64,000 nt of DNA from Psychrobacter aestuarii. Lineage in GTDB: Bacteria > Pseudomonadota > Gammaproteobacteria > Pseudomonadales > Moraxellaceae. Made by a program: the position numbers and the translations under genes. Shown one piece after another: positions 1 through 64,000 of the stretch. The notes below the pieces were generated by a model. It made no database searches, had not been told where the DNA came from, and saw nothing but the letters and a program-made list of their open reading frames with translations. Within the stretch, counting starts at the first letter, position 1, and every line of letters starts with the position of its first letter. Where the stretch lies: NCBI RefSeq assembly GCF_904846035.1, contig NZ_CAJGYT010000001.1:2108001-2172000 (forward strand). The letters run 5' to 3'.

Positions 1-2
1 GC

Positions 3-440
3 GCTGAATGGGGTCGCCGCTTTGGTATGACGGATTTTGTCAATCCAAATGACGTGGACAATGTGGTTGACCATATCGTACAGATGACCGACGGCGGCGT
101 GGATTATTCATTTGAATGTATCGGCAATGTCGAGGTGATGCGCCAAGCACTTGAGTGCGCGCACAAAGGCTGGGGACGCTCGATTGTGATTGGCGTTGCA
201 GGCGCAGGGCAAGAGATCAGCACCCGTCCGTTCCAGCTGGTAACAGGGCGCAAGTGGGAAGGCTCGGCATTCGGCGGCGCACGTGGGCGTACCGATGTAC
301 CAACTATCGTTGATTGGTATATGGAAGGCAAAATCGATATCGATTCACTGATTACCCATAAGCTCAAACACGAAGAGATTAACAAAGGCTTTGAGCTGCT
401 CAAAGACCCAAGCTGTATCCGCAGCGTGATTGAGTATTGA
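3..440 (+). CDS. adhC: S-(hydroxymethyl)glutathione dehydrogenase / class III alcohol dehydrogenase, C-terminal part
   Basis: The reading frame is already open at the left edge, so only the last 145 residues are present and the true start lies outside the window. The visible part matches the end of zinc-dependent class III alcohol dehydrogenases: the NAD-binding core with DYSFECIGN, then the conserved KWEGSAFGGARGRTDVP stretch and a C-terminal helix ending SVIEY. The family oxidises S-(hydroxymethyl)glutathione, formed from formaldehyde and glutathione, to S-formylglutathione in the cytoplasm. The next gene on the same strand, about 100 bases downstream, encodes the hydrolase for that product, which supports the call. 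Zinc ligands and most of the catalytic domain cannot be checked here. Confidence 0.93.
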   Translation, partial: AEWGRRFGMTDFVNPNDVDNVVDHIVQMTDGGVDYSFECIGNVEVMRQALECAHKGWGRSIVIGVAGAGQEISTRPFQLVTGRKWEGSAFGGARGRTDVPTIVDWYMEGKIDIDSLITHKLKHEEINKGFELLKDPSCIRSVIEY

Positions 441-544
441 TAGGACACGCGCGTCTGTATCTGTCCGTTTGCGCCAAATGTGCAGGCGGATAGGTCGTTT
501 GTTATGTCATCATTGATGGTCTTTATTTTTATTGTTTTTATCTA

Positions 545-1450
545 ATGAGCGCCCCTATGAGCTATTACGCACGCAACACCTCAAGCCGTTCGACATTGAC
601 GCAAGTGAGCGTCAATCGCTGCTTTGACGGCGAGCAGCATTATTATCGTCATCAGTCATCAAGCACCAACACACCGATGACCTTTAGCATTTATTTGCCC
701 GATGAGGCGCTGGCAGGTCGCTTGTGCCCTGCGGTGCTTTATCTGTCAGGCTTAACCTGTAATGCTGATAACGTTACGCACAAAGCGCATTTTCAGCAAA
801 AATGCAGCGAGCTTGGTATGATTTTTATCGCGCCAGACACCTCGCCGCGCTCAGATGCTGAGGGCACTATCGATGTCGCTGATGATGAGCGTTTTTTTGT
901 TGGGCAAGGGGCGGGCTACTACGTCAATGCGACGCAAGCGCCATGGTCTGAGCATTATCAAATGCAAAGCTATATCGTCGATGAGCTGTATGATTTGTTG
1001 CGCAGTGAGTTTGCCATCGGCAGCATCGGTATCATGGGACACTCGATGGGCGGGCACGGCGCTTTGCTGCTTGGCTTTACCTATCCGAGCAAGTTTATTA
1101 GCGTCTCCGCCATCGCCCCTTTGTGCGCTGCGAGTGAATCAACGTGGGGTGAGGTCGCTTATCAGGCTTACTTTGGCGATGATAAGGACCAATGGGACGC
1201 CGCCGACGCCAGCAAAGTCATTACCAAAGCCGGTCGTCAATACAGCCAAATCTTGGTTGACCAAGGCGGTGCAGATGATTTTTATAACCAAGGCGAGCTA
1301 CAGCCTGAAAAACTGCAAGCCGCTTGCCAAGCTGCTGGGCAGCCGTTGACCTTGCGCTATCAAGCAGAATACGACCACAGCTATTACTTTATCCAAAGCG
1401 TCATCGGCGAACACATCGAGCACCATTGGCGAATGGCGCAGTTAAACTGA
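545..1450 (+). CDS. fghA: S-formylglutathione hydrolase
   Basis: This 301-residue protein is an esterase-D type alpha/beta hydrolase. It splits S-formylglutathione into formate and glutathione, the second step of formaldehyde detoxification. The nucleophile elbow GHSMGGHGA lies at about residues 165-173 with the catalytic serine at 167. YLSGLTCN near residue 67 is the usual oxyanion-loop region, and the late histidine in YDHSYYF (about 279) completes the triad. The protein is slightly longer than the usual 275-285 residues, so the ATG at 557 (MSYYARN) is an alternative start. It follows adhC directly, and the two probably form one unit. No terminator is visible before rpe. Confidence 0.95.
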
Positions 1451-1517
1451 TTTGGGGCTTGATATCCCCGCCCATCGTCATTATGTATACCACCCCAAGA
1501 CTGAGACGGACTCTGTT

Positions 1518-2213
1518 ATGACAACGACCAACAGCACACAGCCTGAGTATTTAATCGCGCCTTCTATTCTTTCAGCCGACTTTGCCCGTTTGGGTGAAGA
1601 GGTCGAAAACGTACTGGCATCGGGTGCCGATGTGGTGCATTTTGATGTGATGGACAACCATTACGTGCCCAACTTGACGTTTGGTAGCATGATTTGCCAA
1701 GCGCTGCGTGATTATGGCATCACCGCGCCGATTGATGTGCACCTGATGGTCTCACCTGTCGATAGCATGATTGAGCAGTTTTTGAGCGCAGGGGCGAGCA
1801 TCATCACCTTTCACCCTGAAGCCAGCCAGCACGTTGACCGCTCATTACAGCTGATTAAAGATGGCGGTGCAGAGTGTGGCTTGGTATTGAACCCAGCCAC
1901 GCCGCTACATCACTTGGATTATGTGATGGACAAAGTCGACCAAATCCTTTTGATGAGCGTCAACCCAGGCTACGGCGGGCAGTCATTTATCGAAGGCACG
2001 CTCGATAAAATCCGTGCGGTACGTCAGCGTATCGACGAGAGCGGTCGCAATATCCGTCTCGAAGTCGATGGCGGCATTAAGGCGAGCAACATCAAAGCGG
2101 TTGCAGAAGCAGGCGCGGATATGTTCGTGGCAGGCTCCGCGATTTTTAATCAGCCTGACTACCATGCGGCTATTGATGCCATGCGCGCAGAATTGGCACA
2201 AGTACAGGCGTAA
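1518..2213 (+). CDS. rpe: Ribulose-phosphate 3-epimerase
   Basis: This is a 231-residue TIM-barrel enzyme that interconverts ribulose 5-phosphate and xylulose 5-phosphate in the pentose phosphate pathway. The family signatures are in order: [14 protein letters not shown] at the N-terminus, the metal-binding HFDVMD and DVHLMV strands, [11 protein letters not shown], and EVDGGI with the late catalytic aspartate. I chose the ATG at 1518 because the frame extends upstream only through unconserved residues and this start gives the family length (E. coli about 225). It lies about 70 bases after fghA, with a small membrane protein gene following almost immediately. Confidence 0.95.
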
Positions 2214-2218
2214 TCGTG

Positions 2219-2566
2219 ATGCAATCTGATCATAAACCCACGACCGACAATGCCTCTGCCGCCCCGCGTAACGAGCAGCACTTGGTGCCCAAATACATCA
2301 CCGTTGGCTTGGCGCTATTTTCATTAGTGCTGAGTCTGGCAGGCTACGGCTTTCGCTTGGCAGTCGGGCACGAGCTGGTGGACGTGCTGCGTCATGCTGC
2401 TGTGATTGTGCCTGCCTTTACATTGGGCATTCCGCTGCTGTTTTGGCTGGGTGCAAAGCTGTTTAACAAGGTACAAGGCACGCACATTGAGACCCGCAAC
2501 GCGCTGAGCCTTGGCTGGCTGACTGCGTGTGTGTCCATGCTGTGGCTTATGGGCAGCTACAGCTAG
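2219..2566 (+). CDS. Small integral membrane protein, unknown function
   Basis: This protein of about 115 residues has a polar N-terminal stretch of about 27 residues and three hydrophobic segments, at roughly residues 30-50, 60-82 and 97-113. It is predicted to sit in the inner membrane. The start is ambiguous: a GTG at 2216 is followed at once by the ATG at 2219, only five bases after the rpe stop. The tight spacing suggests co-transcription with rpe. I do not recognise a named family and assign no function. Confidence 0.7.
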   Translation: MQSDHKPTTDNASAAPRNEQHLVPKYITVGLALFSLVLSLAGYGFRLAVGHELVDVLRHAAVIVPAFTLGIPLLFWLGAKLFNKVQGTHIETRNALSLGWLTACVSMLWLMGSYS

Positions 2567-2653
2567 CAGTGGCACACGTTCGTTGACGCGGCTGTCAATC
2601 ATCGATAACAAACCTCCTTTTATCGTTTAAAGATAGGGGAGCTGGGCGAGACT

Positions 2654-2959
2654 ATGACATTATCAAAACTGACCGACACCTTATTTCCAAAAGAGATTCC
2701 CAAAGTACTGATTTTTATGCTGATTATTGGCTGCTTGCTTTTGGGCTTAGGGTCATTGAGGCGCGGCGCGGACATGCAAGGCTGGCTCAACGTTATTGAA
2801 AACTGGCTATTGATGCTGCTCATTTTACCGACAGCCATCACCACTTTGGCACTGCCGTTTAAATATCGTGACCCCAGCTTTGATTTAAAGCTCACGTATT
2901 ACATGGGTATGTTCGTGGCGTTTTTATTCACATTAGGTAAGCTGCGTTATTGGCATTAG
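2654..2959 (+). CDS. Small integral membrane protein, unknown function
   Basis: This 101-residue protein has hydrophobic segments at about residues 17-35 (VLIFMLIIGCLLLGLGSL), 48-67 (NWLLMLLILPTAITTLALPF) and 82-95. It ends in a short basic tail. A purine-rich GGGCGAG sequence precedes the ATG and is a reasonable ribosome binding site. It follows another small membrane protein gene on the same strand. No family is recognised. Base composition matches the neighbours, so it is probably an ordinary lineage-specific gene. Confidence 0.65.
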   Translation: MTLSKLTDTLFPKEIPKVLIFMLIIGCLLLGLGSLRRGADMQGWLNVIENWLLMLLILPTAITTLALPFKYRDPSFDLKLTYYMGMFVAFLFTLGKLRYWH

Positions 2960-3091
2960 CCATAGGGGTTGGCAATAAAGGGTGCGCTGCCCTTGAATTT
3001 TAAGCACAGCGTAACCACCTATGAGCTATGATGAGTTAACCTGTATTCAGTAGCGCTGGTTTGTTACTGTCAGGATAATAAGGAAAGGCTT

Positions 3092-3406
3092 ATGTCCTAT
3101 TATGATTTTGAAAACGAGATAGAAGTGGATAACGATACCAAAGACGCGCACGCAGGATTTGCTAAAGAGACCACCCTTGAGCTGGTTGAAGCCGACGATG
3201 GTACGCTGCTGCTTCGTGACGCCAGTACCGATGACGCCCCGCTGATGAGTATTGATTTTTCAGATCAGCTGAAAGAAATCATGGGTAACGACACCCAGCT
3301 GATAGGTCAGCATATGATTCATGCGGCGATTCAGGTCATTATGCAAAAGCAAATGAGCCAGTGGCACGCTCGCGTCTATGACAAAGAGCCTGAGCATTAC
3401 AGCTAA
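3092..3406 (+). CDS. Small acidic protein, unknown function
   Basis: The product has 104 residues and is strongly acidic, with no hydrophobic segment or signal peptide, so it is probably cytoplasmic. A very good ribosome binding site (AAGGAAAGG) lies about 5 bases before the ATG. A strong terminator follows the stop, so the gene boundaries are well supported. The first 20 residues are rich in Asp and Glu. The second half (DFSDQLKEIMGN, then MIHAAIQVIMQKQM) looks helical. No family is recognised and no function is proposed. Confidence 0.7.
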   Translation: MSYYDFENEIEVDNDTKDAHAGFAKETTLELVEADDGTLLLRDASTDDAPLMSIDFSDQLKEIMGNDTQLIGQHMIHAAIQVIMQKQMSQWHARVYDKEPEHYS

Positions 3407-3430
3407 TGCTATTATAAAAACACACGCATA

Positions 3431-3463
3431 AAAAAGGGCTTATCTGATGATAAGCCCTTTTTT
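3431..3463. terminator. Bidirectional intrinsic terminator
   Basis: AAAAAGGGCTTATC pairs with GATAAGCCCTTTTT around a TGAT loop, with an A-run on one side and a T-run on the other. It can terminate both the small acidic protein gene from the left and rpmB-rpmG from the right. Confidence 0.9.
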
Positions 3464-3564
3464 ATTGGCGTATGCTTGGCGCATCTTATACAAATCTGAG
3501 CCAAACACACTGCCGAAGCGGTAACGCTTAACGATAATCAGCAAGGCCAATTATCAGTAAAGCA

Positions 3565-3720
3565 TTACTTGATTTTCGCTTCTTTAAAAATCACGTGCTG
3601 GCGAATTTTTGGATCAAACTTTTTGATTTCCATTTTGCCAGGCATTGTGCGTTTGTTTTTGGTGGTGGTGTAGTAGTAACCAGTACCCGCGGTAGACACC
3701 AACTTAATTTTATCTCTCAT
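3565..3720 (-). CDS. rpmG: 50S ribosomal protein L33
   Basis: This is a 51-residue gene read on the reverse strand, from the ATG at 3720 to TAA at 3565. The product starts [20 protein letters not shown] and contains the KNKR and [15 protein letters not shown] segments typical of L33 of the large ribosomal subunit. It has no cysteines, so it is the zinc-free form. A purine-rich GAAAGGAAAG tract precedes the start. It follows rpmB by 38 bases in the same direction, the usual rpmB-rpmG order, and ends before the bidirectional terminator. Confidence 0.95.
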
Positions 3721-3758
3721 GATAGCTTTCCTTTCAATAATGGCATGCAGCGCGTGGT

Positions 3759-3995
3759 TTAGATTTTTTGACCTTCGGCGCGTAGATCGGCCAATACTTT
3801 GTCAATACCATGCTTATCAATGATACGCATACCTTTACTAGAAACACGTAGGCGCACAAAACGGTTTTCAGATTCTACCCAAAAACGATGGTTGTGTAGG
3901 TTTGGTAGAAAGCGACGACGGGTTTTGTTGTTTGCGTGCGAAACATTATTACCCACCATAGGGCGCTTTCCAGTCACTTGGCAAACTCGAGACAT
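3759..3995 (-). CDS. rpmB: 50S ribosomal protein L28
   Basis: This 78-residue large-subunit protein begins [20 protein letters not shown] and carries [17 protein letters not shown] and [14 protein letters not shown], all close to proteobacterial L28. Length matches the family (78 in E. coli). A good ribosome binding site (TTAGGAG) lies about 6 bases before the ATG. It is the first gene of the rpmB-rpmG unit. Its leader contains an 8-3-8 inverted repeat, listed separately, which could affect its expression. Confidence 0.97.
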
Positions 3996-4015
3996 GGCGA
4001 ACTCCTAATTTGTGA

Positions 4016-4034
4016 GGTATGAGATACTCATACC
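4016..4034 (-). promoter_or_regulatory. Inverted repeat in the rpmB leader
   Basis: GGTATGAG and CTCATACC form perfect 8-base arms around a 3-base spacer (ATA), about 20 bases upstream of the rpmB start codon. In RNA this would be a compact hairpin close to the ribosome binding site. As DNA it could be an operator. A role is inferred only from its shape and position. The rest of the 3996-4459 gap holds the divergent promoters and no other clear gene. Confidence 0.45.
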
Positions 4035-4317
4035 AGTCTGGGCAAGTTGCGCTTTTTTGCGGCATGGACACAGCAAGCGGGCACATTGCACCAAACAAAA
4101 CTATATGAAGATTGAGCTGGTATTTCTGTCATCTAAAGGCAAATTACAGATGCACCAATTCAGAAAATTTTAAAGCCGACATTTATACCACATAATCCTA
4201 AAATACTCAAATTATTTTACAGTTATCGTCCTGTTGCCAGTGACAAAACGATGCGGTGTCAGCCCGTGTTATCTTATCGATTTACGACAGTTTTAGGTTG
4301 TAAGTTATAACAAAAGT

Positions 4318-4338
4318 CAGTAAAGTTACTGTTATAAT
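4318..4338 (+). promoter_or_regulatory. Candidate extended -10 promoter with palindrome, for the Ig-like lipoprotein gene
   Basis: TGTTATAAT at 4330-4338 is a perfect extended -10 element. No good -35 is seen at the normal distance. The 6-2-6 palindrome CAGTAA-AG-TTACTG (4318-4331) abuts the -10 box and could be an operator. The start codon is about 120 bases downstream. Confidence 0.5.
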
Positions 4339-4459
4339 TTTCACACAATATATTAACAAGAATGACATAGCAGTAATCTCATTCTTAGACGTTTTTTATT
4401 TGAGCGTGCCCAGTTGTATGTGCATAACATACATCACTGCGCCGCAGCGGAGTATCAAC

Positions 4460-6586
4460 ATGCGATATGGTATACGCCCAGTAGGGTCAAAGACTTTTGG
4501 ATTCACAAGCTTGGTACTGGCTTTGGCCTTGGCAGGCTGCGGTGGTGGCGGTGGAAACGACTCTATCAAGCCTGAGCCAGACTTAGGACCGATAGGCGGC
4601 GGTAGCGGTACGCCAGGTGATGGTACGCCCGGCAGCACCAATGCGCTAAACATCAACAGCAGCACGCTACTTGATACCAGTGGCAATACCATCAGCGCTG
4701 TAGGCATCAATGGTGCCTATTATCAAGTCACGGTTACCGATGCAACAGGCGCACCTGTACCTAATGCGAAAGTCAGCTTTGCCATTGATGCCACTGGGGT
4801 CAGCTTGACCCAAAGCACTTCAGGCTCGGTACTGACAGACAGCGATGGTCAGGCACGGGTGTTTTTAAAGCCAGACAGTCCTGCTGTGTCAGGGGCGTAC
4901 ACCGTAACGGCGACCGCTACCTTTAATGGCAACACCGCAACATCGAGCAAAACCTTTTCGGTACAAGCCACCAATGTTAGCGTTGTCGATTTGCGTGCAG
5001 ACAATAGCGCCTTAGAATCAGGCGCTCAGACCTCTGTGTCACTTAAAGTCACGGACAATACGGGTGCTGCGCTAAATGGCGTATTGGTCAATCTAGATGC
5101 CAGCTGTGGTCAATTGCCAGCGCAGATGGTTTCAGATACCAACGGTATGGTTGAGGTGGTATATAAAGCCATCAATGAAAACAACACCCTATGTAGTGGT
5201 CCTGTGACCCTCACCGCAAGTGCTGGCAACAGCACCCAAACGACCAACATCAATGTTGCGGCACCGCAGGCGACCTCAATTGTATACACTTCAAGTGAGT
5301 TGACATTGGGTATCGCCAACAGCGGCTCATCGTCGAGCGGTACGGTTGAATTTACCGTGTACTCTAATACCGCGCCCCTTGCCAATGCAGAAGTGATTCT
5401 GTCACTAGAAAAATCACCTCTTGGCTTGTCTTTTGGTCAACTGGGCAGTACCGCTGATGTCATTAGAAAGACAGATGCCAATGGCAATATCTCAGTCAAT
5501 ATCTATCCAGGTTCAACCCCAGGACCTGTCGAGATTAAAGCATCGCTCGCCAGCGATACCCGCATTAATGCCTTATCAAAGGGCATCTCTATTGCCAGCT
5601 CACGTGTGACCCAAGATGGATTGAGCATCTCGCAAGAAAGAAATGTACTTGATTGGAGCATGGATGGTGACAGTACAGATATTGTTGTTCGCATGGTGGA
5701 TCGTAATGGCAACGCAGTGCCTGATAATACCGTGGTTAACCTAACGGCAGAAGGCGGCAAAGTATCTCCTGCGCAGTGTCTGACCGATAACGGTCAGTGT
5801 ACCGTGAGCTTTTCAACACAGAACCCGCGTCCAGGTGATGGGCGTGTGAGCATTCTAGCAGTTGCCGAAGGTGAGAAAGCGTATATTGACAATAACCGTA
5901 ACAACGCATGGGATCGCGGTATAGATACCTTGGTACACAACATCGGCGATACCTTCCGTGATGACAATGAAAACAACATTTTTGATAGTGGCGAGTTTAT
6001 TTACCCGCTAACCACACAAGCCACAGGTGTTTGTGAAAACAATCTTGATCAGTTTATTCAGTTGAAGTTCCCGACTGCTAGCGTGAGCAAGAAAGATACT
6101 TATAAGCAAAGTTATATCAATAGTTTTGTTAATCCTAATATTGATAATACTTGCAATTCAGATCTAGATGCAGTGGTGCGTTATCAATCTATCCAGCTAC
6201 TCTCTGATGGCAGTAGTGCACGTTTTACTTTAGTGAATAGTATTGGTTTACCTTTAGGCTTACAGGCTGTGCGTGCTTCTGATACATTCGTTAATGTTCG
6301 TATAAATAGTGGTGGTTTTTATGACTTGAACCCAATGCCATCAGGTACGACCATTGCTGCTACTGTAACAGATAAAACAGATGGCCCTACTAGCGGAAGC
6401 TGCAAAGTAGAAATGATATCAGGCTATAGCAAGGTGCCTGCCCTGGTGAATACTGGTTCGCTAGGACAAAATTTAGGTACGATTACAGGCTATGCTCTTA
6501 CAGAGTGCGAAGCCGGTGACTATTTCAAAGTTACTGTCAACACACCGAAAGGTAATAATTTTACACGTACATATATCATCCAATAA
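4460..6586 (+). CDS. Large surface lipoprotein with bacterial Ig-like domains
   Basis: The 708-residue product starts at the ATG at 4460, chosen because GGAG lies 7 bases upstream and a lipoprotein signal follows. A hydrophobic stretch ends in the lipobox LAGC, with the lipidated cysteine at about residue 27 followed by a run of glycines. After a Pro/Gly-rich linker come at least four repeats of invasin-like (Big_1 type) Ig domains, each with the pattern V-D-x-x-G-x-x-V-x-x-A and a later D-x-x-G. Near residues 473-511, two loops (DNNRNNAWDRG and DDNENNIFDSGE) resemble calcium-binding loops. Export to the outer membrane surface is inferred. Adhesion is possible but unproven. The last 170 codons are visibly more AT-rich. 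A terminator follows. Confidence 0.85.
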   Translation: MRYGIRPVGSKTFGFTSLVLALALAGCGGGGGNDSIKPEPDLGPIGGGSGTPGDGTPGSTNALNINSSTLLDTSGNTISAVGINGAYYQVTVTDATGAPVPNAKVSFAIDATGVSLTQSTSGSVLTDSDGQARVFLKPDSPAVSGAYTVTATATFNGNTATSSKTFSVQATNVSVVDLRADNSALESGAQTSVSLKVTDNTGAALNGVLVNLDASCGQLPAQMVSDTNGMVEVVYKAINENNTLCSGPVTLTASAGNSTQTTNINVAAPQATSIVYTSSELTLGIANSGSSSSGTVEFTVYSNTAPLANAEVILSLEKSPLGLSFGQLGSTADVIRKTDANGNISVNIYPGSTPGPVEIKASLASDTRINALSKGISIASSRVTQDGLSISQERNVLDWSMDGDSTDIVVRMVDRNGNAVPDNTVVNLTAEGGKVSPAQCLTDNGQCTVSFSTQNPRPGDGRVSILAVAEGEKAYIDNNRNNAWDRGIDTLVHNIGDTFRDDNENNIFDSGEFIYPLTTQATGVCENNLDQFIQLKFPTASVSKKDTYKQSYINSFVNPNIDNTCNSDLDAVVRYQSIQLLSDGSSARFTLVNSIGLPLGLQAVRASDTFVNVRINSGGFYDLNPMPSGTTIAATVTDKTDGPTSGSCKVEMISGYSKVPALVNTGSLGQNLGTITGYALTECEAGDYFKVTVNTPKGNNFTRTYIIQ

Positions 6587-6604
6587 GCCAATAGCGTCTC
6601 ACCC

Positions 6605-6633
6605 AAAACCCCGACCCTGCGTTGGGGTTTTTT
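6605..6633 (+). terminator. Intrinsic terminator after the Ig-like lipoprotein gene
   Basis: AAAACCCC pairs with GGGGTTTT across an 11-base loop, followed by a T-run ending at 6633. Confidence 0.85.
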
Positions 6634-6777
6634 GTAGCGCTCCTGATGCCAAAATGCTAAAAAGCGCAAACATCCTCAGCAAAAAAGTGTAAAAGCGATT
6701 AAAATAGCTGCCTTACTTGATCTGTGCGCCTTATTGCTCGCGGACGAAGTTCAATTTTTTGTTTAACTGGATATCTT

Positions 6778-7686
6778 ATGCCAACTAAAAAAACCAATCC
6801 AACACCACCTGCTGCTGACGCTGCCAACCCAGCCACAGACACTGCCACTTTACTCATTAAATGTAAGGATCAAGCAGGTATTGTCCAAGCGGTTTCTGAA
6901 TTTACGCACCGCTATGGCGCGAACATCATCACTCTAGACCAGTACTCAACCGCACACGAAGGCGGGCAGTACTTTATGCGCTTGGAATTTGCACTAGCGG
7001 GGCTGAGCGATATTATTGATAACTTTGAAGCCAGCTTTGCGCACACGGTTGCCAAGCGCTATGAGATGACGTGGCGCTTACATGACAATGCCATTAAAAC
7101 CAAAGTCGGCATTTTGGTGTCGAAGTTTGACCATGCGTTACTTGACTTGTTGTGGCGTCATCAGCGCGGCTTGCTCGATTGCGAGATTACGTCTGTCGTC
7201 AGTAACCATAACGATTTGCGTCAAGCGGTCGAAAACTTTGGCATCACCTTCCACCACGTGCCTGTGACCAAGAGCAACAAAGCCGAAGCCGAAGCTGAAA
7301 TCCACAAGCTGATGCAGGGCAATGACTTATTGGTCTTAGCGCGCTATATGCAGATTCTATCTCCAGACTTCGTCTCGCGCTGGCCGATGCAGATTATTAA
7401 CATTCACCACTCGTTCTTACCTGCATTCGTCGGTGCAGACCCATATCGCCAAGCCTATGACAAAGGCGTCAAACTGATTGGTGCAACGGCGCATTACGTG
7501 ACCGAAGAGCTGGATCAAGGACCGATTATCGAGCAAGACGTACAGCGCGTGACCCATCGCCAAAGCGTGCCTGAGCTGCGCGCCATCGGTCGTGATGTCG
7601 AGCGTAATGTGCTGGCGCGTGCGGTCAACTGGCACGTACAAAACCGCGTCATCGTTGCAGGCAACAAAACCGTGGTTTTTAACTAA
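6778..7686 (+). CDS. purU: Formyltetrahydrofolate deformylase
   Basis: This 302-residue enzyme hydrolyses 10-formyltetrahydrofolate to formate and tetrahydrofolate, balancing one-carbon units and feeding purine synthesis. An N-terminal ACT domain (about residues 22-100, LLIKCKDQAGIVQAVSEF) precedes a formyltransferase-type catalytic domain. That domain carries NIHHSFLPAF with the catalytic histidine and the late ELDQGPIIEQDV with the catalytic aspartate. The ATG at 6778 is used. The frame continues upstream to a GTG, but those residues are not conserved. The gene stands alone between two strong terminators. Confidence 0.96.
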   Translation: MPTKKTNPTPPAADAANPATDTATLLIKCKDQAGIVQAVSEFTHRYGANIITLDQYSTAHEGGQYFMRLEFALAGLSDIIDNFEASFAHTVAKRYEMTWRLHDNAIKTKVGILVSKFDHALLDLLWRHQRGLLDCEITSVVSNHNDLRQAVENFGITFHHVPVTKSNKAEAEAEIHKLMQGNDLLVLARYMQILSPDFVSRWPMQIINIHHSFLPAFVGADPYRQAYDKGVKLIGATAHYVTEELDQGPIIEQDVQRVTHRQSVPELRAIGRDVERNVLARAVNWHVQNRVIVAGNKTVVFN

Positions 7687-7741
7687 AGTGCTGTTTATAA
7701 AGACCTACATTGGTTTTATAAAAACTGAGTGATTACCCATA

Positions 7742-7775
7742 AAAAAAGGTCTGATACGTTATCAGACCTTTTTTT
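7742..7775. terminator. Bidirectional intrinsic terminator
   Basis: AAAAAAGGTCTGATA pairs perfectly with TATCAGACCTTTTTT around a 3-base CGT turn. It separates purU (+) from the convergent CcsA/YpjD-like gene (-) and can serve both. Confidence 0.92.
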
Positions 7776-7790
7776 ATGACGTGCTCAACA

Positions 7791-8582
7791 TCAAAGCAAA
7801 AGCTCAATCACAAACTTACTGCCAACAAAGCCAATGGCCAATAAGATAAAGGCATAAACGGTTAAGTTTGCCGCCCGCTTGCCGCGCCAACCTGCGCGCC
7901 AATGCCCCATCAATAAGCCACCGAGGAGCAGCCAAGACAGCACACTAAACACCGTCTTATGCACGATATGCTGCGCAAATAGGTCTTGGACGTACACAAA
8001 GCCCAAGCCCAGCGCAATGCTGAGCAGCACAAAGCTGACCAAAATCATATCAAAGAGTAAGCCTTCCATGCTTTGTAAGGGCGGCAGCTTATGCACCCAA
8101 AAGCGGTGAATGGTTTGGTGCTTCAGTTCACGAATTTGCAAGCGCAAAAACAGTGCCTGCACCGTCGCCATCAGCAGCACACAGTAGGCGGCGAATGAGA
8201 TTAAAATATGCGCCTCTAGCCCCATGCTAAGGTCCGTCAATGGGCGATACGGCGCACGGCCAAATGCCCCAATGGTCATTCCCAATAGCGCTGTCGGCGC
8301 CGCCAATACCCCAAGACTTAAAATCGGACGGTATAAGCAAAACAGAATATAAAACAACAAAAACAGCAGACTGATAAAGCTCAAGACATTGAATAAATTA
8401 AAATTCAGCCCATATAGCGTGACCATATGGGGATACAAGACCGCCGCGTGTGCCACGACACCCACCAACAATCCTGCCAAACTGATGCCTTTGTGCATCG
8501 GCGTTTGCTGAATCAGCGCCCATACAATATGGGCACCCACCGCAATATACGCCATACTGGCTATCACAAATGCAAACGACAC
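7791..8582 (-). CDS. Inner membrane CcsA/YpjD-family cytochrome c assembly-like protein
   Basis: The product is about 263 residues with seven or eight hydrophobic segments and matches the cytochrome c assembly / HemX-YpjD type of membrane protein (EAHILISFAAYCVLLMATVQALFL in the middle is characteristic). The molecular role of the YpjD branch is poorly known, so it is left without a symbol. Its position divergent from ffh mirrors ypjD-ffh in E. coli. The start is uncertain. GAGG precedes GTG 8582 by 7 bases, which I prefer. A TTG at 8588 and an ATG at 8555 are alternatives. It ends at the bidirectional terminator shared with purU. Confidence 0.85.
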   Translation of the reverse strand: MSFAFVIASMAYIAVGAHIVWALIQQTPMHKGISLAGLLVGVVAHAAVLYPHMVTLYGLNFNLFNVLSFISLLFLLFYILFCLYRPILSLGVLAAPTALLGMTIGAFGRAPYRPLTDLSMGLEAHILISFAAYCVLLMATVQALFLRLQIRELKHQTIHRFWVHKLPPLQSMEGLLFDMILVSFVLLSIALGLGFVYVQDLFAQHIVHKTVFSVLSWLLLGGLLMGHWRAGWRGKRAANLTVYAFILLAIGFVGSKFVIELLL

Positions 8583-8814
8583 AGGCAAGCCTCACTACAT
8601 ATCAAAAGCATATTAACGACGCGACGACGCGTGAAAATGGTATGATTAGAATAATCCCTCAATTTATCATAAAATAGAGCCAGATTGAGCGCCATCTCAC
8701 TTATTATTTGAGACAAATTATCAATAAGCATCTTTTGCCCGCCCGCGTATTGCCGCGGCGACCGTGCTGTATTGCAACCGATGTATAGATTCACCCGTAA
8801 ACTGAGAGCCAGAT

Positions 8815-10359
8815 ATGTTTGATACTTTAACTGAACGCTTATCATCAAGCCTGCGCAACATCGTTGGCAGTGGGCAACTGACAGAAGACAACATCAAAGA
8901 CACCCTACGCGAAGTGCGCATGGCATTACTAGAGGCCGATGTGGCCTTGCCTGTGACCCGCGACTTTGTCAAACGCGTAAAAGAACAAGCCCTCGGCGCA
9001 GAAGTGCTCAAAGAGCTCGCGCCAGGTCAAGCGTTTGTGAAAATCGTCCATGACGAATTGACTGAAATGATGGGCAGCGCCAACCAGCAACTTGAAATGA
9101 CGGGCAAGCCGCCTGTGGTGTACTTGCTGGCAGGTCTGCAAGGTGCGGGTAAAACCACCACCGCGGGTAAACTTGCCAAATACTTGCAAGAGCGCCAAAA
9201 GAAAAAAGTCATGCTGGTGTCTGCCGACGTATACCGTCCCGCCGCGATTAAGCAGCTTGAGCAAGTCGCAGGTCAAGTGGGCGCAAAATTCGTGCCTTCA
9301 AGCACCGACCAAAGCCCCATCGATATCGCTCGCCGCGCCATCGAAGAAGCCAAGCTGCAATACCAAGACATCCTTATCATCGATACCGCAGGTCGCTTGC
9401 ACATTGATGACAACATGATGGACGAAATCAAAGCGCTGACTGCGGCTGTGAATCCATCAGAGACGCTATTCGTCGTTGACTCAATGACAGGGCAAGATGC
9501 GGCGAATACCGCCAAAGCCTTTAACGATGCGCTGCCTTTGACGGGTGTTATCTTAACCAAGACCGACGGCGATGCGCGCGGCGGTGCGGCGCTATCGGTA
9601 CGCGCCATCACAGGCAAGCCGATTAAATTCCTCGGTCGTGGTGAAAAACTGGACGCGCTTGAAGCCTTTCACCCTGAGCGTATTGCCCAGCGTATCCTTG
9701 GTATGGGCGACGTTTTAAGTTTGGTCGAAGAAGTCGAGCAAAAAATCGACCGCGAAAAAGCCGAAAAAATGGCGCAAAAAATGCAAAAGGGCGGCGAGTT
9801 TGACCTAGAAGACTTGCTCACTCAGTTCCAGCAAATGAAAAACATGGGCGGCATGGCAGGCTTTTTGGATAAGATGCCCGGTATGGGCGGCTCAGACATG
9901 CAAAAAGCGGTCGAAGATGCCAAGCCTGAAGAAAAAGTCAAAGAGATGGAAGCGCTGATTAACTCGATGACGCCGTTTGAGCGCCGCAATCCTGACAAAA
10001 TTAACCCAAGCCGTAAGCGCCGTATTGCCGCAGGCTCAGGACGCAACATTCAAGACGTCAACCGTTTGCTCAAGCAGCACAAGCAAATGGCAAAAATGAT
10101 GAAAATGATTTCCAAACCTGATGGCATCAGCAAAATGATGAAAGCAGTGCAAGGTCTGGCAGGCGGCGCTGCAGGTGGCGGCGGTCCACTGTTCGGCGGC
10201 GGCAACCAAGGCAAAGGCGGCATGCAAGACGTAAACCAAGCGGAACTTGCCAAGCAAATGGGACTCGACCCCAACAACATGCCAAGCGCTGAAGAGATGC
10301 AAAAAAAGATGCAAGAAATGCAGTCGCAAGCGCCAAAGAAGTTTAAAACCCGTTTTTAA
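8815..10359 (+). CDS. ffh: Signal recognition particle protein Ffh (SRP54)
   Basis: This 514-residue GTPase binds 4.5S RNA and the signal sequences of nascent membrane proteins and delivers ribosomes to FtsY. It shows the N domain, then the G domain with P-loop GLQGAGKTTTAGK (about residues 104-116), DTAGR and TKTDGDARGG. The methionine-rich M domain contains RRIAAGSGRNIQDVNRLLKQ, the RNA-binding segment. It is about 60 residues longer than E. coli Ffh because of a Gly/Met-rich C-terminal tail. A terminator follows, so it is probably monocistronic. Confidence 0.97.
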   Translation: MFDTLTERLSSSLRNIVGSGQLTEDNIKDTLREVRMALLEADVALPVTRDFVKRVKEQALGAEVLKELAPGQAFVKIVHDELTEMMGSANQQLEMTGKPPVVYLLAGLQGAGKTTTAGKLAKYLQERQKKKVMLVSADVYRPAAIKQLEQVAGQVGAKFVPSSTDQSPIDIARRAIEEAKLQYQDILIIDTAGRLHIDDNMMDEIKALTAAVNPSETLFVVDSMTGQDAANTAKAFNDALPLTGVILTKTDGDARGGAALSVRAITGKPIKFLGRGEKLDALEAFHPERIAQRILGMGDVLSLVEEVEQKIDREKAEKMAQKMQKGGEFDLEDLLTQFQQMKNMGGMAGFLDKMPGMGGSDMQKAVEDAKPEEKVKEMEALINSMTPFERRNPDKINPSRKRRIAAGSGRNIQDVNRLLKQHKQMAKMMKMISKPDGISKMMKAVQGLAGGAAGGGGPLFGGGNQGKGGMQDVNQAELAKQMGLDPNNMPSAEEMQKKMQEMQSQAPKKFKTRF

Positions 10360-10403
10360 GTTAATCGGCGCACAAGTACGACATCACTCATCATGATTGA
10401 CAC

Positions 10404-10436
10404 GCCCTTAAAGCGCGCTGCTTTGAGGGCTTTTTT
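10404..10436 (+). terminator. Intrinsic terminator after ffh
   Basis: GCCCTTAAAGC pairs with GCTTTGAGGGC (one wobble), followed by TTTTTT. The remaining bases up to the next start at 10632 contain no gene I can support. Confidence 0.88.
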
Positions 10437-10631
10437 ATGTGCTTATTACAAGATATTAGTGATGAGTGTATTGTGCTGCAAACGTGCTTATAGCGTGTTT
10501 GATTCGCAGGTTTAGCACGCATCTGCTCACGTGAAGAAACGATGAAAATCACAGAAAATCACACCAGAAGACATGCTAAGTGCTATGATAGGCGCAATTT
10601 TGTATTGCCGATTGATACAGCTGAGGTGAGG

Positions 10632-11327
10632 ATGTTTTTAGCGATAGATACCGTATTTGACCAGTGCTCTGTGGCGCTGCTGGACGCATCGGGCAAGGTG
10701 CTCGGCGAAGCAACCAAGCGCGACAAACGCCAACAAACACAGCAAATCCTACCGATGATTGATGCGCTCTTAGGCGCCCATGATTGCAAGCTGCCTGATA
10801 TTCAGGCACTTTTTTTTAATCGCGGACCAGGGGCATTTAGCGGTATTCGTATCAATACGGCGGTGGTACAAGCCTTATCGGTCGCCCAAAACATTCCGTG
10901 CGTGGGTATCTCAAGCCTACAAGCCATCGCGCAGCAAGCCTATAGCGAGCATCAGCTGACTGAGCTGTACAGCGCGCACGATGCGCGGATGTCTCAAGTG
11001 TACTTTGGGCAATATGCCTTACAAGCAGGCATCATGCAGCCTGTCAGCCAGCAAGATGCGGCAGGTGAAGATGCAGACACTGAGTGCTTGCTCGATTATG
11101 ATACCGCGACCGAAGCGCTGCTGCCCATCGCAGGTGATGGCGCGCCCTTGTCAACCAAACAAGCGGGGCAGACGTATTACGCCGACATTATTCCCACTGC
11201 CGCCGTTATTGGTATATTGGGGGTTGCTGAATATCATAAGATGGGCGGCGTAAGCGCTGCCCATGCCCTGCCCAAATATCTGCGCAACAAAGCATGGAAA
11301 ACCCTCAAAGAGCAAGGCAAAGCCTAA
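10632..11327 (+). CDS. tsaB: tRNA threonylcarbamoyladenosine biosynthesis protein TsaB
   Basis: This 231-residue protein, the same length as E. coli TsaB, is the scaffold partner of TsaD and TsaE in making t6A at position 37 of ANN-decoding tRNAs. The N-terminus MFLAIDTVFDQCSVALLD and the segment RGPGAFSGIRINTAVVQALS belong to the ASKHA-like TsaB fold. The ATG at 10632 is preceded directly by GAGGTGAGG, a clear ribosome binding site, so the in-frame upstream extension is rejected. uppP follows after about 115 bases. Confidence 0.94.
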   Translation: MFLAIDTVFDQCSVALLDASGKVLGEATKRDKRQQTQQILPMIDALLGAHDCKLPDIQALFFNRGPGAFSGIRINTAVVQALSVAQNIPCVGISSLQAIAQQAYSEHQLTELYSAHDARMSQVYFGQYALQAGIMQPVSQQDAAGEDADTECLLDYDTATEALLPIAGDGAPLSTKQAGQTYYADIIPTAAVIGILGVAEYHKMGGVSAAHALPKYLRNKAWKTLKEQGKA

Positions 11328-11412
11328 ACCCTATCTTTATCTTTTTTCGAGTACCGAGCGCCAAGCCGCGCTTGGTACAGTATTCTCAACGCACACATAA
11401 CACTGCATATAC

Positions 11413-11428
11413 GACCAGTATACTGGTC
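11413..11428. promoter_or_regulatory. Perfect 16-bp palindrome upstream of uppP
   Basis: GACCAGTATACTGGTC reads the same on both strands, with no spacer. It lies 15 bases upstream of the uppP start codon and overlaps the probable leader, just before AGGA. A protein-binding site or a small RNA hairpin are both possible. No regulator is evident. Confidence 0.45.
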
Positions 11429-11442
11429 TTAGGACTACCATC

Positions 11443-12285
11443 GTGGATATCATTTTATTAATCAAAGCCGTCATCATGGGTATTGTTGAGGGCATCACCG
11501 AGTTTTTGCCCATATCGAGTACGGGGTATTTGATTTTGTCTGCGGACATCATGAACTTTTGGGACAAAGACAAGGTCGACTTGTTCGTGGTGGTGGTGCA
11601 GCTCGGCGCGATTTTGGCAGTGATTTATGATTACTGGGGGCGTTTGTGGCAAGCGCTGGTCGGCTTATTGACGGGCAAGGCTGACGGCATGAGCAATCCG
11701 CGTCAGCTCGGCTTAAGCCTGATTGTGGCGACCATTCCTGTGATGATTGTCGGCTTTACCTTCGCCGATGAAATCAAAGCCTATTTGTTCAATCCCATTA
11801 CCGTCGCTATCATGCTGATTATCGGTGGTTTGCTAATTTTTTATGTAGAAAAACGTCCCAAAGAAATCGTTGCCCATGAGGCGGAGCAGATCAGCATTAA
11901 GACTGCGTTGTTGATTGGTTTGTTTCAGTGTTTGGCATTGATTCCTGGCACGTCGCGTTCAGGCTCGACCATCATTGGCGCGCTGTGGCTTGGCGTTTCG
12001 CGTAAGGCATCGGCGGAGTTTTCGTTTTTCTTAGGCATTCCTGTGATTGTTGGTGCAGCGCTCTTAGATTTGCTCAAGCATCACGAAGTGCTGAGCAGTA
12101 GTGAAGACTGGTGGGTGCTCGCGGTGGGTACGGTTGTCTCCTTTGTAGTGGCATTATTATGTATCCGCTGGCTGGTCGATTGGGTCAGCCGCCGCGACTT
12201 TACCATTTTTGCGTGGCTGCGTATCATTACGGGTATCTTGGTGTTGATTGCTACATGGGTGTTTGGCTATCAAATCACCGCCTAA
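11443..12285 (+). CDS. uppP: Undecaprenyl-diphosphatase (BacA/UppP)
   Basis: This 280-residue polytopic inner membrane enzyme dephosphorylates undecaprenyl pyrophosphate, recycling the lipid carrier for peptidoglycan and other envelope glycans, and its activity confers bacitracin tolerance. Both family signatures are present: EGITEFLPISSTG at residues 16-28 and PGTSRSGST at 168-176 with the catalytic arginine. The start is GTG at 11443, with AGGA about 8 bases upstream. A perfect 16-bp palindrome lies just before it. The 8-bp GACCGCGT/ACGCGGTC hairpin after the stop (12292-12320) lacks a T-run, so termination there is uncertain. Confidence 0.96.
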   Translation: MDIILLIKAVIMGIVEGITEFLPISSTGYLILSADIMNFWDKDKVDLFVVVVQLGAILAVIYDYWGRLWQALVGLLTGKADGMSNPRQLGLSLIVATIPVMIVGFTFADEIKAYLFNPITVAIMLIIGGLLIFYVEKRPKEIVAHEAEQISIKTALLIGLFQCLALIPGTSRSGSTIIGALWLGVSRKASAEFSFFLGIPVIVGAALLDLLKHHEVLSSSEDWWVLAVGTVVSFVVALLCIRWLVDWVSRRDFTIFAWLRIITGILVLIATWVFGYQITA

Positions 12286-12386
12286 GCGATAGACCGCGTA
12301 TTTTTCAGACAAACGCGGTCGATTATGAGATATACGCGCTGTGACTTTCATAAAAACAGCGCTATGATAAGGACAATGATGTATTC

Positions 12387-13244
12387 ATGAGTACTTCGCT
12401 TACAGCGCTTGGCTGCCAGCTTTTATATACCGATTCGGTGGCGCTTGAAGATATTGCGGCGATTGAGCGATTGGTTGCCGATGCGGCAATTCCGCTTACG
12501 CTGCAAGCTGCGCCGTTAACAGGGAAGCTGAACACGCGCTACAAGCGCCAGCTCAGTGAAGAAAGCGCGTCTCCTGTCTTGATATTGGAAGGCAGCTATG
12601 AGCTGTCATGGCTCAGCGGTGAGCTGTTGGTGACACCTGCATGGCACAAGCTACAGCGGCGCGTGGTACGGGCAGGGCGCAAGTATGAGCTGTTATTGCA
12701 AGCGGCAAAAATCAACGAACACAGCCGCGTTGTTGATGGAACTGCAGGGTTTGGTCATGACAGCCTGATTTTGGCCAGTACTGGCGCAAAAGTATGTATG
12801 CTAGAAGCTGCGCCCATTATGGCGCTTTTGTTATTGGCTGAGCAGCAGCGTATGCGCGGGCAGCCCAACTGGCAAAAGCTGATGGCGCGTTTGCAGATTC
12901 GCTACGGCAGCATGCAGCAGTATGCAGATGCCTTGGCACGCACGGCAGATGTCGATATGGTGTATCTGGACCCGATGTTTCCAGAAGGCAGTTACCAAGA
13001 CCGCAAAAATGGCAAAGGCGCAAAGGTCGGTAAAGAGATGCAAGCCTTGCATCGTCTAGCGCTACCCCCTACTATAGAAGAAGAAAAGACCTTGCTTGCG
13101 GCCGCCACGCGCTTATGTCAGACCGATACCCGTGGCGGGCGTGTGATTGTCAAGCGCCCAAGCGATGCCCCTGTATTGGCAGACGCATCGCCTGATGAGC
13201 AGTGGCACAATGATGCATTGCGTTTTGATGGCTATTTTGTGTGA
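12387..13244 (+). CDS. rsmJ: 16S rRNA (guanine(1516)-N(2))-methyltransferase
   Basis: This 285-residue class I SAM-dependent methyltransferase modifies G1516 of 16S rRNA. The SAM-binding region VDGTAGFGHDSLILA starts near residue 116 and is followed by VCMLE. The catalytic-type motif DPMFP is at about residue 194, with the expected later segment KEMQALHRL. The C-terminus contains VIVKRPSDAP, also typical of RsmJ. An AAGGAC sequence lies about 12 bases before the ATG. An ATG at 12376 is not usable because it meets a stop. Confidence 0.94.
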   Translation: MSTSLTALGCQLLYTDSVALEDIAAIERLVADAAIPLTLQAAPLTGKLNTRYKRQLSEESASPVLILEGSYELSWLSGELLVTPAWHKLQRRVVRAGRKYELLLQAAKINEHSRVVDGTAGFGHDSLILASTGAKVCMLEAAPIMALLLLAEQQRMRGQPNWQKLMARLQIRYGSMQQYADALARTADVDMVYLDPMFPEGSYQDRKNGKGAKVGKEMQALHRLALPPTIEEEKTLLAAATRLCQTDTRGGRVIVKRPSDAPVLADASPDEQWHNDALRFDGYFV

Positions 13245-13308
13245 CACGCTCAGCGTAAGATACGCTGCATTTGATAAAACCCGAACCATTTTTTATTTGT
13301 AATTTGAT

Positions 13309-14256
13309 ATGCCTATGACGTTGTCTGCCCCTGCTATGAGTCTTAAAGACAAGCTGCACGCTTATATCCAGCTGACACGCTTTGATAAGCCTGTGGGCAT
13401 TGAGCTGCTGCTATGGCCGACATTATGGGGCGTGATGCTCGCAGCAATGAGCGCGGCACAATCGGAAGGGCTAAGCGCGGGTCTGCCAGCGCTAAAGATA
13501 CTCACGATTTTTGCCCTTGGTGCGATATTCATGCGGGCGGCAGGCTGCGCGATTAATGATTTTGCTGACCGCAAGGTCGACGGTTTTGTGACACGCACTA
13601 AAGGACGCCCACTTGCCGATGGTCGCTTGAGTGGTAAAGAGGCGGTCGGCGCGTTTGTTGTCTTATCGCTTATCAGTGCCAGTTTGCTGTTTTTCTTGCC
13701 CGTCTCGGTGTTTTATTGGTCACTTGGCGCGGTTGCTTTGGCGTTTATTTATCCGTTTATGAAGCGCTATACCCATTTGCCGCAAGTGTTTTTGGCCGCC
13801 GCCTTTGGTTGGGCGATACCGATGGCCTATGTGGCGATAGCGGGCGCGCCTGATATCTGGTGCTGGCTGCTGTTTATGGCCTATATGTGCTGGACGGTGG
13901 CGTACGACACTCAGTATGCGATGGCAGACCGAGCCGATGATTTGCAAGTCGGTATTAAGTCCACGGCGATACTCTTTGGTCGTTTCGATATCGTGATGAT
14001 TGCGCTGTTACAGACCGCGTTTTTGCTTTTGATGGGTGTGGTGATGTGGCATTACTTTGTGCCAACGTCGCTGAGCGTTGCCCCTGTATTTGGGCTTGCC
14101 TTGGTGGCGATGATGTTTGCCAAACAAAACCGCGCCTGCGCCACCCAAATGCCCATGGCGTGTTTTCGCGCGTTTTTGGACAATGTGTGGGTGGGGCGTT
14201 ATTTGTTTGTGGTGATTGCTATGGTGTGTGTGTGGAGTACCTTCAGCGCCACATAA
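13309..14256 (+). CDS. ubiA: 4-hydroxybenzoate octaprenyltransferase
   Basis: This 315-residue intramembrane prenyltransferase attaches the polyprenyl tail to 4-hydroxybenzoate in ubiquinone synthesis. The two Asp-rich substrate/magnesium motifs are clear: [19 protein letters not shown] from about residue 83 and [13 protein letters not shown] from about residue 199. Eight or nine hydrophobic segments are present. The length is slightly above the usual 290 because of a polar N-terminus. A start a few codons downstream (MTLSAPAM or MSLKDKL) is possible. The following GTPase gene begins 37 bases after the stop. Confidence 0.96.
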
Positions 14257-14293
14257 TACGGATGTTTGTCTGAATCGAGGTCATGTATTTGTT

Positions 14294-14818
14294 ATGCAAC
14301 GTTTAAAAATCGTCTTTAGTGGCCCGATGGGGGCAGGTAAAACCGCGGCAATTGCCAGCTTGTCCGATATCGAAGTGGTCTCAACTGAGGTGCAAAATAC
14401 CGACCTTGAGCAGCACAGCAAGTCGCTGACCACTGTGGGCATGGATTACGGCGAGCTAAGAGTCGATGCCAATACCAGTATTGGTCTGTATGGCACGCCA
14501 GGGCAGGAGCGCTTTAGCTTTATTTGGCCGATTTTGGCACAAGGGGCGCTTGGGGTGATTATCCTCATTGACCACTCAGCGCGTGATTCGGTCGCGGACT
14601 TGGCGCACTATCTTGAGACCTTTGATAAAATCTATCAAGGGCGCGTGGTGGTTGGCGTCAGTCACGTTGACGCCATGCCTGAGCGTCCTTTTGATATTTA
14701 TCGTGAGTGGCTTGACAGCAAAAACCGCATGCTGCCGATTTTCCCTGTTGACTTGCGTGAAAAAGACGATGTGCTGCTGCTGGTTGAGACCATCATCACC
14801 GCGCTAGAAGACGCCTAA
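14294..14818 (+). CDS. MglA-like small GTPase
   Basis: This 174-residue single-domain Ras-like G protein has its P-loop GPMGAGKT at residues 10-17. The switch II motif reads LYGTPGQERF instead of the usual DTAGQ, lacking the aspartate just as in MglA-type proteins. The base-recognition motif is SHVD at about residue 125, a departure from NKxD. Related proteins are annotated as ATP/GTP-binding proteins in this family of bacteria. The ATG at 14294 is chosen because the frame before it has no conserved sequence. GAGG lies about 14 bases upstream, a rather long spacing. A roadblock/LC7 gene follows on the same strand. Such pairs usually control polarity or motility, but the role here is not shown. 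Confidence 0.85.
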   Translation: MQRLKIVFSGPMGAGKTAAIASLSDIEVVSTEVQNTDLEQHSKSLTTVGMDYGELRVDANTSIGLYGTPGQERFSFIWPILAQGALGVIILIDHSARDSVADLAHYLETFDKIYQGRVVVGVSHVDAMPERPFDIYREWLDSKNRMLPIFPVDLREKDDVLLLVETIITALEDA

Positions 14819-14936
14819 TGTCATACCTTGCCTGTATTTGGGCAAGCGCTGTAACTGCTGTATAAAAAAGATGTATGTTGATGGCGCTACTGGCGCTGGT
14901 ATTTAACCGTGTTATAACCTTGATGACGGATATATT

Positions 14937-15389
14937 ATGTTCGATGATGCGTTGTTTCAAAATCAATCTAGCCGCGTAAAACCTTCAGATGCCTATATGG
15001 GCGCTGCCAAGGCGGTGCTGCACGAGCTGGTACACACCACCAGTGGTATCGATGGGGTGCTGCTCGCCTCAACAGATGGCTTTGAGATTGTCTCTATTTT
15101 TCAAAAAGACTACGACGCGGGCAAGCTGTCGGCCGTCGGCAGCTCAATCTTGGCACTGGTGCAGGCGTTGACCGCCGAAGCCCAGCTGACGGGTTGTCGT
15201 TCGGTGATTTTGGACGCCAATAATGGCAAGGTCATGATAAGCTCAGTCGCCAATGAAAATCAGCCGATGATTATTATCCTTGTGACCAAACAACAAGTGC
15301 TACTCGGGCAAATCATGCACGGCATGAACAAAGCCACCAACGAATTGGTGGCGTTGGACGCCGAGCATAACGTTAAAGCGTCTGCATAA
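14937..15389 (+). CDS. Roadblock/LC7 domain protein, probable partner of the GTPase
   Basis: The 150-residue product matches the roadblock/LC7 fold: an N-terminal helix (AKAVLHELVHTTSGIDGVLLAS), a sheet with GFEIVSIF, a long helix (LSAVGSSILALVQALTAEAQ), then IMISS-type strands and a final helix. The family forms dimers that bind and often regulate MglA-like GTPases. The immediately upstream gene encodes such a GTPase. No signal peptide or membrane segment is visible. The stop codon is one base away from the stop of the convergent photolyase gene, with no terminator between them. Confidence 0.85.
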   Translation: MFDDALFQNQSSRVKPSDAYMGAAKAVLHELVHTTSGIDGVLLASTDGFEIVSIFQKDYDAGKLSAVGSSILALVQALTAEAQLTGCRSVILDANNGKVMISSVANENQPMIIILVTKQQVLLGQIMHGMNKATNELVALDAEHNVKASA

Positions 15390-15390
15390 A

Positions 15391-17061
15391 TTATTTGCTG
15401 TCTTTAAAAGTGGCAATGGTGTCTTTACGCGCCGCCTTGTGATCGACGATAGGGGCAGGATAATCAATATCGTAATAAGGATTGTCCTGCTTTTTGTCTT
15501 TTTGCTTGTTCTTGTCTTTTTTCTTTTCTTCTTTGTCCTTATCCCCAAATGCCTTGTTCAGCTTAGCTTCAGAGTGCAGGACATCCGCAGGCACGTCCGC
15601 GAGCTCAGGCAGCCATTTTTTGATAAACAGTGCGTCTTTGTCATGGCTTTTGCCTTGGCTAAAAGGATTCATGATGCGAAAGTAGGGCGCAGAGTCTGTA
15701 CCTGTCGAGGCGCTCCACTGCCAGCCGCCATTGTTTGAGACAAAGTCGCCATCAATCAGATTTTGCACAAAGTACGTTTCGCCCCAGCGCCAATCTATCA
15801 ATAAATCCTTGGTCAAAAACATTGCCACCACCATACGCAAGCGATTGTGCATAAAGCCTGTGGCGTTTAAGCAGCGCATCGCGGCATCGACAAGTGGCAC
15901 GCCTGTACGCCCGCAGCACCACGCGGCAAAGTCATCTTCGTCATACGACCAGTCCACCGCTTTATCCAGCTTTTTGTTATACGCCTCGTGGCGAATCAGC
16001 TCAGGCTTATCACACAGCACGTGGCGGTAGAAGTCGCGCCACGCAAGTTCACTACACCAGCGGGTGATGTCCGTCTCATCGCTGTCCTTGTTGCTGCGCT
16101 TGCGCTCTAGGTGCTCTATGGCGGCAAGGTAGCAGCGGCGCGGGCTAATCATGCCTGTCGTTAGATAGGCGGATAGGCGGCTGGTGGCGTGCGAATGCGG
16201 GGTGTCGCGGTGGGTATCGTAGTCGTCGATATCGTCGCTGATAAAGTCATGTAAACGCGCCTCTGGGGCGTCCATATCGGCAGGATAGTTGTCACGTGTG
16301 CGCGCCAACTGCTCGGCAATATTGATGTGTTTGAGCGCATCACGCTTTTGCCAGTCGTCTTGATAGGCGTTGACAATGTCTTTGGTTAAGGTGTCGATGC
16401 TGCTTTTGCTATCGGCATGCGTGACTTTTTTGGTTAATGCCTCGGCAAGCGATGTTACGGGCGCTGGCGTGTTTTCATTGACCAGAGTAGGGCTGTGACA
16501 ACTCATCGGACTGACGTCGAGATGCTGCTGCCACTTTTTATAAAATGGCGTAAATACCTTATACATCGTGCCTTCACCTGTGGTGATGCTGGCGGGCGGC
16601 AACACGCATTGGTCGTGATGGCGGATGACGCTGATATTGTGCTCGGCAAGATTGGCAATCAGCTGGGTGTCGCGGTTGATTTCGTTCTCTTCATATTCAT
16701 GGTTTGCCATCACGCAGGTGACATCGGTGTCGATACACAGCTGCGTTAATATCTCGGCGCAATCATCGAACGTATCACAGACCGCGACCGTTAATGTGAT
16801 GTTGAGTTTGTCTTTGAGTGCTTGAGCCAAATGCGGCAAACGGCGGGCGATAAAGTCCACTTGCGTCACCGCCGTGTCGTGCTGTTGCCACTGTTTGGGT
16901 GTCATAAAAAAAACAGCGGACACGTGGGCGCGGTCTTTTTGCGCTTTGTCACACAATGCGCTCAAGGCAGTGTTGTCATCGATGCGCAAATCGCGGCGAA
17001 ACCACATCAAATAATGCAGCGGCGTCAGTTGGTTGTTATCATCGGTTTTTTTATCAGCCAT
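15391..17061 (-). CDS. phrB: Deoxyribodipyrimidine photolyase (cyclobutane dimer repair)
   Basis: This 556-residue FAD enzyme splits UV-induced cyclobutane pyrimidine dimers using blue light. The N-terminal antenna domain starts LHYLMWFRRDLRIDDNTAL. The FAD domain includes WRDFYRHVL, GVPLVDAAMRCLNATGFMHN, DWRWGETYF and NNGGWQWSASTGTDSAPYFR, where active-site and electron-transfer tryptophans are expected. It is longer than E. coli PhrB (472). About 20 residues (roughly 507-526) are an almost pure Lys/Asp/Glu insertion just before the conserved tail YPAPIVDHKAARK, and a linker near residues 200-240 is also expanded. A good ribosome binding site (AAAAAGGAC) precedes the ATG. Confidence 0.96.
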   Translation of the reverse strand: MADKKTDDNNQLTPLHYLMWFRRDLRIDDNTALSALCDKAQKDRAHVSAVFFMTPKQWQQHDTAVTQVDFIARRLPHLAQALKDKLNITLTVAVCDTFDDCAEILTQLCIDTDVTCVMANHEYEENEINRDTQLIANLAEHNISVIRHHDQCVLPPASITTGEGTMYKVFTPFYKKWQQHLDVSPMSCHSPTLVNENTPAPVTSLAEALTKKVTHADSKSSIDTLTKDIVNAYQDDWQKRDALKHINIAEQLARTRDNYPADMDAPEARLHDFISDDIDDYDTHRDTPHSHATSRLSAYLTTGMISPRRCYLAAIEHLERKRSNKDSDETDITRWCSELAWRDFYRHVLCDKPELIRHEAYNKKLDKAVDWSYDEDDFAAWCCGRTGVPLVDAAMRCLNATGFMHNRLRMVVAMFLTKDLLIDWRWGETYFVQNLIDGDFVSNNGGWQWSASTGTDSAPYFRIMNPFSQGKSHDKDALFIKKWLPELADVPADVLHSEAKLNKAFGDKDKEEKKKDKNKQKDKKQDNPYYDIDYPAPIVDHKAARKDTIATFKDSK

Positions 17062-17182
17062 CGGGTGTCCTTTTTTTTAATTTTTTAACGTCAATTTAAG
17101 GTAAAAATAAAACAACTACACCAGCGAACGCCAGCGGGTACAAGATGGCTAAAAGTATGCTAGGATAAGTTTTTACGCGCAA

Positions 17183-17211
17183 TTGAAACCCCGCAGGATT
17201 AACATTATTAC
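17183..17211 (+). promoter_or_regulatory. Candidate trpF promoter with near-palindromic operator
   Basis: TTGAAA (17183-17188) and TATTAC (17206-17211) are separated by 17 bases. The -10 box overlaps a 16-bp near-palindrome, TTACCTGTACGGGTAA (17208-17223, seven of eight pairs), placed where a repressor could block initiation. The assignment is inferred from pattern only. Confidence 0.45.
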
Positions 17212-17244
17212 CTGTACGGGTAACAAATTGTCATCACTTCTTTA

Positions 17245-17303
17245 CCCCAAAGACCGCAAAATAAAGGGCATTTATGCTTGCGGGATTTGGGTTTGTCTTT
17301 TTT
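17245..17303 (+). terminator. Terminator-like hairpin in the trpF leader (candidate attenuator)
   Basis: CCCAAA pairs with TTTGGG and CCGCAA with TTGCGG, separated by a 2-base internal mismatch. Inside them ATAAA pairs with TTTAT around GGGCA. The stem is followed by TTTGTCTTTTTT. No gene upstream on this strand needs a terminator here, and the hairpin sits between the candidate promoter and the trpF start at 17362. Confidence 0.6.
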
Positions 17304-17361
17304 AGCCCATCGGCTTGTTGGCAGAGTGCAGCAAGCGCGGTCGAGCGATACAGGTGGCAGC

Positions 17362-18000
17362 ATGCAAGTGAAGTTTTGTGGATTTACCGAGGCAGCAGAC
17401 ATTCAGGCGGCGGTGACGCTGGGTGCGGATGCGATAGGCTTGGTGTTTTATCCACCCAGCCCGCGTGCGGTAGACATCGAGACGGCGCGTGAACTGGTCA
17501 AGGCAGTGCCTGCCTTTGTCAGCATCACCGCCTTGGTCGTCAATATCTCCGCGCAAGATTTACAAACACTTGCCGATTCAGTATGCTTTGATGTCGTTCA
17601 GTTCCATGGCGATGAGTCGCCCGAGCAGTGCCAAGCGCTGGCAGGTGCGATTAACAAGCGCTGGATAAAGGCGCTACGCGTCAATAAAGACACGCACAGC
17701 TTAGCCCGTATCACCGATGAGATTGCCGCTTATAGCGAGGCAGGCGCGAGCAGTGTGCTGTTAGACGCTTATCATAAGGATGCTTACGGCGGCACAGGGC
17801 ACCGCTTTGATTGGTCACTGATACCCAACGACAGCGCTGTGCCCTTGATTTTGGCGGGCGGGTTGACCCCTGACAATGCTGCCGATACCTTGCATCTGCC
17901 CATACAAGCGCTGGATGTCAGTGGCGGTATCGAATACGCCAAAGGCAAAAAGGACAAGGACAAGATGCAGGCATTTATAGCAGCAGCTAGCGGCAACTAA
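17362..18000 (+). CDS. trpF: Phosphoribosylanthranilate isomerase
   Basis: This 212-residue TIM-barrel enzyme isomerises phosphoribosylanthranilate in tryptophan synthesis. The family signature KFCGFT, with the catalytic cysteine at residue 6, opens the protein. FDVVQFHGDES, SVLLDAYHKDAYGGTG with the catalytic aspartate, LILAGGLTPDN and ALDVSGGIEY follow in order. The start is the ATG at 17362 after GGTGG. The frame upstream of it is leader. Near the C-terminus the sequence KGKKDKDK reflects an AAGGAC-type repeat in the DNA. It heads the trpF-SDR-trpB-trpA group. Confidence 0.95.
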   Translation: MQVKFCGFTEAADIQAAVTLGADAIGLVFYPPSPRAVDIETARELVKAVPAFVSITALVVNISAQDLQTLADSVCFDVVQFHGDESPEQCQALAGAINKRWIKALRVNKDTHSLARITDEIAAYSEAGASSVLLDAYHKDAYGGTGHRFDWSLIPNDSAVPLILAGGLTPDNAADTLHLPIQALDVSGGIEYAKGKKDKDKMQAFIAAASGN

Positions 18001-18080
18001 GGGCAGGTGATGCGCCTCAAGCGCTTTTTTATCACGCTACGAATAACGAAAACGACAACGACAAAGATAAGGATAAGACG

Positions 18081-18833
18081 ATGCAAGTGATGGTCACTGG
18101 TGCAAGTGCAGGATTTGGTACCGCGATAGCGCGCGCGTTTATTGAAAAAGGGCACACCGTTATCGGTACAGGTCGCCGCCAAGAAAAGCTCGATGCGCTG
18201 CAAGCTGAGCTGGGCGATAACTTTATTCCGCTAAGCTTTGATATTACTGACGTTAAAGGCACTGAGCAGGCATTGCAATCTTTGCCAGAAGCACTACAAA
18301 CGCTCGATGTACTCGTGAACAATGCAGGGCTTGCCATTGGTCTTGAGACGGCGGACAAGTCGGACATGAGCGAATGGCAACAGATGATTGATACCAACAT
18401 CACGGGTCTGTGCAATATCACCCAGCTCTTATTGCCAAAGATGGTCGCTGCCAACTCAGGCTACATCATCAATATCGGCTCAACGGCAGGCACATATCCG
18501 TACGCAGGCGGCAACGTCTATGGCGCGACGAAAGCCTTTGTGCGTCAGTTTAGCCTAAACCTGCGCGCCGATTTAATCGGTACGGCACTGCGCGTCACCA
18601 ATGTCGAGCCAGGCTTGTGCGAAGGGACGGAGTTTTCGAATGTGCGCTTTCGCGGTGATGATGAGCGGGCACAAAACGTTTATAAAGATGTTGATGCCAT
18701 CCGTCCAGAAGACATCGCAAATATCGTGTTGTGGCTTACCGAGCAGCCAAAGCATGTTAATATCAACGCTATTGAGGTCATGCCGACCGCCCAAAGCTTT
18801 GCGCCCTTACACGTCCAGCGCCAAGCCTCATAA
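18081..18833 (+). CDS. YdfG-like NADP-dependent 3-hydroxy acid / serine dehydrogenase
   Basis: This 250-residue classical short-chain dehydrogenase closely resembles E. coli YdfG. It has the cofactor loop TGASAGFGTAIARAF at residues 6-20, GTGRRQEKLD pointing to NADP, and VNNAGLAIGLE. The active site is GSTAGTYPYAGGNVYGATKAF with Ser, Tyr and Lys in place. Members oxidise L-serine, 3-hydroxyacids or malonic semialdehyde, and the real substrate here is unknown. It sits unusually between trpF and trpB. Its ribosome binding site AAGGATAAG lies within a short GACAAC/GATAAG repeat. Confidence 0.88.
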   Translation: MQVMVTGASAGFGTAIARAFIEKGHTVIGTGRRQEKLDALQAELGDNFIPLSFDITDVKGTEQALQSLPEALQTLDVLVNNAGLAIGLETADKSDMSEWQQMIDTNITGLCNITQLLLPKMVAANSGYIINIGSTAGTYPYAGGNVYGATKAFVRQFSLNLRADLIGTALRVTNVEPGLCEGTEFSNVRFRGDDERAQNVYKDVDAIRPEDIANIVLWLTEQPKHVNINAIEVMPTAQSFAPLHVQRQAS

Positions 18834-18880
18834 TAAAATGTGAATCGTAAGAACCACGTAAGATAACAAGGATACTTTCC

Positions 18881-20098
18881 ATGTCAAATGCAACTGCAAT
18901 TAACTTTAATGCCCAGCCCGATGCCAGTGGACACTTTGGGGTTCATGGCGGCCGTTTTGTGTCTGAGACGCTTATGGCAGCCCTAGAAGAGCTAGAAGCG
19001 CTTTATACCAAGGTTAAGGCAGACCCAAAGTTTTGGGAAGAGTATCACAATGACCTCGTCAACTACGTCGGGCGTCCAACGCCGCTATATCATGCCAAGC
19101 GCTTAAGCGATGAGATTGGTGGCGCGCAGATTTATTTTAAGCGTGAAGACTTAAACCACACAGGCGCGCACAAGGTCAATAACACCATTGGTCAGGCACT
19201 GCTTGCCAAAATGTGCGGTAAAAAACGCATCATCGCCGAGACAGGTGCAGGTCAGCACGGCGTGGCAACCGCGACCATCGCGGCGCGTCTTGGACTTGAG
19301 TGTATCGTCTATATGGGCGCAGACGACGTCGAGCGCCAAAAGATGAACGTCTACCGTATGCGCTTATTGGGCGCAAAAGTCGTGCCCGTGACCTCAGGCT
19401 CTCGCACCCTAAAAGATGCCATGAACGAAGCGATGCGCGACTGGGTGACCAACGTGGACAGCACCTATTACATCATCGGTACGGTCGCAGGGCCGCATCC
19501 GTATCCGCTACTGGTGCGTGATTTTCAAGCGATTATTGGTAGAGAAGCGCGCATTCAGCACTTAGAAAAAACCGACAAGCTGCCTGATGCGCTGGTTGCC
19601 TGTGTCGGCGGCGGCTCGAATGCCATCGGTCTGTTCTATGACTTTTTAAATGACAAAGACGTTGCCATGTATGGCGTGGAGGCGACAGGCGATGGTATTG
19701 AGACAGGTCGCCATTCTGCCCCGCTAGCGGCAGGTCGTATCGGCGTCTTGCACGGCAACCGCACCTACCTGATGGCCGATGATGACGGTCAGATTCAAGA
19801 GACGCATTCTATCTCGGCGGGTCTTGACTACCCAGGTGTGGGTCCTGAGCACAGCTTCTTAAAAGACGTTGAGCGTGTGCAATATGTGGGCTGTACCGAC
19901 AAAGAAGCGTTGTACGGCTTTCATGAAGCGACCAGCAAAGAGGGCATCATCCCTGCGCTTGAGTCAGCGCACGCGGTCGCCTATGCATTAAAGCTTGCCA
20001 AAACCATGACCCCAGAGCAAAGCATCATCGTCAATATGTCAGGTCGCGGTGACAAGGACTTGCATTCTGTGATGACCGCAGAAGGAATTGAGCTGTAA
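18881..20098 (+). CDS. trpB: Tryptophan synthase beta chain
   Basis: This 405-residue pyridoxal-phosphate enzyme condenses indole with L-serine as part of the alpha2-beta2 tryptophan synthase. The PLP-binding lysine is K98 in HTGAHKVNN. The phosphate-binding loop GGGSNAIG and the segment [14 protein letters not shown] with the catalytic glutamate are intact. The ending [12 protein letters not shown] is typical of the family. AACAAGG lies about 10 bases before the ATG. trpA follows after 65 bases. Confidence 0.98.
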
Positions 20099-20163
20099 GT
20101 ACCCACACGGCTCACGTCTTGCATGTATATTATTGTCATCATTTATAGGATTTAAAAAATATT

Positions 20164-20994
20164 ATGACCCGAATTAAAAGCACTTTTGACACCCTAAAGT
20201 CACAAAACAAAAAAGCCCTGATTCCCTACGTGATGGCAGGCGACCCAAACCCCAGTGTCACCGTAGATTTGCTACACGACTTGGTAGCGCACGGCGCGGA
20301 CATGATTGAGCTGGGCTTGCCATTTTCTGACCCGATGGCAGACGGTCCGACCGTATCACTGGCAGGCGAGCGCGCCTTGGCGGCAGGTACGAGCACCCGC
20401 GATGCGCTGGACATGGTTGCCAAATTCCGCGAAAAAGACAGCAGCACGCCGATTATCATCATGGGCTATTTAAACCCTGTAGAAATCATCGGCTATGATA
20501 AGTTTGTCGCGCGCTGCACCGAAGCGGGCGTGGATGGCGTATTGATGGTGGATTTGCCGCCCGCTGAAGCAGGCGATTTTACGCAAAAGCTGCAAGACCA
20601 CGATATGAATGGGATTTTCCTATTGTCACCGACCACGTTAGCAAAGCGCCGTAAGCAAGTCTTAACCCATTGCAGCGGCTACATTTATTATGTCTCATTA
20701 AAAGGCGTGACGGGTTCTGCGACGCTAAACACCGATGATGTGGCGACACAAGTACAAGCGATTAAAGCGGACACGGATTTGCCTGTGTGCGTGGGCTTTG
20801 GTATTCGTGATGGCGAGTCAGCAAAGGTGGTCGGTCAGCATGCCGATGGCGTGATTGTCGGCAGTGCGCTGGTGCAGAACTTCGCTAATGTGGGCGAGGA
20901 CGCAATCGCGATTGCCAATGCCCGCGCCAATATCATGGCAAAAATGGACGAGCTGCGTGCCGCATTAGACAGTCTGTCTGTCACAACCGCGTAG
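20164..20994 (+). CDS. trpA: Tryptophan synthase alpha chain
   Basis: This 276-residue TIM-barrel subunit cleaves indole-3-glycerol phosphate to indole and glyceraldehyde 3-phosphate, and indole is passed to TrpB. The signature MIELGLPFSDPMADGP contains both the catalytic glutamate and the catalytic aspartate region. Later segments include IIIMGYLNPVEIIGYDKF, GVDGVLMVDLPPAE and the phosphate-binding VGFGIRDGESA and VIVGSALV. Length is normal. No terminator is visible after it. accD has its own promoter region about 60 bases downstream. Confidence 0.98.
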   Translation: MTRIKSTFDTLKSQNKKALIPYVMAGDPNPSVTVDLLHDLVAHGADMIELGLPFSDPMADGPTVSLAGERALAAGTSTRDALDMVAKFREKDSSTPIIIMGYLNPVEIIGYDKFVARCTEAGVDGVLMVDLPPAEAGDFTQKLQDHDMNGIFLLSPTTLAKRRKQVLTHCSGYIYYVSLKGVTGSATLNTDDVATQVQAIKADTDLPVCVGFGIRDGESAKVVGQHADGVIVGSALVQNFANVGEDAIAIANARANIMAKMDELRAALDSLSVTTA

Positions 20995-21024
20995 TGCGCT
21001 GTTACCCAGATGACTTTGCTAAAT

Positions 21025-21059
21025 TTAGTTTACGTGTGTAAACTAATATGACGTATAAT
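21025..21059 (+). promoter_or_regulatory. accD promoter with perfect 22-bp palindromic operator
   Basis: TTAGTTTAC and GTAAACTAA form perfect 9-base arms around GTGT (21025-21046). A consensus -10 box TATAAT follows at 21054-21059. The palindrome covers the expected -35 position, where only a poor -35 match exists. The shape suits a TetR-family regulator of lipid synthesis, which is an inference. Confidence 0.6.
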
Positions 21060-21134
21060 CCTTAATAATGAGCATATAGGCGCGTCTCATAGCCGTCTGT
21101 GTGCGCCAGATTCTTTATTTAAATGGATGAGTGT

Positions 21135-22094
21135 ATGAGCAAGCTCGTCCAGCAGCCTTTGATAATGGCAACGACTATGACTGATACCCAAACCCCAACT
21201 GACGTGGCAGCTGCTGCCAACAACAAAAAATCCTCTTGGTTAGAGCGCGGTGTGCCTGGTGTAAAGCAACAGCTGACCGCACCTTTGACAGCGGTGAATA
21301 CTGAGCCATCAACCGAGTGCCCGAACTGCCACACGGTAACCACCAATACCGCACTGATTTTTAACTGCTATGTGTGCCCGCATTGTGACCATCACTTGAC
21401 CATGACCGCGCGTGACCGCTTGCAGTGGTTTTTAGACGAGGTCGAAGGCGAGCTGGGTCAGCAGTTCTCTGCAAAAGACCCGCTACAGTTCGTGGACAGC
21501 AAGCCGTACCCTAAGCGTATGGCAGAAGCGCAAGACAAGACGGGCGAGAGCGAAGCCTTGATTGTGATGCATGGCAAGCTGCGTAACCTAACTGTGGTCG
21601 CCTGTGCCTTTGATTTTCGCTTTATGGGCGGCTCGATGGGCTCAGTCGTCGGTGACCGTTTTGTCGAAGCGGCAGAGTACGCACTAGAGCACCGTGTACC
21701 GTTGGTGTGCTTTGCAGCCTCAGGCGGCGCGCGTATGCAAGAGGGTCTATTGTCATTGATGCAGATGGCGCGTACCGCGTCTGCCGTTGAGCGCCTGCGC
21801 TTGGCAGGTGTGCCGTATTTGGTGGTGTTGACCAACCCAGTCTACGGCGGCGTGACCGCGTCTCTTGCGATGCTCGGTGATATCCACTTGGCAGAGCCAA
21901 AAGCCATGATTGGTTTTGCAGGCAAGCGCGTGATTGAGCAGACCGTACGCGAAAAGCTCGAAGAGCCGTTCCAGCGTGCTGAGTACTTGCTCGACCATGG
22001 TGTGGTCGATGAAGTGGTGCACCGTCACCAGCTGATTGACACCAGCTACCGCTTACTTGCCAAATTATGTCAACAGCCGAATATCCAAGCGTAA
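21135..22094 (+). CDS. accD: Acetyl-CoA carboxylase carboxyltransferase subunit beta
   Basis: The product (about 319 residues) is the zinc-binding beta half of the carboxyltransferase that transfers CO2 from biotin to acetyl-CoA to give malonyl-CoA, the first step in fatty acid synthesis. The four-cysteine zinc ribbon (CPNCHTV then CYVCPHCDHH) lies near the N-terminus. The crotonase-like core follows with MGGSMGSVVGDRF, SGGARMQEGLLSLMQMA and GGVTASLAMLGDI. The start is uncertain: ATG 21135 has GGATGAG four bases before it, but 21123 and 21177 are possible. It probably has its own promoter and operator. A terminator follows. Confidence 0.96.
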   Translation: MSKLVQQPLIMATTMTDTQTPTDVAAAANNKKSSWLERGVPGVKQQLTAPLTAVNTEPSTECPNCHTVTTNTALIFNCYVCPHCDHHLTMTARDRLQWFLDEVEGELGQQFSAKDPLQFVDSKPYPKRMAEAQDKTGESEALIVMHGKLRNLTVVACAFDFRFMGGSMGSVVGDRFVEAAEYALEHRVPLVCFAASGGARMQEGLLSLMQMARTASAVERLRLAGVPYLVVLTNPVYGGVTASLAMLGDIHLAEPKAMIGFAGKRVIEQTVREKLEEPFQRAEYLLDHGVVDEVVHRHQLIDTSYRLLAKLCQQPNIQA

Positions 22095-22136
22095 GGCGGC
22101 ATTGTTGCGCGCTCATTTAAGCTGAATATTTTTATA

Positions 22137-22175
22137 AATAGCATTTGTCACTTTGAGTGATAAGTGCTATTTTTT
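22137..22175 (+). terminator. Intrinsic terminator after accD
   Basis: ATAGCATTTGTCAC pairs with GTGATAAGTGCTAT (two wobbles) around a 5-base loop and is followed by TTTTT. It separates accD from folC. Confidence 0.85.
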
Positions 22176-22253
22176 GGCCTGTACATTTCGGTGTGCTACC
22201 ACTGCGTTTTATTTATTGGTTATGGTCTTTGACCACTCTTTATAGGTGCTTTT

Positions 22254-23612
22254 ATGTCTGCCTTATCTGCCTCTCCCACACCGACTGCCCATTCTGACTT
22301 GGGCGCATGGCTTGACTATATATATCAGATTCATGTCTCTGCCATCGACATGGGACTCTCACGCGTGACGCCTGTCGCGCAAAAACTGGGCTTAACCAGC
22401 ACCGCAAAAAAAGATGCCTACGTGTTTACCGTAGCGGGCACGAACGGTAAAGGCTCGACCACCGCGACCATCGCGGCGATGTGTCAAGCCGCAGGCTACA
22501 AGACCGCATTGTACCAATCGCCGCACTTGATTGATTTTAATGAGCGCGTGCGTATTGATGGGCAGATGGTCAGCGATGCCGAGCTGATCGCTGCCTTTGC
22601 CAAAGTCGATGCCGCGCGTGCTGAGTGCGACGTGACGCTATCGTTTTTTGAGATGACCACCTTGGCGGCATTTTTGATATTTGCCGAAGCGCACTGTGAT
22701 GTGTGGGTGCTCGAAGTCGGTCTTGGCGGTCGTCTGGACGTGGTCAACATCATCGATCCTGATATGGCAGTGATTACCAATATCGGCATCGACCATGTGG
22801 ACTGGCTCGGTGACAATGTCGAATCGATCGGCGCAGAAAAGGCAGGTATCTTGCGTGATGGTATTCCGCTGATTTTTGGTTCAGACAAGATGCCAAAGAG
22901 TGTGCAAGCCCGCATTGACGCGCATCAATCAACCGCGTATCAGGCAGAGCGCGACTACACGCATCAGGTCATCGATGAGACGACGTGGCAATACAGCAGC
23001 AGTAGCGTCACCCTGCGCCTGCCGCGCCCAACCTTGTCGCTCATCAACACCACCAATGCGCTCTCCGCTGTCCTTGCAAGCCCGCTTGACATCTCAACCG
23101 ATGCCATCGAACACGCCTTGCAAACCGTACGCTTGGCAGGTCGTTTTGACAACCGTCATATCGCAGGACGTGACTGGGTATTTGACGTCGCGCACAATGA
23201 AGAGGGCGTCAGATTTTTATTGGCGCAGCTGGTACCCAAATGGCAGGCACACGTTGAGAATAAACCCAATGCCCGTATGCACTTGCTGTTCTCGATGCTG
23301 ATGGACAAGGACATCAACACCGTGGTCACGAGCCTCAAAGCCGCTGGACTGCCGATTGCCAGCTGGTATGTCGCCCCCATCGACCACCCACGCGCCGCTG
23401 AAATGACGCAGCTGGTCACCGTGCTGGACAAACACGTGGACAGCAGCAGCGTGCATACCTTTGATGGCTTGCCGCAGGCGACCGCCGCCATCATTCAAGA
23501 CAGCCATGCCGATGACCTGCTCGTTGCGTGTGGCTCTTTCCACACCATCTCTGAGGCGCTGACCGCTTTGAGCACAGATGATACACCGACCAGTGCTATG
23601 CTGAGTGCTTAG
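22254..23612 (+). CDS. folC: Bifunctional dihydrofolate synthase / folylpolyglutamate synthase
   Basis: This 452-residue Mur-ligase-like enzyme adds L-glutamate to dihydropteroate and further glutamates to tetrahydrofolate using ATP. The P-loop GTNGKGSTTATIA starts near residue 62. SPHLIDFNERVRI, EVGLGGRLDVVN and ITNIGIDHVDWLG follow as expected, with the C-terminal domain containing FDVAHNEEGVRF. Length is slightly above E. coli FolC (422). The downstream neighbour is a SPOR-domain protein, the same neighbourhood as folC-dedD in other gammaproteobacteria. Confidence 0.96.
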   Translation: MSALSASPTPTAHSDLGAWLDYIYQIHVSAIDMGLSRVTPVAQKLGLTSTAKKDAYVFTVAGTNGKGSTTATIAAMCQAAGYKTALYQSPHLIDFNERVRIDGQMVSDAELIAAFAKVDAARAECDVTLSFFEMTTLAAFLIFAEAHCDVWVLEVGLGGRLDVVNIIDPDMAVITNIGIDHVDWLGDNVESIGAEKAGILRDGIPLIFGSDKMPKSVQARIDAHQSTAYQAERDYTHQVIDETTWQYSSSSVTLRLPRPTLSLINTTNALSAVLASPLDISTDAIEHALQTVRLAGRFDNRHIAGRDWVFDVAHNEEGVRFLLAQLVPKWQAHVENKPNARMHLLFSMLMDKDINTVVTSLKAAGLPIASWYVAPIDHPRAAEMTQLVTVLDKHVDSSSVHTFDGLPQATAAIIQDSHADDLLVACGSFHTISEALTALSTDDTPTSAMLSA

Positions 23613-23744
23613 ACCCACAAACCGTGGCAGACAGTATCGGTAATATACTTTATAATCGGTGTGTTTATTATTAATAATCAGTCATTTAAGCGCCCTTATG
23701 TTCAGCATTTTGGGCGCTAAAGACATATAAAGAGACGAGTACGG

Positions 23745-24857
23745 ATGAATTTGTCAAGACAAGCCTTATTGGGTATGGGAATGATTGTTGGTGGTAGCGT
23801 GATGTTATACGCTATGGTCAATCAAGTGAACAACAACCCAGCGCCTGCTGCCAAGCCTGCTGCCGTAGCGCAGACAGAAAAAGCACCTGCCGCCAAGCCA
23901 CCGCTCACCACGGATGTCGAGACTGAAAAACGTCTGCTCGCACAAAAACAAAAAGAGCGTGAAGCCCGCGTCGCTGAGCAGCAAAAGCGTGCGCAAGAAA
24001 TCCTCGCCGAGCAAGAAGAAGCCGCGGCGCAAGCGCTGGCAAAATCACGTGCTGAAAACCAGCAGTACCTAGAAGACAACAGCTCGGTCGGTGGTGACAG
24101 CGACAGCCCAGAAGCCGCGCAGACCAAAACCGACAGCAAGACAGAAGACAACGCCGCAGAAAGCACAAAAGAAGCCGAAGCGGTCGCTAAAAAAGCACAA
24201 GCCGAAAAAGACAAAGCTGAGAAAGAAAAAGCAGCAAAGGCAGAAAAAGAAAAAGCGGCGAAGAAAAAAGAAGCAGACAGCAAAAAAGACACCAGTAGTG
24301 CCAGCAGCACCGCAGGCACACACACCATCCAAAGTGGTGACGTGCTTGGCAGCATCGCCCGTCAATACGGCGTCTCAGTTGCCGCACTGGCAGCCGCGAA
24401 CAACATGTCACCCTCAGACCCCATCAAATTGGGCAAAACCCTAAAAATCCCAGCCAAGGGTGATGTCGAAAAACTGGAAAAATCGGCAGCAGACGCAAAA
24501 AAAAAGCGTGAACTAGAACAAAAGTCGGCTGAAGAAAAGAAAAAAACCGCAAAGTCTGAAGACGCTAAACAAGACGCGCAAAAAAAGCTTGAAAGCGCGC
24601 GTCAAAAGGTCAAAGAAACAGATGCTAAAGGCAGCTTTGGCGTCCAAGTCGCCCTAGCAACCAGCCAAAACTCAGCCGACGAAGTCGCCAAACGCTTCAA
24701 AGCGGCAGGGTATAAAGTCAAAACCAGCCGTACCAGTCGCGGTGTGCGCGTGGTCGTTGGTCCCGAGCGCGGTAAAGTGGCCGCCCTTGCGCTAAAGGAC
24801 AAAATCAATAGCGACCCTGAGGTGAAAACCACCAGCGCATGGGTACTGTACTGGTAG
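23745..24857 (+). CDS. Membrane-anchored protein with coiled coil, LysM and SPOR domains
   Basis: The 370-residue protein has one N-terminal membrane anchor (about residues 8-27, LGMGMIVGGSVMLYAMV) and then a long Lys/Ala/Glu-rich coiled-coil region. A LysM domain follows (about 192-237, HTIQSGDVLGSIARQYGV), then a second charged coil and a C-terminal SPOR domain (about 297-370, GSFGVQVALATSQNSADEV). LysM binds peptidoglycan and SPOR binds denuded septal glycans, so a periplasmic role at the division site is likely. It occupies the dedD position after folC, but DedD has no LysM. A terminator follows. Confidence 0.88.
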   Translation: MNLSRQALLGMGMIVGGSVMLYAMVNQVNNNPAPAAKPAAVAQTEKAPAAKPPLTTDVETEKRLLAQKQKEREARVAEQQKRAQEILAEQEEAAAQALAKSRAENQQYLEDNSSVGGDSDSPEAAQTKTDSKTEDNAAESTKEAEAVAKKAQAEKDKAEKEKAAKAEKEKAAKKKEADSKKDTSSASSTAGTHTIQSGDVLGSIARQYGVSVAALAAANNMSPSDPIKLGKTLKIPAKGDVEKLEKSAADAKKKRELEQKSAEEKKKTAKSEDAKQDAQKKLESARQKVKETDAKGSFGVQVALATSQNSADEVAKRFKAAGYKVKTSRTSRGVRVVVGPERGKVAALALKDKINSDPEVKTTSAWVLYW

Positions 24858-24924
24858 TCGTCGCGTCAACAACGCTTTGATAGCGACGAGAGTGACAGCA
24901 TACAGGCAAAGGATATAACGACAG

Positions 24925-24951
24925 AACACGGCAGCTTTTGCCGTGTTTTGT
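24925..24951 (+). terminator. Intrinsic terminator after the LysM-SPOR gene
   Basis: AACACGGCA pairs with TGCCGTGTT across a 5-base loop, followed by TTGTTATTT. It lies 68 bases after the stop. Confidence 0.8.
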
Positions 24952-24993
24952 TATTTGGGCAACACATAGAATGTATAACAATAGGCAGCAGTT

Positions 24994-25545
24994 ATGGAAA
25001 TGGTAGTGGTCTTGGGGTTTGTGGTCGTGGCAATCGGCTTTATCGTATTGCTGATGCGGCGGCGCACTCATGAGGCGACCATAGCACATACGGACTCAGA
25101 CGACACGCCATCTGCCGCCATCCAAGATGCGGACGCGCAAAGCGTTTGGCCCTTTGTGCCGATGCCGATTATGACCGATACTGAGGTTGTCTTTTTTGAT
25201 AGGCTGACCCAAGCCATTCCTGAGTGCTATATCTTTGTGCAAGTGCAACTGTCACGCATGATTGAAAGCGACAGCGATACCGCGTCCGAGCGCAATTTTT
25301 GGTTCAATCGTATTTGCCGCCAAAGTGTGGATTATGTGCTCGTCGATAATGACGCTCAGCGTATTCTGGTCGCGATTGAGCTGGACGACTGGACGCACCA
25401 AAGTCGCTCGCGCGAAAAGGCGGATGCCAAAAAAGACAAGGCGCTCGCAAGTGCAGGTATCGCCGTAATGCGCTACCATGCCGAGCGCATGCCAAGCGTT
25501 GAGATACTGCGTGCCGAGCTGTTAGAAGTGATAGAGCAGCTGTAA
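24994..25545 (+). CDS. Membrane-anchored DUF2726 protein, nuclease-like fold
   Basis: The product has 183 residues. Residues 4-24 form a single membrane segment followed by RRR, placing the rest in the cytoplasm. From about residue 65 it resembles DUF2726: QSVDYVLVDNDAQRILVAIELDDWTHQ, then KADAKKDKALASAGIAVMRYHA. The aspartate and the ExDD-H pattern recall restriction-endonuclease-like (PD-(D/E)XK) folds. Catalytic activity is not shown for this branch. It ends 11 bases from the stop of the convergent DUF1853 gene. Confidence 0.75.
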   Translation: MEMVVVLGFVVVAIGFIVLLMRRRTHEATIAHTDSDDTPSAAIQDADAQSVWPFVPMPIMTDTEVVFFDRLTQAIPECYIFVQVQLSRMIESDSDTASERNFWFNRICRQSVDYVLVDNDAQRILVAIELDDWTHQSRSREKADAKKDKALASAGIAVMRYHAERMPSVEILRAELLEVIEQL

Positions 25546-25556
25546 AGCGCATAATG

Positions 25557-26525
25557 TCATTCAGGCGCTACACTGCGGTTTTTATCCACTTCTCTTGCCT
25601 GATAGCGTCGATGCACCACCATCGGTGCACCATCATAAAAGTAAAGCCCAGAGCGTAGCGGCATATCACTCATATCTACAGGCTCGCTGCGCGCTTCATA
25701 AAATGGGCGCTTGGTAAACCACTCAACATAGCGCGCACGACGCAAATGACTCGCCTCTAGCGCCATCAGCGCGTCGGTATCATCGCGGTCATACCAGCGG
25801 TGTAGCGGAAAGTCTGTCGTCATCCATTCAGGGCGCACAAAGTCATCGCAGTCATGCGGCACAAAAAAATGCCCCTTGACGATGCCAAAGCGCTTATCAA
25901 TCTTTACCTGCCCATCGTCTTTGGTATCCACCCACACACTACGAAACTGCTTGGTCTGCATATGAGTCATTTTGCGCTCAAGGTTGTCCTTTGAGTTAAT
26001 GCCCACCCAGTTTTCAGGCGCAAATGGCGCTGACCCCATAAAAAACTTAATCGCCAGCTCCCAATGCTCGACCTCATCTGTCGCATGATTGCGCAGCAGC
26101 AAATCCAGCTCACCAATGGTCTGCTTGCCGCGATACAGCTGCACATTGCTTGCCAGCATCTCATACGGGTGCAGTCCCAAGCGATAGCCATCGGTCAACC
26201 AAAAGGCAATCAAGCCTTCAAAATGAAAGCCCAAACGACTGGGACTCGGACGCGACATTAAATAGCGGGTGAGGGTTTGATAGGCGCTGCTACTGTCCAT
26301 CTCCTGCAAGCGCGGCGCGTAAGCGGCATATTGCGCCTGCCAAAAGTCCGCATCATGTACATAGACTTGATGGTTGTTTTGATGCGGGGTAAAGTCCAGC
26401 CAGCGGGTAATCACATCAGGGCAGGATAAGACAAACGCCAAATCGCGCACAAACGGACGGTGATAGCGCTCCCACGGCGCGGCGGACGTCTCTGTGCTGG
26501 CGGGTGGGGAAACAGGCTCGGTCAT
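25557..26525 (-). CDS. DUF1853 family protein
   Basis: This 322-residue cytoplasmic protein matches DUF1853. The diagnostic segments are FVRDLAFVLSCPDV near the N-terminus, LGFHFEGLIAFWL and the core GELDLLLRN followed by HWELAIKFFM. GINSKDNLERKM and KGHFFVP follow. The E/D...E-x3-K pattern recalls a PD-(D/E)XK nuclease-like core, but function is unknown. I start it at the ATG at 26525. A TTG four codons upstream is weaker. It is convergent with the DUF2726 gene and lies next to an AT-rich, gene-poor stretch. Confidence 0.82.
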   Translation of the reverse strand: MTEPVSPPASTETSAAPWERYHRPFVRDLAFVLSCPDVITRWLDFTPHQNNHQVYVHDADFWQAQYAAYAPRLQEMDSSSAYQTLTRYLMSRPSPSRLGFHFEGLIAFWLTDGYRLGLHPYEMLASNVQLYRGKQTIGELDLLLRNHATDEVEHWELAIKFFMGSAPFAPENWVGINSKDNLERKMTHMQTKQFRSVWVDTKDDGQVKIDKRFGIVKGHFFVPHDCDDFVRPEWMTTDFPLHRWYDRDDTDALMALEASHLRRARYVEWFTKRPFYEARSEPVDMSDMPLRSGLYFYDGAPMVVHRRYQAREVDKNRSVAPE

Positions 26526-26926
26526 AAGGCAACCCAAATCAATCGATGAATAAGTGAATTCCTACCGTACCCACTGCACCCCAAAAAGTCTAGGAGCAGC
26601 AGGTAGCGTGGGTATGGACTGCGTAATAGGAAACGGCAGTTTTGTTATGCGAACCAGATTATGGTGAGGTTATGAATGGTGATATTGATATCGTATGGGA
26701 AAAACAGGTAAGGAATCAGAAGAAATATCAACTTGATGAGTAGGGGAGACAGTACTCGATACAGCTTAATTAATAGGTGGCGGGGTTGGTTTGGGGTGTT
26801 TGGGTTGGTCATGTTTATAGCTCCATAGTATGCCGTAACGGTTGATCACGGCTTATATGGTTCTATGTTATGAGCTAGACGTTTATAGCAGTTTTATATA
26901 AAGGCAAAGTGGTTTTATATAAAACT
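26526..26926. other. Gene-poor AT-rich spacer between DUF1853 and the unknown accessory gene
   Basis: No supported gene lies in these 400 bases. A 23-codon frame at 26672-26743 has a good-looking GGTGAGG before its ATG but is too short to call. GTTTTATATAAA occurs twice (26891-26902 and 26912-26923), and the second copy is part of a perfect 14-bp palindrome (26912-26925) right at the end of the next gene. The stretch looks like a decayed or acquired segment. Confidence 0.5.
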
Positions 26927-28153
26927 CTAATCGTCTTTAGTTTGTTCATTAGCGAGCTTTAGCCAGTTGCCTATAACTTGATTGCTTACTTTCATACCAT
27001 TAGTTTTGATTTGGTCAAAAATAATAGAGTTAGTAGTATTAGGTTCTTTGAATGCATAGGGGTTATCAAGGTCTAACTCAGCTATTTGCGCTATAGCCAA
27101 AACAATTTTAGCAACATAGTTTTGCGATTTTGTATTTAACTCTTTATCTTCATCAGCTGGCTTTTCTGATAGCTTAGCCTTGGCTTGTGATAATTTTTTC
27201 TCAAGGTCAATTATTTGAGCTTTGGCAACTGCCAACTCTTTAATAAGTTGCTCATTATTCGGGGGCTGGGTTTGAGTTACTGTGGGCTGTGATATCTTGT
27301 CGGTATCGTTTGGCAGGTTGTCATTAAAACCCTTAAGAATGAAGTTATAACGAGCAAGCCATAATTTTACTTGTTCAGCTGGTATCTGTTCTTTATCGTT
27401 AATAGGGTTTAAGGCTTTTGCTTCTATTGCGTTGCTTATCATATCTTTGTAAGCGTTGTATTTATCATAGTTATGGCTATATGCTGGGTTATCGTTAGAT
27501 AATAGACAAGTGATTTGATGGGGAGTGAATAGAGCATAGCTAATAAGTAGTCGTTGGCTGCCAGTCGGTTCTATTAGGTCATTTCTTGCATTCATGTCCG
27601 CTGTAACACTATCTCTTATTGTTTTAGCAGCACCCATATAAAACTCAAACTCGTTTTGTGCATTCTCGTATGGTTTTTTGACGTTAAATAAATCGATTAA
27701 CTCATTTCTCGAAAAACGTACCTCATCGAAATCAATATGTGAATGCTTTAGGTTTTCAAGTTTATCTACGGTAGTAATAGGGCTATTCTTGAACAAAAAT
27801 ACTTCATCAAAAACGCTATACGCTTCAGTCTGCTTTTTAATAATATGCTGAATTTTGAAAGGTGAATGTATTTCTATCCATTCGGGTACATCAGCATCAC
27901 CATACAGAGAATAAGTTTCATAGTTTCTAGTTTGATGCATGAAAAAATCATCATGTGTGAAGTAAGATTTCATCTTTTCGTAAGGTATTTTTTCCCCGTC
28001 AGGATAGCCAACATAACCGCTAAATAAAAATACTGGAGTCAGCTTATCTGTATTGCTTAACTCCTCAAGAGTTGACCAGTGTATTTTTTCGCCTGTCAAT
28101 TCAAAAACAAAATTAACAGCTTCTGTCATGGACAGATATTCTTTTACTAACAC
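26927..28153 (-). CDS. AT-rich accessory gene, protein of unknown function
   Basis: The 408-residue soluble protein has no hydrophobic segment. Its N-terminus (VKEYLSMTEAVNFVFELTG, then a KLTPVFLFSG stretch) resembles the start of a scattered group of accessory proteins in Moraxellaceae and other gammaproteobacteria, known to me only as hypothetical. Residues of about 285-320 form a coiled coil (LIKELAVAKAQIIDLEKKLS). A small C-terminal helical module (NYVAKIVLAIAQIAEL ... VSNQVIGNWLKLA) follows. Start: GTG 28153 has AAAGG nine bases upstream and keeps the conserved first residues. ATG 28129 is the alternative. Codon use is far more AT-rich than in its neighbours, and tRNA-Pro lies upstream, suggesting horizontal gain. 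Confidence 0.75.
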   Translation of the reverse strand: MLVKEYLSMTEAVNFVFELTGEKIHWSTLEELSNTDKLTPVFLFSGYVGYPDGEKIPYEKMKSYFTHDDFFMHQTRNYETYSLYGDADVPEWIEIHSPFKIQHIIKKQTEAYSVFDEVFLFKNSPITTVDKLENLKHSHIDFDEVRFSRNELIDLFNVKKPYENAQNEFEFYMGAAKTIRDSVTADMNARNDLIEPTGSQRLLISYALFTPHQITCLLSNDNPAYSHNYDKYNAYKDMISNAIEAKALNPINDKEQIPAEQVKLWLARYNFILKGFNDNLPNDTDKISQPTVTQTQPPNNEQLIKELAVAKAQIIDLEKKLSQAKAKLSEKPADEDKELNTKSQNYVAKIVLAIAQIAELDLDNPYAFKEPNTTNSIIFDQIKTNGMKVSNQVIGNWLKLANEQTKDD

Positions 28154-28157
28154 AATC

Positions 28158-28218
28158 CACACCTTTACACACCTTTGAATAAAAAAAAGTGCAAGGCGGT
28201 GACAGCCCAAAGGTGTGT
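28158..28218. repeat. Three-copy CACACCTTT repeat at the accessory gene start
   Basis: CACACCTTT occurs at 28158-28166 and again at 28168-28176, ten bases apart. The inverted copy lies at 28208-28218, where 11 bases (CAAAGGTGTGT) pair perfectly with 28167-28177. Read on the gene's strand the copies include its ribosome binding site (AAAGGTG). It looks like an operator or autoregulatory site. Confidence 0.55.
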
Positions 28219-28330
28219 TAATGGCTGTTCTTCGGATATTAGCCTTACAAAATCATTATCTGCCCAACGCGAACAAATGTATTTTCTTAGTATAAATACT
28301 TCTGATAGACGTGTGCTAAATTTTGTGCCA

Positions 28331-28366
28331 AAAAAAAGAGCCAGTAACCTAAGTTACTGACTCTCT
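28331..28366 (-). terminator. Intrinsic terminator after tRNA-Pro
   Basis: On the reverse strand AGAGTCAGTAAC pairs with GTTACTGGCTCT (one mismatch) and is followed by a run of seven T's. It lies 10 bases beyond the end of the tRNA gene. Bases 28219-28330 hold only the presumed promoter region of the accessory gene. Confidence 0.8.
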
Positions 28367-28376
28367 TTTCAATGTT

Positions 28377-28453
28377 TGGTCGGAACGGCAGGATTTGAAC
28401 CTGCGACCACCACACCCCCAGTGTGGTGCGCTACCAGACTGCGCTACGCCCCG
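28377..28453 (-). tRNA. tRNA-Pro (anticodon GGG)
   Basis: Read on the reverse strand the 77-base gene starts CGGGGCGTAGCGCAG and ends in an encoded CCA. The acceptor stem pairs, allowing for mismatches at the end typical of tRNA-Pro. The D-arm is AGCGCAGTCTGGTAGCGCA, and the anticodon stem CCACA/TGTGG encloses the loop CTGGGGG. The T-arm contains GGTTCAAATCC. The central loop triplet GGG reads CCC and CCU proline codons. It closely resembles E. coli proL. Confidence 0.97.
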
Positions 28454-28547
28454 AATGACTGACTATTTTACGCAAAATAATACATATTGCAAGGGCTAAT
28501 TGCATCTCTTACGCCGTCAGCCCTTACCTCCTTGTATTATCAGACAT

Positions 28548-30068
28548 TTAGCCGAGCAGCTCTTTTAGCAGCTGGTTGACTTGCTGCGGATTCGCACTAC
28601 CACGGCTTGCTTTCATAACCTGACCGACCAAGCCGTTAAAGGCTTTTTCTTTGCCGCCGCGATACTCTTCGACCATCGCTTGGTTGTTGGCAATGACCTC
28701 TTCGACCATCGCTTTAATCGCGCCAGTATCGGTCTCTTGTTTGAGTCCTTTGGCGTCGATGATTTGGTCAGCGGCGTCGTCCGCGTCACCCGCTTCACGG
28801 GCATAAAGGGCGGCGAAGACTTTTTTGGCAAGCTTGCCTGATAGGGTGTCGTCATTGATGCGTTTTAGCATACCTGCCAGCTGTTTGGCGCTGATAGGGG
28901 CGTCGGTGATGTCGGTGTCGTCTTTGTTGAGCGCCCCGAGCAGCTCGCCCATGACCCAGTTGGCTGCCAGTTTGGCGTGCTCTGTGCCCACTTCCGCGAC
29001 CACCGCTTCAAAGTAATCGGCAAGCTGACGGCTGCCTGTCAAGATGCGCGCATCATATTCTGACAGCTGCAAGTCTTGCTCAAAGCGCTCGCGGCGAGCC
29101 ACAGGCAGCTCAGGCATTTGCGCTTTGATTTCATCGACGGTGTGCTGTTCGATGCGCACAGGCAATAGGTCAGGGTCGGGAAAGTAGCGGTAATCGTTGG
29201 CTTCTTCCTTGGTACGCATGGCGCGGGTTTCGTCATTTTCAGGGTCATACAGACGGGTTGCCTGAATGACGCGACCGCCATCTTCGATCAGGTCGATTTG
29301 GCGTTCAATCTCGCGATTGATAGCGCGCTCAATAAAGCGGAATGAGTTGAGGTTTTTGAGCTCGCAGCGCGTGCCCAGCTCTGCACCTGGCTTGCGCACT
29401 GAGACGTTACAGTCACAGCGGAACGAGCCTTCCGCCATGATGGCGTCTGAGATACCCAGCCATGTCACGAGCTGATGGATGGCTTTGACATAGGCGATGG
29501 CTTCAGCAGTTGAGCGCATGTCAGGCTCAGAGACGATTTCGATGAGTGGTGTGCCCGCACGGTTTAAGTCGATGCCCGTCATGCCGACGATGGCATCGTG
29601 TACCGATTTGCCCGCGTCTTCTTCAAGGTGACCACGGGTGATGCCGATGCGTTTGGGGTATTCGTTTTTCTCACCTTCATTGACCACCACGTCGATATGG
29701 CCGCGCCCGACGATGGGGTTTGCCATTTGCGTGATTTGATAGCCTTTGGGCAAATCGGGGTAAAAGTAGTTTTTACGGTCAAAGGTGTTGTACAGACCCA
29801 GCTCGGCGTTGACGCCCATGCCGAACTTTAGCGCACGTTCGACGACGCCTTCGTTTAAGACAGGCAGCACGCCTGGCAAGCCCAAATCAACAAGGCTTGC
29901 TTGGGTATTGGCTTCGTGACCAAAGTCGGTCGGCGCGGTAGAAAAGATTTTACTTTCGGTGTTCAGCTGGCAATGGATTTCGATACCAATCACCACTTCA
30001 TAGCCATCGACCAGTAAATCGGTACGCACAGGCTGCGCTTGACTCTCAGTTGTTGATGCGTGCGTCAT
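28548..30068 (-). CDS. gatB: Aspartyl/glutamyl-tRNA amidotransferase subunit B
   Basis: This 506-residue subunit is the kinase/transamidase part of GatCAB, which converts Glu-tRNA(Gln) and, where needed, Asp-tRNA(Asn) to the amidated forms. [19 protein letters not shown] opens the cradle domain. [10 protein letters not shown], the metal/ATP region LEEDAGKS and [15 protein letters not shown] are intact. The C-terminal YqeY-like tail ends [16 protein letters not shown]. The N-terminus is extended by some 20 polar residues. Its ATG overlaps the gatA stop by one base (TAATG), showing translational coupling. Confidence 0.97.
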
Positions 30069-31564
30069 TATACGGTCTCCTTAGCGATGGCAGAGTGTTG
30101 TTGATGGTGGTCGGTGTGCTGCTGGAACAGGTGCGCGGTGGTCAGCAGTTGGCTCTCTTGCCAGTGCTTGCCGATGAGCTGTAGACCAACGGGCAGACCG
30201 TTTGGCGTCAGCCCCACAGGTTGACTGAGCGCAGGCAGACCCGCTAGGTTGACGCCGATGGTGTAGACGTCGCCCAGATACATTGAGGCAGGGTCAAGGT
30301 CATCGCTGAGCTTATAAGCGGCGGTCGGTGCGGTTGGGCTGGCGATGATGTCGCAGCTGGCAAACGCGGTGTTAAAGTCCTGCACGATTAGGCGGCGGAT
30401 TTTTTGAGCCTTGGTATAGTAGGCGTCATAGTAACCTGCCGATAGCGCGTAGGTACCCATCAAGATACGGCGCTGTACCTCAGGACCAAAGCCTTCTGAG
30501 CGCGAGCGCGTGTATAGGTCGACCAAGTCTTTTGGCGCTTCACAGCGGTAGCCAAAGCGCACACCGTCAAAGCGCGATAGGTTTGATGATGCTTCTGCGG
30601 GCGCGAGCATATAGTAGGTGGCAAGGGTAATCTCAGGATCGGTGATGTTCACCTCAACGATGGTCGCGCCAAGCTCTTGATACTTTTGCAGCGCGCTACG
30701 TACCACGGTTTCGACATCGCTGTTTAGACCTGCGCCAAAGTATTCTTTTGCCACACCAATACGCAGACCTGCCAGCGGCTTGTTCTCATCGCGCTTTTCA
30801 GCGTCGATCATGTCTTGCACATAGTCAGGCACGTCATGCTTGATAGAGGTCGCATCGCGTGGGTCGTGTCCGACCATGGGCTGGAGCAGATACGCGCAGT
30901 CTTGAGCGCTGCGACCCATGCTGCCTGCTTGGTCAAGGCTTGAGGCATAGGCAATCATACCAAAGCGCGAGACACGACCATACGTTGGCTTGATGCCTGT
31001 TAAACCGCAAAATGACGCTGGCTGACGGATAGAGCCGCCCGTGTCACTGCCTGTCGCTACAGGCACAAAACCTGCCGCCACCGCTGCCGCACTACCGCCC
31101 GATGAACCACCAGGCACGCGCTCGATGTCCCACGGGTTGTGGACTTCGCCATAATGTGAGCTTTCGTTGTCCGAGCCCATGGCGAACTCATCCATATTCA
31201 GCTTGCCAAGGCTGATCATGCCCGCTTCGTCAATCGCGGTGACGATGGTTGCGTCATAGGGCGCGACAAAATTATGCAGCATCTTTGAGCCACAAGTGGT
31301 CAATACGCCACGGGTACAAAAGATGTCTTTGTGCGCCATAGGCACGCCAAGCAATGCGCGGTTGTCGCCTTGCAGGCGCATCTCATCAGCGGCTTTGGCT
31401 TGTGCAAGTGCAGTCTCAGAGGTGTGGGTAATAAAGCTGTTGATTTTGCCATCCAGCTTTTCGATACGTTTGATGTAATGTTCGGTCAGCTCAACACTAC
31501 TAAATTGTTTGCCTTCTAATCCAGTAATCAGCTCGTGTAGGCTTAAATGATGAAGCTCAGACAT
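30068..31564 (-). CDS. gatA: Aspartyl/glutamyl-tRNA amidotransferase subunit A
   Basis: This 498-residue amidase hydrolyses glutamine and passes ammonia to GatB. The Ser-cisSer-Lys triad is complete: K79 in PMAHKD, S154 in the glycine-rich [14 protein letters not shown] and S178 in GSDTGGSIR, the same numbers as in S. aureus Gat[26 protein letters not shown] is also typical. gatC lies 54 bases upstream and gatB overlaps by one base downstream, so all three subunits are made from one message. Confidence 0.98.
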
Positions 31565-31618
31565 AGTCGGTCGTCCGTTAATAATGAAAAAAGTAAAAAA
31601 TAGCGGCGGTTATGGTTG

Positions 31619-31930
31619 TTATTCAATCACTTGTGGCACAAGGTACAAGCCTTCTTCGACCGCAGGTGCCATTGATTGGTTGCGCTCGCGGTCAATGTCG
31701 TGCTCAGCAAAGTCAGCGCGCAGCTCTTGGCAGGCTTCGTGAATGTTTGCCAAAGGCTTTAGGTCGCTGGTGTCCACCGAGGCGAGGGTTTGCATCATTT
31801 TTAATACTTTATTGATGTCGCCTGCGTAGCTGTCGGCGGTGCTCTCATCCACACCTAGGCGGGCAAGGGTAGCGATTTCTAATATTTCTTGACGACTGAC
31901 TTGGTCAGTGCTTGAGGATTGCTGTGACAT
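31619..31930 (-). CDS. gatC: Aspartyl/glutamyl-tRNA amidotransferase subunit C
   Basis: This 103-residue small subunit wraps around the GatA-GatB interface and stabilises the complex. Typical features are VSRQEILEIATLARLGVDE at the N-terminus, a central helix with INKVLKMMQTLASVDTSDLKPLANIHE, and a C-terminal tail that ends shortly after EEGLYLVPQVIE. TGGAG lies about 6 bases before the ATG at 31930. It is the first gene of gatC-gatA-gatB and has a good candidate promoter just upstream. Confidence 0.95.
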   Translation of the reverse strand: MSQQSSSTDQVSRQEILEIATLARLGVDESTADSYAGDINKVLKMMQTLASVDTSDLKPLANIHEACQELRADFAEHDIDRERNQSMAPAVEEGLYLVPQVIE

Positions 31931-31961
31931 AAACGCTCCAGTTTAAAATAAGCAATGTGGC

Positions 31962-31990
31962 AATAAACCGTTGCCAAGCAAATTTGACAA
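31962..31990 (-). promoter_or_regulatory. Candidate gatCAB promoter
   Basis: On the reverse strand TTGTCA and TTTATT are separated by 17 bases, about 30 bases upstream of the gatC start codon. Bases 31991-32264, between the divergent promoters, show no gene. Confidence 0.55.
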
Positions 31991-32264
31991 CAAATAAGGA
32001 TTCATGGGCGGGCGGGTTTAGACAGCGCGCCCTTATAAATATGAGGCTATCTATCGTGCCTGCTGGCTTGTCTTGATTGCAATCACAAGCGGGCAAGCCG
32101 TTGGTGCGTTATTATAAAGCATCTGCTTTGAGATTACAGAGCTTACCCACCGCCGAACGGGTGCAAATCGTCAGTGACGATGCGCGCGCCGCCTGTGACC
32201 ATACGGGCACGATGCCATTGTGTACAGGATTGGCATCATCTTAGCATTATTGTGCCTATCTGAC

Positions 32265-32293
32265 TTGTTGCATCGGTAAACTTTCGCTACAGT
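32265..32293 (+). promoter_or_regulatory. Candidate mreB promoter
   Basis: TTGTTG and TACAGT are separated by 17 bases, about 78 bases before the mreB start codon. The match is fair and no other good pair was seen nearby. Confidence 0.45.
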
Positions 32294-32370
32294 GAGTCCT
32301 TATAAGTATCGTGCTGCCGAGCAGTGCGATGTTGACCTGCTTTTGCGTGCCGCTTTTGGATAGACTTGTC

Positions 32371-33411
32371 ATGAACGTGTTTGGATTGTTAGCCAATAAT
32401 ATTGCCATCGATTTGGGTACGGCAAATACCCTGATTTTTATTCCCAATAAAGGCGTGGTGCTCGATGAGCCGACCATCGTTGCCCTGCGTAGCAATCGCA
32501 TGGAGCGCCCCACGGTGGCGGCTATTGGTCATGACGCCAAAGCCATGCTCGGGCGCACACCTGCGGACATCTCGGCGATTCGACCGCTCAAAGATGGCGT
32601 GATTGCCGATTTCGAAGTGACCGAAGAGCTGCTCAAGCGCTTTATGCACAAGGTTAATGCCAAGCGCTGGTTTTTGCAGCCGCAAGTGGTGGTCTGTGTG
32701 CCGTGCCGTTCGACCTTGTTTGAGCGTCAGGGTATTCGTAAAGCGCTACTGTCGGCAGGTGCGAGCAATGTGTTGATGCTAGAAGAGCCGATGGCAGCGG
32801 CATTGGGCGCAGGCTTGCCCGTTCATCATGCCAGCGGTTCAATGATTGTCGATATCGGTGGCGGCACGACAGAGGTTGCCATCATTGCGCTTTCAGGCTG
32901 CGTGTATTCAGCATCGGTGCGCGTAGGCGGTGACATGCTCGATGATGCCATCATCACGCATGTGCGCCGTACGCATGGCTGTATCATCGGTGAGCCAACG
33001 GCAGAATATATCAAGCATAAAATCGGCTGCGCCCAGCCGCCTACAGAAGATGAGGCGGCAGAGACAGAAATAGAAGTGCATGGGCGCAGTATCGCCCAAG
33101 GCGTGCCGAAAACCGTGCACCTCACCGCACGCGAAGTACAAGAGGCGCTGCATGAGCCATTAAACAGCATCGTCAGCGCGGTAAAGTCCGCCTTAGAGCA
33201 AACGCCGCCTGAGCTGTCTGCCGACCTTGCTAAATACGGCATTGTCTTGACAGGGGGCGGTGCGCTACTGCGGCACATGGACGGGCTGCTATCCAAAGCC
33301 ACAGGTCTGCCCGTGATTGTCGCGCCTGACCCATTGACCTGCGTGGCGCGTGGCGGCGGCAAAGCGCTTGATTTTATTCATGACAAGCGGCTGAGCAGTA
33401 TTTTTGTATGA
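32371..33411 (+). CDS. mreB: Rod shape-determining protein MreB
   Basis: This 346-residue bacterial actin polymerises on the inner membrane and directs lateral wall synthesis. The actin-fold nucleotide loops are present: [15 protein letters not shown] with D14, then [18 protein letters not shown] and [16 protein letters not shown] near the end. The hydrophobic start MNVFGLLA could be the membrane-binding element. The upstream in-frame ATG at 32311 is rejected because the length and N-terminus fit the family from 32371. It heads mreBCD-maf-rng, as in E. coli. Confidence 0.97.
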
Positions 33412-33459
33412 TGCATGGTTGTAGCGGGGATATGGTGTCAGGTCAGCAGAGCTTTGGTT

Positions 33460-34341
33460 ATGAGAGTTAATGCGTCATTGCCCATCACGCGGACAGTATG
33501 CTTATTGCTCATATCCGCGCTTTTATTGTGGGCAGAGGGGTATTACCGTCCTTTGTTAGCGCCCTTATACACCCACGTCGAGCATTTACTCTCGCCCATA
33601 CAGCGGCTGGCGACGCTGCCCAAAGATGCGCACCATTGGTCACAAAGCATGAGCCAAAGCCATGAGTCTTTGCGCCGTGATAATGCGCAGCTGCGCGCCC
33701 AGCTCATAAGTACCGAAGCCAAGCTACAACAGCAAAACCAAATCCTAAGCGATAACATACAACTAAAGGCACTGCTCGGCATTCAGCAGCCGCCCACAGC
33801 GCGCTTGCAAATCGCTACCGTCATCGGCACCAATCCCAATGCGCAAACGCCCATTTTACTGCTCGATAAGGGTCGCAGCGCACACGTCCGCGTGGGACAG
33901 AGCGTGATTGATGCGTCAGGTCTGCTGGGACAAATCATCCACACCACCGATACCACAAGTAAGCTGCTGCTGCTGACCGCACGCGACCAAGCGGTGGCTG
34001 TGCATGTGGCACGTACAGGACAACGCGCCATTGTCACAGGCACAGGCATGCCCGATACGCTGGCGCTATCTTATATGCTAAAGAGCGCTGATATTCGTGT
34101 CGGCGATACGCTGATTTCCTCAGGTCTGGGCGGACGTATGGCGGCAGGCTATCGGGTAGGGCGTGTCAGTCACATCACCCGCGATGCGAGCGCGCGTTTT
34201 TTACAGATTGAGGTTACGCCTGCGGCAGCGATGGACAGCGGGCACTATGCCTTGATTGTTCAGCCATTGCTTGCGCCTACCGATACCGCGCCGCATACCT
34301 TAGCACCGACAGCGAGCAGACCTCATGCACCGCACTCTTGA
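33460..34341 (+). CDS. mreC: Rod shape-determining protein MreC
   Basis: The 293-residue bitopic protein has one N-terminal membrane segment (about 10-27, TVCLLLISALLLWAEGYY). A coiled coil follows (SHESLRRDNAQLRAQLISTEAKLQQQN), then the periplasmic beta-domain with LLDKGRSAHVRVGQSVID and DTLISSGLGGRMAAGYRVG. It links MreB to the periplasmic wall synthases. The start is uncertain: the ATG at 33460 places the anchor normally, while one at 33415, four bases after the mreB stop, would add 15 residues. Its end overlaps mreD by 17 bases. Confidence 0.93.
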   Translation: MRVNASLPITRTVCLLLISALLLWAEGYYRPLLAPLYTHVEHLLSPIQRLATLPKDAHHWSQSMSQSHESLRRDNAQLRAQLISTEAKLQQQNQILSDNIQLKALLGIQQPPTARLQIATVIGTNPNAQTPILLLDKGRSAHVRVGQSVIDASGLLGQIIHTTDTTSKLLLLTARDQAVAVHVARTGQRAIVTGTGMPDTLALSYMLKSADIRVGDTLISSGLGGRMAAGYRVGRVSHITRDASARFLQIEVTPAAAMDSGHYALIVQPLLAPTDTAPHTLAPTASRPHAPHS

Positions 34342-34825
34342 TGACCGCTCAATGCCGCGCGTGCCTATGGCGCTGAGTGTGCTGGCAGGTTTTATAGTGC
34401 TGCTGTATCCATTGCCCGCGCAGGCGGTCATGCAGCGTCCGCTATTGCTGATGATGGTGCTTATTTATTGGCTGTTGTACCAGCCGCGCTATGTGGGGGT
34501 GGGCTATGCCTTTGTGTTGGGGCTATTGGCAGATGTATTTCTACAGCAGCCTTTGGGTCAGCACAGCATCATATGGGTTGTGACCGCCTTTTTGGTCATG
34601 GTTTGCCGCCGTTATCTATTGCCTCTATCATGGTGGCGGGCATGGCTGATTGCCGCTTTGGGTATCATCGTCGCAGGCATCGCGCAGAGCCTATGGCTGT
34701 ATCCGCGCTACTTGTCGGCAGATGGTGTGTTTGCGCCTTTTATCTACAGCAGTATTATTGCTTGGCCGCTCGTGATGTGCCTTTTGCACCGTAGCCATCG
34801 CCCGCAAATGCATGACGATTGGTAA
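34325..34825 (+). CDS. mreD: Rod shape-determining protein MreD
   Basis: This 166-residue polytopic inner membrane protein has five or six hydrophobic segments and the typical short signature RPLLLMMVLIYWLLYQP, followed by GVGYAFVLGLLADVFLQQPLG. MreD works with MreC, RodA and PBP2 in the elongasome. It overlaps the end of mreC by 17 bases, indicating coupled translation. Identity rests on this signature, the topology and the gene order. Confidence 0.93.
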   Translation: MHRTLDDRSMPRVPMALSVLAGFIVLLYPLPAQAVMQRPLLLMMVLIYWLLYQPRYVGVGYAFVLGLLADVFLQQPLGQHSIIWVVTAFLVMVCRRYLLPLSWWRAWLIAALGIIVAGIAQSLWLYPRYLSADGVFAPFIYSSIIAWPLVMCLLHRSHRPQMHDDW

Positions 34826-34911
34826 GCCTGCGCTATGCGTCAACGAGCGCGCCATTACAGCGGTATGCGCCATTTTATTTTACGTTTATTGATTCAGACC
34901 AAGGACAGATT

Positions 34912-35550
34912 ATGCTTATACTCGCTTCAGGCTCGCCGCGTCGCCGTGAGCTGCTTGCCAGCGCTGGCGTTGATTGCACCGTGCTGCGTGTCGATATTGA
35001 CGAGACCCCGAGTGCTGGCGAGTTACCGACCGATTATATTGCGCGTATGGTCAGTGCCAAGGCAAAGGCCGCCGTACAAGCGCTACAAAGCGACCCCTCA
35101 TTATTAAAAATATCAGAGACAGCAGAGGATACCCAAATCGTCTTAACGGCTGACACCATCGGCGTACTGCCTGATGGGCGTAGCGTATTGATTAAGCCTG
35201 AAGACAAAGCGGACGCCTTTGCCATGTGGCAGCAGATGTCGGGGGTGAATCATCAAATCTGGACCGCGGTACAGGCAACACAAGTCAAAAAAGCTGCGGA
35301 TGATACCATCACAGTGACCAATACCGTTAATATCTTAGAAAAAACCGACGTGCAATTCGTAGCCCTTGATGACGCTATGATGGAGCGCTATTGGCAAAGC
35401 GGTGAGCCGCAAGATAAGGCGGGCGGGTATGCGATTCAAGGCGGCGCAGCGGCGTGGGTTGCGCGTATTGATGGTAGCTATACCAACGTGGTTGGCTTGC
35501 CGCTAGCGCAGACTTTGACGCTGTTGCAGCAGCTTGGGCATCAGGTCTAA
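34912..35550 (+). CDS. maf: Maf-family nucleoside triphosphate pyrophosphatase (dTTP/UTP type)
   Basis: This 212-residue house-cleaning enzyme hydrolyses dTTP, UTP and some modified nucleotides. The start LILASGSPRRRELLASAG, VDIDETP, VLTADTIGV with the catalytic aspartate, DKADAFAMWQQMSG and DKAGGYAIQGGAAAWV are the family motifs. AAGGA lies 6 bases before the ATG at 34912, which decides the start against longer frames. The position between mreD and rng matches yhdE in E. coli. Confidence 0.94.
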   Translation: MLILASGSPRRRELLASAGVDCTVLRVDIDETPSAGELPTDYIARMVSAKAKAAVQALQSDPSLLKISETAEDTQIVLTADTIGVLPDGRSVLIKPEDKADAFAMWQQMSGVNHQIWTAVQATQVKKAADDTITVTNTVNILEKTDVQFVALDDAMMERYWQSGEPQDKAGGYAIQGGAAAWVARIDGSYTNVVGLPLAQTLTLLQQLGHQV

Positions 35551-35668
35551 AATTACCCAAAAAAACCTGCAGCGCGGTGCCTATTTGTTACACTAATGGG
35601 CACGAAAACATCAGGGGCATCCTCTAAGATGCGCCACATTACCGTATTATGATAAAAAAAGAGGCGTT

Positions 35669-37264
35669 ATGTCAGAAGAGCTGCTTATCAATGTCAGTCC
35701 CATGGAATCGCGTGTTGCAGTACTCGACAATGGCGTACTCAGCGAAATCTATATCGAACGTCATCACAAGCTGGGTCTGGTTGGCAATATTTATCTGGGT
35801 ACGGTTGTGCGCGTCTTACCGGGCATGCAGGCAGCATTTGTGGATATTGGTCAATCACGCACCGCCTTTTTGCACGTTAATGACATGCAGCGTCCAGCAC
35901 CCATACCCGCGCCTGCGCTGTCTGCCAAAGACGTGACCCACACCTCAAAGCTTGGCAGCGATAGCGACATCGACAGCGAAGACAGCACCAACGCCTTGAC
36001 CGTATTGCCGACTGTGCCACCACCTGACCTGCAAGCGGGACAAAACCTGATTCAGCACCGCCTGCACGAAGGGCAGCGCATCTTGGTGCAAGTCACCAAA
36101 GACCAGCTTGGCAGCAAAGGCGCGCGCCTGACGACCAACATCTCATTGCCCTCGCGTTACCTTGTGTATTTGCCATCGAGCACGCACATTGGCATCTCAC
36201 AGCGCATTGACAGTGAAGAGGAGCGCAGCCGCCTAAAGACCGAGCTTGCTGGCTTAATGCAGACCGTCAACCTCCAAGGCGGACTGATTGCCCGCACTGC
36301 CGCCGAGCGTGTGCCTGTGGACAAGCTCGAAGAAGACATCTACTACTTATTGCAGCTTTGGCGCACCGTTTGCGCCCGCCGTCAAGAGATTAACCATCAC
36401 CAAAGCTCCGAGCTGATATATCAAGAGCTGTCTCTACCCATGCGCTCCATCCGCGACTTGGTACATGCCAACACCGAAAAAGTCGTCGTGGACAACGTAC
36501 AGATTTATGAGCAAGTACGCCACTTTGCCAAAGAGTTCGTGCCTTTCGTCTATGACCGCATCATGCACTATACCGCCGAGCAAGCATTGTTTGACGTCCA
36601 CCGCGTCGAAGAAGACCTGCGCGATGCCCTAAAGCGGCGCGTGGACCTAAAATCGGGCGGCTACCTTATCATTGACCAAACCGAAGCCATGACAACCATT
36701 GATGTCAATACAGGCTCGTTTGTCAGTGGGCGCTCGCTTGAGGACACCGTCTATAAAACCAATCTAGAAGCCACGCACGCCATCGCGCGCCAGCTGCGCC
36801 TGCGCAACCTTGGTGGCATCATCATTCTTGACTTTATCGACATGACAGAGCAAGAGCACAAAGACGACGTGTTGGCGAGCTTGCAAGAGCAGTTGACCCA
36901 AGACTACGCCAAAACCAACATTACTCAGGTCAGTGAGCTCGGACTTGTTGAGATGACGCGTAAGCGCACGCGCGAATCGTTGGGGCAGCAGTTGTGCGAG
37001 CCATGCTCTACCTGCCAAGGACGCGGCTTTGTCAAAACCGCCGAAACCGTCTGCTTTGAGATATTCCGCGAAATCATGCGCTGCGCCCGTACTTATAACT
37101 CCCCCAAAAAATTCACCGTCGTCGCCCATGCCGCCGTCATTGACCTATTGCTTACCTCAGAGGCGGATACCGTCGCTGACCTTGAGTACTTGCTTGGGCG
37201 CGTCATCACCTTTGAGGTTGAAAACCTCTACACCCAAGAGCAGTACGACATCGTACTTGACTGA
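35669..37264 (+). CDS. rng: Ribonuclease G
   Basis: This 531-residue endoribonuclease acts in 16S rRNA 5-prime maturation and mRNA decay. An S1 domain starts near residue 38 and is interrupted by an acidic, proline-rich insertion at about residues 72-115. The magnesium ligands are D345 (TTIDVNTG) and D388 (LDFIDM), 43 residues apart as in E. coli RNase E. The zinc-link cysteines are C446 and C449 in CSTCQGRGFV. There is no long C-terminal scaffold, so it is RNase G, not RNase E. It ends the mreBCD-maf-rng group. Confidence 0.96.
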   Translation: MSEELLINVSPMESRVAVLDNGVLSEIYIERHHKLGLVGNIYLGTVVRVLPGMQAAFVDIGQSRTAFLHVNDMQRPAPIPAPALSAKDVTHTSKLGSDSDIDSEDSTNALTVLPTVPPPDLQAGQNLIQHRLHEGQRILVQVTKDQLGSKGARLTTNISLPSRYLVYLPSSTHIGISQRIDSEEERSRLKTELAGLMQTVNLQGGLIARTAAERVPVDKLEEDIYYLLQLWRTVCARRQEINHHQSSELIYQELSLPMRSIRDLVHANTEKVVVDNVQIYEQVRHFAKEFVPFVYDRIMHYTAEQALFDVHRVEEDLRDALKRRVDLKSGGYLIIDQTEAMTTIDVNTGSFVSGRSLEDTVYKTNLEATHAIARQLRLRNLGGIIILDFIDMTEQEHKDDVLASLQEQLTQDYAKTNITQVSELGLVEMTRKRTRESLGQQLCEPCSTCQGRGFVKTAETVCFEIFREIMRCARTYNSPKKFTVVAHAAVIDLLLTSEADTVADLEYLLGRVITFEVENLYTQEQYDIVLD

Positions 37265-37307
37265 TAAACCGTGCCTGAGCGCATAACGCCGCAACGATAA
37301 AAGATAG

Positions 37308-37329
37308 GGCAAAAACGCGCTTTTTTGCC
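37308..37329 (+). terminator. Weak candidate terminator after rng
   Basis: GGCAAAAA and TTTTTTGCC face each other across CGCGC, 44 bases after rng. The stem is AT-rich and the T-run is inside it, so efficiency is doubtful. Confidence 0.35.
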
Positions 37330-37404
37330 TGCAAAATCCCAAAAATCGCGACAAAATCAACGGTTTTGCCTGCGAATTATTCGTTAAGAGTAGGGATATT
37401 GCCC

Positions 37405-37432
37405 TTGCAATCATCAGATTAAAGTGTATAAT
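37405..37432 (+). promoter_or_regulatory. S10 operon promoter
   Basis: TTGCAA and a perfect TATAAT are separated by 16 bases. It is the best sigma-70 match seen in the window and lies about 266 bases before rpsJ, giving a long leader. Confidence 0.8.
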
Positions 37433-37605
37433 ACGCACTACTGAATTATAAGCGCACGGCCAAGCAAACAGCTGGCGCTATGACAGCTAGAGCATCGTTT
37501 CTAGCACTATTTCATATGCCTTTGCTGCTTTCCAATACATAGGAGGGCTGGCGGGGCTTTAAACTATTTTGCTTTTAGCACGCTGCTGGTTCTGTTTAAG
37601 AATAT

Positions 37606-37642
37606 AAAGCCGCTTAAAGTAAATCTTTAACCAAACGGCTTT
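37606..37642 (+). promoter_or_regulatory. Nested hairpin in the S10 operon leader
   Basis: AAAGCCG pairs with CGGCTTT, and inside it TTAAAG pairs with CTTTAA around TAAAT. A T-rich base follows. It sits 57 bases before rpsJ in a leader of about 258 bases. In E. coli ribosomal protein L4 controls this operon through its leader, and whether this hairpin does so is unknown. Confidence 0.5.
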
Positions 37643-37698
37643 TCGTCAGCAACTTGCAGCGCAAGAATGACAAAAGCACATTTTAGGAGCTTGCTGGC

Positions 37699-38010
37699 AT
37701 GGCTAACCAGAGAATCCGTATCCGACTAAAATCTTTTGATCATCGATTGATCGATCAGTCGGCACAAGAGATTGTCGATACTGCAAAGCGCACTGGTGCG
37801 CAAGTTTGTGGTCCTGTACCGTTGCCGACTCGCATTGAGCGATTCAACGTCCTAACCTCGCCACACGTTAACAAAGACGCGCGTGACCAGTACGAAATTC
37901 GTACCCACAAGCGTATGGTTGATATTGTTCAGCCTACCGACAAAACTGTGGACGCGTTAATGAAGTTAGACTTAGCGGCGGGTGTTGACGTTCAAATTGC
38001 TTTGGGTTAA
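37699..38010 (+). CDS. rpsJ: 30S ribosomal protein S10
   Basis: This 103-residue small-subunit head protein also acts as NusE in transcription antitermination. [18 protein letters not shown] and [15 protein letters not shown] are canonical, and the length is the same as in E. coli. TTAGGAG precedes the ATG by 9 bases. It is the first gene of a run of ribosomal genes that continues without interruption to rplQ. Confidence 0.98.
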
Positions 38011-38055
38011 TGCATAACACCCAACCCATTAACAGAAGATATAAAGAGGTTTAAA

Positions 38056-38694
38056 ATGGCGATCGGTTTAGTCGGTAAAAAATGCGGCATGACCCGTATC
38101 TTCACTGAAGCAGGTGCGTCTATCCCTGTGACTGTGATCGAGGTCGATGCAAACCGCATTACTCAAGTAAAAACTACTGATACAGATGGCTATCAAGCCA
38201 TTCAAATCACCACAGGTACTCGTCGTGACAGCCGCGTAACTGCCGCACAAAAAGGTCATTTCGCGAAAGCTGGCGTTCAAGCTGGTCGTGGTGTTTGGGA
38301 ATTCCGTGCTAACGAAAGCGATCTTGAAGGTCGTGAAGTTGGTGGTGAAATCCTAGCTGACCTATTTGAAGCAGGTCAGATGGTCGATGTCACAGGACAG
38401 AGTAAAGGTAAAGGCTTCCAAGGCGGCGTGAAGCGTCACAACTTCAGCACCCAAGATGCCACTCATGGTAACTCAGTGTCTCACCGCGTCGTTGGTTCAA
38501 CTGGTCAAAACCAGACACCAGGTCGTGTATTCAAAGGCAAAAAGATGCCAGGTCAGATGGGTAACAAGCGTGTGACCGTTCAGGGCCTAGAAGTGGTTTC
38601 GGTTGATGCCGAAAAAGGGTTACTGGTCATCAAGGGTGCTATCCCAGGTGCCAACGGTGGCGATGTCATCGTACGTCCGTCAATCAAAGCCTAA
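38056..38694 (+). CDS. rplC: 50S ribosomal protein L3
   Basis: This 212-residue protein is an early assembly protein near the peptidyl transferase centre. [17 protein letters not shown] at the start, the tip loop with [12 protein letters not shown] and [20 protein letters not shown] are the conserved parts. The glutamine that PrmB methylates in other species lies in that tip. It follows rpsJ by 45 bases. Confidence 0.98.
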
Positions 38695-38708
38695 GCAAGG
38701 GGATTAAC

Positions 38709-39311
38709 GTGGATTTAAAAACAGTTACAGGTGCAGCGGTTGAACTTTCTGACACAGCGTTTGGTCGTGAATTCAACGAAGCATTGGTGCATCAGGTTGT
38801 AACCGCATATCTTGCTGGTGCTCGCCAAGGTACACGTGCACAAAAAACCCGTGCCGAAGTTTCTGGCGGTGGTATCAAGCCATGGCGCCAAAAAGGCACT
38901 GGTCGCGCTCGTGCAGGCTCTATTCGTAGCCCAATCTGGCGCTCAGGTGGTCGTGCATTCGCGGCAAAACCACAAGATTGGTCACAAAAAGTTAACCGCA
39001 AAATGTATCGCGGTGCTATGCAGTGCATCCTAGCCGAACTAGTACGTCAAGAGCGTCTAATTTTGGTAGAAGAATTGAATATTTCTGCACCTAAGACCAA
39101 AGAGTTGGTTGCAAAGTTAAGTGAACTAAATGCACCTCGCGCATTGATCGTCACCAAAGAAGTTGACGAAAACTTATACCTAGCGGCCCGCAACATTCCA
39201 CACGTCAATGTACTTGGTACAAACGAAGTGGATCCAGTGAGCTTGATTGCTTTTGATAAAGTAATCATGTCAGTTGAAGCTGCGAAACAATTTGAGGAAG
39301 CACTAGCATGA
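38709..39311 (+). CDS. rplD: 50S ribosomal protein L4
   Basis: The 200-residue protein starts with GTG, preceded by AAGGGG. The extended loop that lines the exit tunnel is visible as [16 protein letters not shown] followed by [16 protein letters not shown]4 also represses its own operon in E. coli by acting on the S10 leader. The last codons overlap rplW by 4 bases (ATGA). Confidence 0.97.
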
Positions 39312-39649
39312 ATAACGCAAGACTTTATCAGGTCTTAAAAGGGCCTGTATTCTCAGAAAAATCTCAAATGCTTGGTGACTCACTTGGTGTGCAGGTATTC
39401 AAAGTTGATACTGATGCGACTAAACGTGAAATCAAAAAAGCAGTTGAGTTAATGTTTGAAGGTGTTGAAGTCACTCGTGTGAACACTTTGAATGTTAAAG
39501 GTAAGACAAAGCGTTTTGGCAAAAGCATCGGCCGTCGTAATGACTACAAAAAAGCCTATGTTACCCTAAAAGCTGGTCAAGATGTACAAATGGCTGATGC
39601 TGGTGAGGAAGTCGCTTCTTCTACTAGTGAAACAGCGAACAACGAATAA
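39308..39649 (+). CDS. rplW: 50S ribosomal protein L23
   Basis: This 113-residue protein lies at the tunnel exit and docks SRP and trigger factor. [11 protein letters not shown] at the start and the loop [20 protein letters not shown] are typical. It carries a C-terminal extension of about 15 Ser/Glu-rich residues beyond the E. coli end. The ATGA overlap with rplD indicates translational coupling. Confidence 0.97.
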
Positions 39650-39660
39650 GGATAACAATC

Positions 39661-40491
39661 ATGCCTATCGTAAAAGCAAAGCCAACATCACCAGGCCGTC
39701 GTTTTGTTGAAAAAGTGGTGCATCCACACCTTTACAAAGGTCGTCCATATGCAGCACTTGTCGAATCAAAAGGCAAGTCAGGTGGTCGTAACAACAATGG
39801 TCGCATCACCACTCGCCATATTGGTGGTGGTCATAAGCACCATTACCGTGTGATTGACTTCAAACGCACCAAAGACAATATCCCAGCAGTGGTTGAGCGC
39901 ATCGAATATGATCCTAACCGTACCGCACACATCGCACTACTAAAGTATGCTGATGGCGAGCGTCGTTACATCATTGCGCCAAAGAAATTGGCTACTGGTG
40001 ATACTGTTCAGTCAGGTGAAGGCTCTCCAATCCGTCCAGGTAACTGCCTACCGCTAAAAAACATCCCATTGGGTACTGTGATTCACAATATCGAGCTTAA
40101 AATCGGTAAAGGTGCACAGATGGCTCGTTCTGCGGGTGCTGGCGTACAGTTATTGGGTCGTGATGGTATTTACGCGATTCTTCGTTTGCGTTCAGGCGAG
40201 ACTCGTCGTGTACACGTAAACTGCCGTGCGGTTATTGGTGAAGTTTCTAACACTGAAAACAACTTGAAATCACTTGGTAAAGCCGGTGCTTCACGTTGGC
40301 GCGGTGTTCGTCCTACCGTTCGTGGTGTGGCGATGAACCCTGTTGATCACCCGCATGGTGGTGGTGAAGGTCGTAACAAAGGTCGTCATCCTACTAGCCC
40401 TTGGGGTCAGAAGTCCAAAGGACAAAAAACGCGTCACAATAAGCGTACTGACAGTATGATCATCCGTCGCCGTCGCGCCAAGAAGAAATAA
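39661..40491 (+). CDS. rplB: 50S ribosomal protein L2
   Basis: The 276-residue protein is essential for subunit joining and peptidyl transfer. [20 protein letters not shown], the central [11 protein letters not shown] and the C-terminal [12 protein letters not shown], with the histidine important for activity, are all intact. It follows rplW by 11 bases with AAGGATAA in between. Confidence 0.98.
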
Positions 40492-40503
40492 AGGAAGAAT
40501 TTC

Positions 40504-40779
40504 ATGCCTCGTTCATTGAAAAAAGGTCCATTCATCGATGCGCACTTGTTTGCCAAAGTTGAGAATGCTATCGACACCAACTCACGCAAGCCCATCAAAA
40601 CTTGGTCTCGCCGCTCGATGATCCTACCACAAATGGTTGGCCTAACTTTATCTGTTCACAACGGTCGTACTCACGTACCTGTTATCGTAAGTGAGCAAAT
40701 GGTTGGTCATAAACTAGGTGAATTTGCCCCGACTCGTACCTATCGTGGTCATGGCATTGACAAGAAAGCTAAGAGATAA
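40504..40779 (+). CDS. rpsS: 30S ribosomal protein S19
   Basis: This 91-residue small-subunit head protein contacts S13. [14 protein letters not shown] at the start and the end [12 protein letters not shown] are canonical. AAGGAAG lies 7 bases before the ATG. Length matches the family. Confidence 0.98.
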
Positions 40780-40789
40780 GGTGCTTACC

Positions 40790-41119
40790 ATGGAAGTAAC
40801 TGCAAAATTACGCGGTGCCGCCATCTCGGCACAAAAAGTTAGACTCGTTGCTGATGAAGTTCGTGGCAAATCTATTGAGCGTGCTTTGGATATTTTAACG
40901 TATAGCAATAAAAAAGGCGCTGTGTTTGTTAAGAAATGCCTTAACTCAGCCATCGCCAATGCCGAAAACAATCACGGCCTAGATATCGATAACCTAAAAG
41001 TATCGACCATCTATGTTGATGAAGGCATCACGCTAAAGCGTATCCTACCACGTGCGAAAGGTCGTGCTGATCGTATCAGTAAGCGTACCTGTCACATCAC
41101 TATTAAGGTAGGAGAATAA
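40790..41119 (+). CDS. rplV: 50S ribosomal protein L22
   Basis: This 109-residue protein has a hairpin that lines the exit tunnel. [20 protein letters not shown] and the tip [20 protein letters not shown] are typical. The ATG at 40790 is chosen because it gives the family N-terminus. An in-frame upstream ATG would overlap rpsS by 60 bases. AAGGTG precedes it. Confidence 0.97.
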
Positions 41120-41122
41120 GTT

Positions 41123-41845
41123 ATGGGTCAAAAAGTACATCCAATCGGTATCCGTCTTGGGGTTGTCAAAAAGCATAATGCAAACTGGTATGCGGATCCT
41201 AAACAGTATTCTGAATACCTAATCAACGACATCCAAGTACGTGAATACCTACGCAAAAAGCTAGACAGCGCTATGGTTAGCGGTATCACGATTGAGCGCC
41301 CAACAGGTGCTGCGAAAATCACTATCGCAACCGCTCGCCCAGGTATCGTTATCGGTAAGAAAGGCGAAGACATCGAGAAGCTTCAGAAAGAATTGACCAA
41401 AATTATGGGCGTACCTGCTCAGGTCAACATCGAAGAGATTACTTCTCCTGATCTAGACGCTCGTCTTGTTGCTGATGGTATCGCAAGCCAGCTTGCCCGT
41501 CGTGTTATGTTCCGCCGCGCTATGAAACGCGCAGTACAGAACAGCATGCGTGCTGGCGCTCAAGGTATCAAAGTTGAGCTATCTGGTCGTCTTGGCGGTG
41601 CTGAGATTGCTCGTACCGAATGGTATCGTGAAGGTCGTGTACCTCTTCATACCCTACGTGCTGACATCGACTATGCATCAGTACGCGCAGAAACTACTTA
41701 CGGCACCATCGGCGTAAAAGTTTGGATTTTCCGTGGGGAAATCCTTGACGGTATGAACAGCGTATACAATCCCGTCACTGAAGAGAAGCCTCGTGCGCCA
41801 AAACGCCGTGGTCGTGGAAACCGCCGAAACTCAGACAGAGGTTAA
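41123..41845 (+). CDS. rpsC: 30S ribosomal protein S3
   Basis: This 240-residue protein contains a KH RNA-binding domain with [14 protein letters not shown] and forms the mRNA entry tunnel with S4 and S5. [12 protein letters not shown] opens the protein and [12 protein letters not shown] closes the second domain. The Arg-rich tail is normal. It begins three bases after rplV. Confidence 0.98.
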
Positions 41846-41848
41846 ACT

Positions 41849-42262
41849 ATGTTACAACCAAAACGTACCAAGTTTCGCAAAATGCATAAGGGGCGTAACA
41901 CAGGGCTAGCTCAGCGTGGAAGCACCGTTGCTTTTGGACAAATTGGTCTAAAATCTTTGACTCGTGGCCGTATGACAGCACGTCAAATCGAAGCGGCACG
42001 TCGTACCATTACTCGCCGTGTTAAGCGTGGTGGTAAAATTTGGATTCGTGTATTCCCAGACAAGCCAATTACCAACAAACCATTAGAAGTACGTATGGGT
42101 AAAGGTAAAGGTCCTGTTGAGTACTGGGTATGCGAAATTAAGCCTGGTAAAATCTTATACGAAATCGAAGGGGTTTCAGAAGAGCTTGCACGAGAAGCAC
42201 TCACGCTTGCTGCTGCAAAACTGCCCTTTAAAACTACCATTGTTAAGCGGACGATAATGTAA
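41849..42262 (+). CDS. rplP: 50S ribosomal protein L16
   Basis: This 137-residue protein helps position the aminoacyl-tRNA acceptor. [17 protein letters not shown] and the central [18 protein letters not shown]-type region are conserved. Its TAA stop shares a base with the rpmC ATG (TAATG). Confidence 0.98.
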
Positions 42263-42459
42263 TGAAGATCAGTGAATTACGTGATAAATCATTAGAAGAA
42301 CTGACTCAGTTACTTGATGAAAAGCAACTTGATGCTTTCCGTATTCGTATGGCTAAAGCAACTGGTCAGTTGGGTAACACCCATGAAGTCAAAAGCAATC
42401 GTCGCTCGATTGCTCAGATTCAGACTTTGATTAACGAGAAACAACGAGGCGACTCATGA
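42262..42459 (+). CDS. rpmC: 50S ribosomal protein L29
   Basis: This 65-residue helical protein lies at the tunnel exit. [20 protein letters not shown] and [15 protein letters not shown] are typical of L29. It overlaps rplP by one base upstream and rpsQ by four bases downstream, so its translation is coupled on both sides. Confidence 0.97.
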
Positions 42460-42731
42460 GTGATAACAATCAAGCAACCCAAGATGTTGGCGTATTGACA
42501 GGACGAGTTGTCAGCAACAAGATGGACAAGTCCATCACGGTTTTGATTGAGCGTCTGGTTCGTCATCCTTTGTATGGCAAGCAGCTTCGTCGTTCTACTA
42601 AAATCAAAGCCCATGATGAGAACAACGTTTGTCAGCAAGGCGACCTTGTACGCATCAAAGAAACGCGTCCAATCTCAAAAACTAAGTCTTGGACTTTAGT
42701 TGACGTGGTTGAGACAGTAGAAAAAATCTAA
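42456..42731 (+). CDS. rpsQ: 30S ribosomal protein S17
   Basis: This 91-residue OB-fold protein is a primary 16S rRNA binder. [20 protein letters not shown] and [18 protein letters not shown] are conserved. It is the last gene of the S10 group. A 184-base spacer with a strong hairpin follows before rplN. Confidence 0.97.
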
Positions 42732-42818
42732 GTAAATTGCATTAGAAGCCAGAAGCTGTTAAACTACTTGCCTTTTTAAGGATGCTGATTGCGCCGAGCG
42801 TATAGCACTCATATATCA

Positions 42819-42857
42819 AGCAGGCAACAGCTTTTGAGATTTCAAGAGCTGCCTGCT
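42819..42857 (+). promoter_or_regulatory. Strong hairpin between rpsQ and rplN
   Basis: AGCAGGC pairs with GCCTGCT and, after a 3-base AAC bulge, AGCTTTTG pairs with CAAGAGCT (one wobble) around a 6-base loop. A T-rich CTTTTTATT follows about 25 bases later. It lies in the 42732-42915 spacer that separates the S10 and spc gene groups. No clear promoter was found there. Confidence 0.55.
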
Positions 42858-42915
42858 GATTTTGTGTCAGCGGCAGCAGCTGGCTTTTTATTGCTCACAC
42901 GTGTGGAGTAACGCT

Positions 42916-43284
42916 ATGATTCAGACTGAGTCAATGCTGGAAGTTGCAGATAATAGCGGTGCAAGACGAGTTCAGTGCATTAAAGTACTGGGTGGTTCTC
43001 ATCGTCGTTATGCATCGGTTGGCGATATCATTAAAGTAACCGTCAAAGAAGCCATTCCTCGTGGTCGTGTCAAGAAAGGCGACGTGATGAATGCAGTAGT
43101 TGTACGTACCAAAAAAGGCGTTCGTCGTCCCGATGGTTCTGTACTACGTTTTGATGATAACGCTGCTGTTTTGTTGAACCAAAACAAAGCGCCAATCGCA
43201 ACTCGTATTTTTGGACCGGTAACTCGTGAACTACGTGGTGATCAGTTTATGAAAATTGTATCACTAGCCCCAGAAGTATTGTGA
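42916..43284 (+). CDS. rplN: 50S ribosomal protein L14
   Basis: This 122-residue protein takes part in an intersubunit bridge. [19 protein letters not shown] at the start and [21 protein letters not shown] are canonical. The ATG at 42916 is set by length and by GTGGAG upstream. It opens the spc-type group. Confidence 0.98.
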
Positions 43285-43292
43285 GGTAACCC

Positions 43293-43610
43293 ATGGCTAA
43301 ATTACGAAAAGGCGATACAGTTATCGTGATTGCTGGTAAAGACAAAGGCAAGCAAGGTACTGTGTTGGCTGTAAAAGATGATCGCATCAAAGTAGAAGGC
43401 ATCAACATTGTCACTAAGCATCAGAAGCCAAATCAGGCGACTGGCGCGGAAGGCGGCATTGTTAAACAAGAAGCTTTTTTGCATATTTCAAATGTCGCAA
43501 TCTTTAATGCGCAAACCCAAAAAGCAGACCGTATTACTTACCAATTTAACGACGAAGGCAAGAAACAGCGCGTTTATCGTTCAAATGGTGAAGTAGTGGC
43601 GACTGCGTAA
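43293..43610 (+). CDS. rplX: 50S ribosomal protein L24
   Basis: This 105-residue KOW-motif protein initiates large-subunit assembly. [20 protein letters not shown] is the KOW segment, followed by [16 protein letters not shown]. It begins eight bases after rplN. Length matches the family. Confidence 0.97.
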
Positions 43611-43631
43611 GACACTAAGGGTGTAATGGTA

Positions 43632-44168
43632 ATGGCAAGATTAAAATCTTTATATAACGATGAGCTAAAACAGCAAATCAAACAAGAGCTTGGTTTAGAC
43701 AACGTGATGCAAGTGCCTAAAATCACTAAAATCACACTAAACATGGGTGTTGGCGGCGCAGCTCAAGACAAGAAATTGCTTGAAGGCGCAGTATCAGACA
43801 TGACCGCTATCGCTGGTCAAAAGCCTGTAATCACCAAAGCGCGCAAATCAGTTGCTGGTTTTAAAATTCGTGAAGAATGGCCTATTGGCTGTAAAGTAAC
43901 GCTACGCGGTGAGCAAATGTACGAATTTTTAGATCGTCTCATTGCCATTGCGATTCCTCGTATTCGTGATTTTCGTGGTTTTTCATCTAAAGCATTTGAT
44001 GGACGTGGTAACTACTCGTTGGGTATCAAAGAGCAGATCGTATTCCCAGAAGTAGATTTTGACAAGATTGATCGTATCCGCGGTATGGATGTAACGATTA
44101 CTACGTCAGCTCAAACTGATGATGAAGGTCGTGCGTTGCTTAAAGCATTCGGCTTCCCATTTAAATAA
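43632..44168 (+). CDS. rplE: 50S ribosomal protein L5
   Basis: This protein of about 178 residues binds 5S rRNA and contacts P-site t[38 protein letters not shown] and [20 protein letters not shown] are conserved. An ATG at 43626 lies two codons upstream. 43632 is preferred because AAGGGTG is then about 9 bases away and the N-terminus fits. Confidence 0.97.
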
Positions 44169-44180
44169 GGTAAAGACGTT

Positions 44181-44486
44181 ATGGCAAAGAAGAGCATGAT
44201 TAATCGCGAATTAAAACGCGAAAAAATGGTAGCGAAATATGCTGAAAAGCGTATCAAGCTAAAAGAAATCATCAGTGATGTCAATGCAAGTGACGAAGAG
44301 CGTATGGATGCGATGTTAGAGCTACAGGCTCTACCACGTAACGCATCACCAGTACGTCTACGTAATCGCTGTGGTGTTACAGGTCGTCCTCATGGCTACT
44401 TCCGCAAGTTTGGCTTATCACGCAATATGCTGCGTGAGCGAGTCATGCAAGGCGATGTGCCTGGTGTTCGTAAAGCAAGCTGGTAA
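44181..44486 (+). CDS. rpsN: 30S ribosomal protein S14
   Basis: This 101-residue protein is the longer, zinc-free form of S14, as in E. coli, since the cysteine pairs of the short form are absent. [31 protein letters not shown] is reflected in the ORF and is the family core. It follows rplE by 12 bases. Confidence 0.97.
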
Positions 44487-44496
44487 GGAGTAATAC

Positions 44497-44895
44497 ATGA
44501 GTATGCAAGATACCGTTGCGGATATGCTAACCCGTATTCGTAATGCGCAAATGGCGAACAAAGTATCCGTAAATATGCCAAGTTCAAAACTGCGCAAATC
44601 TATTGCTGACCTACTTGTCAGCGAAGGTTACCTAACAAGCGCTGAAGTTACTGATGAAGGTAACGGCAAAGCGACTCTATCTATCGAACTGAAATACTTC
44701 GAAGGTAAACCTGTTATTGAAAGTATCAAGCGTTATAGCCGTCCAGGTCTTCGCCAGTTCCGTGGCAAAGACAGCATCCCTACTGTTAAGCAGGGCATGG
44801 GTGTGGCTATCGTTTCTACCAGTCAAGGCATTATGAGCGATCGTGCTGCTCGTGCTGCTGGCATTGGTGGCGAAATCGTTGCATTTGTTGCTTAA
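44497..44895 (+). CDS. rpsH: 30S ribosomal protein S8
   Basis: This 132-residue primary 16S rRNA binder also represses the spc operon in E. coli. [18 protein letters not shown] and the C-terminal [21 protein letters not shown] are canonical. Unusually, the gene is followed by a 152-base gap containing an intrinsic-terminator-like hairpin before rplF. Confidence 0.98.
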
Positions 44896-44975
44896 TGTCT
44901 CGATTCGATAAAGTCTATTTGAATCAGCAATAGGCGTCATCAATTTTAGTGGTGCTTATCTTATTCAATTATGCT

Positions 44976-45008
44976 AAACTAGCAGGCTTTTTAGCCTGTT
45001 AGTTTTTT
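44976..45008 (+). terminator. Terminator-like hairpin between rpsH and rplF
   Basis: AAACTAGCAGGCT pairs with AGCCTGTTAGTTT (one wobble) around a TTTT loop, giving a 13-bp stem ending in a run of six T's. It lies inside the ribosomal operon, 40 bases before rplF, so it would end or attenuate transcription of the downstream half. Confidence 0.65.
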
Positions 45009-45047
45009 CGCAAATATCAGTTGTTAATTTTTTTAAGGAATACTCCT

Positions 45048-45581
45048 ATGTCTCGTGTGGCTAAAGCCCCAGTAGCGCTGCCTAACGGCGTAAGCGTTAC
45101 TTTGAACGATCGGCAGGTCGAAGTTAAAGGCAAGAACGGTAATATGTCTTTACGCCTGCATGAATTGGTCGAGCTGAAACAGGAAGAAGATAACATTGTT
45201 CTCTCACCTGCAGTAGATACCAAAGAAGCCATGATGCACACTGGCACCATGCGCGCCCTAATCAATAACTATGTGAAAGGCGTTCATGAAGGCTTTGAAA
45301 AGCGTCTTCAGTTGATCGGCGTTGGTTACCGCGCACAAGCTGCTGGCAACAAAGTAACGTTGAACGTTGGTTACTCACACCCAGTTGAGTACACATTGCC
45401 AGAAGGCGTATCAGCCGAAACCCCAAGCCAAACTGAAATCGTTCTAAAATCAAACGATAAGCAGAAATTGGGTCAAGCTGCCGCCAACATCCGTGGTTTC
45501 CGTCCACCAGAGCCTTACAAAGGCAAAGGTATTCGCTATAGCGACGAACACGTTGTTCGCAAAGAAGCTAAGAAAAAATAA
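45048..45581 (+). CDS. rplF: 50S ribosomal protein L6
   Basis: This 177-residue two-domain protein lies near the factor-binding site. [17 protein letters not shown] opens it, and the C-terminal [18 protein letters not shown] is the family signature. The ATG at 45048 follows AAGGA by 8 bases. In-frame codons before it belong to the leader after the hairpin. Confidence 0.98.
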
Positions 45582-45592
45582 GGTGAGTTGAA

Positions 45593-45943
45593 ATGTTTGA
45601 TAAAAAAGCAGCTCGTCTGCGTCGAGCTAAAAAAACCCGCGCACATATCCGTAATCTAGGTGTTCATCGCCTAACGGTTAACCGTACGCCAAAGCACATC
45701 TATGCCCAGATTATCTCTCCTACTGGTGGTGAAGTGATCGCTCAAGCATCTACCTTAGACAGCAGCTTGCGCTCAGGCGCAACTGGTAACGTAACTTCAG
45801 CAACATCTGTAGGTCAGATGATTGCCGAGCGTGCCAAAGCCGCTGGTATCACTAAAGTTGCTTTTGACCGTAGTGGTTTTAAATATCATGGTCGAGTAAA
45901 AGCTTTAGCAGAAGCTGCTCGCGAAAATGGATTGGAGTTTTAA
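45593..45943 (+). CDS. rplR: 50S ribosomal protein L18
   Basis: This 116-residue 5S rRNA-binding protein is identified by [30 protein letters not shown] and the ending [20 protein letters not shown]. It begins 12 bases after rplF with AAGGTGAG in the gap. Confidence 0.97.
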
Positions 45944-45945
45944 TC

Positions 45946-46443
45946 ATGGCGAAAAATGAACAGACAGACGGTTTGGTAGAACGCTTGGTTGCTGTTGATC
46001 GCGTTGCAAAAGTGGTCAAAGGTGGTCGTATTTTCTCATTCACAGCATTGACTGTCGTTGGTGATGGTAATGGTCGTGTTGGTTTTGGTCGTGGTAAAGC
46101 CCGCGAAGTACCAGCTGCCATTCAAAAAGCACTAGAAGCGGCTAAGCGCAACATGATTACTGTTGAGCTTAACGATGCAACTTTGTTCCACCCAATCAAA
46201 GCCCGTCACGGCGCAAGTAAAGTATACATGCAGCCTGCCTCTGAAGGTACTGGCGTAATCGCTGGTGGCGCAATGCGTGCGGTTCTTGAAGTTGCTGGTG
46301 TTAAAGATGTATTGACCAAATGCTATGGCTCTACCAACACTGCAAACGTCGTACGTGCAACGTTCAACGGTCTGCGTGATATGTCAACTCCAGAGAAGAT
46401 GGCAGCAAAACGTGGTAAATCTGTAGACGAAATTTTGGGCTAA
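45946..46443 (+). CDS. rpsE: 30S ribosomal protein S5
   Basis: This 165-residue protein is part of the mRNA entry site and of decoding fidelity. [40 protein letters not shown] and the [18 protein letters not shown] loop are conserved. It starts three bases after rplR. Residues linked to spectinomycin sensitivity lie in the VKGGRIFSF loop, which is intact. Confidence 0.98.
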
Positions 46444-46463
46444 CTTAGAGTAGGTGAGTTACG

Positions 46464-46643
46464 ATGAAAACAATGAAAGTCACTCAAACGAAATCGGCTG
46501 CCCATCGCCTTAAGAGCCACAAAGCGTGCTTGAAAGGATTGGGTTTACGCCGTATTGGTCATACCGTTGAAGTAGAAGACACCCCTTCAACTCGTGGTAT
46601 GGTAAATCGCGTCAACTACATGGTAAAAGTGGAGGAAGCGTAA
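46464..46643 (+). CDS. rpmD: 50S ribosomal protein L30
   Basis: This 59-residue gene runs from ATG 46464, with TAGGTGAG upstream, to the TAA that overlaps the rplO start. The product begins [19 protein letters not shown] and contains [19 protein letters not shown], typical of the short bacterial L30. It has the correct position between rpsE and rplO. Confidence 0.96.
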
Positions 46644-47083
46644 TGGGTCTTCGATTAAATGAATTATCACCAGGCATTGGCGCGAAAAAAACCGCACAAC
46701 GTCGTGGTCGTGGTATCGGTTCAGGTCTTGGTAAGACTGGTGGCCGTGGTGTAAAAGGTCAAAAATCTCGTTCAGGCTCTAGTGTTCCTGCAGGTTTTGA
46801 AGGTGGTCAAATGCCACTATACCGCCGCCTACCAAAATTTGGTTTTACCAGTAAAATGGCAATGACAACAGCAGAAGTGCGTTTGTCTGAGCTTAACAAG
46901 GTAGAAGGCGACGTAGTAAGTGTTGAGACGCTAAAAGCGGCAAACGTTATCCGTGGCGATATGAAGCGTGTACGCATCATCTTGTCAGGCGACGTCACCA
47001 AAGCCTACACCTTTAAAGGTGTAAAAGTAACCAAAGGCGCTAAACAAGCAATCGAAGCTGCTGGTGGCAGCATCGAGGAGTAG
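46643..47083 (+). CDS. rplO: 50S ribosomal protein L15
   Basis: This 146-residue late-assembly protein has the Gly/Arg-rich N-terminal extension ([20 protein letters not shown]) and the globular [15 protein letters not shown] end. Its ATG overlaps the rpmD stop by one base, and GGAGGAAG precedes it. secY starts four bases after its stop. Confidence 0.98.
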
Positions 47084-47087
47084 TCAC

Positions 47088-48434
47088 GTGTCCAAACAAT
47101 CAATGTCATCGGCTGGTATCCCACTCAATCCACTGGCGTTTATTCGCAAGTATGATGAACTGTGGTCGCGCTTATTGTTTTTAATCGGTGCATTGATTGT
47201 TTATCGTTTAGGGTCTCATATTCCTGTTCCAGGCATTAACCCTGTCAATTTGGCTGATTTGTTTTCGCGTAATGAGAACACCATTTTAAGCATGTTTAAC
47301 ATGTTCTCTGGTGGTGCACTCGAGCGTATGTCTATCATGGCATTGGGTATTATGCCCTACATTTCAGCCTCAATTATTGTACAGATGATGTCTACGGTAC
47401 TCCCTTCTTTAGAAGCACTCAAAAAAGAAGGCGAAGCAGGCAGACGCAAGTTAAACAAGTACACCCGTCAAGGGACGCTGGCGCTAGCGTTGGTACAGTC
47501 TTTTGGTATGTGTGCTGGCCTTATCAGCCAAAACTTGACGTTGTCTACAGGACTTACCTTTTACGTTCCTGCAGTGACCTCTTTGGTTGCAGGTGCGATG
47601 TTCTTGATGTGGCTCGGTGAGCAAATCACTGAGCGCGGCGTCGGGAATGGTATATCGATGCTCATTTTTGCCAGTATTGTGGCAGGAATGCCAAGCATGA
47701 TCTCCCAATCCATTGAACAGGTCAATCAAGGTCAGATGAATTTGATTGTACTGTTCATATTTGTGGTTTTGGGTGTTGCTGTCACAGCGGGTATTGTTTA
47801 TATTGAACGGGCGCAGCGCCGTGTTCCAGTAAACTATGCACAAAAACAGCAGCAAGGTCGCAAGATATACGCGCAGCAGCAATCGCATTTGCCGCTAAAG
47901 ATTAACATGGCAGGGGTCATTCCTGCGATTTTTGCCAGTTCACTACTTCTGTTCCCTGCCAGTTTAGGGCAGTGGGTAGGTCAGTCTCCTGATCCTACTT
48001 TTGTACAAAAGATACTGCAAAATATGGCACTGGTTTTATCGCCAGGACAGCCTTTGTATTTGGTACTCTTTGGTGCGATGATTATCTTCTTCTGCTATTT
48101 TTATACAGCATTGGTCTTTAGTCCGCGCGAAGTTGCTGAAAACCTTAAGCGTAGTGGTGCGTATATTCCAGGTATTCGCCCTGGTCAACAAACCCAGCGT
48201 TACCTCGATCATGTATTAAACCGACTGACCTTTATTGGTGCCATTTATATGACGGTCATCTGTTTAATGCCTATGATTATTCAGTCGTCATTTGGTGTGC
48301 CATTTCATCTTGGTGGTACGTCGCTACTGATTATGGTCGTTGTGGTCATGGATTTCATCTCGCAAATTCAGGCACACTTGATGACCCATCAATACCACGA
48401 TCAGACGTTAATTCAATCACCTACTCAGTCTTAA
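47088..48434 (+). CDS. secY: Protein translocase subunit SecY
   Basis: This 448-residue channel subunit of the Sec translocon has ten membrane segments. [13 protein letters not shown] in the first loop, [27 protein letters not shown], the cytoplasmic loop around [20 protein letters not shown] and the final [10 protein letters not shown] are typical. The start is GTG at 47088, chosen because GAGGAG lies 8 bases upstream and it follows rplO directly. The ATG five codons later is an alternative. Confidence 0.97.
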
Positions 48435-48474
48435 TCGACGCCAAAAGTTAGGATGATATCTCAAGGAGCATGCG

Positions 48475-48591
48475 ATGAAAGTTCAAGCATCAGTTAAGAA
48501 AATTTGTGGTAGCTGTAAAGTTGTACGCCGTAAAGGTCGTGTACATATCATTTGCACATCAGAGCCACGTCATAAGCAGCGTCAAGGTTAA
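48475..48591 (+). CDS. rpmJ: 50S ribosomal protein L36
   Basis: This is a 38-residue gene read from ATG 48475. The product [20 protein letters not shown] continues to a C-terminal HKQRQG. C11, C14, C27 and H32 form the zinc site, so this is the zinc-binding form. AAGGAG precedes the start. It closes the spc group, directly after secY as in E. coli. Confidence 0.96.
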
Positions 48592-48629
48592 TCTTTAAAC
48601 GATCAGTGATGGTCATTTAAAATTAACAC

Positions 48630-48658
48630 TTGAAAAATAACGGCGGATACGATATTAT
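48630..48658 (+). promoter_or_regulatory. Candidate alpha operon promoter
   Basis: TTGAAA and TATTAT are separated by 17 bases, about 170 bases before rpsM. The -10 region overlaps an 8-bp hairpin (GGCGGATA / TATCCGCC, 48642-48663), which might be an operator or part of an upstream transcript end. Confidence 0.5.
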
Positions 48659-48769
48659 CCGCCACTTGCCGTAGTTTATACAGATGTTGGATACTGATAT
48701 GGTTTTTGGTGCCAGACACTAAGACTGTATTACGTATCTTACTTGTTTGTATTAACAGCAATAAATCTG

Positions 48770-48808
48770 AAAAATAGACCGTGATATTACTAAGTAAACG
48801 CTATTTTT
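48770..48808 (+). promoter_or_regulatory. Hairpin in the alpha operon leader
   Basis: AAAAATAG pairs with CTATTTTT across a 23-base loop, ending 8 bases before the rpsM ribosome binding site (GGAGAG). In E. coli S4 represses this operon at a structured site around the rpsM start. This hairpin is a candidate counterpart, inferred from position only. Confidence 0.4.
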
Positions 48809-48827
48809 CTTTAATGGAGAGAAATCA

Positions 48828-49184
48828 ATGGCTCGTATTGCCGGTGTCAACATTCCGGATAATAAGCATGCTGTTATTTCATTGACTTACATTTTTGGTG
48901 TTGGTCGTACTACTGCTGCACAAATTTTGAAAGCAGTAGATATTGCGCCGACTACTAAAATCAGTCAATTGGATGATTCACAGTTAGATGCTATCCGTGC
49001 AGAAGTTGCAAACTATACGACTGAAGGTGATCTTCGTCGTGAAGTATCAATGAATATCAAGCGTTTGGTTGATTTGGGCTGTTATCGTGGCATCCGTCAT
49101 CGTCGTAACTTGCCTGTAAACGGTCAACGTACGAAGACGAATGCGCGTACTCGTAAGGGTCCACGCAGAGCAATCAAAAAATAA
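48828..49184 (+). CDS. rpsM: 30S ribosomal protein S13
   Basis: This 118-residue head protein contacts the P-site t[28 protein letters not shown] and [28 protein letters not shown] are reflected across the ORF. GGAGAG lies 9 bases before the ATG. It is the first gene of the alpha group rpsM-rpsK-rpsD-rpoA-rplQ. Confidence 0.98.
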
Positions 49185-49204
49185 TCAACTTAGGAAGCTA
49201 AAAG

Positions 49205-49594
49205 ATGGCTAAAGACAATCGTAGTCGCAAAAAAGTGACTCGTCGTTCAGTATCGGAGGGCGTTGCCCATATCCATGCGTCTTTTAATAACACCATTGTT
49301 ACGATTACCGATCGTCAAGGTAATGCATTGGCTTGGGCCACCTCTGGTGGACAAGGCTTCCGTGGTTCACGTAAATCTACACCGTTTGCTGCTCAGGTAG
49401 CTGCTGAAGTGGCTGGTAAAGCTGCTCAAGAATACGGTGTTAAGAATGTCGATGTTTTGGTCAAAGGACCAGGACCGGGTCGTGAGTCTGCGGTAAGAGC
49501 ACTAGGTGCATTGGGTTATAAAATCAACAGCATTTCTGATGTAACCCCAATCCCACACAATGGTTGCCGTGCGCCGAAAAAGCGCCGCGTCTAA
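49205..49594 (+). CDS. rpsK: 30S ribosomal protein S11
   Basis: This 129-residue protein forms part of the platform around the Shine-Dalgarno helix. [40 protein letters not shown] and the end [12 protein letters not shown] are canonical. It follows rpsM by 20 bases with AGGAAG between. Confidence 0.98.
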
Positions 49595-49641
49595 TATTAA
49601 AGACGAAGCTTTTTATCCCGAAAGCTTAAGGAGACATAAAA

Positions 49642-50283
49642 ATGGCCCGTTATATTGGACCAAAACTTAAATTATCACGTCGTGAAGGCACTGACTTGGG
49701 TCTTAAGTCTGGTGTTAAGCCTTATGATGTGAAGACTAAAAAAGCGGCTCGTCCACCAGGTCAGCATGGTGTAAGCCGTAACAAAACTTCAGAATACGCA
49801 TTACAGCTACGTGAAAAACAAAAAGTTAAGCGTATCTATGGTGTTCTAGAGCGTCAGTTCGCTAACTACTATAAAGAAGCTGCTCGTAAGCGCGGTGCTA
49901 CTGGTGAAAACCTACTGGCCATGCTAGAAAGCCGCTTGGACAACGTCGTATATCGTATGGGCTTTGGCTCAACGCGTGCTGAAGCACGTCAGTTGGTTAG
50001 CCACCGTGCGGTTATGGTGAAAAAAGCTGGTCGTGATGAATTTGTTCGTGTGAACATTCCATCAATTCAGCTACAAGATGGCGACGTGATCGCTATTCAT
50101 GAAAAATCTCGTGAACAACTACGTATTAAAAACGCTGTAGAACTTGCAACGCAACGTGGTATTCCAGAGTGGCTAGATGTTGACCACAGCAAACTTCAAG
50201 GTACTTTTAAACAAGCACCTGATCGCATTGATCTACCTGCTGAAATCAACGAAAGCTTGATCGTTGAGCTGTACTCTAAGTAA
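49642..50283 (+). CDS. rpsD: 30S ribosomal protein S4
   Basis: This 213-residue primary assembly protein is slightly longer than E. coli S4 (206). [36 protein letters not shown] and the RNA-binding S4 domain ([18 protein letters not shown]) are present. S4 is the autogenous regulator of the alpha operon in E. coli. AAGGAG precedes the ATG. Confidence 0.98.
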
Positions 50284-50337
50284 TAACGTTAAGTAACGAA
50301 CGTTCATTAAACCAGTTAAATAAATCGAGGTGACATC

Positions 50338-51345
50338 ATGATGCTAAATGCAACTGAGTTTCTAACGCCGAATGCCATCAATGTGGACACGGTTAATGAA
50401 ACGATTGCGAAAGTCACGCTCGAACCGTTAGAACGCGGCTTTGGGCATACCCTAGGGAATGCCTTACGCCGTATTTTATTATCTTCATTACCCGGTGCAG
50501 CTGTGATTGAAGCTGAGATTGATGGTGTTGACCATGAATACTCAACGCTTGAAGGCTTGCAAGAAGATGTACTTGATTTGCTGCTTAACTTAAAAGGCTT
50601 AGCAATTACACTTCATGACCAAAATGAAGTATTCTTGACCTTGGACAAGCAAGGTCCAGGCACCATAACTGCCGCAGACATCACACTGCCACATAATGTT
50701 GATATTGCCAATCCAGATTTGGTACTAGGTACATTGAGTGAACGTGGGCATCTAAAGATGCGCTTGCGTGTAGTTATGGGTCGTGGATATGAGCCTGCCA
50801 ATCAGCGCCGTGAAGATGGTGACACCAAAGCAATCGGTCGCTTGAAGCTTGATGCAAGCTTTAGCCCTGTGTTGCGTGTTGCATATCAAGTTGAGAACGC
50901 TCGTGTTGAACAGCGTACTGACCTTGATCGTCTTATCGTTGAGCTTGAGACGAATGGCACGATTGATCCAGAAGAGGCAATTCGCAAAGCAGCGACTATC
51001 TTGCAACAACAGATTTCTATCTTTGTTGACCTAGAAGCTGAAGAAGCGCCTGAGCCTGTGAAAGAGAAAGAAGAGGTTGATCCAGTGCTTCTACGCCCTG
51101 TAGACGACCTTGAACTAACGGTTCGCTCAGCCAACTGTTTAAAAGCTGAAAACATTTACTATATCGGCGATTTGGTCCAACGTTCAGAGACTGAACTGCT
51201 CAAAACCCCAAATCTTGGTAAGAAATCATTAACAGAAATCAAAGATGTACTTGCATCTAAAGATCTAGAGCTTGGAATGCGCCTTGACAACTGGCCGCCA
51301 GCTGATTTACGTGTTGATGATCGCTTTTCTTATCGTAGCCGTTAA
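50338..51345 (+). CDS. rpoA: DNA-directed RNA polymerase subunit alpha
   Basis: The 335-residue subunit dimerises to nucleate RNA polymerase and contacts UP elements and activators through its C-terminal domain. The N-terminal domain has [23 protein letters not shown] charged linker ([15 protein letters not shown]) leads to the C-terminal domain with [19 protein letters not shown] and [13 protein letters not shown]. Two ATGs stand in tandem at 50338 and 50341. GAGGTGA lies about 5 bases upstream. Confidence 0.98.
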
Positions 51346-51364
51346 ACTTTAAGGATAATTGACC

Positions 51365-51724
51365 ATGCGCCATCGTAAGAGTGGAGTCAAGCTGGGTCGT
51401 ACCAGCAGTCATCGTAAGGCAATGTTCCAGAACATGACCAACTCACTGTTTGAGCATGAACTGATCAAAACTACATTGCCAAAAGCTAAAGAATTGCGTC
51501 GTGTTGCTGAGCCGCTAATCACTTTGGCTAAAGAAGATAGCGTTGCTAACCGTCGTTTGGCGTTCAGCCGTATGCGTAGCAAGCCTATGGTAGGCAAGTT
51601 ATTTAGCACCCTAGGTCCTCGTTATCAGGATCGCCCAGGTGGTTACTTGCGTATCATCAAGTGCGGCTACCGTGACGGTGATAATGCACCTATGGCATAT
51701 GTTGAATTGGTTGATCGTGACTAA
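51365..51724 (+). CDS. rplQ: 50S ribosomal protein L17
   Basis: This 119-residue protein lies near the tunnel exit. [20 protein letters not shown] and [21 protein letters not shown] are typical. The ATG at 51365 follows AAGGA by 10 bases. Two codons earlier a TTG is also in frame but unlikely. A strong terminator after the stop ends the ribosomal run. Confidence 0.98.
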
Positions 51725-51740
51725 TCACAGCCGTAGTACT

Positions 51741-51772
51741 AAAAAAAGCTCCAATTCGTTGGAGCTTTTTTT
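51741..51772. terminator. Strong intrinsic terminator after rplQ
   Basis: AAAAAAAGCTCCA pairs with TGGAGCTTTTTTT around ATTCGT, with an A-run and a T-run at the two sides. It ends the ribosomal operons and can also serve the convergent YciO-type gene. Confidence 0.93.
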
Positions 51773-51801
51773 ATGCCTGTTTTTTGGTTTTTAAAACAGA
51801 T

Positions 51802-52422
51802 TTAAAGTAATAGAGTACTCACATCAGCTGCGCCCTGACGAATGACTTCAGGGATGCTGCTGGTCATGTCGACAATGGTGGTCAGCTGCGTGGTTTTGAT
51901 GCCTGCATTGATAAGCCCGTCGATTTGATTGCCCAGCAACTCTTCAATATCAAAAGGATCATCTAAGACGCGCTCGTCATTGGGCAGCAGTAGCGAGCTT
52001 GTCAGAATCGGCTCGTCCATGGCAGCGAGCAGTGCCTGTGCAATTGGGTTGCTTGGCACGCGGATACCGATGGTTTTTTTCTTAGGGTGTGCCAGTTTTT
52101 TTGGGACGTCTTTGGTGGCGTTTAAAATGAACGTAATGGGCGCAGGTGTATGTGCCTTTAACTGCTTAAACTGTGCATTGTCTACGGTGGCATAAGTGGC
52201 AATCTCGCTCAAGTCACGGCAAAGCAGGGTGAATTGATGCTTGTCGTCCAGTTCGCGGATGTGCTTGAGCTTGTCTAATGCCGCTTTTGCGCCCAAGCGA
52301 CAACCAAAAGCATAGCTGGTGTCTGTGGGGTAGACGAGCAGCTTGTCTTCTTGAAGCAGTTTTGCTGCTTGTTCAATCAGTCTTGGTTGCGGATTTTCAG
52401 GATGAATGTATAAAGTTTGCAT
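51802..52422 (-). CDS. YciO-type Sua5/YrdC domain protein
   Basis: The 206-residue protein matches E. coli YciO in length and along the whole sequence: YIHPENPQPRLIEQAAKLL at the start, LLVYPTDTSYAFGC, RELDDKHQFTLLCRDLSEIATYA, KKKTIGIRVPSNPIAQALL and a TTIVDMTSSIPEVIRQG end. The fold is that of TsaC/Sua5, which make threonylcarbamoyl-adenylate for t6A. YciO members are distant paralogues whose real role is not settled, so no symbol is given. It is convergent with the alpha operon. Confidence 0.9.
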   Translation of the reverse strand: MQTLYIHPENPQPRLIEQAAKLLQEDKLLVYPTDTSYAFGCRLGAKAALDKLKHIRELDDKHQFTLLCRDLSEIATYATVDNAQFKQLKAHTPAPITFILNATKDVPKKLAHPKKKTIGIRVPSNPIAQALLAAMDEPILTSSLLLPNDERVLDDPFDIEELLGNQIDGLINAGIKTTQLTTIVDMTSSIPEVIRQGAADVSTLLL

Positions 52423-52603
52423 AAGCCCTCGATATAGTTATAAGTTATTGTTGATATGTTTTTTTAGTATAGCCTGCACTTTACTGCCAAAAGTAGTGTC
52501 ATCACGTGACAATACACGCTCGGTTTTAAGTTGTTTGGGGTCTTGTTAGCGATTTTGTATCTACATTGAATTTTACTCAGACGATTTGCTGTTTTCTAGG
52601 TAT

Positions 52604-53272
52604 TTAGCAGCAGCTTAACAGTACCCACAATAGACGCTTGGCGTCTTTCGGCAAACGCGCAGGATACTCAAGGTAATTTAGCGCTTGTTCATAGACGTCA
52701 TGAGTAAAGGTGCTGCCACTGGTATCAAAATCGGCAAACAAATTGTCTTGGGATACGCGAAACGTGCGTCCGCAAGCAAGGGTCAATAAACACTCTATCG
52801 CCTGCGGCTTTATCTCTACACGCTCAAAGGCGGCTTGCTCTGCCTGACTGCGACCATCGGGTGCATACCAATAGCCAAAATCAGGCTGCGTGCGTCTGTG
52901 CGTGCCAGCGAGACACCAGTGGCTGATTTCATGCAATGCACTAGCAAAAAAGCCGTGCGCAAATTCAATACGCGCAGGCGCATCACTGGTTGCAGGAAAA
53001 TACTCAGGCTCTGCCGTACCGCGTACCAAAATCGTGTCATGCATACAAAATGTGGCGTTAAAGACAGCGATTAACCAATCAACGTGTGCTGCTTCCCTAT
53101 CATCGCTATCGGGTGATACCGTCAATGTCTGCCACTGAGTTTGCCATGATTGTAGCGCTGCTGCGCTAAGCGGCTTGTCTTGTAGTTGAGTATCCAACAT
53201 ATGACGTAATGACACTTTGCGCTCGGGCGTCAATAATGATGCGAATACAACCTCAGATGGGGTGTGAGACAT
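52604..53272 (-). CDS. epmC: Elongation factor P hydroxylase EpmC
   Basis: The 222-residue protein resembles E. coli EpmC (YfcM), which hydroxylates the beta-lysylated lysine of elongation factor P. The metal-site segment HGFFASALHEISHWCLAG carries H114, E115 and H118. GTHRRTQPDFGYWYAPDGRS and VEIKPQAIECLL are also family features. The substrate modification needs EpmA and EpmB, which are not in this window. The 181-base gap to the YciO-type gene shows no feature I can support. Confidence 0.88.
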   Translation of the reverse strand: MSHTPSEVVFASLLTPERKVSLRHMLDTQLQDKPLSAAALQSWQTQWQTLTVSPDSDDREAAHVDWLIAVFNATFCMHDTILVRGTAEPEYFPATSDAPARIEFAHGFFASALHEISHWCLAGTHRRTQPDFGYWYAPDGRSQAEQAAFERVEIKPQAIECLLTLACGRTFRVSQDNLFADFDTSGSTFTHDVYEQALNYLEYPARLPKDAKRLLWVLLSCC

Positions 53273-53422
53273 AATCTTCCTACATACAAAATCAGCAGCG
53301 TTTCTGCGTTACTACACTGCTAAAGGGTCAAAAATCGTAACATACTAGCGCTGGCGTCAAATAAGGCTTTCCGTTAGTATGGCGGGTAATATTATACATT
53401 GTTTTGACTGATGAGACCGCGT

Positions 53423-54004
53423 ATGACCACCACGCCAACAAGCGAGCAAGTAACACACAATAAAAACACCGATGCCAAAACATTGCCTGAACATATCGTA
53501 TTAGATAAGTGGGCAGATAGCGGCTTTGAGTGGGCAGGGGACGTTGACGCCTCAGTCTTTGAGCGGGTATCGGCACTTTTGAGTCAAGAGCATGCGCAAT
53601 CGGCGCTAGGCGTACAAGCGACGCTATACCGCGACAGCAACGTGCTGCATTTGAGCTTTAAGCTTAATGGAACGCTTTGGCTGACCTGTCAGCGCTGCTT
53701 GCAACCAGTCGATGTGTCTTTAGACGATGACTTTGACATCGCACTTCTTGATGACGACAGTCAGACACGTCTGCTCGATGACACGCAAGACTATCTGCTT
53801 TTAGATGAGGTGGTGATACAGCAATCTTCTGAGCGTTTATTGCCATTTAAGCAGCTGATTGAAGACGAGATTTTGCTCAAACTGCCGATGTCGCCCAAGC
53901 ATGACGATTGCGAAATGGCGGTTGAACAAGTGGGCGAGATTGAAGAAGAAGACAATGAAAATCCCTTTGCAGCACTGGCGGCACTTAAAGGCAAGCTCTC
54001 TTAA
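53423..54004 (+). CDS. yceD: YceD/DUF177 family protein
   Basis: The 193-residue acidic protein belongs to the DUF177 (YceD) family found before rpmF in most bacteria and linked to 23S rRNA processing and early ribosome assembly in plants and some bacteria. The diagnostic part is LNGTLWLTCQRCLQPVDVSLDDDFDIAL (two cysteines CQRC), followed by the acidic ELLPF-like segment and an ending in NPFAALAALKGKL. ATG 53423 is preferred to ATG 53411 because GAGA lies before it. rpmF follows, but 290 bases away. Confidence 0.88.
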   Translation: MTTTPTSEQVTHNKNTDAKTLPEHIVLDKWADSGFEWAGDVDASVFERVSALLSQEHAQSALGVQATLYRDSNVLHLSFKLNGTLWLTCQRCLQPVDVSLDDDFDIALLDDDSQTRLLDDTQDYLLLDEVVIQQSSERLLPFKQLIEDEILLKLPMSPKHDDCEMAVEQVGEIEEEDNENPFAALAALKGKLS

Positions 54005-54071
54005 CATTTTACTGGCTTTTAGATTTCACTTTTGCGGTGAAATGGGGCTTTATTAATGTTTTAAAGATGCG

Positions 54072-54077
54072 TATAAT
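54072..54077 (+). promoter_or_regulatory. Candidate -10 box of an rpmF promoter
   Basis: A perfect TATAAT lies 220 bases before rpmF, with only a weak -35 (TTTATT) at 17 bases. It would give rpmF its own transcript with a long leader. The short ATTTCAC/GTGAAAT hairpin just upstream (54023-54043) has no T-run. Confidence 0.4.
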
Positions 54078-54296
54078 GCTGGGTTTATTGCATTCTGGCA
54101 ACAAGCTATTTGATATATCACCCGATGCAGAACAACATCATCAACGATACTTTGTTCTTATCTTTGGTTTTATGACAGTAGCAAACTGATTTATTCAATG
54201 ATGCATAAGACTTAGGTTGTTGTGATTCCATAGCCTGTGTCAGTATCGATTAAAGCTGAATTTTAAGCTTACCCCTTTAAGTATAGGAGCTATATC

Positions 54297-54479
54297 ATGG
54301 CTGTTCAAAAAAGTCGCAAAAGCCGTTCTCGTCGTGACATGCGTCGTTCACACCACCACATGACTGTGGCAGAGCTAAGCGTTGATGCCACCACTGGTGA
54401 AAAGCATCGTCGTCACCACATGACCAAAGACGGTTTTTATCGTGGTCGTCAGTTGTTCAAAGTCAGTCAAGACGCATAA
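54297..54479 (+). CDS. rpmF: 50S ribosomal protein L32
   Basis: This 60-residue basic protein starts [20 protein letters not shown] and ends [17 protein letters not shown], matching proteobacterial L32. It has no cysteines, so it is the zinc-free form. TAGGAG lies 8 bases before the ATG. A terminator follows about 100 bases later. Unlike the compact yceD-rpmF-fab layout of E. coli, it is separated by long spacers on both sides. Confidence 0.97.
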
Positions 54480-54575
54480 GTGATTGACCGTACGATGGTG
54501 GAAGTGATCTCTCAATGGCAACACAGATTGCAACAGCGAGACTTTTATATCGTACATTAGACACTGATTAACAAG

Positions 54576-54628
54576 AGCCAAGTTATTTTGCTATCCTCCA
54601 TAAGATGGCCAGATAACTTGGCTTTTTG
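54576..54628 (+). terminator. Intrinsic terminator after rpmF
   Basis: AGCCAAGTTAT and ATAACTTGGCT form a perfect 11-bp stem across a 26-base loop, followed by TTTTT. Confidence 0.82.
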
Positions 54629-54786
54629 TTATGCGCTGTTTGCGACAAGTCGTCACATAGCGCCCAGATTGCATCAGGCGCAAGCACGATTATCGCAAAA
54701 TTGCCGACACTATCTGAGTATAGACGCTATGATAATGCGGCGGCTCAGTGTATAGTCTACCTACCGTCATTTACTTTTTATCTCGA

Positions 54787-54815
54787 CGATATTTAGGTCT
54801 TGTTGCCAAATATCG
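54787..54815 (+). promoter_or_regulatory. Inverted repeat upstream of fabD
   Basis: CGATATTT and AAATATCG form perfect 8-base arms with a 13-base spacer, ending 25 bases before the fabD start codon. It is a candidate operator for the fatty-acid genes or a leader hairpin. No clear -35/-10 pair was found in the 54629-54839 stretch. Confidence 0.45.
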
Positions 54816-54839
54816 GTTATCATTTAAGGAATATGGGCT

Positions 54840-55808
54840 ATGGCATCTGCATCTGATACGACAACGACGCAGCCACCACGTATCGCGGTTATCTTTCCAG
54901 GACAAGGATCACAAATCGTTGGTATGACCAGCGAGCTTGCCGAATCTTATCCACAAATTCATGACACATTTGCTGAAGCCAGCACCGCATTGGGTGAGGA
55001 CTTGTGGGCGATTTGTCAGGATGAAGACAAGCTCAACCAAACCCAGTACACGCAGCCAGCACTACTAACAGCCAGTATGGCGATTTGGCGCATTCTTGAA
55101 GACAAGTTGCCACAAAAGCCTTGCTATATGGCAGGGCACTCACTTGGTGAGTACAGTGCGCTGTGCGCTGCAGGCGTCATTGAGTTTGCTGATGCAGTGC
55201 GCTTGGTACATGCGCGTGGTCAGCTGATGCAAGAGGCGGTCATGGGCATCGATACGGCGATGGCAGCAATTTTGGGTCTAGAAGACCAGCGCGTACAGAC
55301 ACTTTGTGAGCAGACCACAGAGCATGTGGATGGTGCGATTGTTGGCGCGGCGAACTTTAACAGTCCAGGTCAAGTGGTCATCTCAGGCAATGCTGCGGGT
55401 GTCACGGCAGTGGTCGATGAAGTGCAAAACGCAGGTAAAAAAGCAATCATGCTGAAGGTCAGCGTGCCTTCACATTGCGCCTTGATGCAGCCAGCGACAG
55501 ACGCCTTGGCAGAGCTGTTGTCTGAGATTAAATTTGCGCAAGCCGATATTCCTGTGATTCAAAACCGTCACGCACGCGTTGAGAGCACCATTCAGAACAT
55601 CAAAAAAGCATTAACAGAGCAATTAAGTGAGCCAGTATTGTGGTCACAGACCATGCAAGAGCTTGCTGATAAGCAGGTCAATCTCTTGATAGAGTGCGGT
55701 AGCGGTATTGTGCTGAGCAACCTAGCGAAGCGCCAAGCCAATCCTATCGTTAGCTATCCTGTCGATAAGCCTGCGCGATTAGAAAAATTAATGGAGATTT
55801 TATTGTGA
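54840..55808 (+). CDS. fabD: Malonyl-CoA:ACP transacylase
   Basis: This 322-residue enzyme loads malonate from CoA onto acyl carrier protein. FPGQGSQIVGM is the N-terminal signature (residues 19-29), GHSLGEYSALCAAG carries the nucleophile S101, and VPSHCALM contains the active histidine. FNSPGQVVISG is also conserved. AAGGA lies about 10 bases before the ATG. The stop overlaps the fabG GTG start by four bases. Confidence 0.97.
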   Translation: MASASDTTTTQPPRIAVIFPGQGSQIVGMTSELAESYPQIHDTFAEASTALGEDLWAICQDEDKLNQTQYTQPALLTASMAIWRILEDKLPQKPCYMAGHSLGEYSALCAAGVIEFADAVRLVHARGQLMQEAVMGIDTAMAAILGLEDQRVQTLCEQTTEHVDGAIVGAANFNSPGQVVISGNAAGVTAVVDEVQNAGKKAIMLKVSVPSHCALMQPATDALAELLSEIKFAQADIPVIQNRHARVESTIQNIKKALTEQLSEPVLWSQTMQELADKQVNLLIECGSGIVLSNLAKRQANPIVSYPVDKPARLEKLMEILL

Positions 55809-56533
55809 GTAGAACCATCACCTTAGTAACTGGCGCAAGCCGTGGTATCGGTAAAGCGGTCGCCAAGCGTTTTGCTAAAGAAGGTCATTTTGTTATCGGC
55901 ACTGCCACCACTGAAAAAGGCGCAGAGCTTATCAATGATTATCTGCATGATACAGGTGGTATCGGTCGCGTATTAGACGTCAGAGACCCTGCTCAGATTG
56001 AAAAGCTGTTTGAAGAGATTGAGAGCGTTTATGGTGCTGTACAAGTACTCGTAAACAATGCGGGTATCACCAAAGACGGTCTGCTCATGCGTATGAAAGA
56101 CGATGACTGGGACAGCGTCATCAATACCAACCTATCGTCAGTATATCGTATGAGCAAGCGTGCGGTACGCGGTATGATGAAAGCCCGTCGTGGTCGCATC
56201 ATCAACATCAGCTCAGTCGTCGCCCAAATGGGTAACGCGGGTCAAGCCAACTATGCCTCAACCAAAGCAGGGGTAGAGGGCTTTAGCCGTACGCTAGCGC
56301 GCGAGCTGGGTTCACGCCAGATTACGATCAACTGTGTCGCGCCTGGTTTGATTGAAACCGATATGACCGATGAGATGGATGAGCGTCTACTCAACTCTAT
56401 GTTAGATGCGGTACCTGTTGGTCGTTTGGGTCAGCCAGAAGACATCGCCGCTGCGGTCTCTTTCTTAGCCAGCGACGAAGCCAGTTACATCACAGGCTGC
56501 GTATTGCCTGTGAATGGTGGCATGTACATGTAG
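55805..56533 (+). CDS. fabG: 3-oxoacyl-ACP reductase
   Basis: This 242-residue NADPH-dependent short-chain dehydrogenase reduces 3-oxoacyl-ACP in chain elongation. TGASRGIGKAVAKRF binds the cofactor, VNNAGITKDGLLMRMKDDDW is diagnostic for FabG, and the catalytic Ser, Tyr and Lys lie in NISSVVAQMGNAGQANYASTKAG. The start is GTG within the fabD stop (GTGA), so translation is coupled. It ends with the family's typical GGMYM. Confidence 0.97.
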   Translation: MSRTITLVTGASRGIGKAVAKRFAKEGHFVIGTATTEKGAELINDYLHDTGGIGRVLDVRDPAQIEKLFEEIESVYGAVQVLVNNAGITKDGLLMRMKDDDWDSVINTNLSSVYRMSKRAVRGMMKARRGRIINISSVVAQMGNAGQANYASTKAGVEGFSRTLARELGSRQITINCVAPGLIETDMTDEMDERLLNSMLDAVPVGRLGQPEDIAAAVSFLASDEASYITGCVLPVNGGMYM

Positions 56534-56608
56534 TGGGCATTAACGTATATTAGGATACGCTTGAGCAATGATTGCTCACAAGGAGACAATAAATCTTTTT
56601 GTGAACGA

Positions 56609-56637
56609 GTGTAAACTGTATGCAATAGTGTTATAAT
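56609..56637 (+). promoter_or_regulatory. Candidate acpP promoter
   Basis: TGTTATAAT (56629-56637) is a perfect extended -10 element. The -35 region is weak (GTGTAA). It lies in the 287-base fabG-acpP spacer and would give acpP a strong separate transcript with a leader of about 180 bases. Confidence 0.6.
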
Positions 56638-56820
56638 GCTCATCAAATTTCTGACCAGATACAGCCTGATGGCGATAGGTCTGGATAGGAAGTAAACTGA
56701 CGATAGTGAGGCGCTACTATATAAAGCGCCCATTATATTAGACATCACACATCATTGATTAACAAAAATCCTATTTGGTTTGGGTTTTTAAAATACTGAT
56801 ACAAACGAGGAGTTCACCCC

Positions 56821-57057
56821 ATGAGTAATGATATCGAATTGCGCGTAAAATCTGCCGTTGCCGAACAGCTTGGCATGAACGTTGAAGACATCAGCAACGA
56901 CGCTTCTTTTATGGAAGATCTAGGCGCTGACTCTCTTGACCTAGTTGAGCTGGTTATGTCATTTGAAAGTGATTTTGGTATCACTATCCCTGACGAAGAT
57001 TCAGCAGAATTGACTACTGTACAAAAAGCCATCGACTACGTAAAAGCTCAGCTATAA
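56821..57057 (+). CDS. acpP: Acyl carrier protein
   Basis: This 78-residue acidic four-helix carrier holds growing acyl chains on a phosphopantetheine arm. The attachment serine is S38 in [12 protein letters not shown], close to the usual DSLDTVEL with Leu in place of Thr. [13 protein letters not shown] precedes it. GAGGAG lies 9 bases before the ATG. A terminator follows directly. Confidence 0.98.
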
Positions 57058-57082
57058 GCTGACGTTTTTGCTCGATGACAAA

Positions 57083-57110
57083 CCGCTTGTTTTAGGACAA
57101 GCGGCTTTTT
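57083..57110 (+). terminator. Intrinsic terminator after acpP
   Basis: CCGCTTGT pairs with ACAAGCGG across a 6-base loop, followed by CTTTTTT. The following 240 bases before the next gene contain no feature I can support. Confidence 0.88.
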
Positions 57111-57354
57111 TATGTCTGCATATAACTGTAGGATTTACAATGCTACATGCCTATTACATTACTCAACATACCTTTACTATAAAAAAGATACGCCTTGGTT
57201 ATACTCATATTCAGCATATCAGGACGCATTTTTTGCGCCTGCTACTGTCTAACAACTAACAATCATGAATAACAATGACGCTGTTTTATTTGATTCACGG
57301 TTTATCAGTGAGCAAAAAGACAGCCTAAGACAATAATATTTTAAGGAAAAAATT

Positions 57355-57864
57355 ATGGGTATTTTTAGTTTTGCCAAAGACATGGGCGATAAGATTTTTA
57401 ACCGCGATGACGAAAAGCATCAAGCACAACAAGAAACCAAAGCCGATGCCAGCAAGCCTGTAAACAACACAGAGCCATCAGCGCAATCAGTAGCTAATAT
57501 TTTGCTGCGCCGTATTCAGCAGCAGCATCTAAACATCAGTAACCTAAAAGTCAAATATAACGGCAGCACCGATACCGCTGAAATCAGTGGTGTGGCAAAA
57601 ACACAAGCTGACCGTGAAAAAGCCATCATCGCTATTGGTAACGTACAAAACGTCGCTAAAGTGATTGATAACATCGATATCGAAGAAGACGCACCAGAAT
57701 CAACCATGTACACCGTAAAATCGGGCGACAGTCTGTCAAAGATTGCCCAAGAAGTGTATGGCTCATCTGACGACTATATGAAGATTTTTGAAGCCAACAA
57801 GCCAATGTTGTCTGACCCAAATAAAATCTACCCGGGTCAAGTACTGCGTATTCCTAAGCCATAA
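57355..57864 (+). CDS. BON-LysM protein (Kbp/YgaU-like)
   Basis: The 169-residue protein has a linker-like N-terminus starting MGIFSFAKDMGDKIF. A BON domain follows (about residues 45-110, ILLRRIQQQHLNISNLKV to NVAKVIDNIDI), then a LysM domain (about 117-167, YTVKSGDSLSKIAQEVYG). This is the architecture of E. coli Kbp (YgaU), a potassium-binding protein of 149 residues. There is no signal peptide. AAGGA lies about 11 bases before the ATG, and a terminator follows. A potassium role is inferred by similarity. Confidence 0.87.
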   Translation: MGIFSFAKDMGDKIFNRDDEKHQAQQETKADASKPVNNTEPSAQSVANILLRRIQQQHLNISNLKVKYNGSTDTAEISGVAKTQADREKAIIAIGNVQNVAKVIDNIDIEEDAPESTMYTVKSGDSLSKIAQEVYGSSDDYMKIFEANKPMLSDPNKIYPGQVLRIPKP

Positions 57865-57917
57865 TAGGCAAAAGGTTATCAATAAAAAATTGATAGCAGT
57901 ATAGAGATAAAACAAAG

Positions 57918-57943
57918 CCCCGCCATCTATGGTGGGGTTTTTT
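57918..57943. terminator. Intrinsic terminator between the BON-LysM gene and queG
   Basis: CCCCGCCA pairs with TGGTGGGG (one wobble) around TCTA and is followed by TTTTTT. An interrupted A-run on the left side may allow some use from the queG side. Confidence 0.87.
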
Positions 57944-57975
57944 ATGGTCTGTATTTATTACCCAATATAGGCAGA

Positions 57976-59115
57976 TTAAGACAATTTGCCTTGTTGCTCT
58001 ATAATTGCCCATTCAATATGCTCATCCAGCATCTCGCCATGTTCACCTAGGTGCGTATGCAGGGCTGTGACAATCTCAATGCTGGCGGGTGCGTTGCCCA
58101 AAGCAATGGCAATATTGCGCAAGAAGTTCACGTAGCCTGTACGGCGAATCGGACTGCCCTCAGTGGACTTTAAGAATGTTTTTTCGTCCCAGCGCCACAA
58201 GGTCAATAAGTCACTGTCATCGAGCCCATGGCGCGGTGCAAAATCATCGACTGCAGTCATCTTGGCATAGCGATTCCAAGGGCATATCAGCTGACAGTCA
58301 TCACAGCCAAAGATACGGTTGCCCATGGCGCGGCGGTATTTTACATCGATGCTGCCTTTATGTTCGATGGTCAAATAAGAGATACAGGCGCGTGCGTCCA
58401 GCTCGTGTGGGGCGACGATGGCATTGGTTGGGCAGATATCAATACAAGCGCTACAGCTGCCGCAGTGCCCGCGCACAGGGGCGTCATCAGGCAAGGCCAA
58501 GCTGGTAAACAGCTCACCTAAAACGAAAAACGAGCCTGCTTGTTTGTTAATGAGTAAGGTGTGCTTGCCTGTCCAGCCGAGCCCAGCCGCGTCGGCAATA
58601 GGGCGTTCGAAGATGGGTGCTGAGTCACTAAAGGGACGAAAGACAAAGTCATCATCGGCGGCAATGTCTAAATGCTGCCACTCTCCAAGCATGGTCTCAA
58701 TTTTTAGCGCCAATTGTTTTAGGCGGCTACGCATGATTTTATGGTAGTCGCGACCACGGGCATAACGTGCAATGATGGCACTATTGGGACGCAAGTCGTC
58801 CTCAACCGTACGCGGTTTGGGCGCTGTGGTCAGATAATCCATACGCACGCTGATAATCGTACGTGCGCCTTCAACGAGCGCTGCTGGGTTGGCACGCAAA
58901 TGATGGTTTTGATGCATGAAGCTCAAATCCCCTTCGTAGCCTTTTTCTAGCCAGCGCTCAAGGTGGGTAATTTGCTCTTTAAACAGCGGATGATGTACGG
59001 ACAAAAAGCCGCAGTCCGCAAACCCAAGTGCTTGTGCTTGGTCTCTTATCCAAAGCTTGACGTCATTGGCATCATTAAAGGTATTGGCAATGGTATGGGT
59101 CTGGATGGAGGTCAT
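57976..59115 (-). CDS. queG: Epoxyqueuosine reductase
   Basis: This 379-residue cobalamin and iron-sulfur enzyme carries out the last step of queuosine synthesis in tRNA, reducing epoxyqueuosine. The two-cluster ferredoxin part is complete: C218, C221, C224 and C228 in CGSCSACIDICP, then C244, C271, C274 and C278 (CDDCQLICPWN). Upstream segments include ARYARGRDYHKIMRSRLK and the GWTGKHTLLIN loop of the B12-binding domain. It is divergent from nnr, as yjeS and yjeF are in E. coli. Confidence 0.96.
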   Translation of the reverse strand: MTSIQTHTIANTFNDANDVKLWIRDQAQALGFADCGFLSVHHPLFKEQITHLERWLEKGYEGDLSFMHQNHHLRANPAALVEGARTIISVRMDYLTTAPKPRTVEDDLRPNSAIIARYARGRDYHKIMRSRLKQLALKIETMLGEWQHLDIAADDDFVFRPFSDSAPIFERPIADAAGLGWTGKHTLLINKQAGSFFVLGELFTSLALPDDAPVRGHCGSCSACIDICPTNAIVAPHELDARACISYLTIEHKGSIDVKYRRAMGNRIFGCDDCQLICPWNRYAKMTAVDDFAPRHGLDDSDLLTLWRWDEKTFLKSTEGSPIRRTGYVNFLRNIAIALGNAPASIEIVTALHTHLGEHGEMLDEHIEWAIIEQQGKLS

Positions 59116-59323
59116 AAGAGCAGGTGCGTCCTTTTTGTCAAAATACCGTTTTGTCAGCGTACAATGCGCGATTATAGGGTGGGGTGACCACTACAAAAAC
59201 CAAATAAAGCGCCACGTAGAAACATACAACATATTGCTACTGCCTTTGTTAGGCTAAGTCATATTGACAGATCTCATGCACAACGCGCATGCAGCCACTC
59301 ACAGAGAATAATAGGACGGCACA

Positions 59324-60937
59324 ATGATAGCCCTTTATAACACTGAGCAAGTATATCAAATAGAAAAAGCATGGTTTGCCCAAGGTCATGACAGTTTTGC
59401 GCTCATGCAGCAGGCAGCTTGGCAGTGTGTGCAGCGTATCATACACGCTGTGCAGCAAAAACCACAAACCAAGCGGGCGTGTGTCTGGGTCGGTCATGGC
59501 AACAACGGTGGTGACGGTTGGCTCATTAGCCATTATTTGCAAAAGCTTGGCTGGCAGGTGACGACTGTAGTGATGAGTGCAGACAGCTTGCTGGATATGG
59601 ACGATATGCTTGATGCCTCAGACAGCGACGCACACAAAGCGCAACGTATTGCCCGTCAGCATCGTGACAACTTCCATGTCTTTCAGCAGGAAGCAAGGGA
59701 CGCATTGGCAGTGCACTTGGCAGCTGACGTGTACGTAGACGCTTTATTTGGTATTGGTTTTGACCGCGCGCCAACAGCGCAGGCGGCGCACACCATAGGT
59801 GCGTTTAATCACTATGCCGCACAGCATCAGGCACTCAAGGTTGCGATTGATGTGCCAAGTGGGGTGGTGGCGCAAACAGGGCAGGTGTTTGATGGCGTCG
59901 CCATACGCGCGGACATCACGCTGTGCTTGGTCGCGCGCAAACAAGGACTACATACCAAAGATGCGCTGGATTATATCGGACGGGTGACGGATATCCCCTT
60001 GGTGCCGCATAGCGACAGCGTGCCGAATGCGTGGCTGTTGTCACAAGCCTACCCATTCGCTGCCCGTCAGAATAACAGTCACAAAGGCAGCTATGGGCAT
60101 GTGCTGATTGTAGGTGGTAATCGTATCGATGGCTCACAAGGCATGGGCGGCGCGGCGATACTTGCAGCCTCCAGCGCGATGGCAGCAGGGGCAGGCAAGA
60201 TTACGGTCGCGTGCCACGATGCCTTTCATGGTGCGGTATTGACCAGTTTGCCTGATGCCATGACGTTAGATGTACATGATACCCAAGGGGTGAGGGGCTT
60301 AATCCAGTCAGCGCAAGTGGTCGCGATTGGTATGGGGCTTGGGCGTGATGCCACAGCCGAACACCTATTTCAAGCGTACGTGCAAACAGCGATGGAACAC
60401 CAAGTGGCGCTGATTATCGATGCAGACGGTTTATATCATCTGGCGACATTGGACAAAAAAGCGCCTGATTTTGTGCAGGCATTAAAAGCCTATGCACAGC
60501 GTCATAGCGTGCGCTTTACTCCGCACAGTGGTGAGGCGGCGCGGCTGCTGCATACAGAGGTTGCTAGTATTGAGCAAAATCGGTTTGCTGCTATTCGTAA
60601 GTGTGCACAGCATTATGGCGGCGACTGGCTACTCAAAGGGGCAGGCTCTTTAGTGCTTGAGGAAGACGTATTGTATGTCTGCGCGGTGGGCAATGCAGGG
60701 CTGGCAAGTGCAGGTATGGGCGATGTGCTCTCTGGCGTCAATGCAGGATTAATGGCGCAACAAGACTTAGATACCGACCAGCGCAGTTTGCGTCAGGCCG
60801 TACTTTTGCATGGTATGGCTGGTGATACGTTGACTCAGACAGACATACCAGCAACTTGGCGCATCGGTCAGCGCGGCTTGCAGGCGCAAGATATGCCTGC
60901 GGTCATTCGCCACGAAATGACGACCTTAAGCGAGTGA
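59324..60937 (+). CDS. nnr: Bifunctional NAD(P)H-hydrate epimerase / ADP-dependent NAD(P)H-hydrate dehydratase
   Basis: This 537-residue metabolite-repair enzyme has two domains. The N-terminal epimerase (NnrE, about 1-225) carries GHGNNGGDGW at residues 58-67 and DALFGIGFDR. The C-terminal dehydratase (NnrD, ribokinase-like, from about 250) starts GSYGHVLIVGG and has DADGLYHLA, FTPHSGEAARLL and NAGLASAGMGDVLSG at about 456-470. Together they restore damaged hydrated NADH and NADPH. The length is slightly above E. coli YjeF (515). The stop lies inside a hairpin. Confidence 0.96.
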   Translation: MIALYNTEQVYQIEKAWFAQGHDSFALMQQAAWQCVQRIIHAVQQKPQTKRACVWVGHGNNGGDGWLISHYLQKLGWQVTTVVMSADSLLDMDDMLDASDSDAHKAQRIARQHRDNFHVFQQEARDALAVHLAADVYVDALFGIGFDRAPTAQAAHTIGAFNHYAAQHQALKVAIDVPSGVVAQTGQVFDGVAIRADITLCLVARKQGLHTKDALDYIGRVTDIPLVPHSDSVPNAWLLSQAYPFAARQNNSHKGSYGHVLIVGGNRIDGSQGMGGAAILAASSAMAAGAGKITVACHDAFHGAVLTSLPDAMTLDVHDTQGVRGLIQSAQVVAIGMGLGRDATAEHLFQAYVQTAMEHQVALIIDADGLYHLATLDKKAPDFVQALKAYAQRHSVRFTPHSGEAARLLHTEVASIEQNRFAAIRKCAQHYGGDWLLKGAGSLVLEEDVLYVCAVGNAGLASAGMGDVLSGVNAGLMAQQDLDTDQRSLRQAVLLHGMAGDTLTQTDIPATWRIGQRGLQAQDMPAVIRHEMTTLSE

Positions 60938-60954
60938 CAACACACTCGCTCAAG
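60925..60954. terminator. Hairpin spanning the nnr stop codon
   Basis: CTTAAGCGAGTG pairs with CACTCGCTCAAG (one wobble) around a 6-base loop, giving a 12-bp stem. No T-run follows, so it may act as an mRNA end stabiliser or a weak terminator between convergent genes. Confidence 0.5.
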
Positions 60955-61006
60955 ATTCATTATTAGAAGTCACTAGGGGATTGTATATGGTGAACTAAAG
61001 TGAGGA

Positions 61007-61498
61007 TCAGCTGGCGCAGTATTGGTCAATGGCTTGCTGGACGCGCTCGCGCTTTAGCTCAATCTCACGCCCATCTAGATAACGGCGATTGCCGCTATCG
61101 TCCATCTCGTAAATACGTCCGCCCACGTTTAGGTTGGTTAGGTTATTGCGCAAAGACTGACAACGCTGGGCATTGGCATTGGCGTCTTGCTCTTTGATAC
61201 GTGCCTCTAGTGCAGCGATACGCTGCGCTTCAGGGTCAAGCGCGGCCGCTTGGTTGGCATCGGTCTTACCTGCCAGCTGTCCTGGATTGTTTTGGCGACC
61301 GTCGCTACGAAACTCAATCACCTCGACATTTTTGGCATTTTGTGGTGGGTATTGGCTGTATTTGACTTCGCCATACGCACCGATGGACTTATAAACCTGA
61401 ATGGCTTGGCTGGCACTGGTGGTGGTCATCAAGACGGCAGCAGTCAGCAATGGCAGTGATAGGCGAGTTACGGTATTTATCACAGAGGGGTATCCCAT
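61007..61498 (-). CDS. Exported DUF4124 domain protein
   Basis: The 163-residue product starts at ATG 61498, chosen because a signal peptide follows directly (LSLPLLTAAVLMTTTSASQA, cleavage expected near residue 33). The mature start IQVYKSIGAYGEVKYSQYPP is the DUF4124 pattern. A helical C-terminal half follows (EAQRIAALEARIKEQDANANAQRC), with two cysteines that could pair. It is probably periplasmic. DUF4124 proteins have no established function. It is convergent with nnr. Confidence 0.82.
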   Translation of the reverse strand: MGYPSVINTVTRLSLPLLTAAVLMTTTSASQAIQVYKSIGAYGEVKYSQYPPQNAKNVEVIEFRSDGRQNNPGQLAGKTDANQAAALDPEAQRIAALEARIKEQDANANAQRCQSLRNNLTNLNVGGRIYEMDDSGNRRYLDGREIELKRERVQQAIDQYCAS

Positions 61499-62187
61499 GA
61501 CAGCAGTCCTTGTAAGCGGCAAACGGGTCTGTTTGTGCCAGTGACAAAAGCATCAAAGGCGATCAATAGACGACAAAGCAATGATTGAATAATTTTCGAT
61601 TCTAGCAAAAAACGCGGATAAATGTATATTATTTAATAACCATTAGTTGGCAATCATGACAGAAATTTTTTCTTGACAATAGGGTTTAAAGCGTTGAATA
61701 TAAGAGCTGTTAATTGGTCAGTAAAGCACTGCCAGAGCAGATGATTTTACTTGAAAGCAGACATCATCTTACGGTTTATCGACCGTTGGGCTGATGTGGT
61801 TTTCTTTGTGACGTTAGCACAATGAGGATGACCGTCATACGCTTGATTACCCTCATTGCTTGCCTCGTCTTTGGACTTATCGGTCTACAACGACTAAGAC
61901 ACCCTTATTATGAGGACACAGCCAGTTTTATTCTTGATAATAAAACCACAATGGCTACGATAAAGAGAACAACATATCGCCTAATGTCAGTCGGCTTTTG
62001 CGTTACTCACTCGGCTCCTAACCTACCATAATAACTGTCTCATTCAGATGACGCGCTCATCTTGTCGCCGTATACCGCAAGCCTCCAATCACAAACGACC
62101 GCTTTCTGTTGCTATGTTTGAGCCTTATGCTGGCATTTTGCCGCTGAGCTTTGGCATGGTGGGCACACATTCTTGATATGGATTAAG
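61499..62187. other. Long spacer upstream of the acetolactate synthase gene
   Basis: The stretch contains TTGACA at 61673-61678 with TATAAG at 61699-61704 (spacer 20, poor). A frame at 61822-62031 could encode 69 residues with an Ile/Leu/Val-rich start (VIRLITLIACLVFGLIG). A hairpin lies at 61925-61946 (GTTTTATT / AATAAAAC). The frame has a poor ribosome binding site. A leader peptide for branched-chain attenuation is possible, but no clear terminator follows it. Confidence 0.4.
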
Positions 62188-64000
62188 ATGACCTATTTAG
62201 CAGCGCTGCCCCATACGCTGCACAATAACGCATCTATGCCGCAAAAAAAGGTGATGACAGTGACGCAAACCACGCAAAGTCCGAACATGACAGGACACAC
62301 TCAAACGAGTGATGCCGCCAAGAATTTTGATAAAAAACAGCAAAAGCTTGCAGAAAACACTGCGCAGCCAGTGATGATGTCTGGTGCGGAGATGCTGGTA
62401 CAAGCCCTAACCGATGAGGGAGTCAAATATATCTTTGGCTATCCAGGCGGTGCGGTACTGCACATTTATGATGCGCTGTTTAAGCAAGACAATGTCGAGC
62501 ACATACTGGTGCGCCATGAACAAGCGGCAGGACACATGGCCGATGCTTACTCACGCGTGACGGGACAAACGGGCGTGGTCTTAGCAACCTCAGGCCCTGG
62601 CGCGACCAATACGGTGACCTCAATTGCGACCGCGTTTATGGACTCAGTGCCGATGGTGGTCATTGCAGGTCAGGTGCCCAGTGGTCTGATTGGCGAAGAT
62701 GCGTTCCAAGAAACGGACATGATTGGTGTCTCACGCCCTATCGTGAAGCACAGCTTTCAGGTGCGTCACCCAAGTGAAATCCCAACCATCGTTAAAAAAG
62801 CCTTTTATATCGCGCAGTCAGGTCGCCCTGGTCCTGTGGTCATCGATGTACCAAAAGACATGACCGCGCCGAATGAAAAATATGTCTACGAGTACCCAGA
62901 GGAGGTGTTTGTACGCTCATATCAGCCATCTATCAAAGGTCATCACGGTCAAATCAAAAAGGCGGTTGAAGCCTTACTTGATGCCAAGCGTCCTGCGGTC
63001 TACTCAGGTGGCGGTGTCATCTGGAGCAACGCGCATGAAGAGCTGACCGACCTTGCGCATCGCTTGAACCTACCTGTTACCAACACGCTGATGGGCTTAG
63101 GGGCATTTCCAGGCTCAGACAAGCAGTTCTTGGGTATGCTTGGCATGCACGGCACGTATGAAGCCAACATGACCATGCACCATGCGGATGTGATTTTGGC
63201 GGTAGGCGCACGTTTTGATGACCGCGTCACCAACAATGTCAAAAAGTTCTGCCCCAATGCGACCATTATTCATATCGACATTGATCCTGCTTCGATTTCT
63301 AAAACCATCTCAGCGCACATTCCTATCGTAGGGGATGTCAAGTCGGTGTTGACAGACATGCTAGAGATGATTGGTACCGACAAGCAGCTCGATGACAAAG
63401 CCCTAACCGATTGGTGGTCACAGATTGAAGAGTGGCGCTCGCGTCATGGTCTGCGCTATGACACCGATACTGAGCATGGCATCAAACCACAAAACGTCGT
63501 ACAAACGCTGTGCAAAATCACCAATGGTAATGCCATCATCACAAGTGACGTGGGTCAGCATCAGATGTTTGCAGCCCTGTACTACACCTATAATGAGCCG
63601 CGCCAATGGTTAAACTCAGGCGGTCTGGGCACGATGGGTGTAGGCTTGCCCTATGCGATGGCAGCCAAGCTTGCCTGTCCTGAGCGTGATGTGGTCTGTA
63701 TCACAGGTGAAGGCTCTATTCAGATGAATATCCAAGAGCTCTCGACCTGCTTGCAGTACGATTTGCCTGTCAAAATCTTGAACCTTAATAACGCCCAATT
63801 GGGTATGGTCAAGCAGTGGCAAGATATGCTCTATGAAGGCCGCCATGCGCAGTCTTACATGCAGTCATTGCCAGACTTTGTCAAACTGGCGGAAAGCTAT
63901 GGGCATGTGGGTATCAAGATTACGGACCCAGAAAAAATGGAAGAACAATTGGCAGAGGCGATGGCCATTAAAGACAAGCTGGTGTTTATTGATGTTTATG
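62188..64000 (+). CDS. ilvI: Acetolactate synthase large subunit, cut by the right edge
   Basis: The frame stays open to the window end, so the C-terminus is missing. This thiamine-diphosphate enzyme makes acetolactate for valine and leucine, and acetohydroxybutyrate for isoleucine. The catalytic glutamate lies in [13 protein letters not shown], the FAD-binding part in [20 protein letters not shown] and [11 protein letters not shown], and the ThDP motif in [12 protein letters not shown] ... LNLNN. The length and [10 protein letters not shown] match the IlvI type. The start is uncertain: ATG 62188 has GGA five bases upstream, but it gives about 60 extra residues before [11 protein letters not shown]. 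62236, 62254, 62260 (GTG) and 62374 are alternatives. Confidence 0.93.

Follow-up and report, generated by a model that had tools for sequence, protein, structure and literature searches.

Among described systems, the trpL attenuator of the E. coli trp operon places a terminator, preceded by another hairpin, between the promoter and a tryptophan biosynthetic gene. A broader group comprises the orphan premature terminators, intrinsic terminators in 5' leaders with no recognised sensor (Naville and Gautheret 2010, PMC2965389). The sensing parts of bacterial leader terminators are diverse and fast-evolving (PMC2965389), and Psychrobacter is absent from the text of that 2010 survey. In Sinorhizobium meliloti, trp attenuation produces the sRNA rnTrpL, which acts in trans (PMC7298713). 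At the DNA level, published reconstructions indicate that TrpR regulates trpR and trpE in most analysed gammaproteobacterial groups having TrpR (PMC5343134). A literature search found no paper joining Psychrobacter, trpF and attenuation.

The Psychrobacter trpF locus described here resembles each of these systems in part. Its putative terminator lies between promoter and biosynthetic gene behind another hairpin, as in E. coli trpL; however, trpF stands as a gene of its own and not in a trpE operon, the leader lacks a Trp-codon peptide, and the terminator forms without competition from the hairpin before it. If transcripts ended ahead of trpF, a short RNA would be freed as for rnTrpL, but rnTrpL encodes the leader peptide peTrpL and the trpF leader has no conserved frame of that kind. 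As with a TrpR operator, a CTAG-centred, near-palindromic site overlaps the -10, yet it has one CTAG where the trpR operon of the same genome has CTAG-TGTA-CTAG. The likeness to the orphan premature terminators extends to the intrinsic terminator in the 5' leader and the lack of a recognised sensor, and the trpF leader terminator appears to be a further case of these. The preferred reading, given a probability of roughly 0.6, is that a lineage-specific intrinsic terminator ends many trpF transcripts early, making it an orphan attenuator in the broad sense. The features of the locus, numbered within the window (the whole 64-kb stretch of DNA analysed), are:

15391-17061, - strand: photolyase gene (PF03441 and PF00875), divergent from trpF
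17150-17172, + strand: conserved trpF promoter element TAAAAGTATGCTAGGATAAGTTT, defined by genus-wide sequence conservation
17175, + strand: putative transcription start, placed by spacing (a purine ~9 nt after the -10; purine there in most relatives)
17179-17231, + strand: 5' hairpin HP1 (GCAATT/AATTGT, ACCC/GGGT, GCAGG/CCTGT), from folding
17218-17223, + strand: GGGTAA, candidate antiterminator strand (HP1 3' strand), pairing with 17242-17247
17242-17247, + strand: TTACCC, partner of 17218-17223 by 6-bp complementarity
17246-17291, + strand: predicted terminator hairpin, 46 nt, interrupted (fold, bulge-tolerant scan, sister-species constraint)
17292-17303, + strand: T-tract TTTGTCTTTTTT, read from the sequence and the same in the sister species
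17352-17357, + strand: Shine-Dalgarno-like AGGTGG of trpF, read from the sequence
17362-18000, + strand: trpF, phosphoribosylanthranilate isomerase, 212 aa (PF00697, 143.7 bits; NCBIfam PRK01222 models, up to 224 bits)

The genome is 2.8 Mb in size and the nearest relatives of its TrpF are those of Psychrobacter. The preliminary description held that the hairpin serves no upstream gene, and the neighbourhood agrees: the upstream neighbour is the - strand photolyase gene, and the nearest + strand gene upstream of trpF ends at 15389. The bulge-tolerant scan places a terminator-like site at 15442-15498, 53 nt past the end of that gene.

The hairpin arms, CCCAAAgaCCGCAA.. and ..TTGCGGgaTTTGGG, form a 6-bp base (CCCAAA/TTTGGG), a 6-bp middle (CCGCAA/TTGCGG), and a 5-bp top closed by a 5-nt loop, in the layout CCCAAA-ga-CCGCAA-a-ATAAA-GGGCA-TTTAT-gc-TTGCGG-ga-TTTGGG. 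The T-tract is broken by G and C, which weighs against the terminator reading. Together hairpin and tract have the make-up of an intrinsic (Rho-independent) terminator, a stable G+C-containing hairpin with a U-rich tract directly after it, and lie ~60 nt before the trpF ATG and downstream of the trpF promoter. The stability of the hairpin is ~-21 kcal/mol; for a 57-nt segment enclosing it the fold energy is -21.8 kcal/mol (z = -3.7, with 0/200 shuffles as stable). The bulge-tolerant scan across the 64-kb window picks it up, and by energy and T-score it resembles gene-end terminators, i.e. hairpins after stop codons. A simple consensus terminator scan missed the hairpin because its stem is interrupted. 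Read on the reverse strand, the hairpin is not followed by a T-tract, so it is taken as a + strand terminator. The interrupted hairpin and T-tract reported between promoter and trpF are thus confirmed on the trpF strand (17246-17303). A repeat or mobile element was considered and rejected, as the hairpin is single copy in the genome even with up to 3 mismatches and has no plasmid matches.

Comparison with a sister species (G071), whose TrpF is 94% identical, shows that changes are unevenly distributed. The promoter (0/29 columns changed) and the linker at 17235-17243 (0/9) are identical, the stem (17244-17291) has 2/48 changes and the tail 1/14, and HP1 has 11/60, the stretch past the tail 25/59, the upstream intergenic region 17/84 and the start of trpF 46/289. 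Linker, terminator, and tail combined (3/71) therefore differ from flanking noncoding sequence (42/143; Fisher p = 5.6e-6) and from the start of trpF (46/289; p = 0.011), estimates that come from one species pair and from adjacent columns that are not fully independent. Of the three changes in the terminator block, one converts an upper-stem A-U pair to G-U, one affects a loop base, and one lies just past the T-run. Both changes within 17244-17291 are compatible with the hairpin structure and the terminator stays intact. This constraint between species is the main evidence suggesting a cellular role for the hairpin.

The comparison of Moraxellaceae trpF leaders proposed in the preliminary description recovers the hairpin in two species but does not extend it to the family or genus. 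In the bulge-tolerant scan, a strong hairpin with T-tract occurs in 2/70 Psychrobacter trpF leaders, those of the window's species and the sister, which is too few sequences for a true covariation test. Applied to the 260 nt before trpF at eight Acinetobacter loci, the same scan found no strong terminator. By sequence, the hairpin is a trait of two species. Other Psychrobacter species manage without the terminator, which counts against the terminator reading.

The promoter has a far wider distribution. Its extended -10 consists of TATGC (17156-17160) and TAGGAT (17161-17166), with the CTAG at 17160-17163; there is no good -35 and TAGGAT is a poor -10. A DNA search matched the single stretch 17150-17174 in nearly all of 105 Psychrobacter genomes. 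With 0-1 mismatch, TRTGCTAGGATAAGTTT is found in 97/105 Psychrobacter genomes, nearly always as a single copy, and with up to 1 mismatch in 101/348 genomes of the family, 97 of which are Psychrobacter. The core TATGCTAGGAT is exact in 66/70 Psychrobacter trpF upstream regions, a set that includes the window's own, and one base off in the other 4. Across these 70 regions the motif lies 21 to 229 nt from the trpF ATG. It accompanies trpF whichever gene stands on the other side in a given species, and hence belongs to trpF. The candidate promoter upstream of the hairpin is thereby strongly supported, its core recurring before trpF across the genus at one copy per genome, and trpF transcription probably starts near 17175. 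A consensus scan of the 64-kb window found no promoter-like site from the terminator to the trpF ATG. One Psychrobacter group has a TATAAT 45 nt before the trpF ATG. In one species (L038) the promoter core lies almost at the trpF ATG, which suggests a leaderless or very-short-leader trpF mRNA. Separately, TGGGCTAGGATAAGTTT has four copies in a genome of another genus of the family (G299, e.g. L181) and one in G330; these are perhaps an unrelated repeat.

Most Psychrobacter carry an element, GATGCAATnnATTTG...TTAACAAATcaTCATCA, directly after the start site (17175-17236 in the window; leaders L039-L100). It occurs in 43 distinct versions in which GCAA and TAACAA are invariant, and a search of 40 genomes located the exact pattern almost exclusively at trpF. 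HP1 is an enlarged form of this genus-wide element, GCAATnn(A)TTTG...TAACAAAT..TCATCA: the window's species retains GCAAT and TAACAAATTG-CATCAC with the enlarged hairpin in between. HP1 folds at -14.6 kcal/mol in the window and -13.8 in the sister despite the 11/60 changes. Among the 43 distinct relatives, a seven-pair 5' stem forms in 258/301 cells, compared with 98-156 when shifted, and some double changes are seen. With several pairs near-invariant and the sequence conserved in its own right, an RNA structure and a DNA site are indistinguishable here. Candidate roles for the element are operator, RNA-binding site, and stability element. As most species have it without a terminator, its first role is not termination.

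The preliminary description also proposed that an operator acts together with an attenuator. An attenuator is plausible; the -10 is highly conserved, but not as a TrpR-type operator. The near-palindrome described there, AAAAGTATG-CTAG-GATAAGTTTT, is present but imperfect, its arms differing by an inserted base. The genome encodes a TrpR homologue (L216:2244-2516, genome C1 about 850743-851015) that scores 62 bits against PF01371, above Pfam's cut-off, and 60.3 bits against NCBIfam TrpR, just under the 67.25 cut-off. TrpE/PabB-like and TrpG/PabA-like genes follow it directly, and this trpR operon is preceded by a textbook TrpR-type operator, TTCTAGTGTACTAGAA (TTCTAG-TGTA-CTAGAA). The same TTCTAGTGTACTAGAA operator is found at the trpR of another species (L209), and a separate trpE (L215) and a trpG-trpD-trpC cluster (L217) are without a TrpR-type operator. 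A TrpR operator at the trpF -10 was rejected, as its single CTAG does not match the arrangement at trpR. The CTAG-N4-CTAG operator, two half-sites four bases apart, occurs in 0/70 Psychrobacter trpF upstream regions, making the CTAG in the trpF -10 poor evidence of TrpR control.

A classical ribosome-mediated tryptophan attenuator, in which a Trp-codon leader peptide stalls the ribosome and so chooses between antiterminator and terminator, would fit the gene and the layout of a 5' hairpin, a weak 2:3 pairing (GGGUAA/UUACCC), and a 3:4 terminator. The 2:3 pairing is kept in the sister, with ~4% of shuffles giving an equally long match. However, it overlaps the terminator stem by just 2 nt, taking only 2 bp from it, and immediately before terminator synthesis HP1 is favoured over it by ~3 to 5 kcal/mol. 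Folds of the growing transcript form HP1 first and the terminator second, side by side; because they fold consecutively without competing, termination would be the default and relief must come from outside. The remark that no leader peptide with tandem Trp codons is visible also stands, as no leader frame, including those starting with ATG or GTG, contains such codons, leaving no short ORF of the kind used in ribosome-mediated attenuation. The sole long frame, open in both species, starts with TTG at 17183, ends at a TAG past the T-tract, and contains a single TGG. It lacks a Shine-Dalgarno sequence, all nine codons that differ between the two species encode different residues, and the stops are not the same, so that no peptide is conserved; such an attenuator is very unlikely. 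The search for an antiterminator pairing with the GGGCA loop, also proposed earlier, gave no conserved partner: the leader's only GCCC, at 17305, offers 4 bp and the loop is altered in the sister. Covariance-model searches assign the leader to no known riboswitch, T-box, or other Rfam leader family, with zero matches up to E = 5 in 17000-17420 and up to E = 1 in the trpF upstream regions of seven relatives. Elsewhere in the window, 48766-48860 matches the Rfam Alpha_RBS family (alpha operon ribosome binding site) just over the cut-off.

The remaining alternatives assign the hairpin other roles or none. A trans-acting sRNA could be made from the trpF leader, ended by the terminator and using the unpaired linker CAUCACUUCUUUA as seed, with trpF expressed by read-through. 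The architecture of 5' hairpin, single-stranded linker, and terminator with U-tail, the identity of the linker in the sister, and the precedent of rnTrpL (PMC7298713) make this conceivable, if doubtful, and it is not exclusive of premature termination. More elaborate, and a touch more speculative, is the idea that the genus-wide element binds a regulator and, through the terminator added downstream in two species, came to control termination there. This would be an attenuator that responds to tryptophan but uses no leader peptide, and it might also release a regulatory sRNA. Strongly structured leaders can stabilise mRNAs, and HP1 provides a second stable hairpin ahead of the terminator hairpin. 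A 5' UTR structure protecting trpF mRNA, with an incidental T-run, is nonetheless unlikely, as the T-tract sits directly against the stem and stays unchanged next to a diverging downstream sequence (25/59). Terminators also commonly insulate adjacent units, and the hairpin might shield trpF, transcribed mainly from elsewhere, from unrelated read-through or antisense transcription from upstream. However, placed after the genus-wide trpF promoter, it would halt trpF's own transcripts too, the site at 15442-15498 already follows the upstream + strand gene, and the consensus scan gives no promoter-like sites past the hairpin, making insulation highly improbable. The absence of the hairpin from 68/70 Psychrobacter leaders would suit a functionless chance structure, but with the core segment more stable than every shuffle and the marked constraint between species, chance is the least credible explanation.

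Returning to the premature terminator, the start site, actual termination, the effect on trpF, and any regulation can be inferred as follows. RNA polymerase would start at ~17175 at the conserved trpF promoter and transcribe the 5' hairpin, then the terminator hairpin and U-tract. Many rounds would release a leader RNA of ~130 nt, and only read-through transcripts would reach trpF, so that premature termination sets trpF output. The terminator is probably a brake on trpF. Regulation would need an outside factor, either elongation rate or a protein or RNA acting on the 5' hairpin; a constant brake without regulation fits just as well.

If the terminator is just a fixed brake, its interest is local. 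The locus further draws attention to a trpF promoter and leader element that are strictly conserved throughout Psychrobacter. If termination is real, this would be a biosynthetic leader that recently gained a terminator on top of a pre-existing promoter and 5' element, for which the many terminator-free relatives would serve as natural controls.
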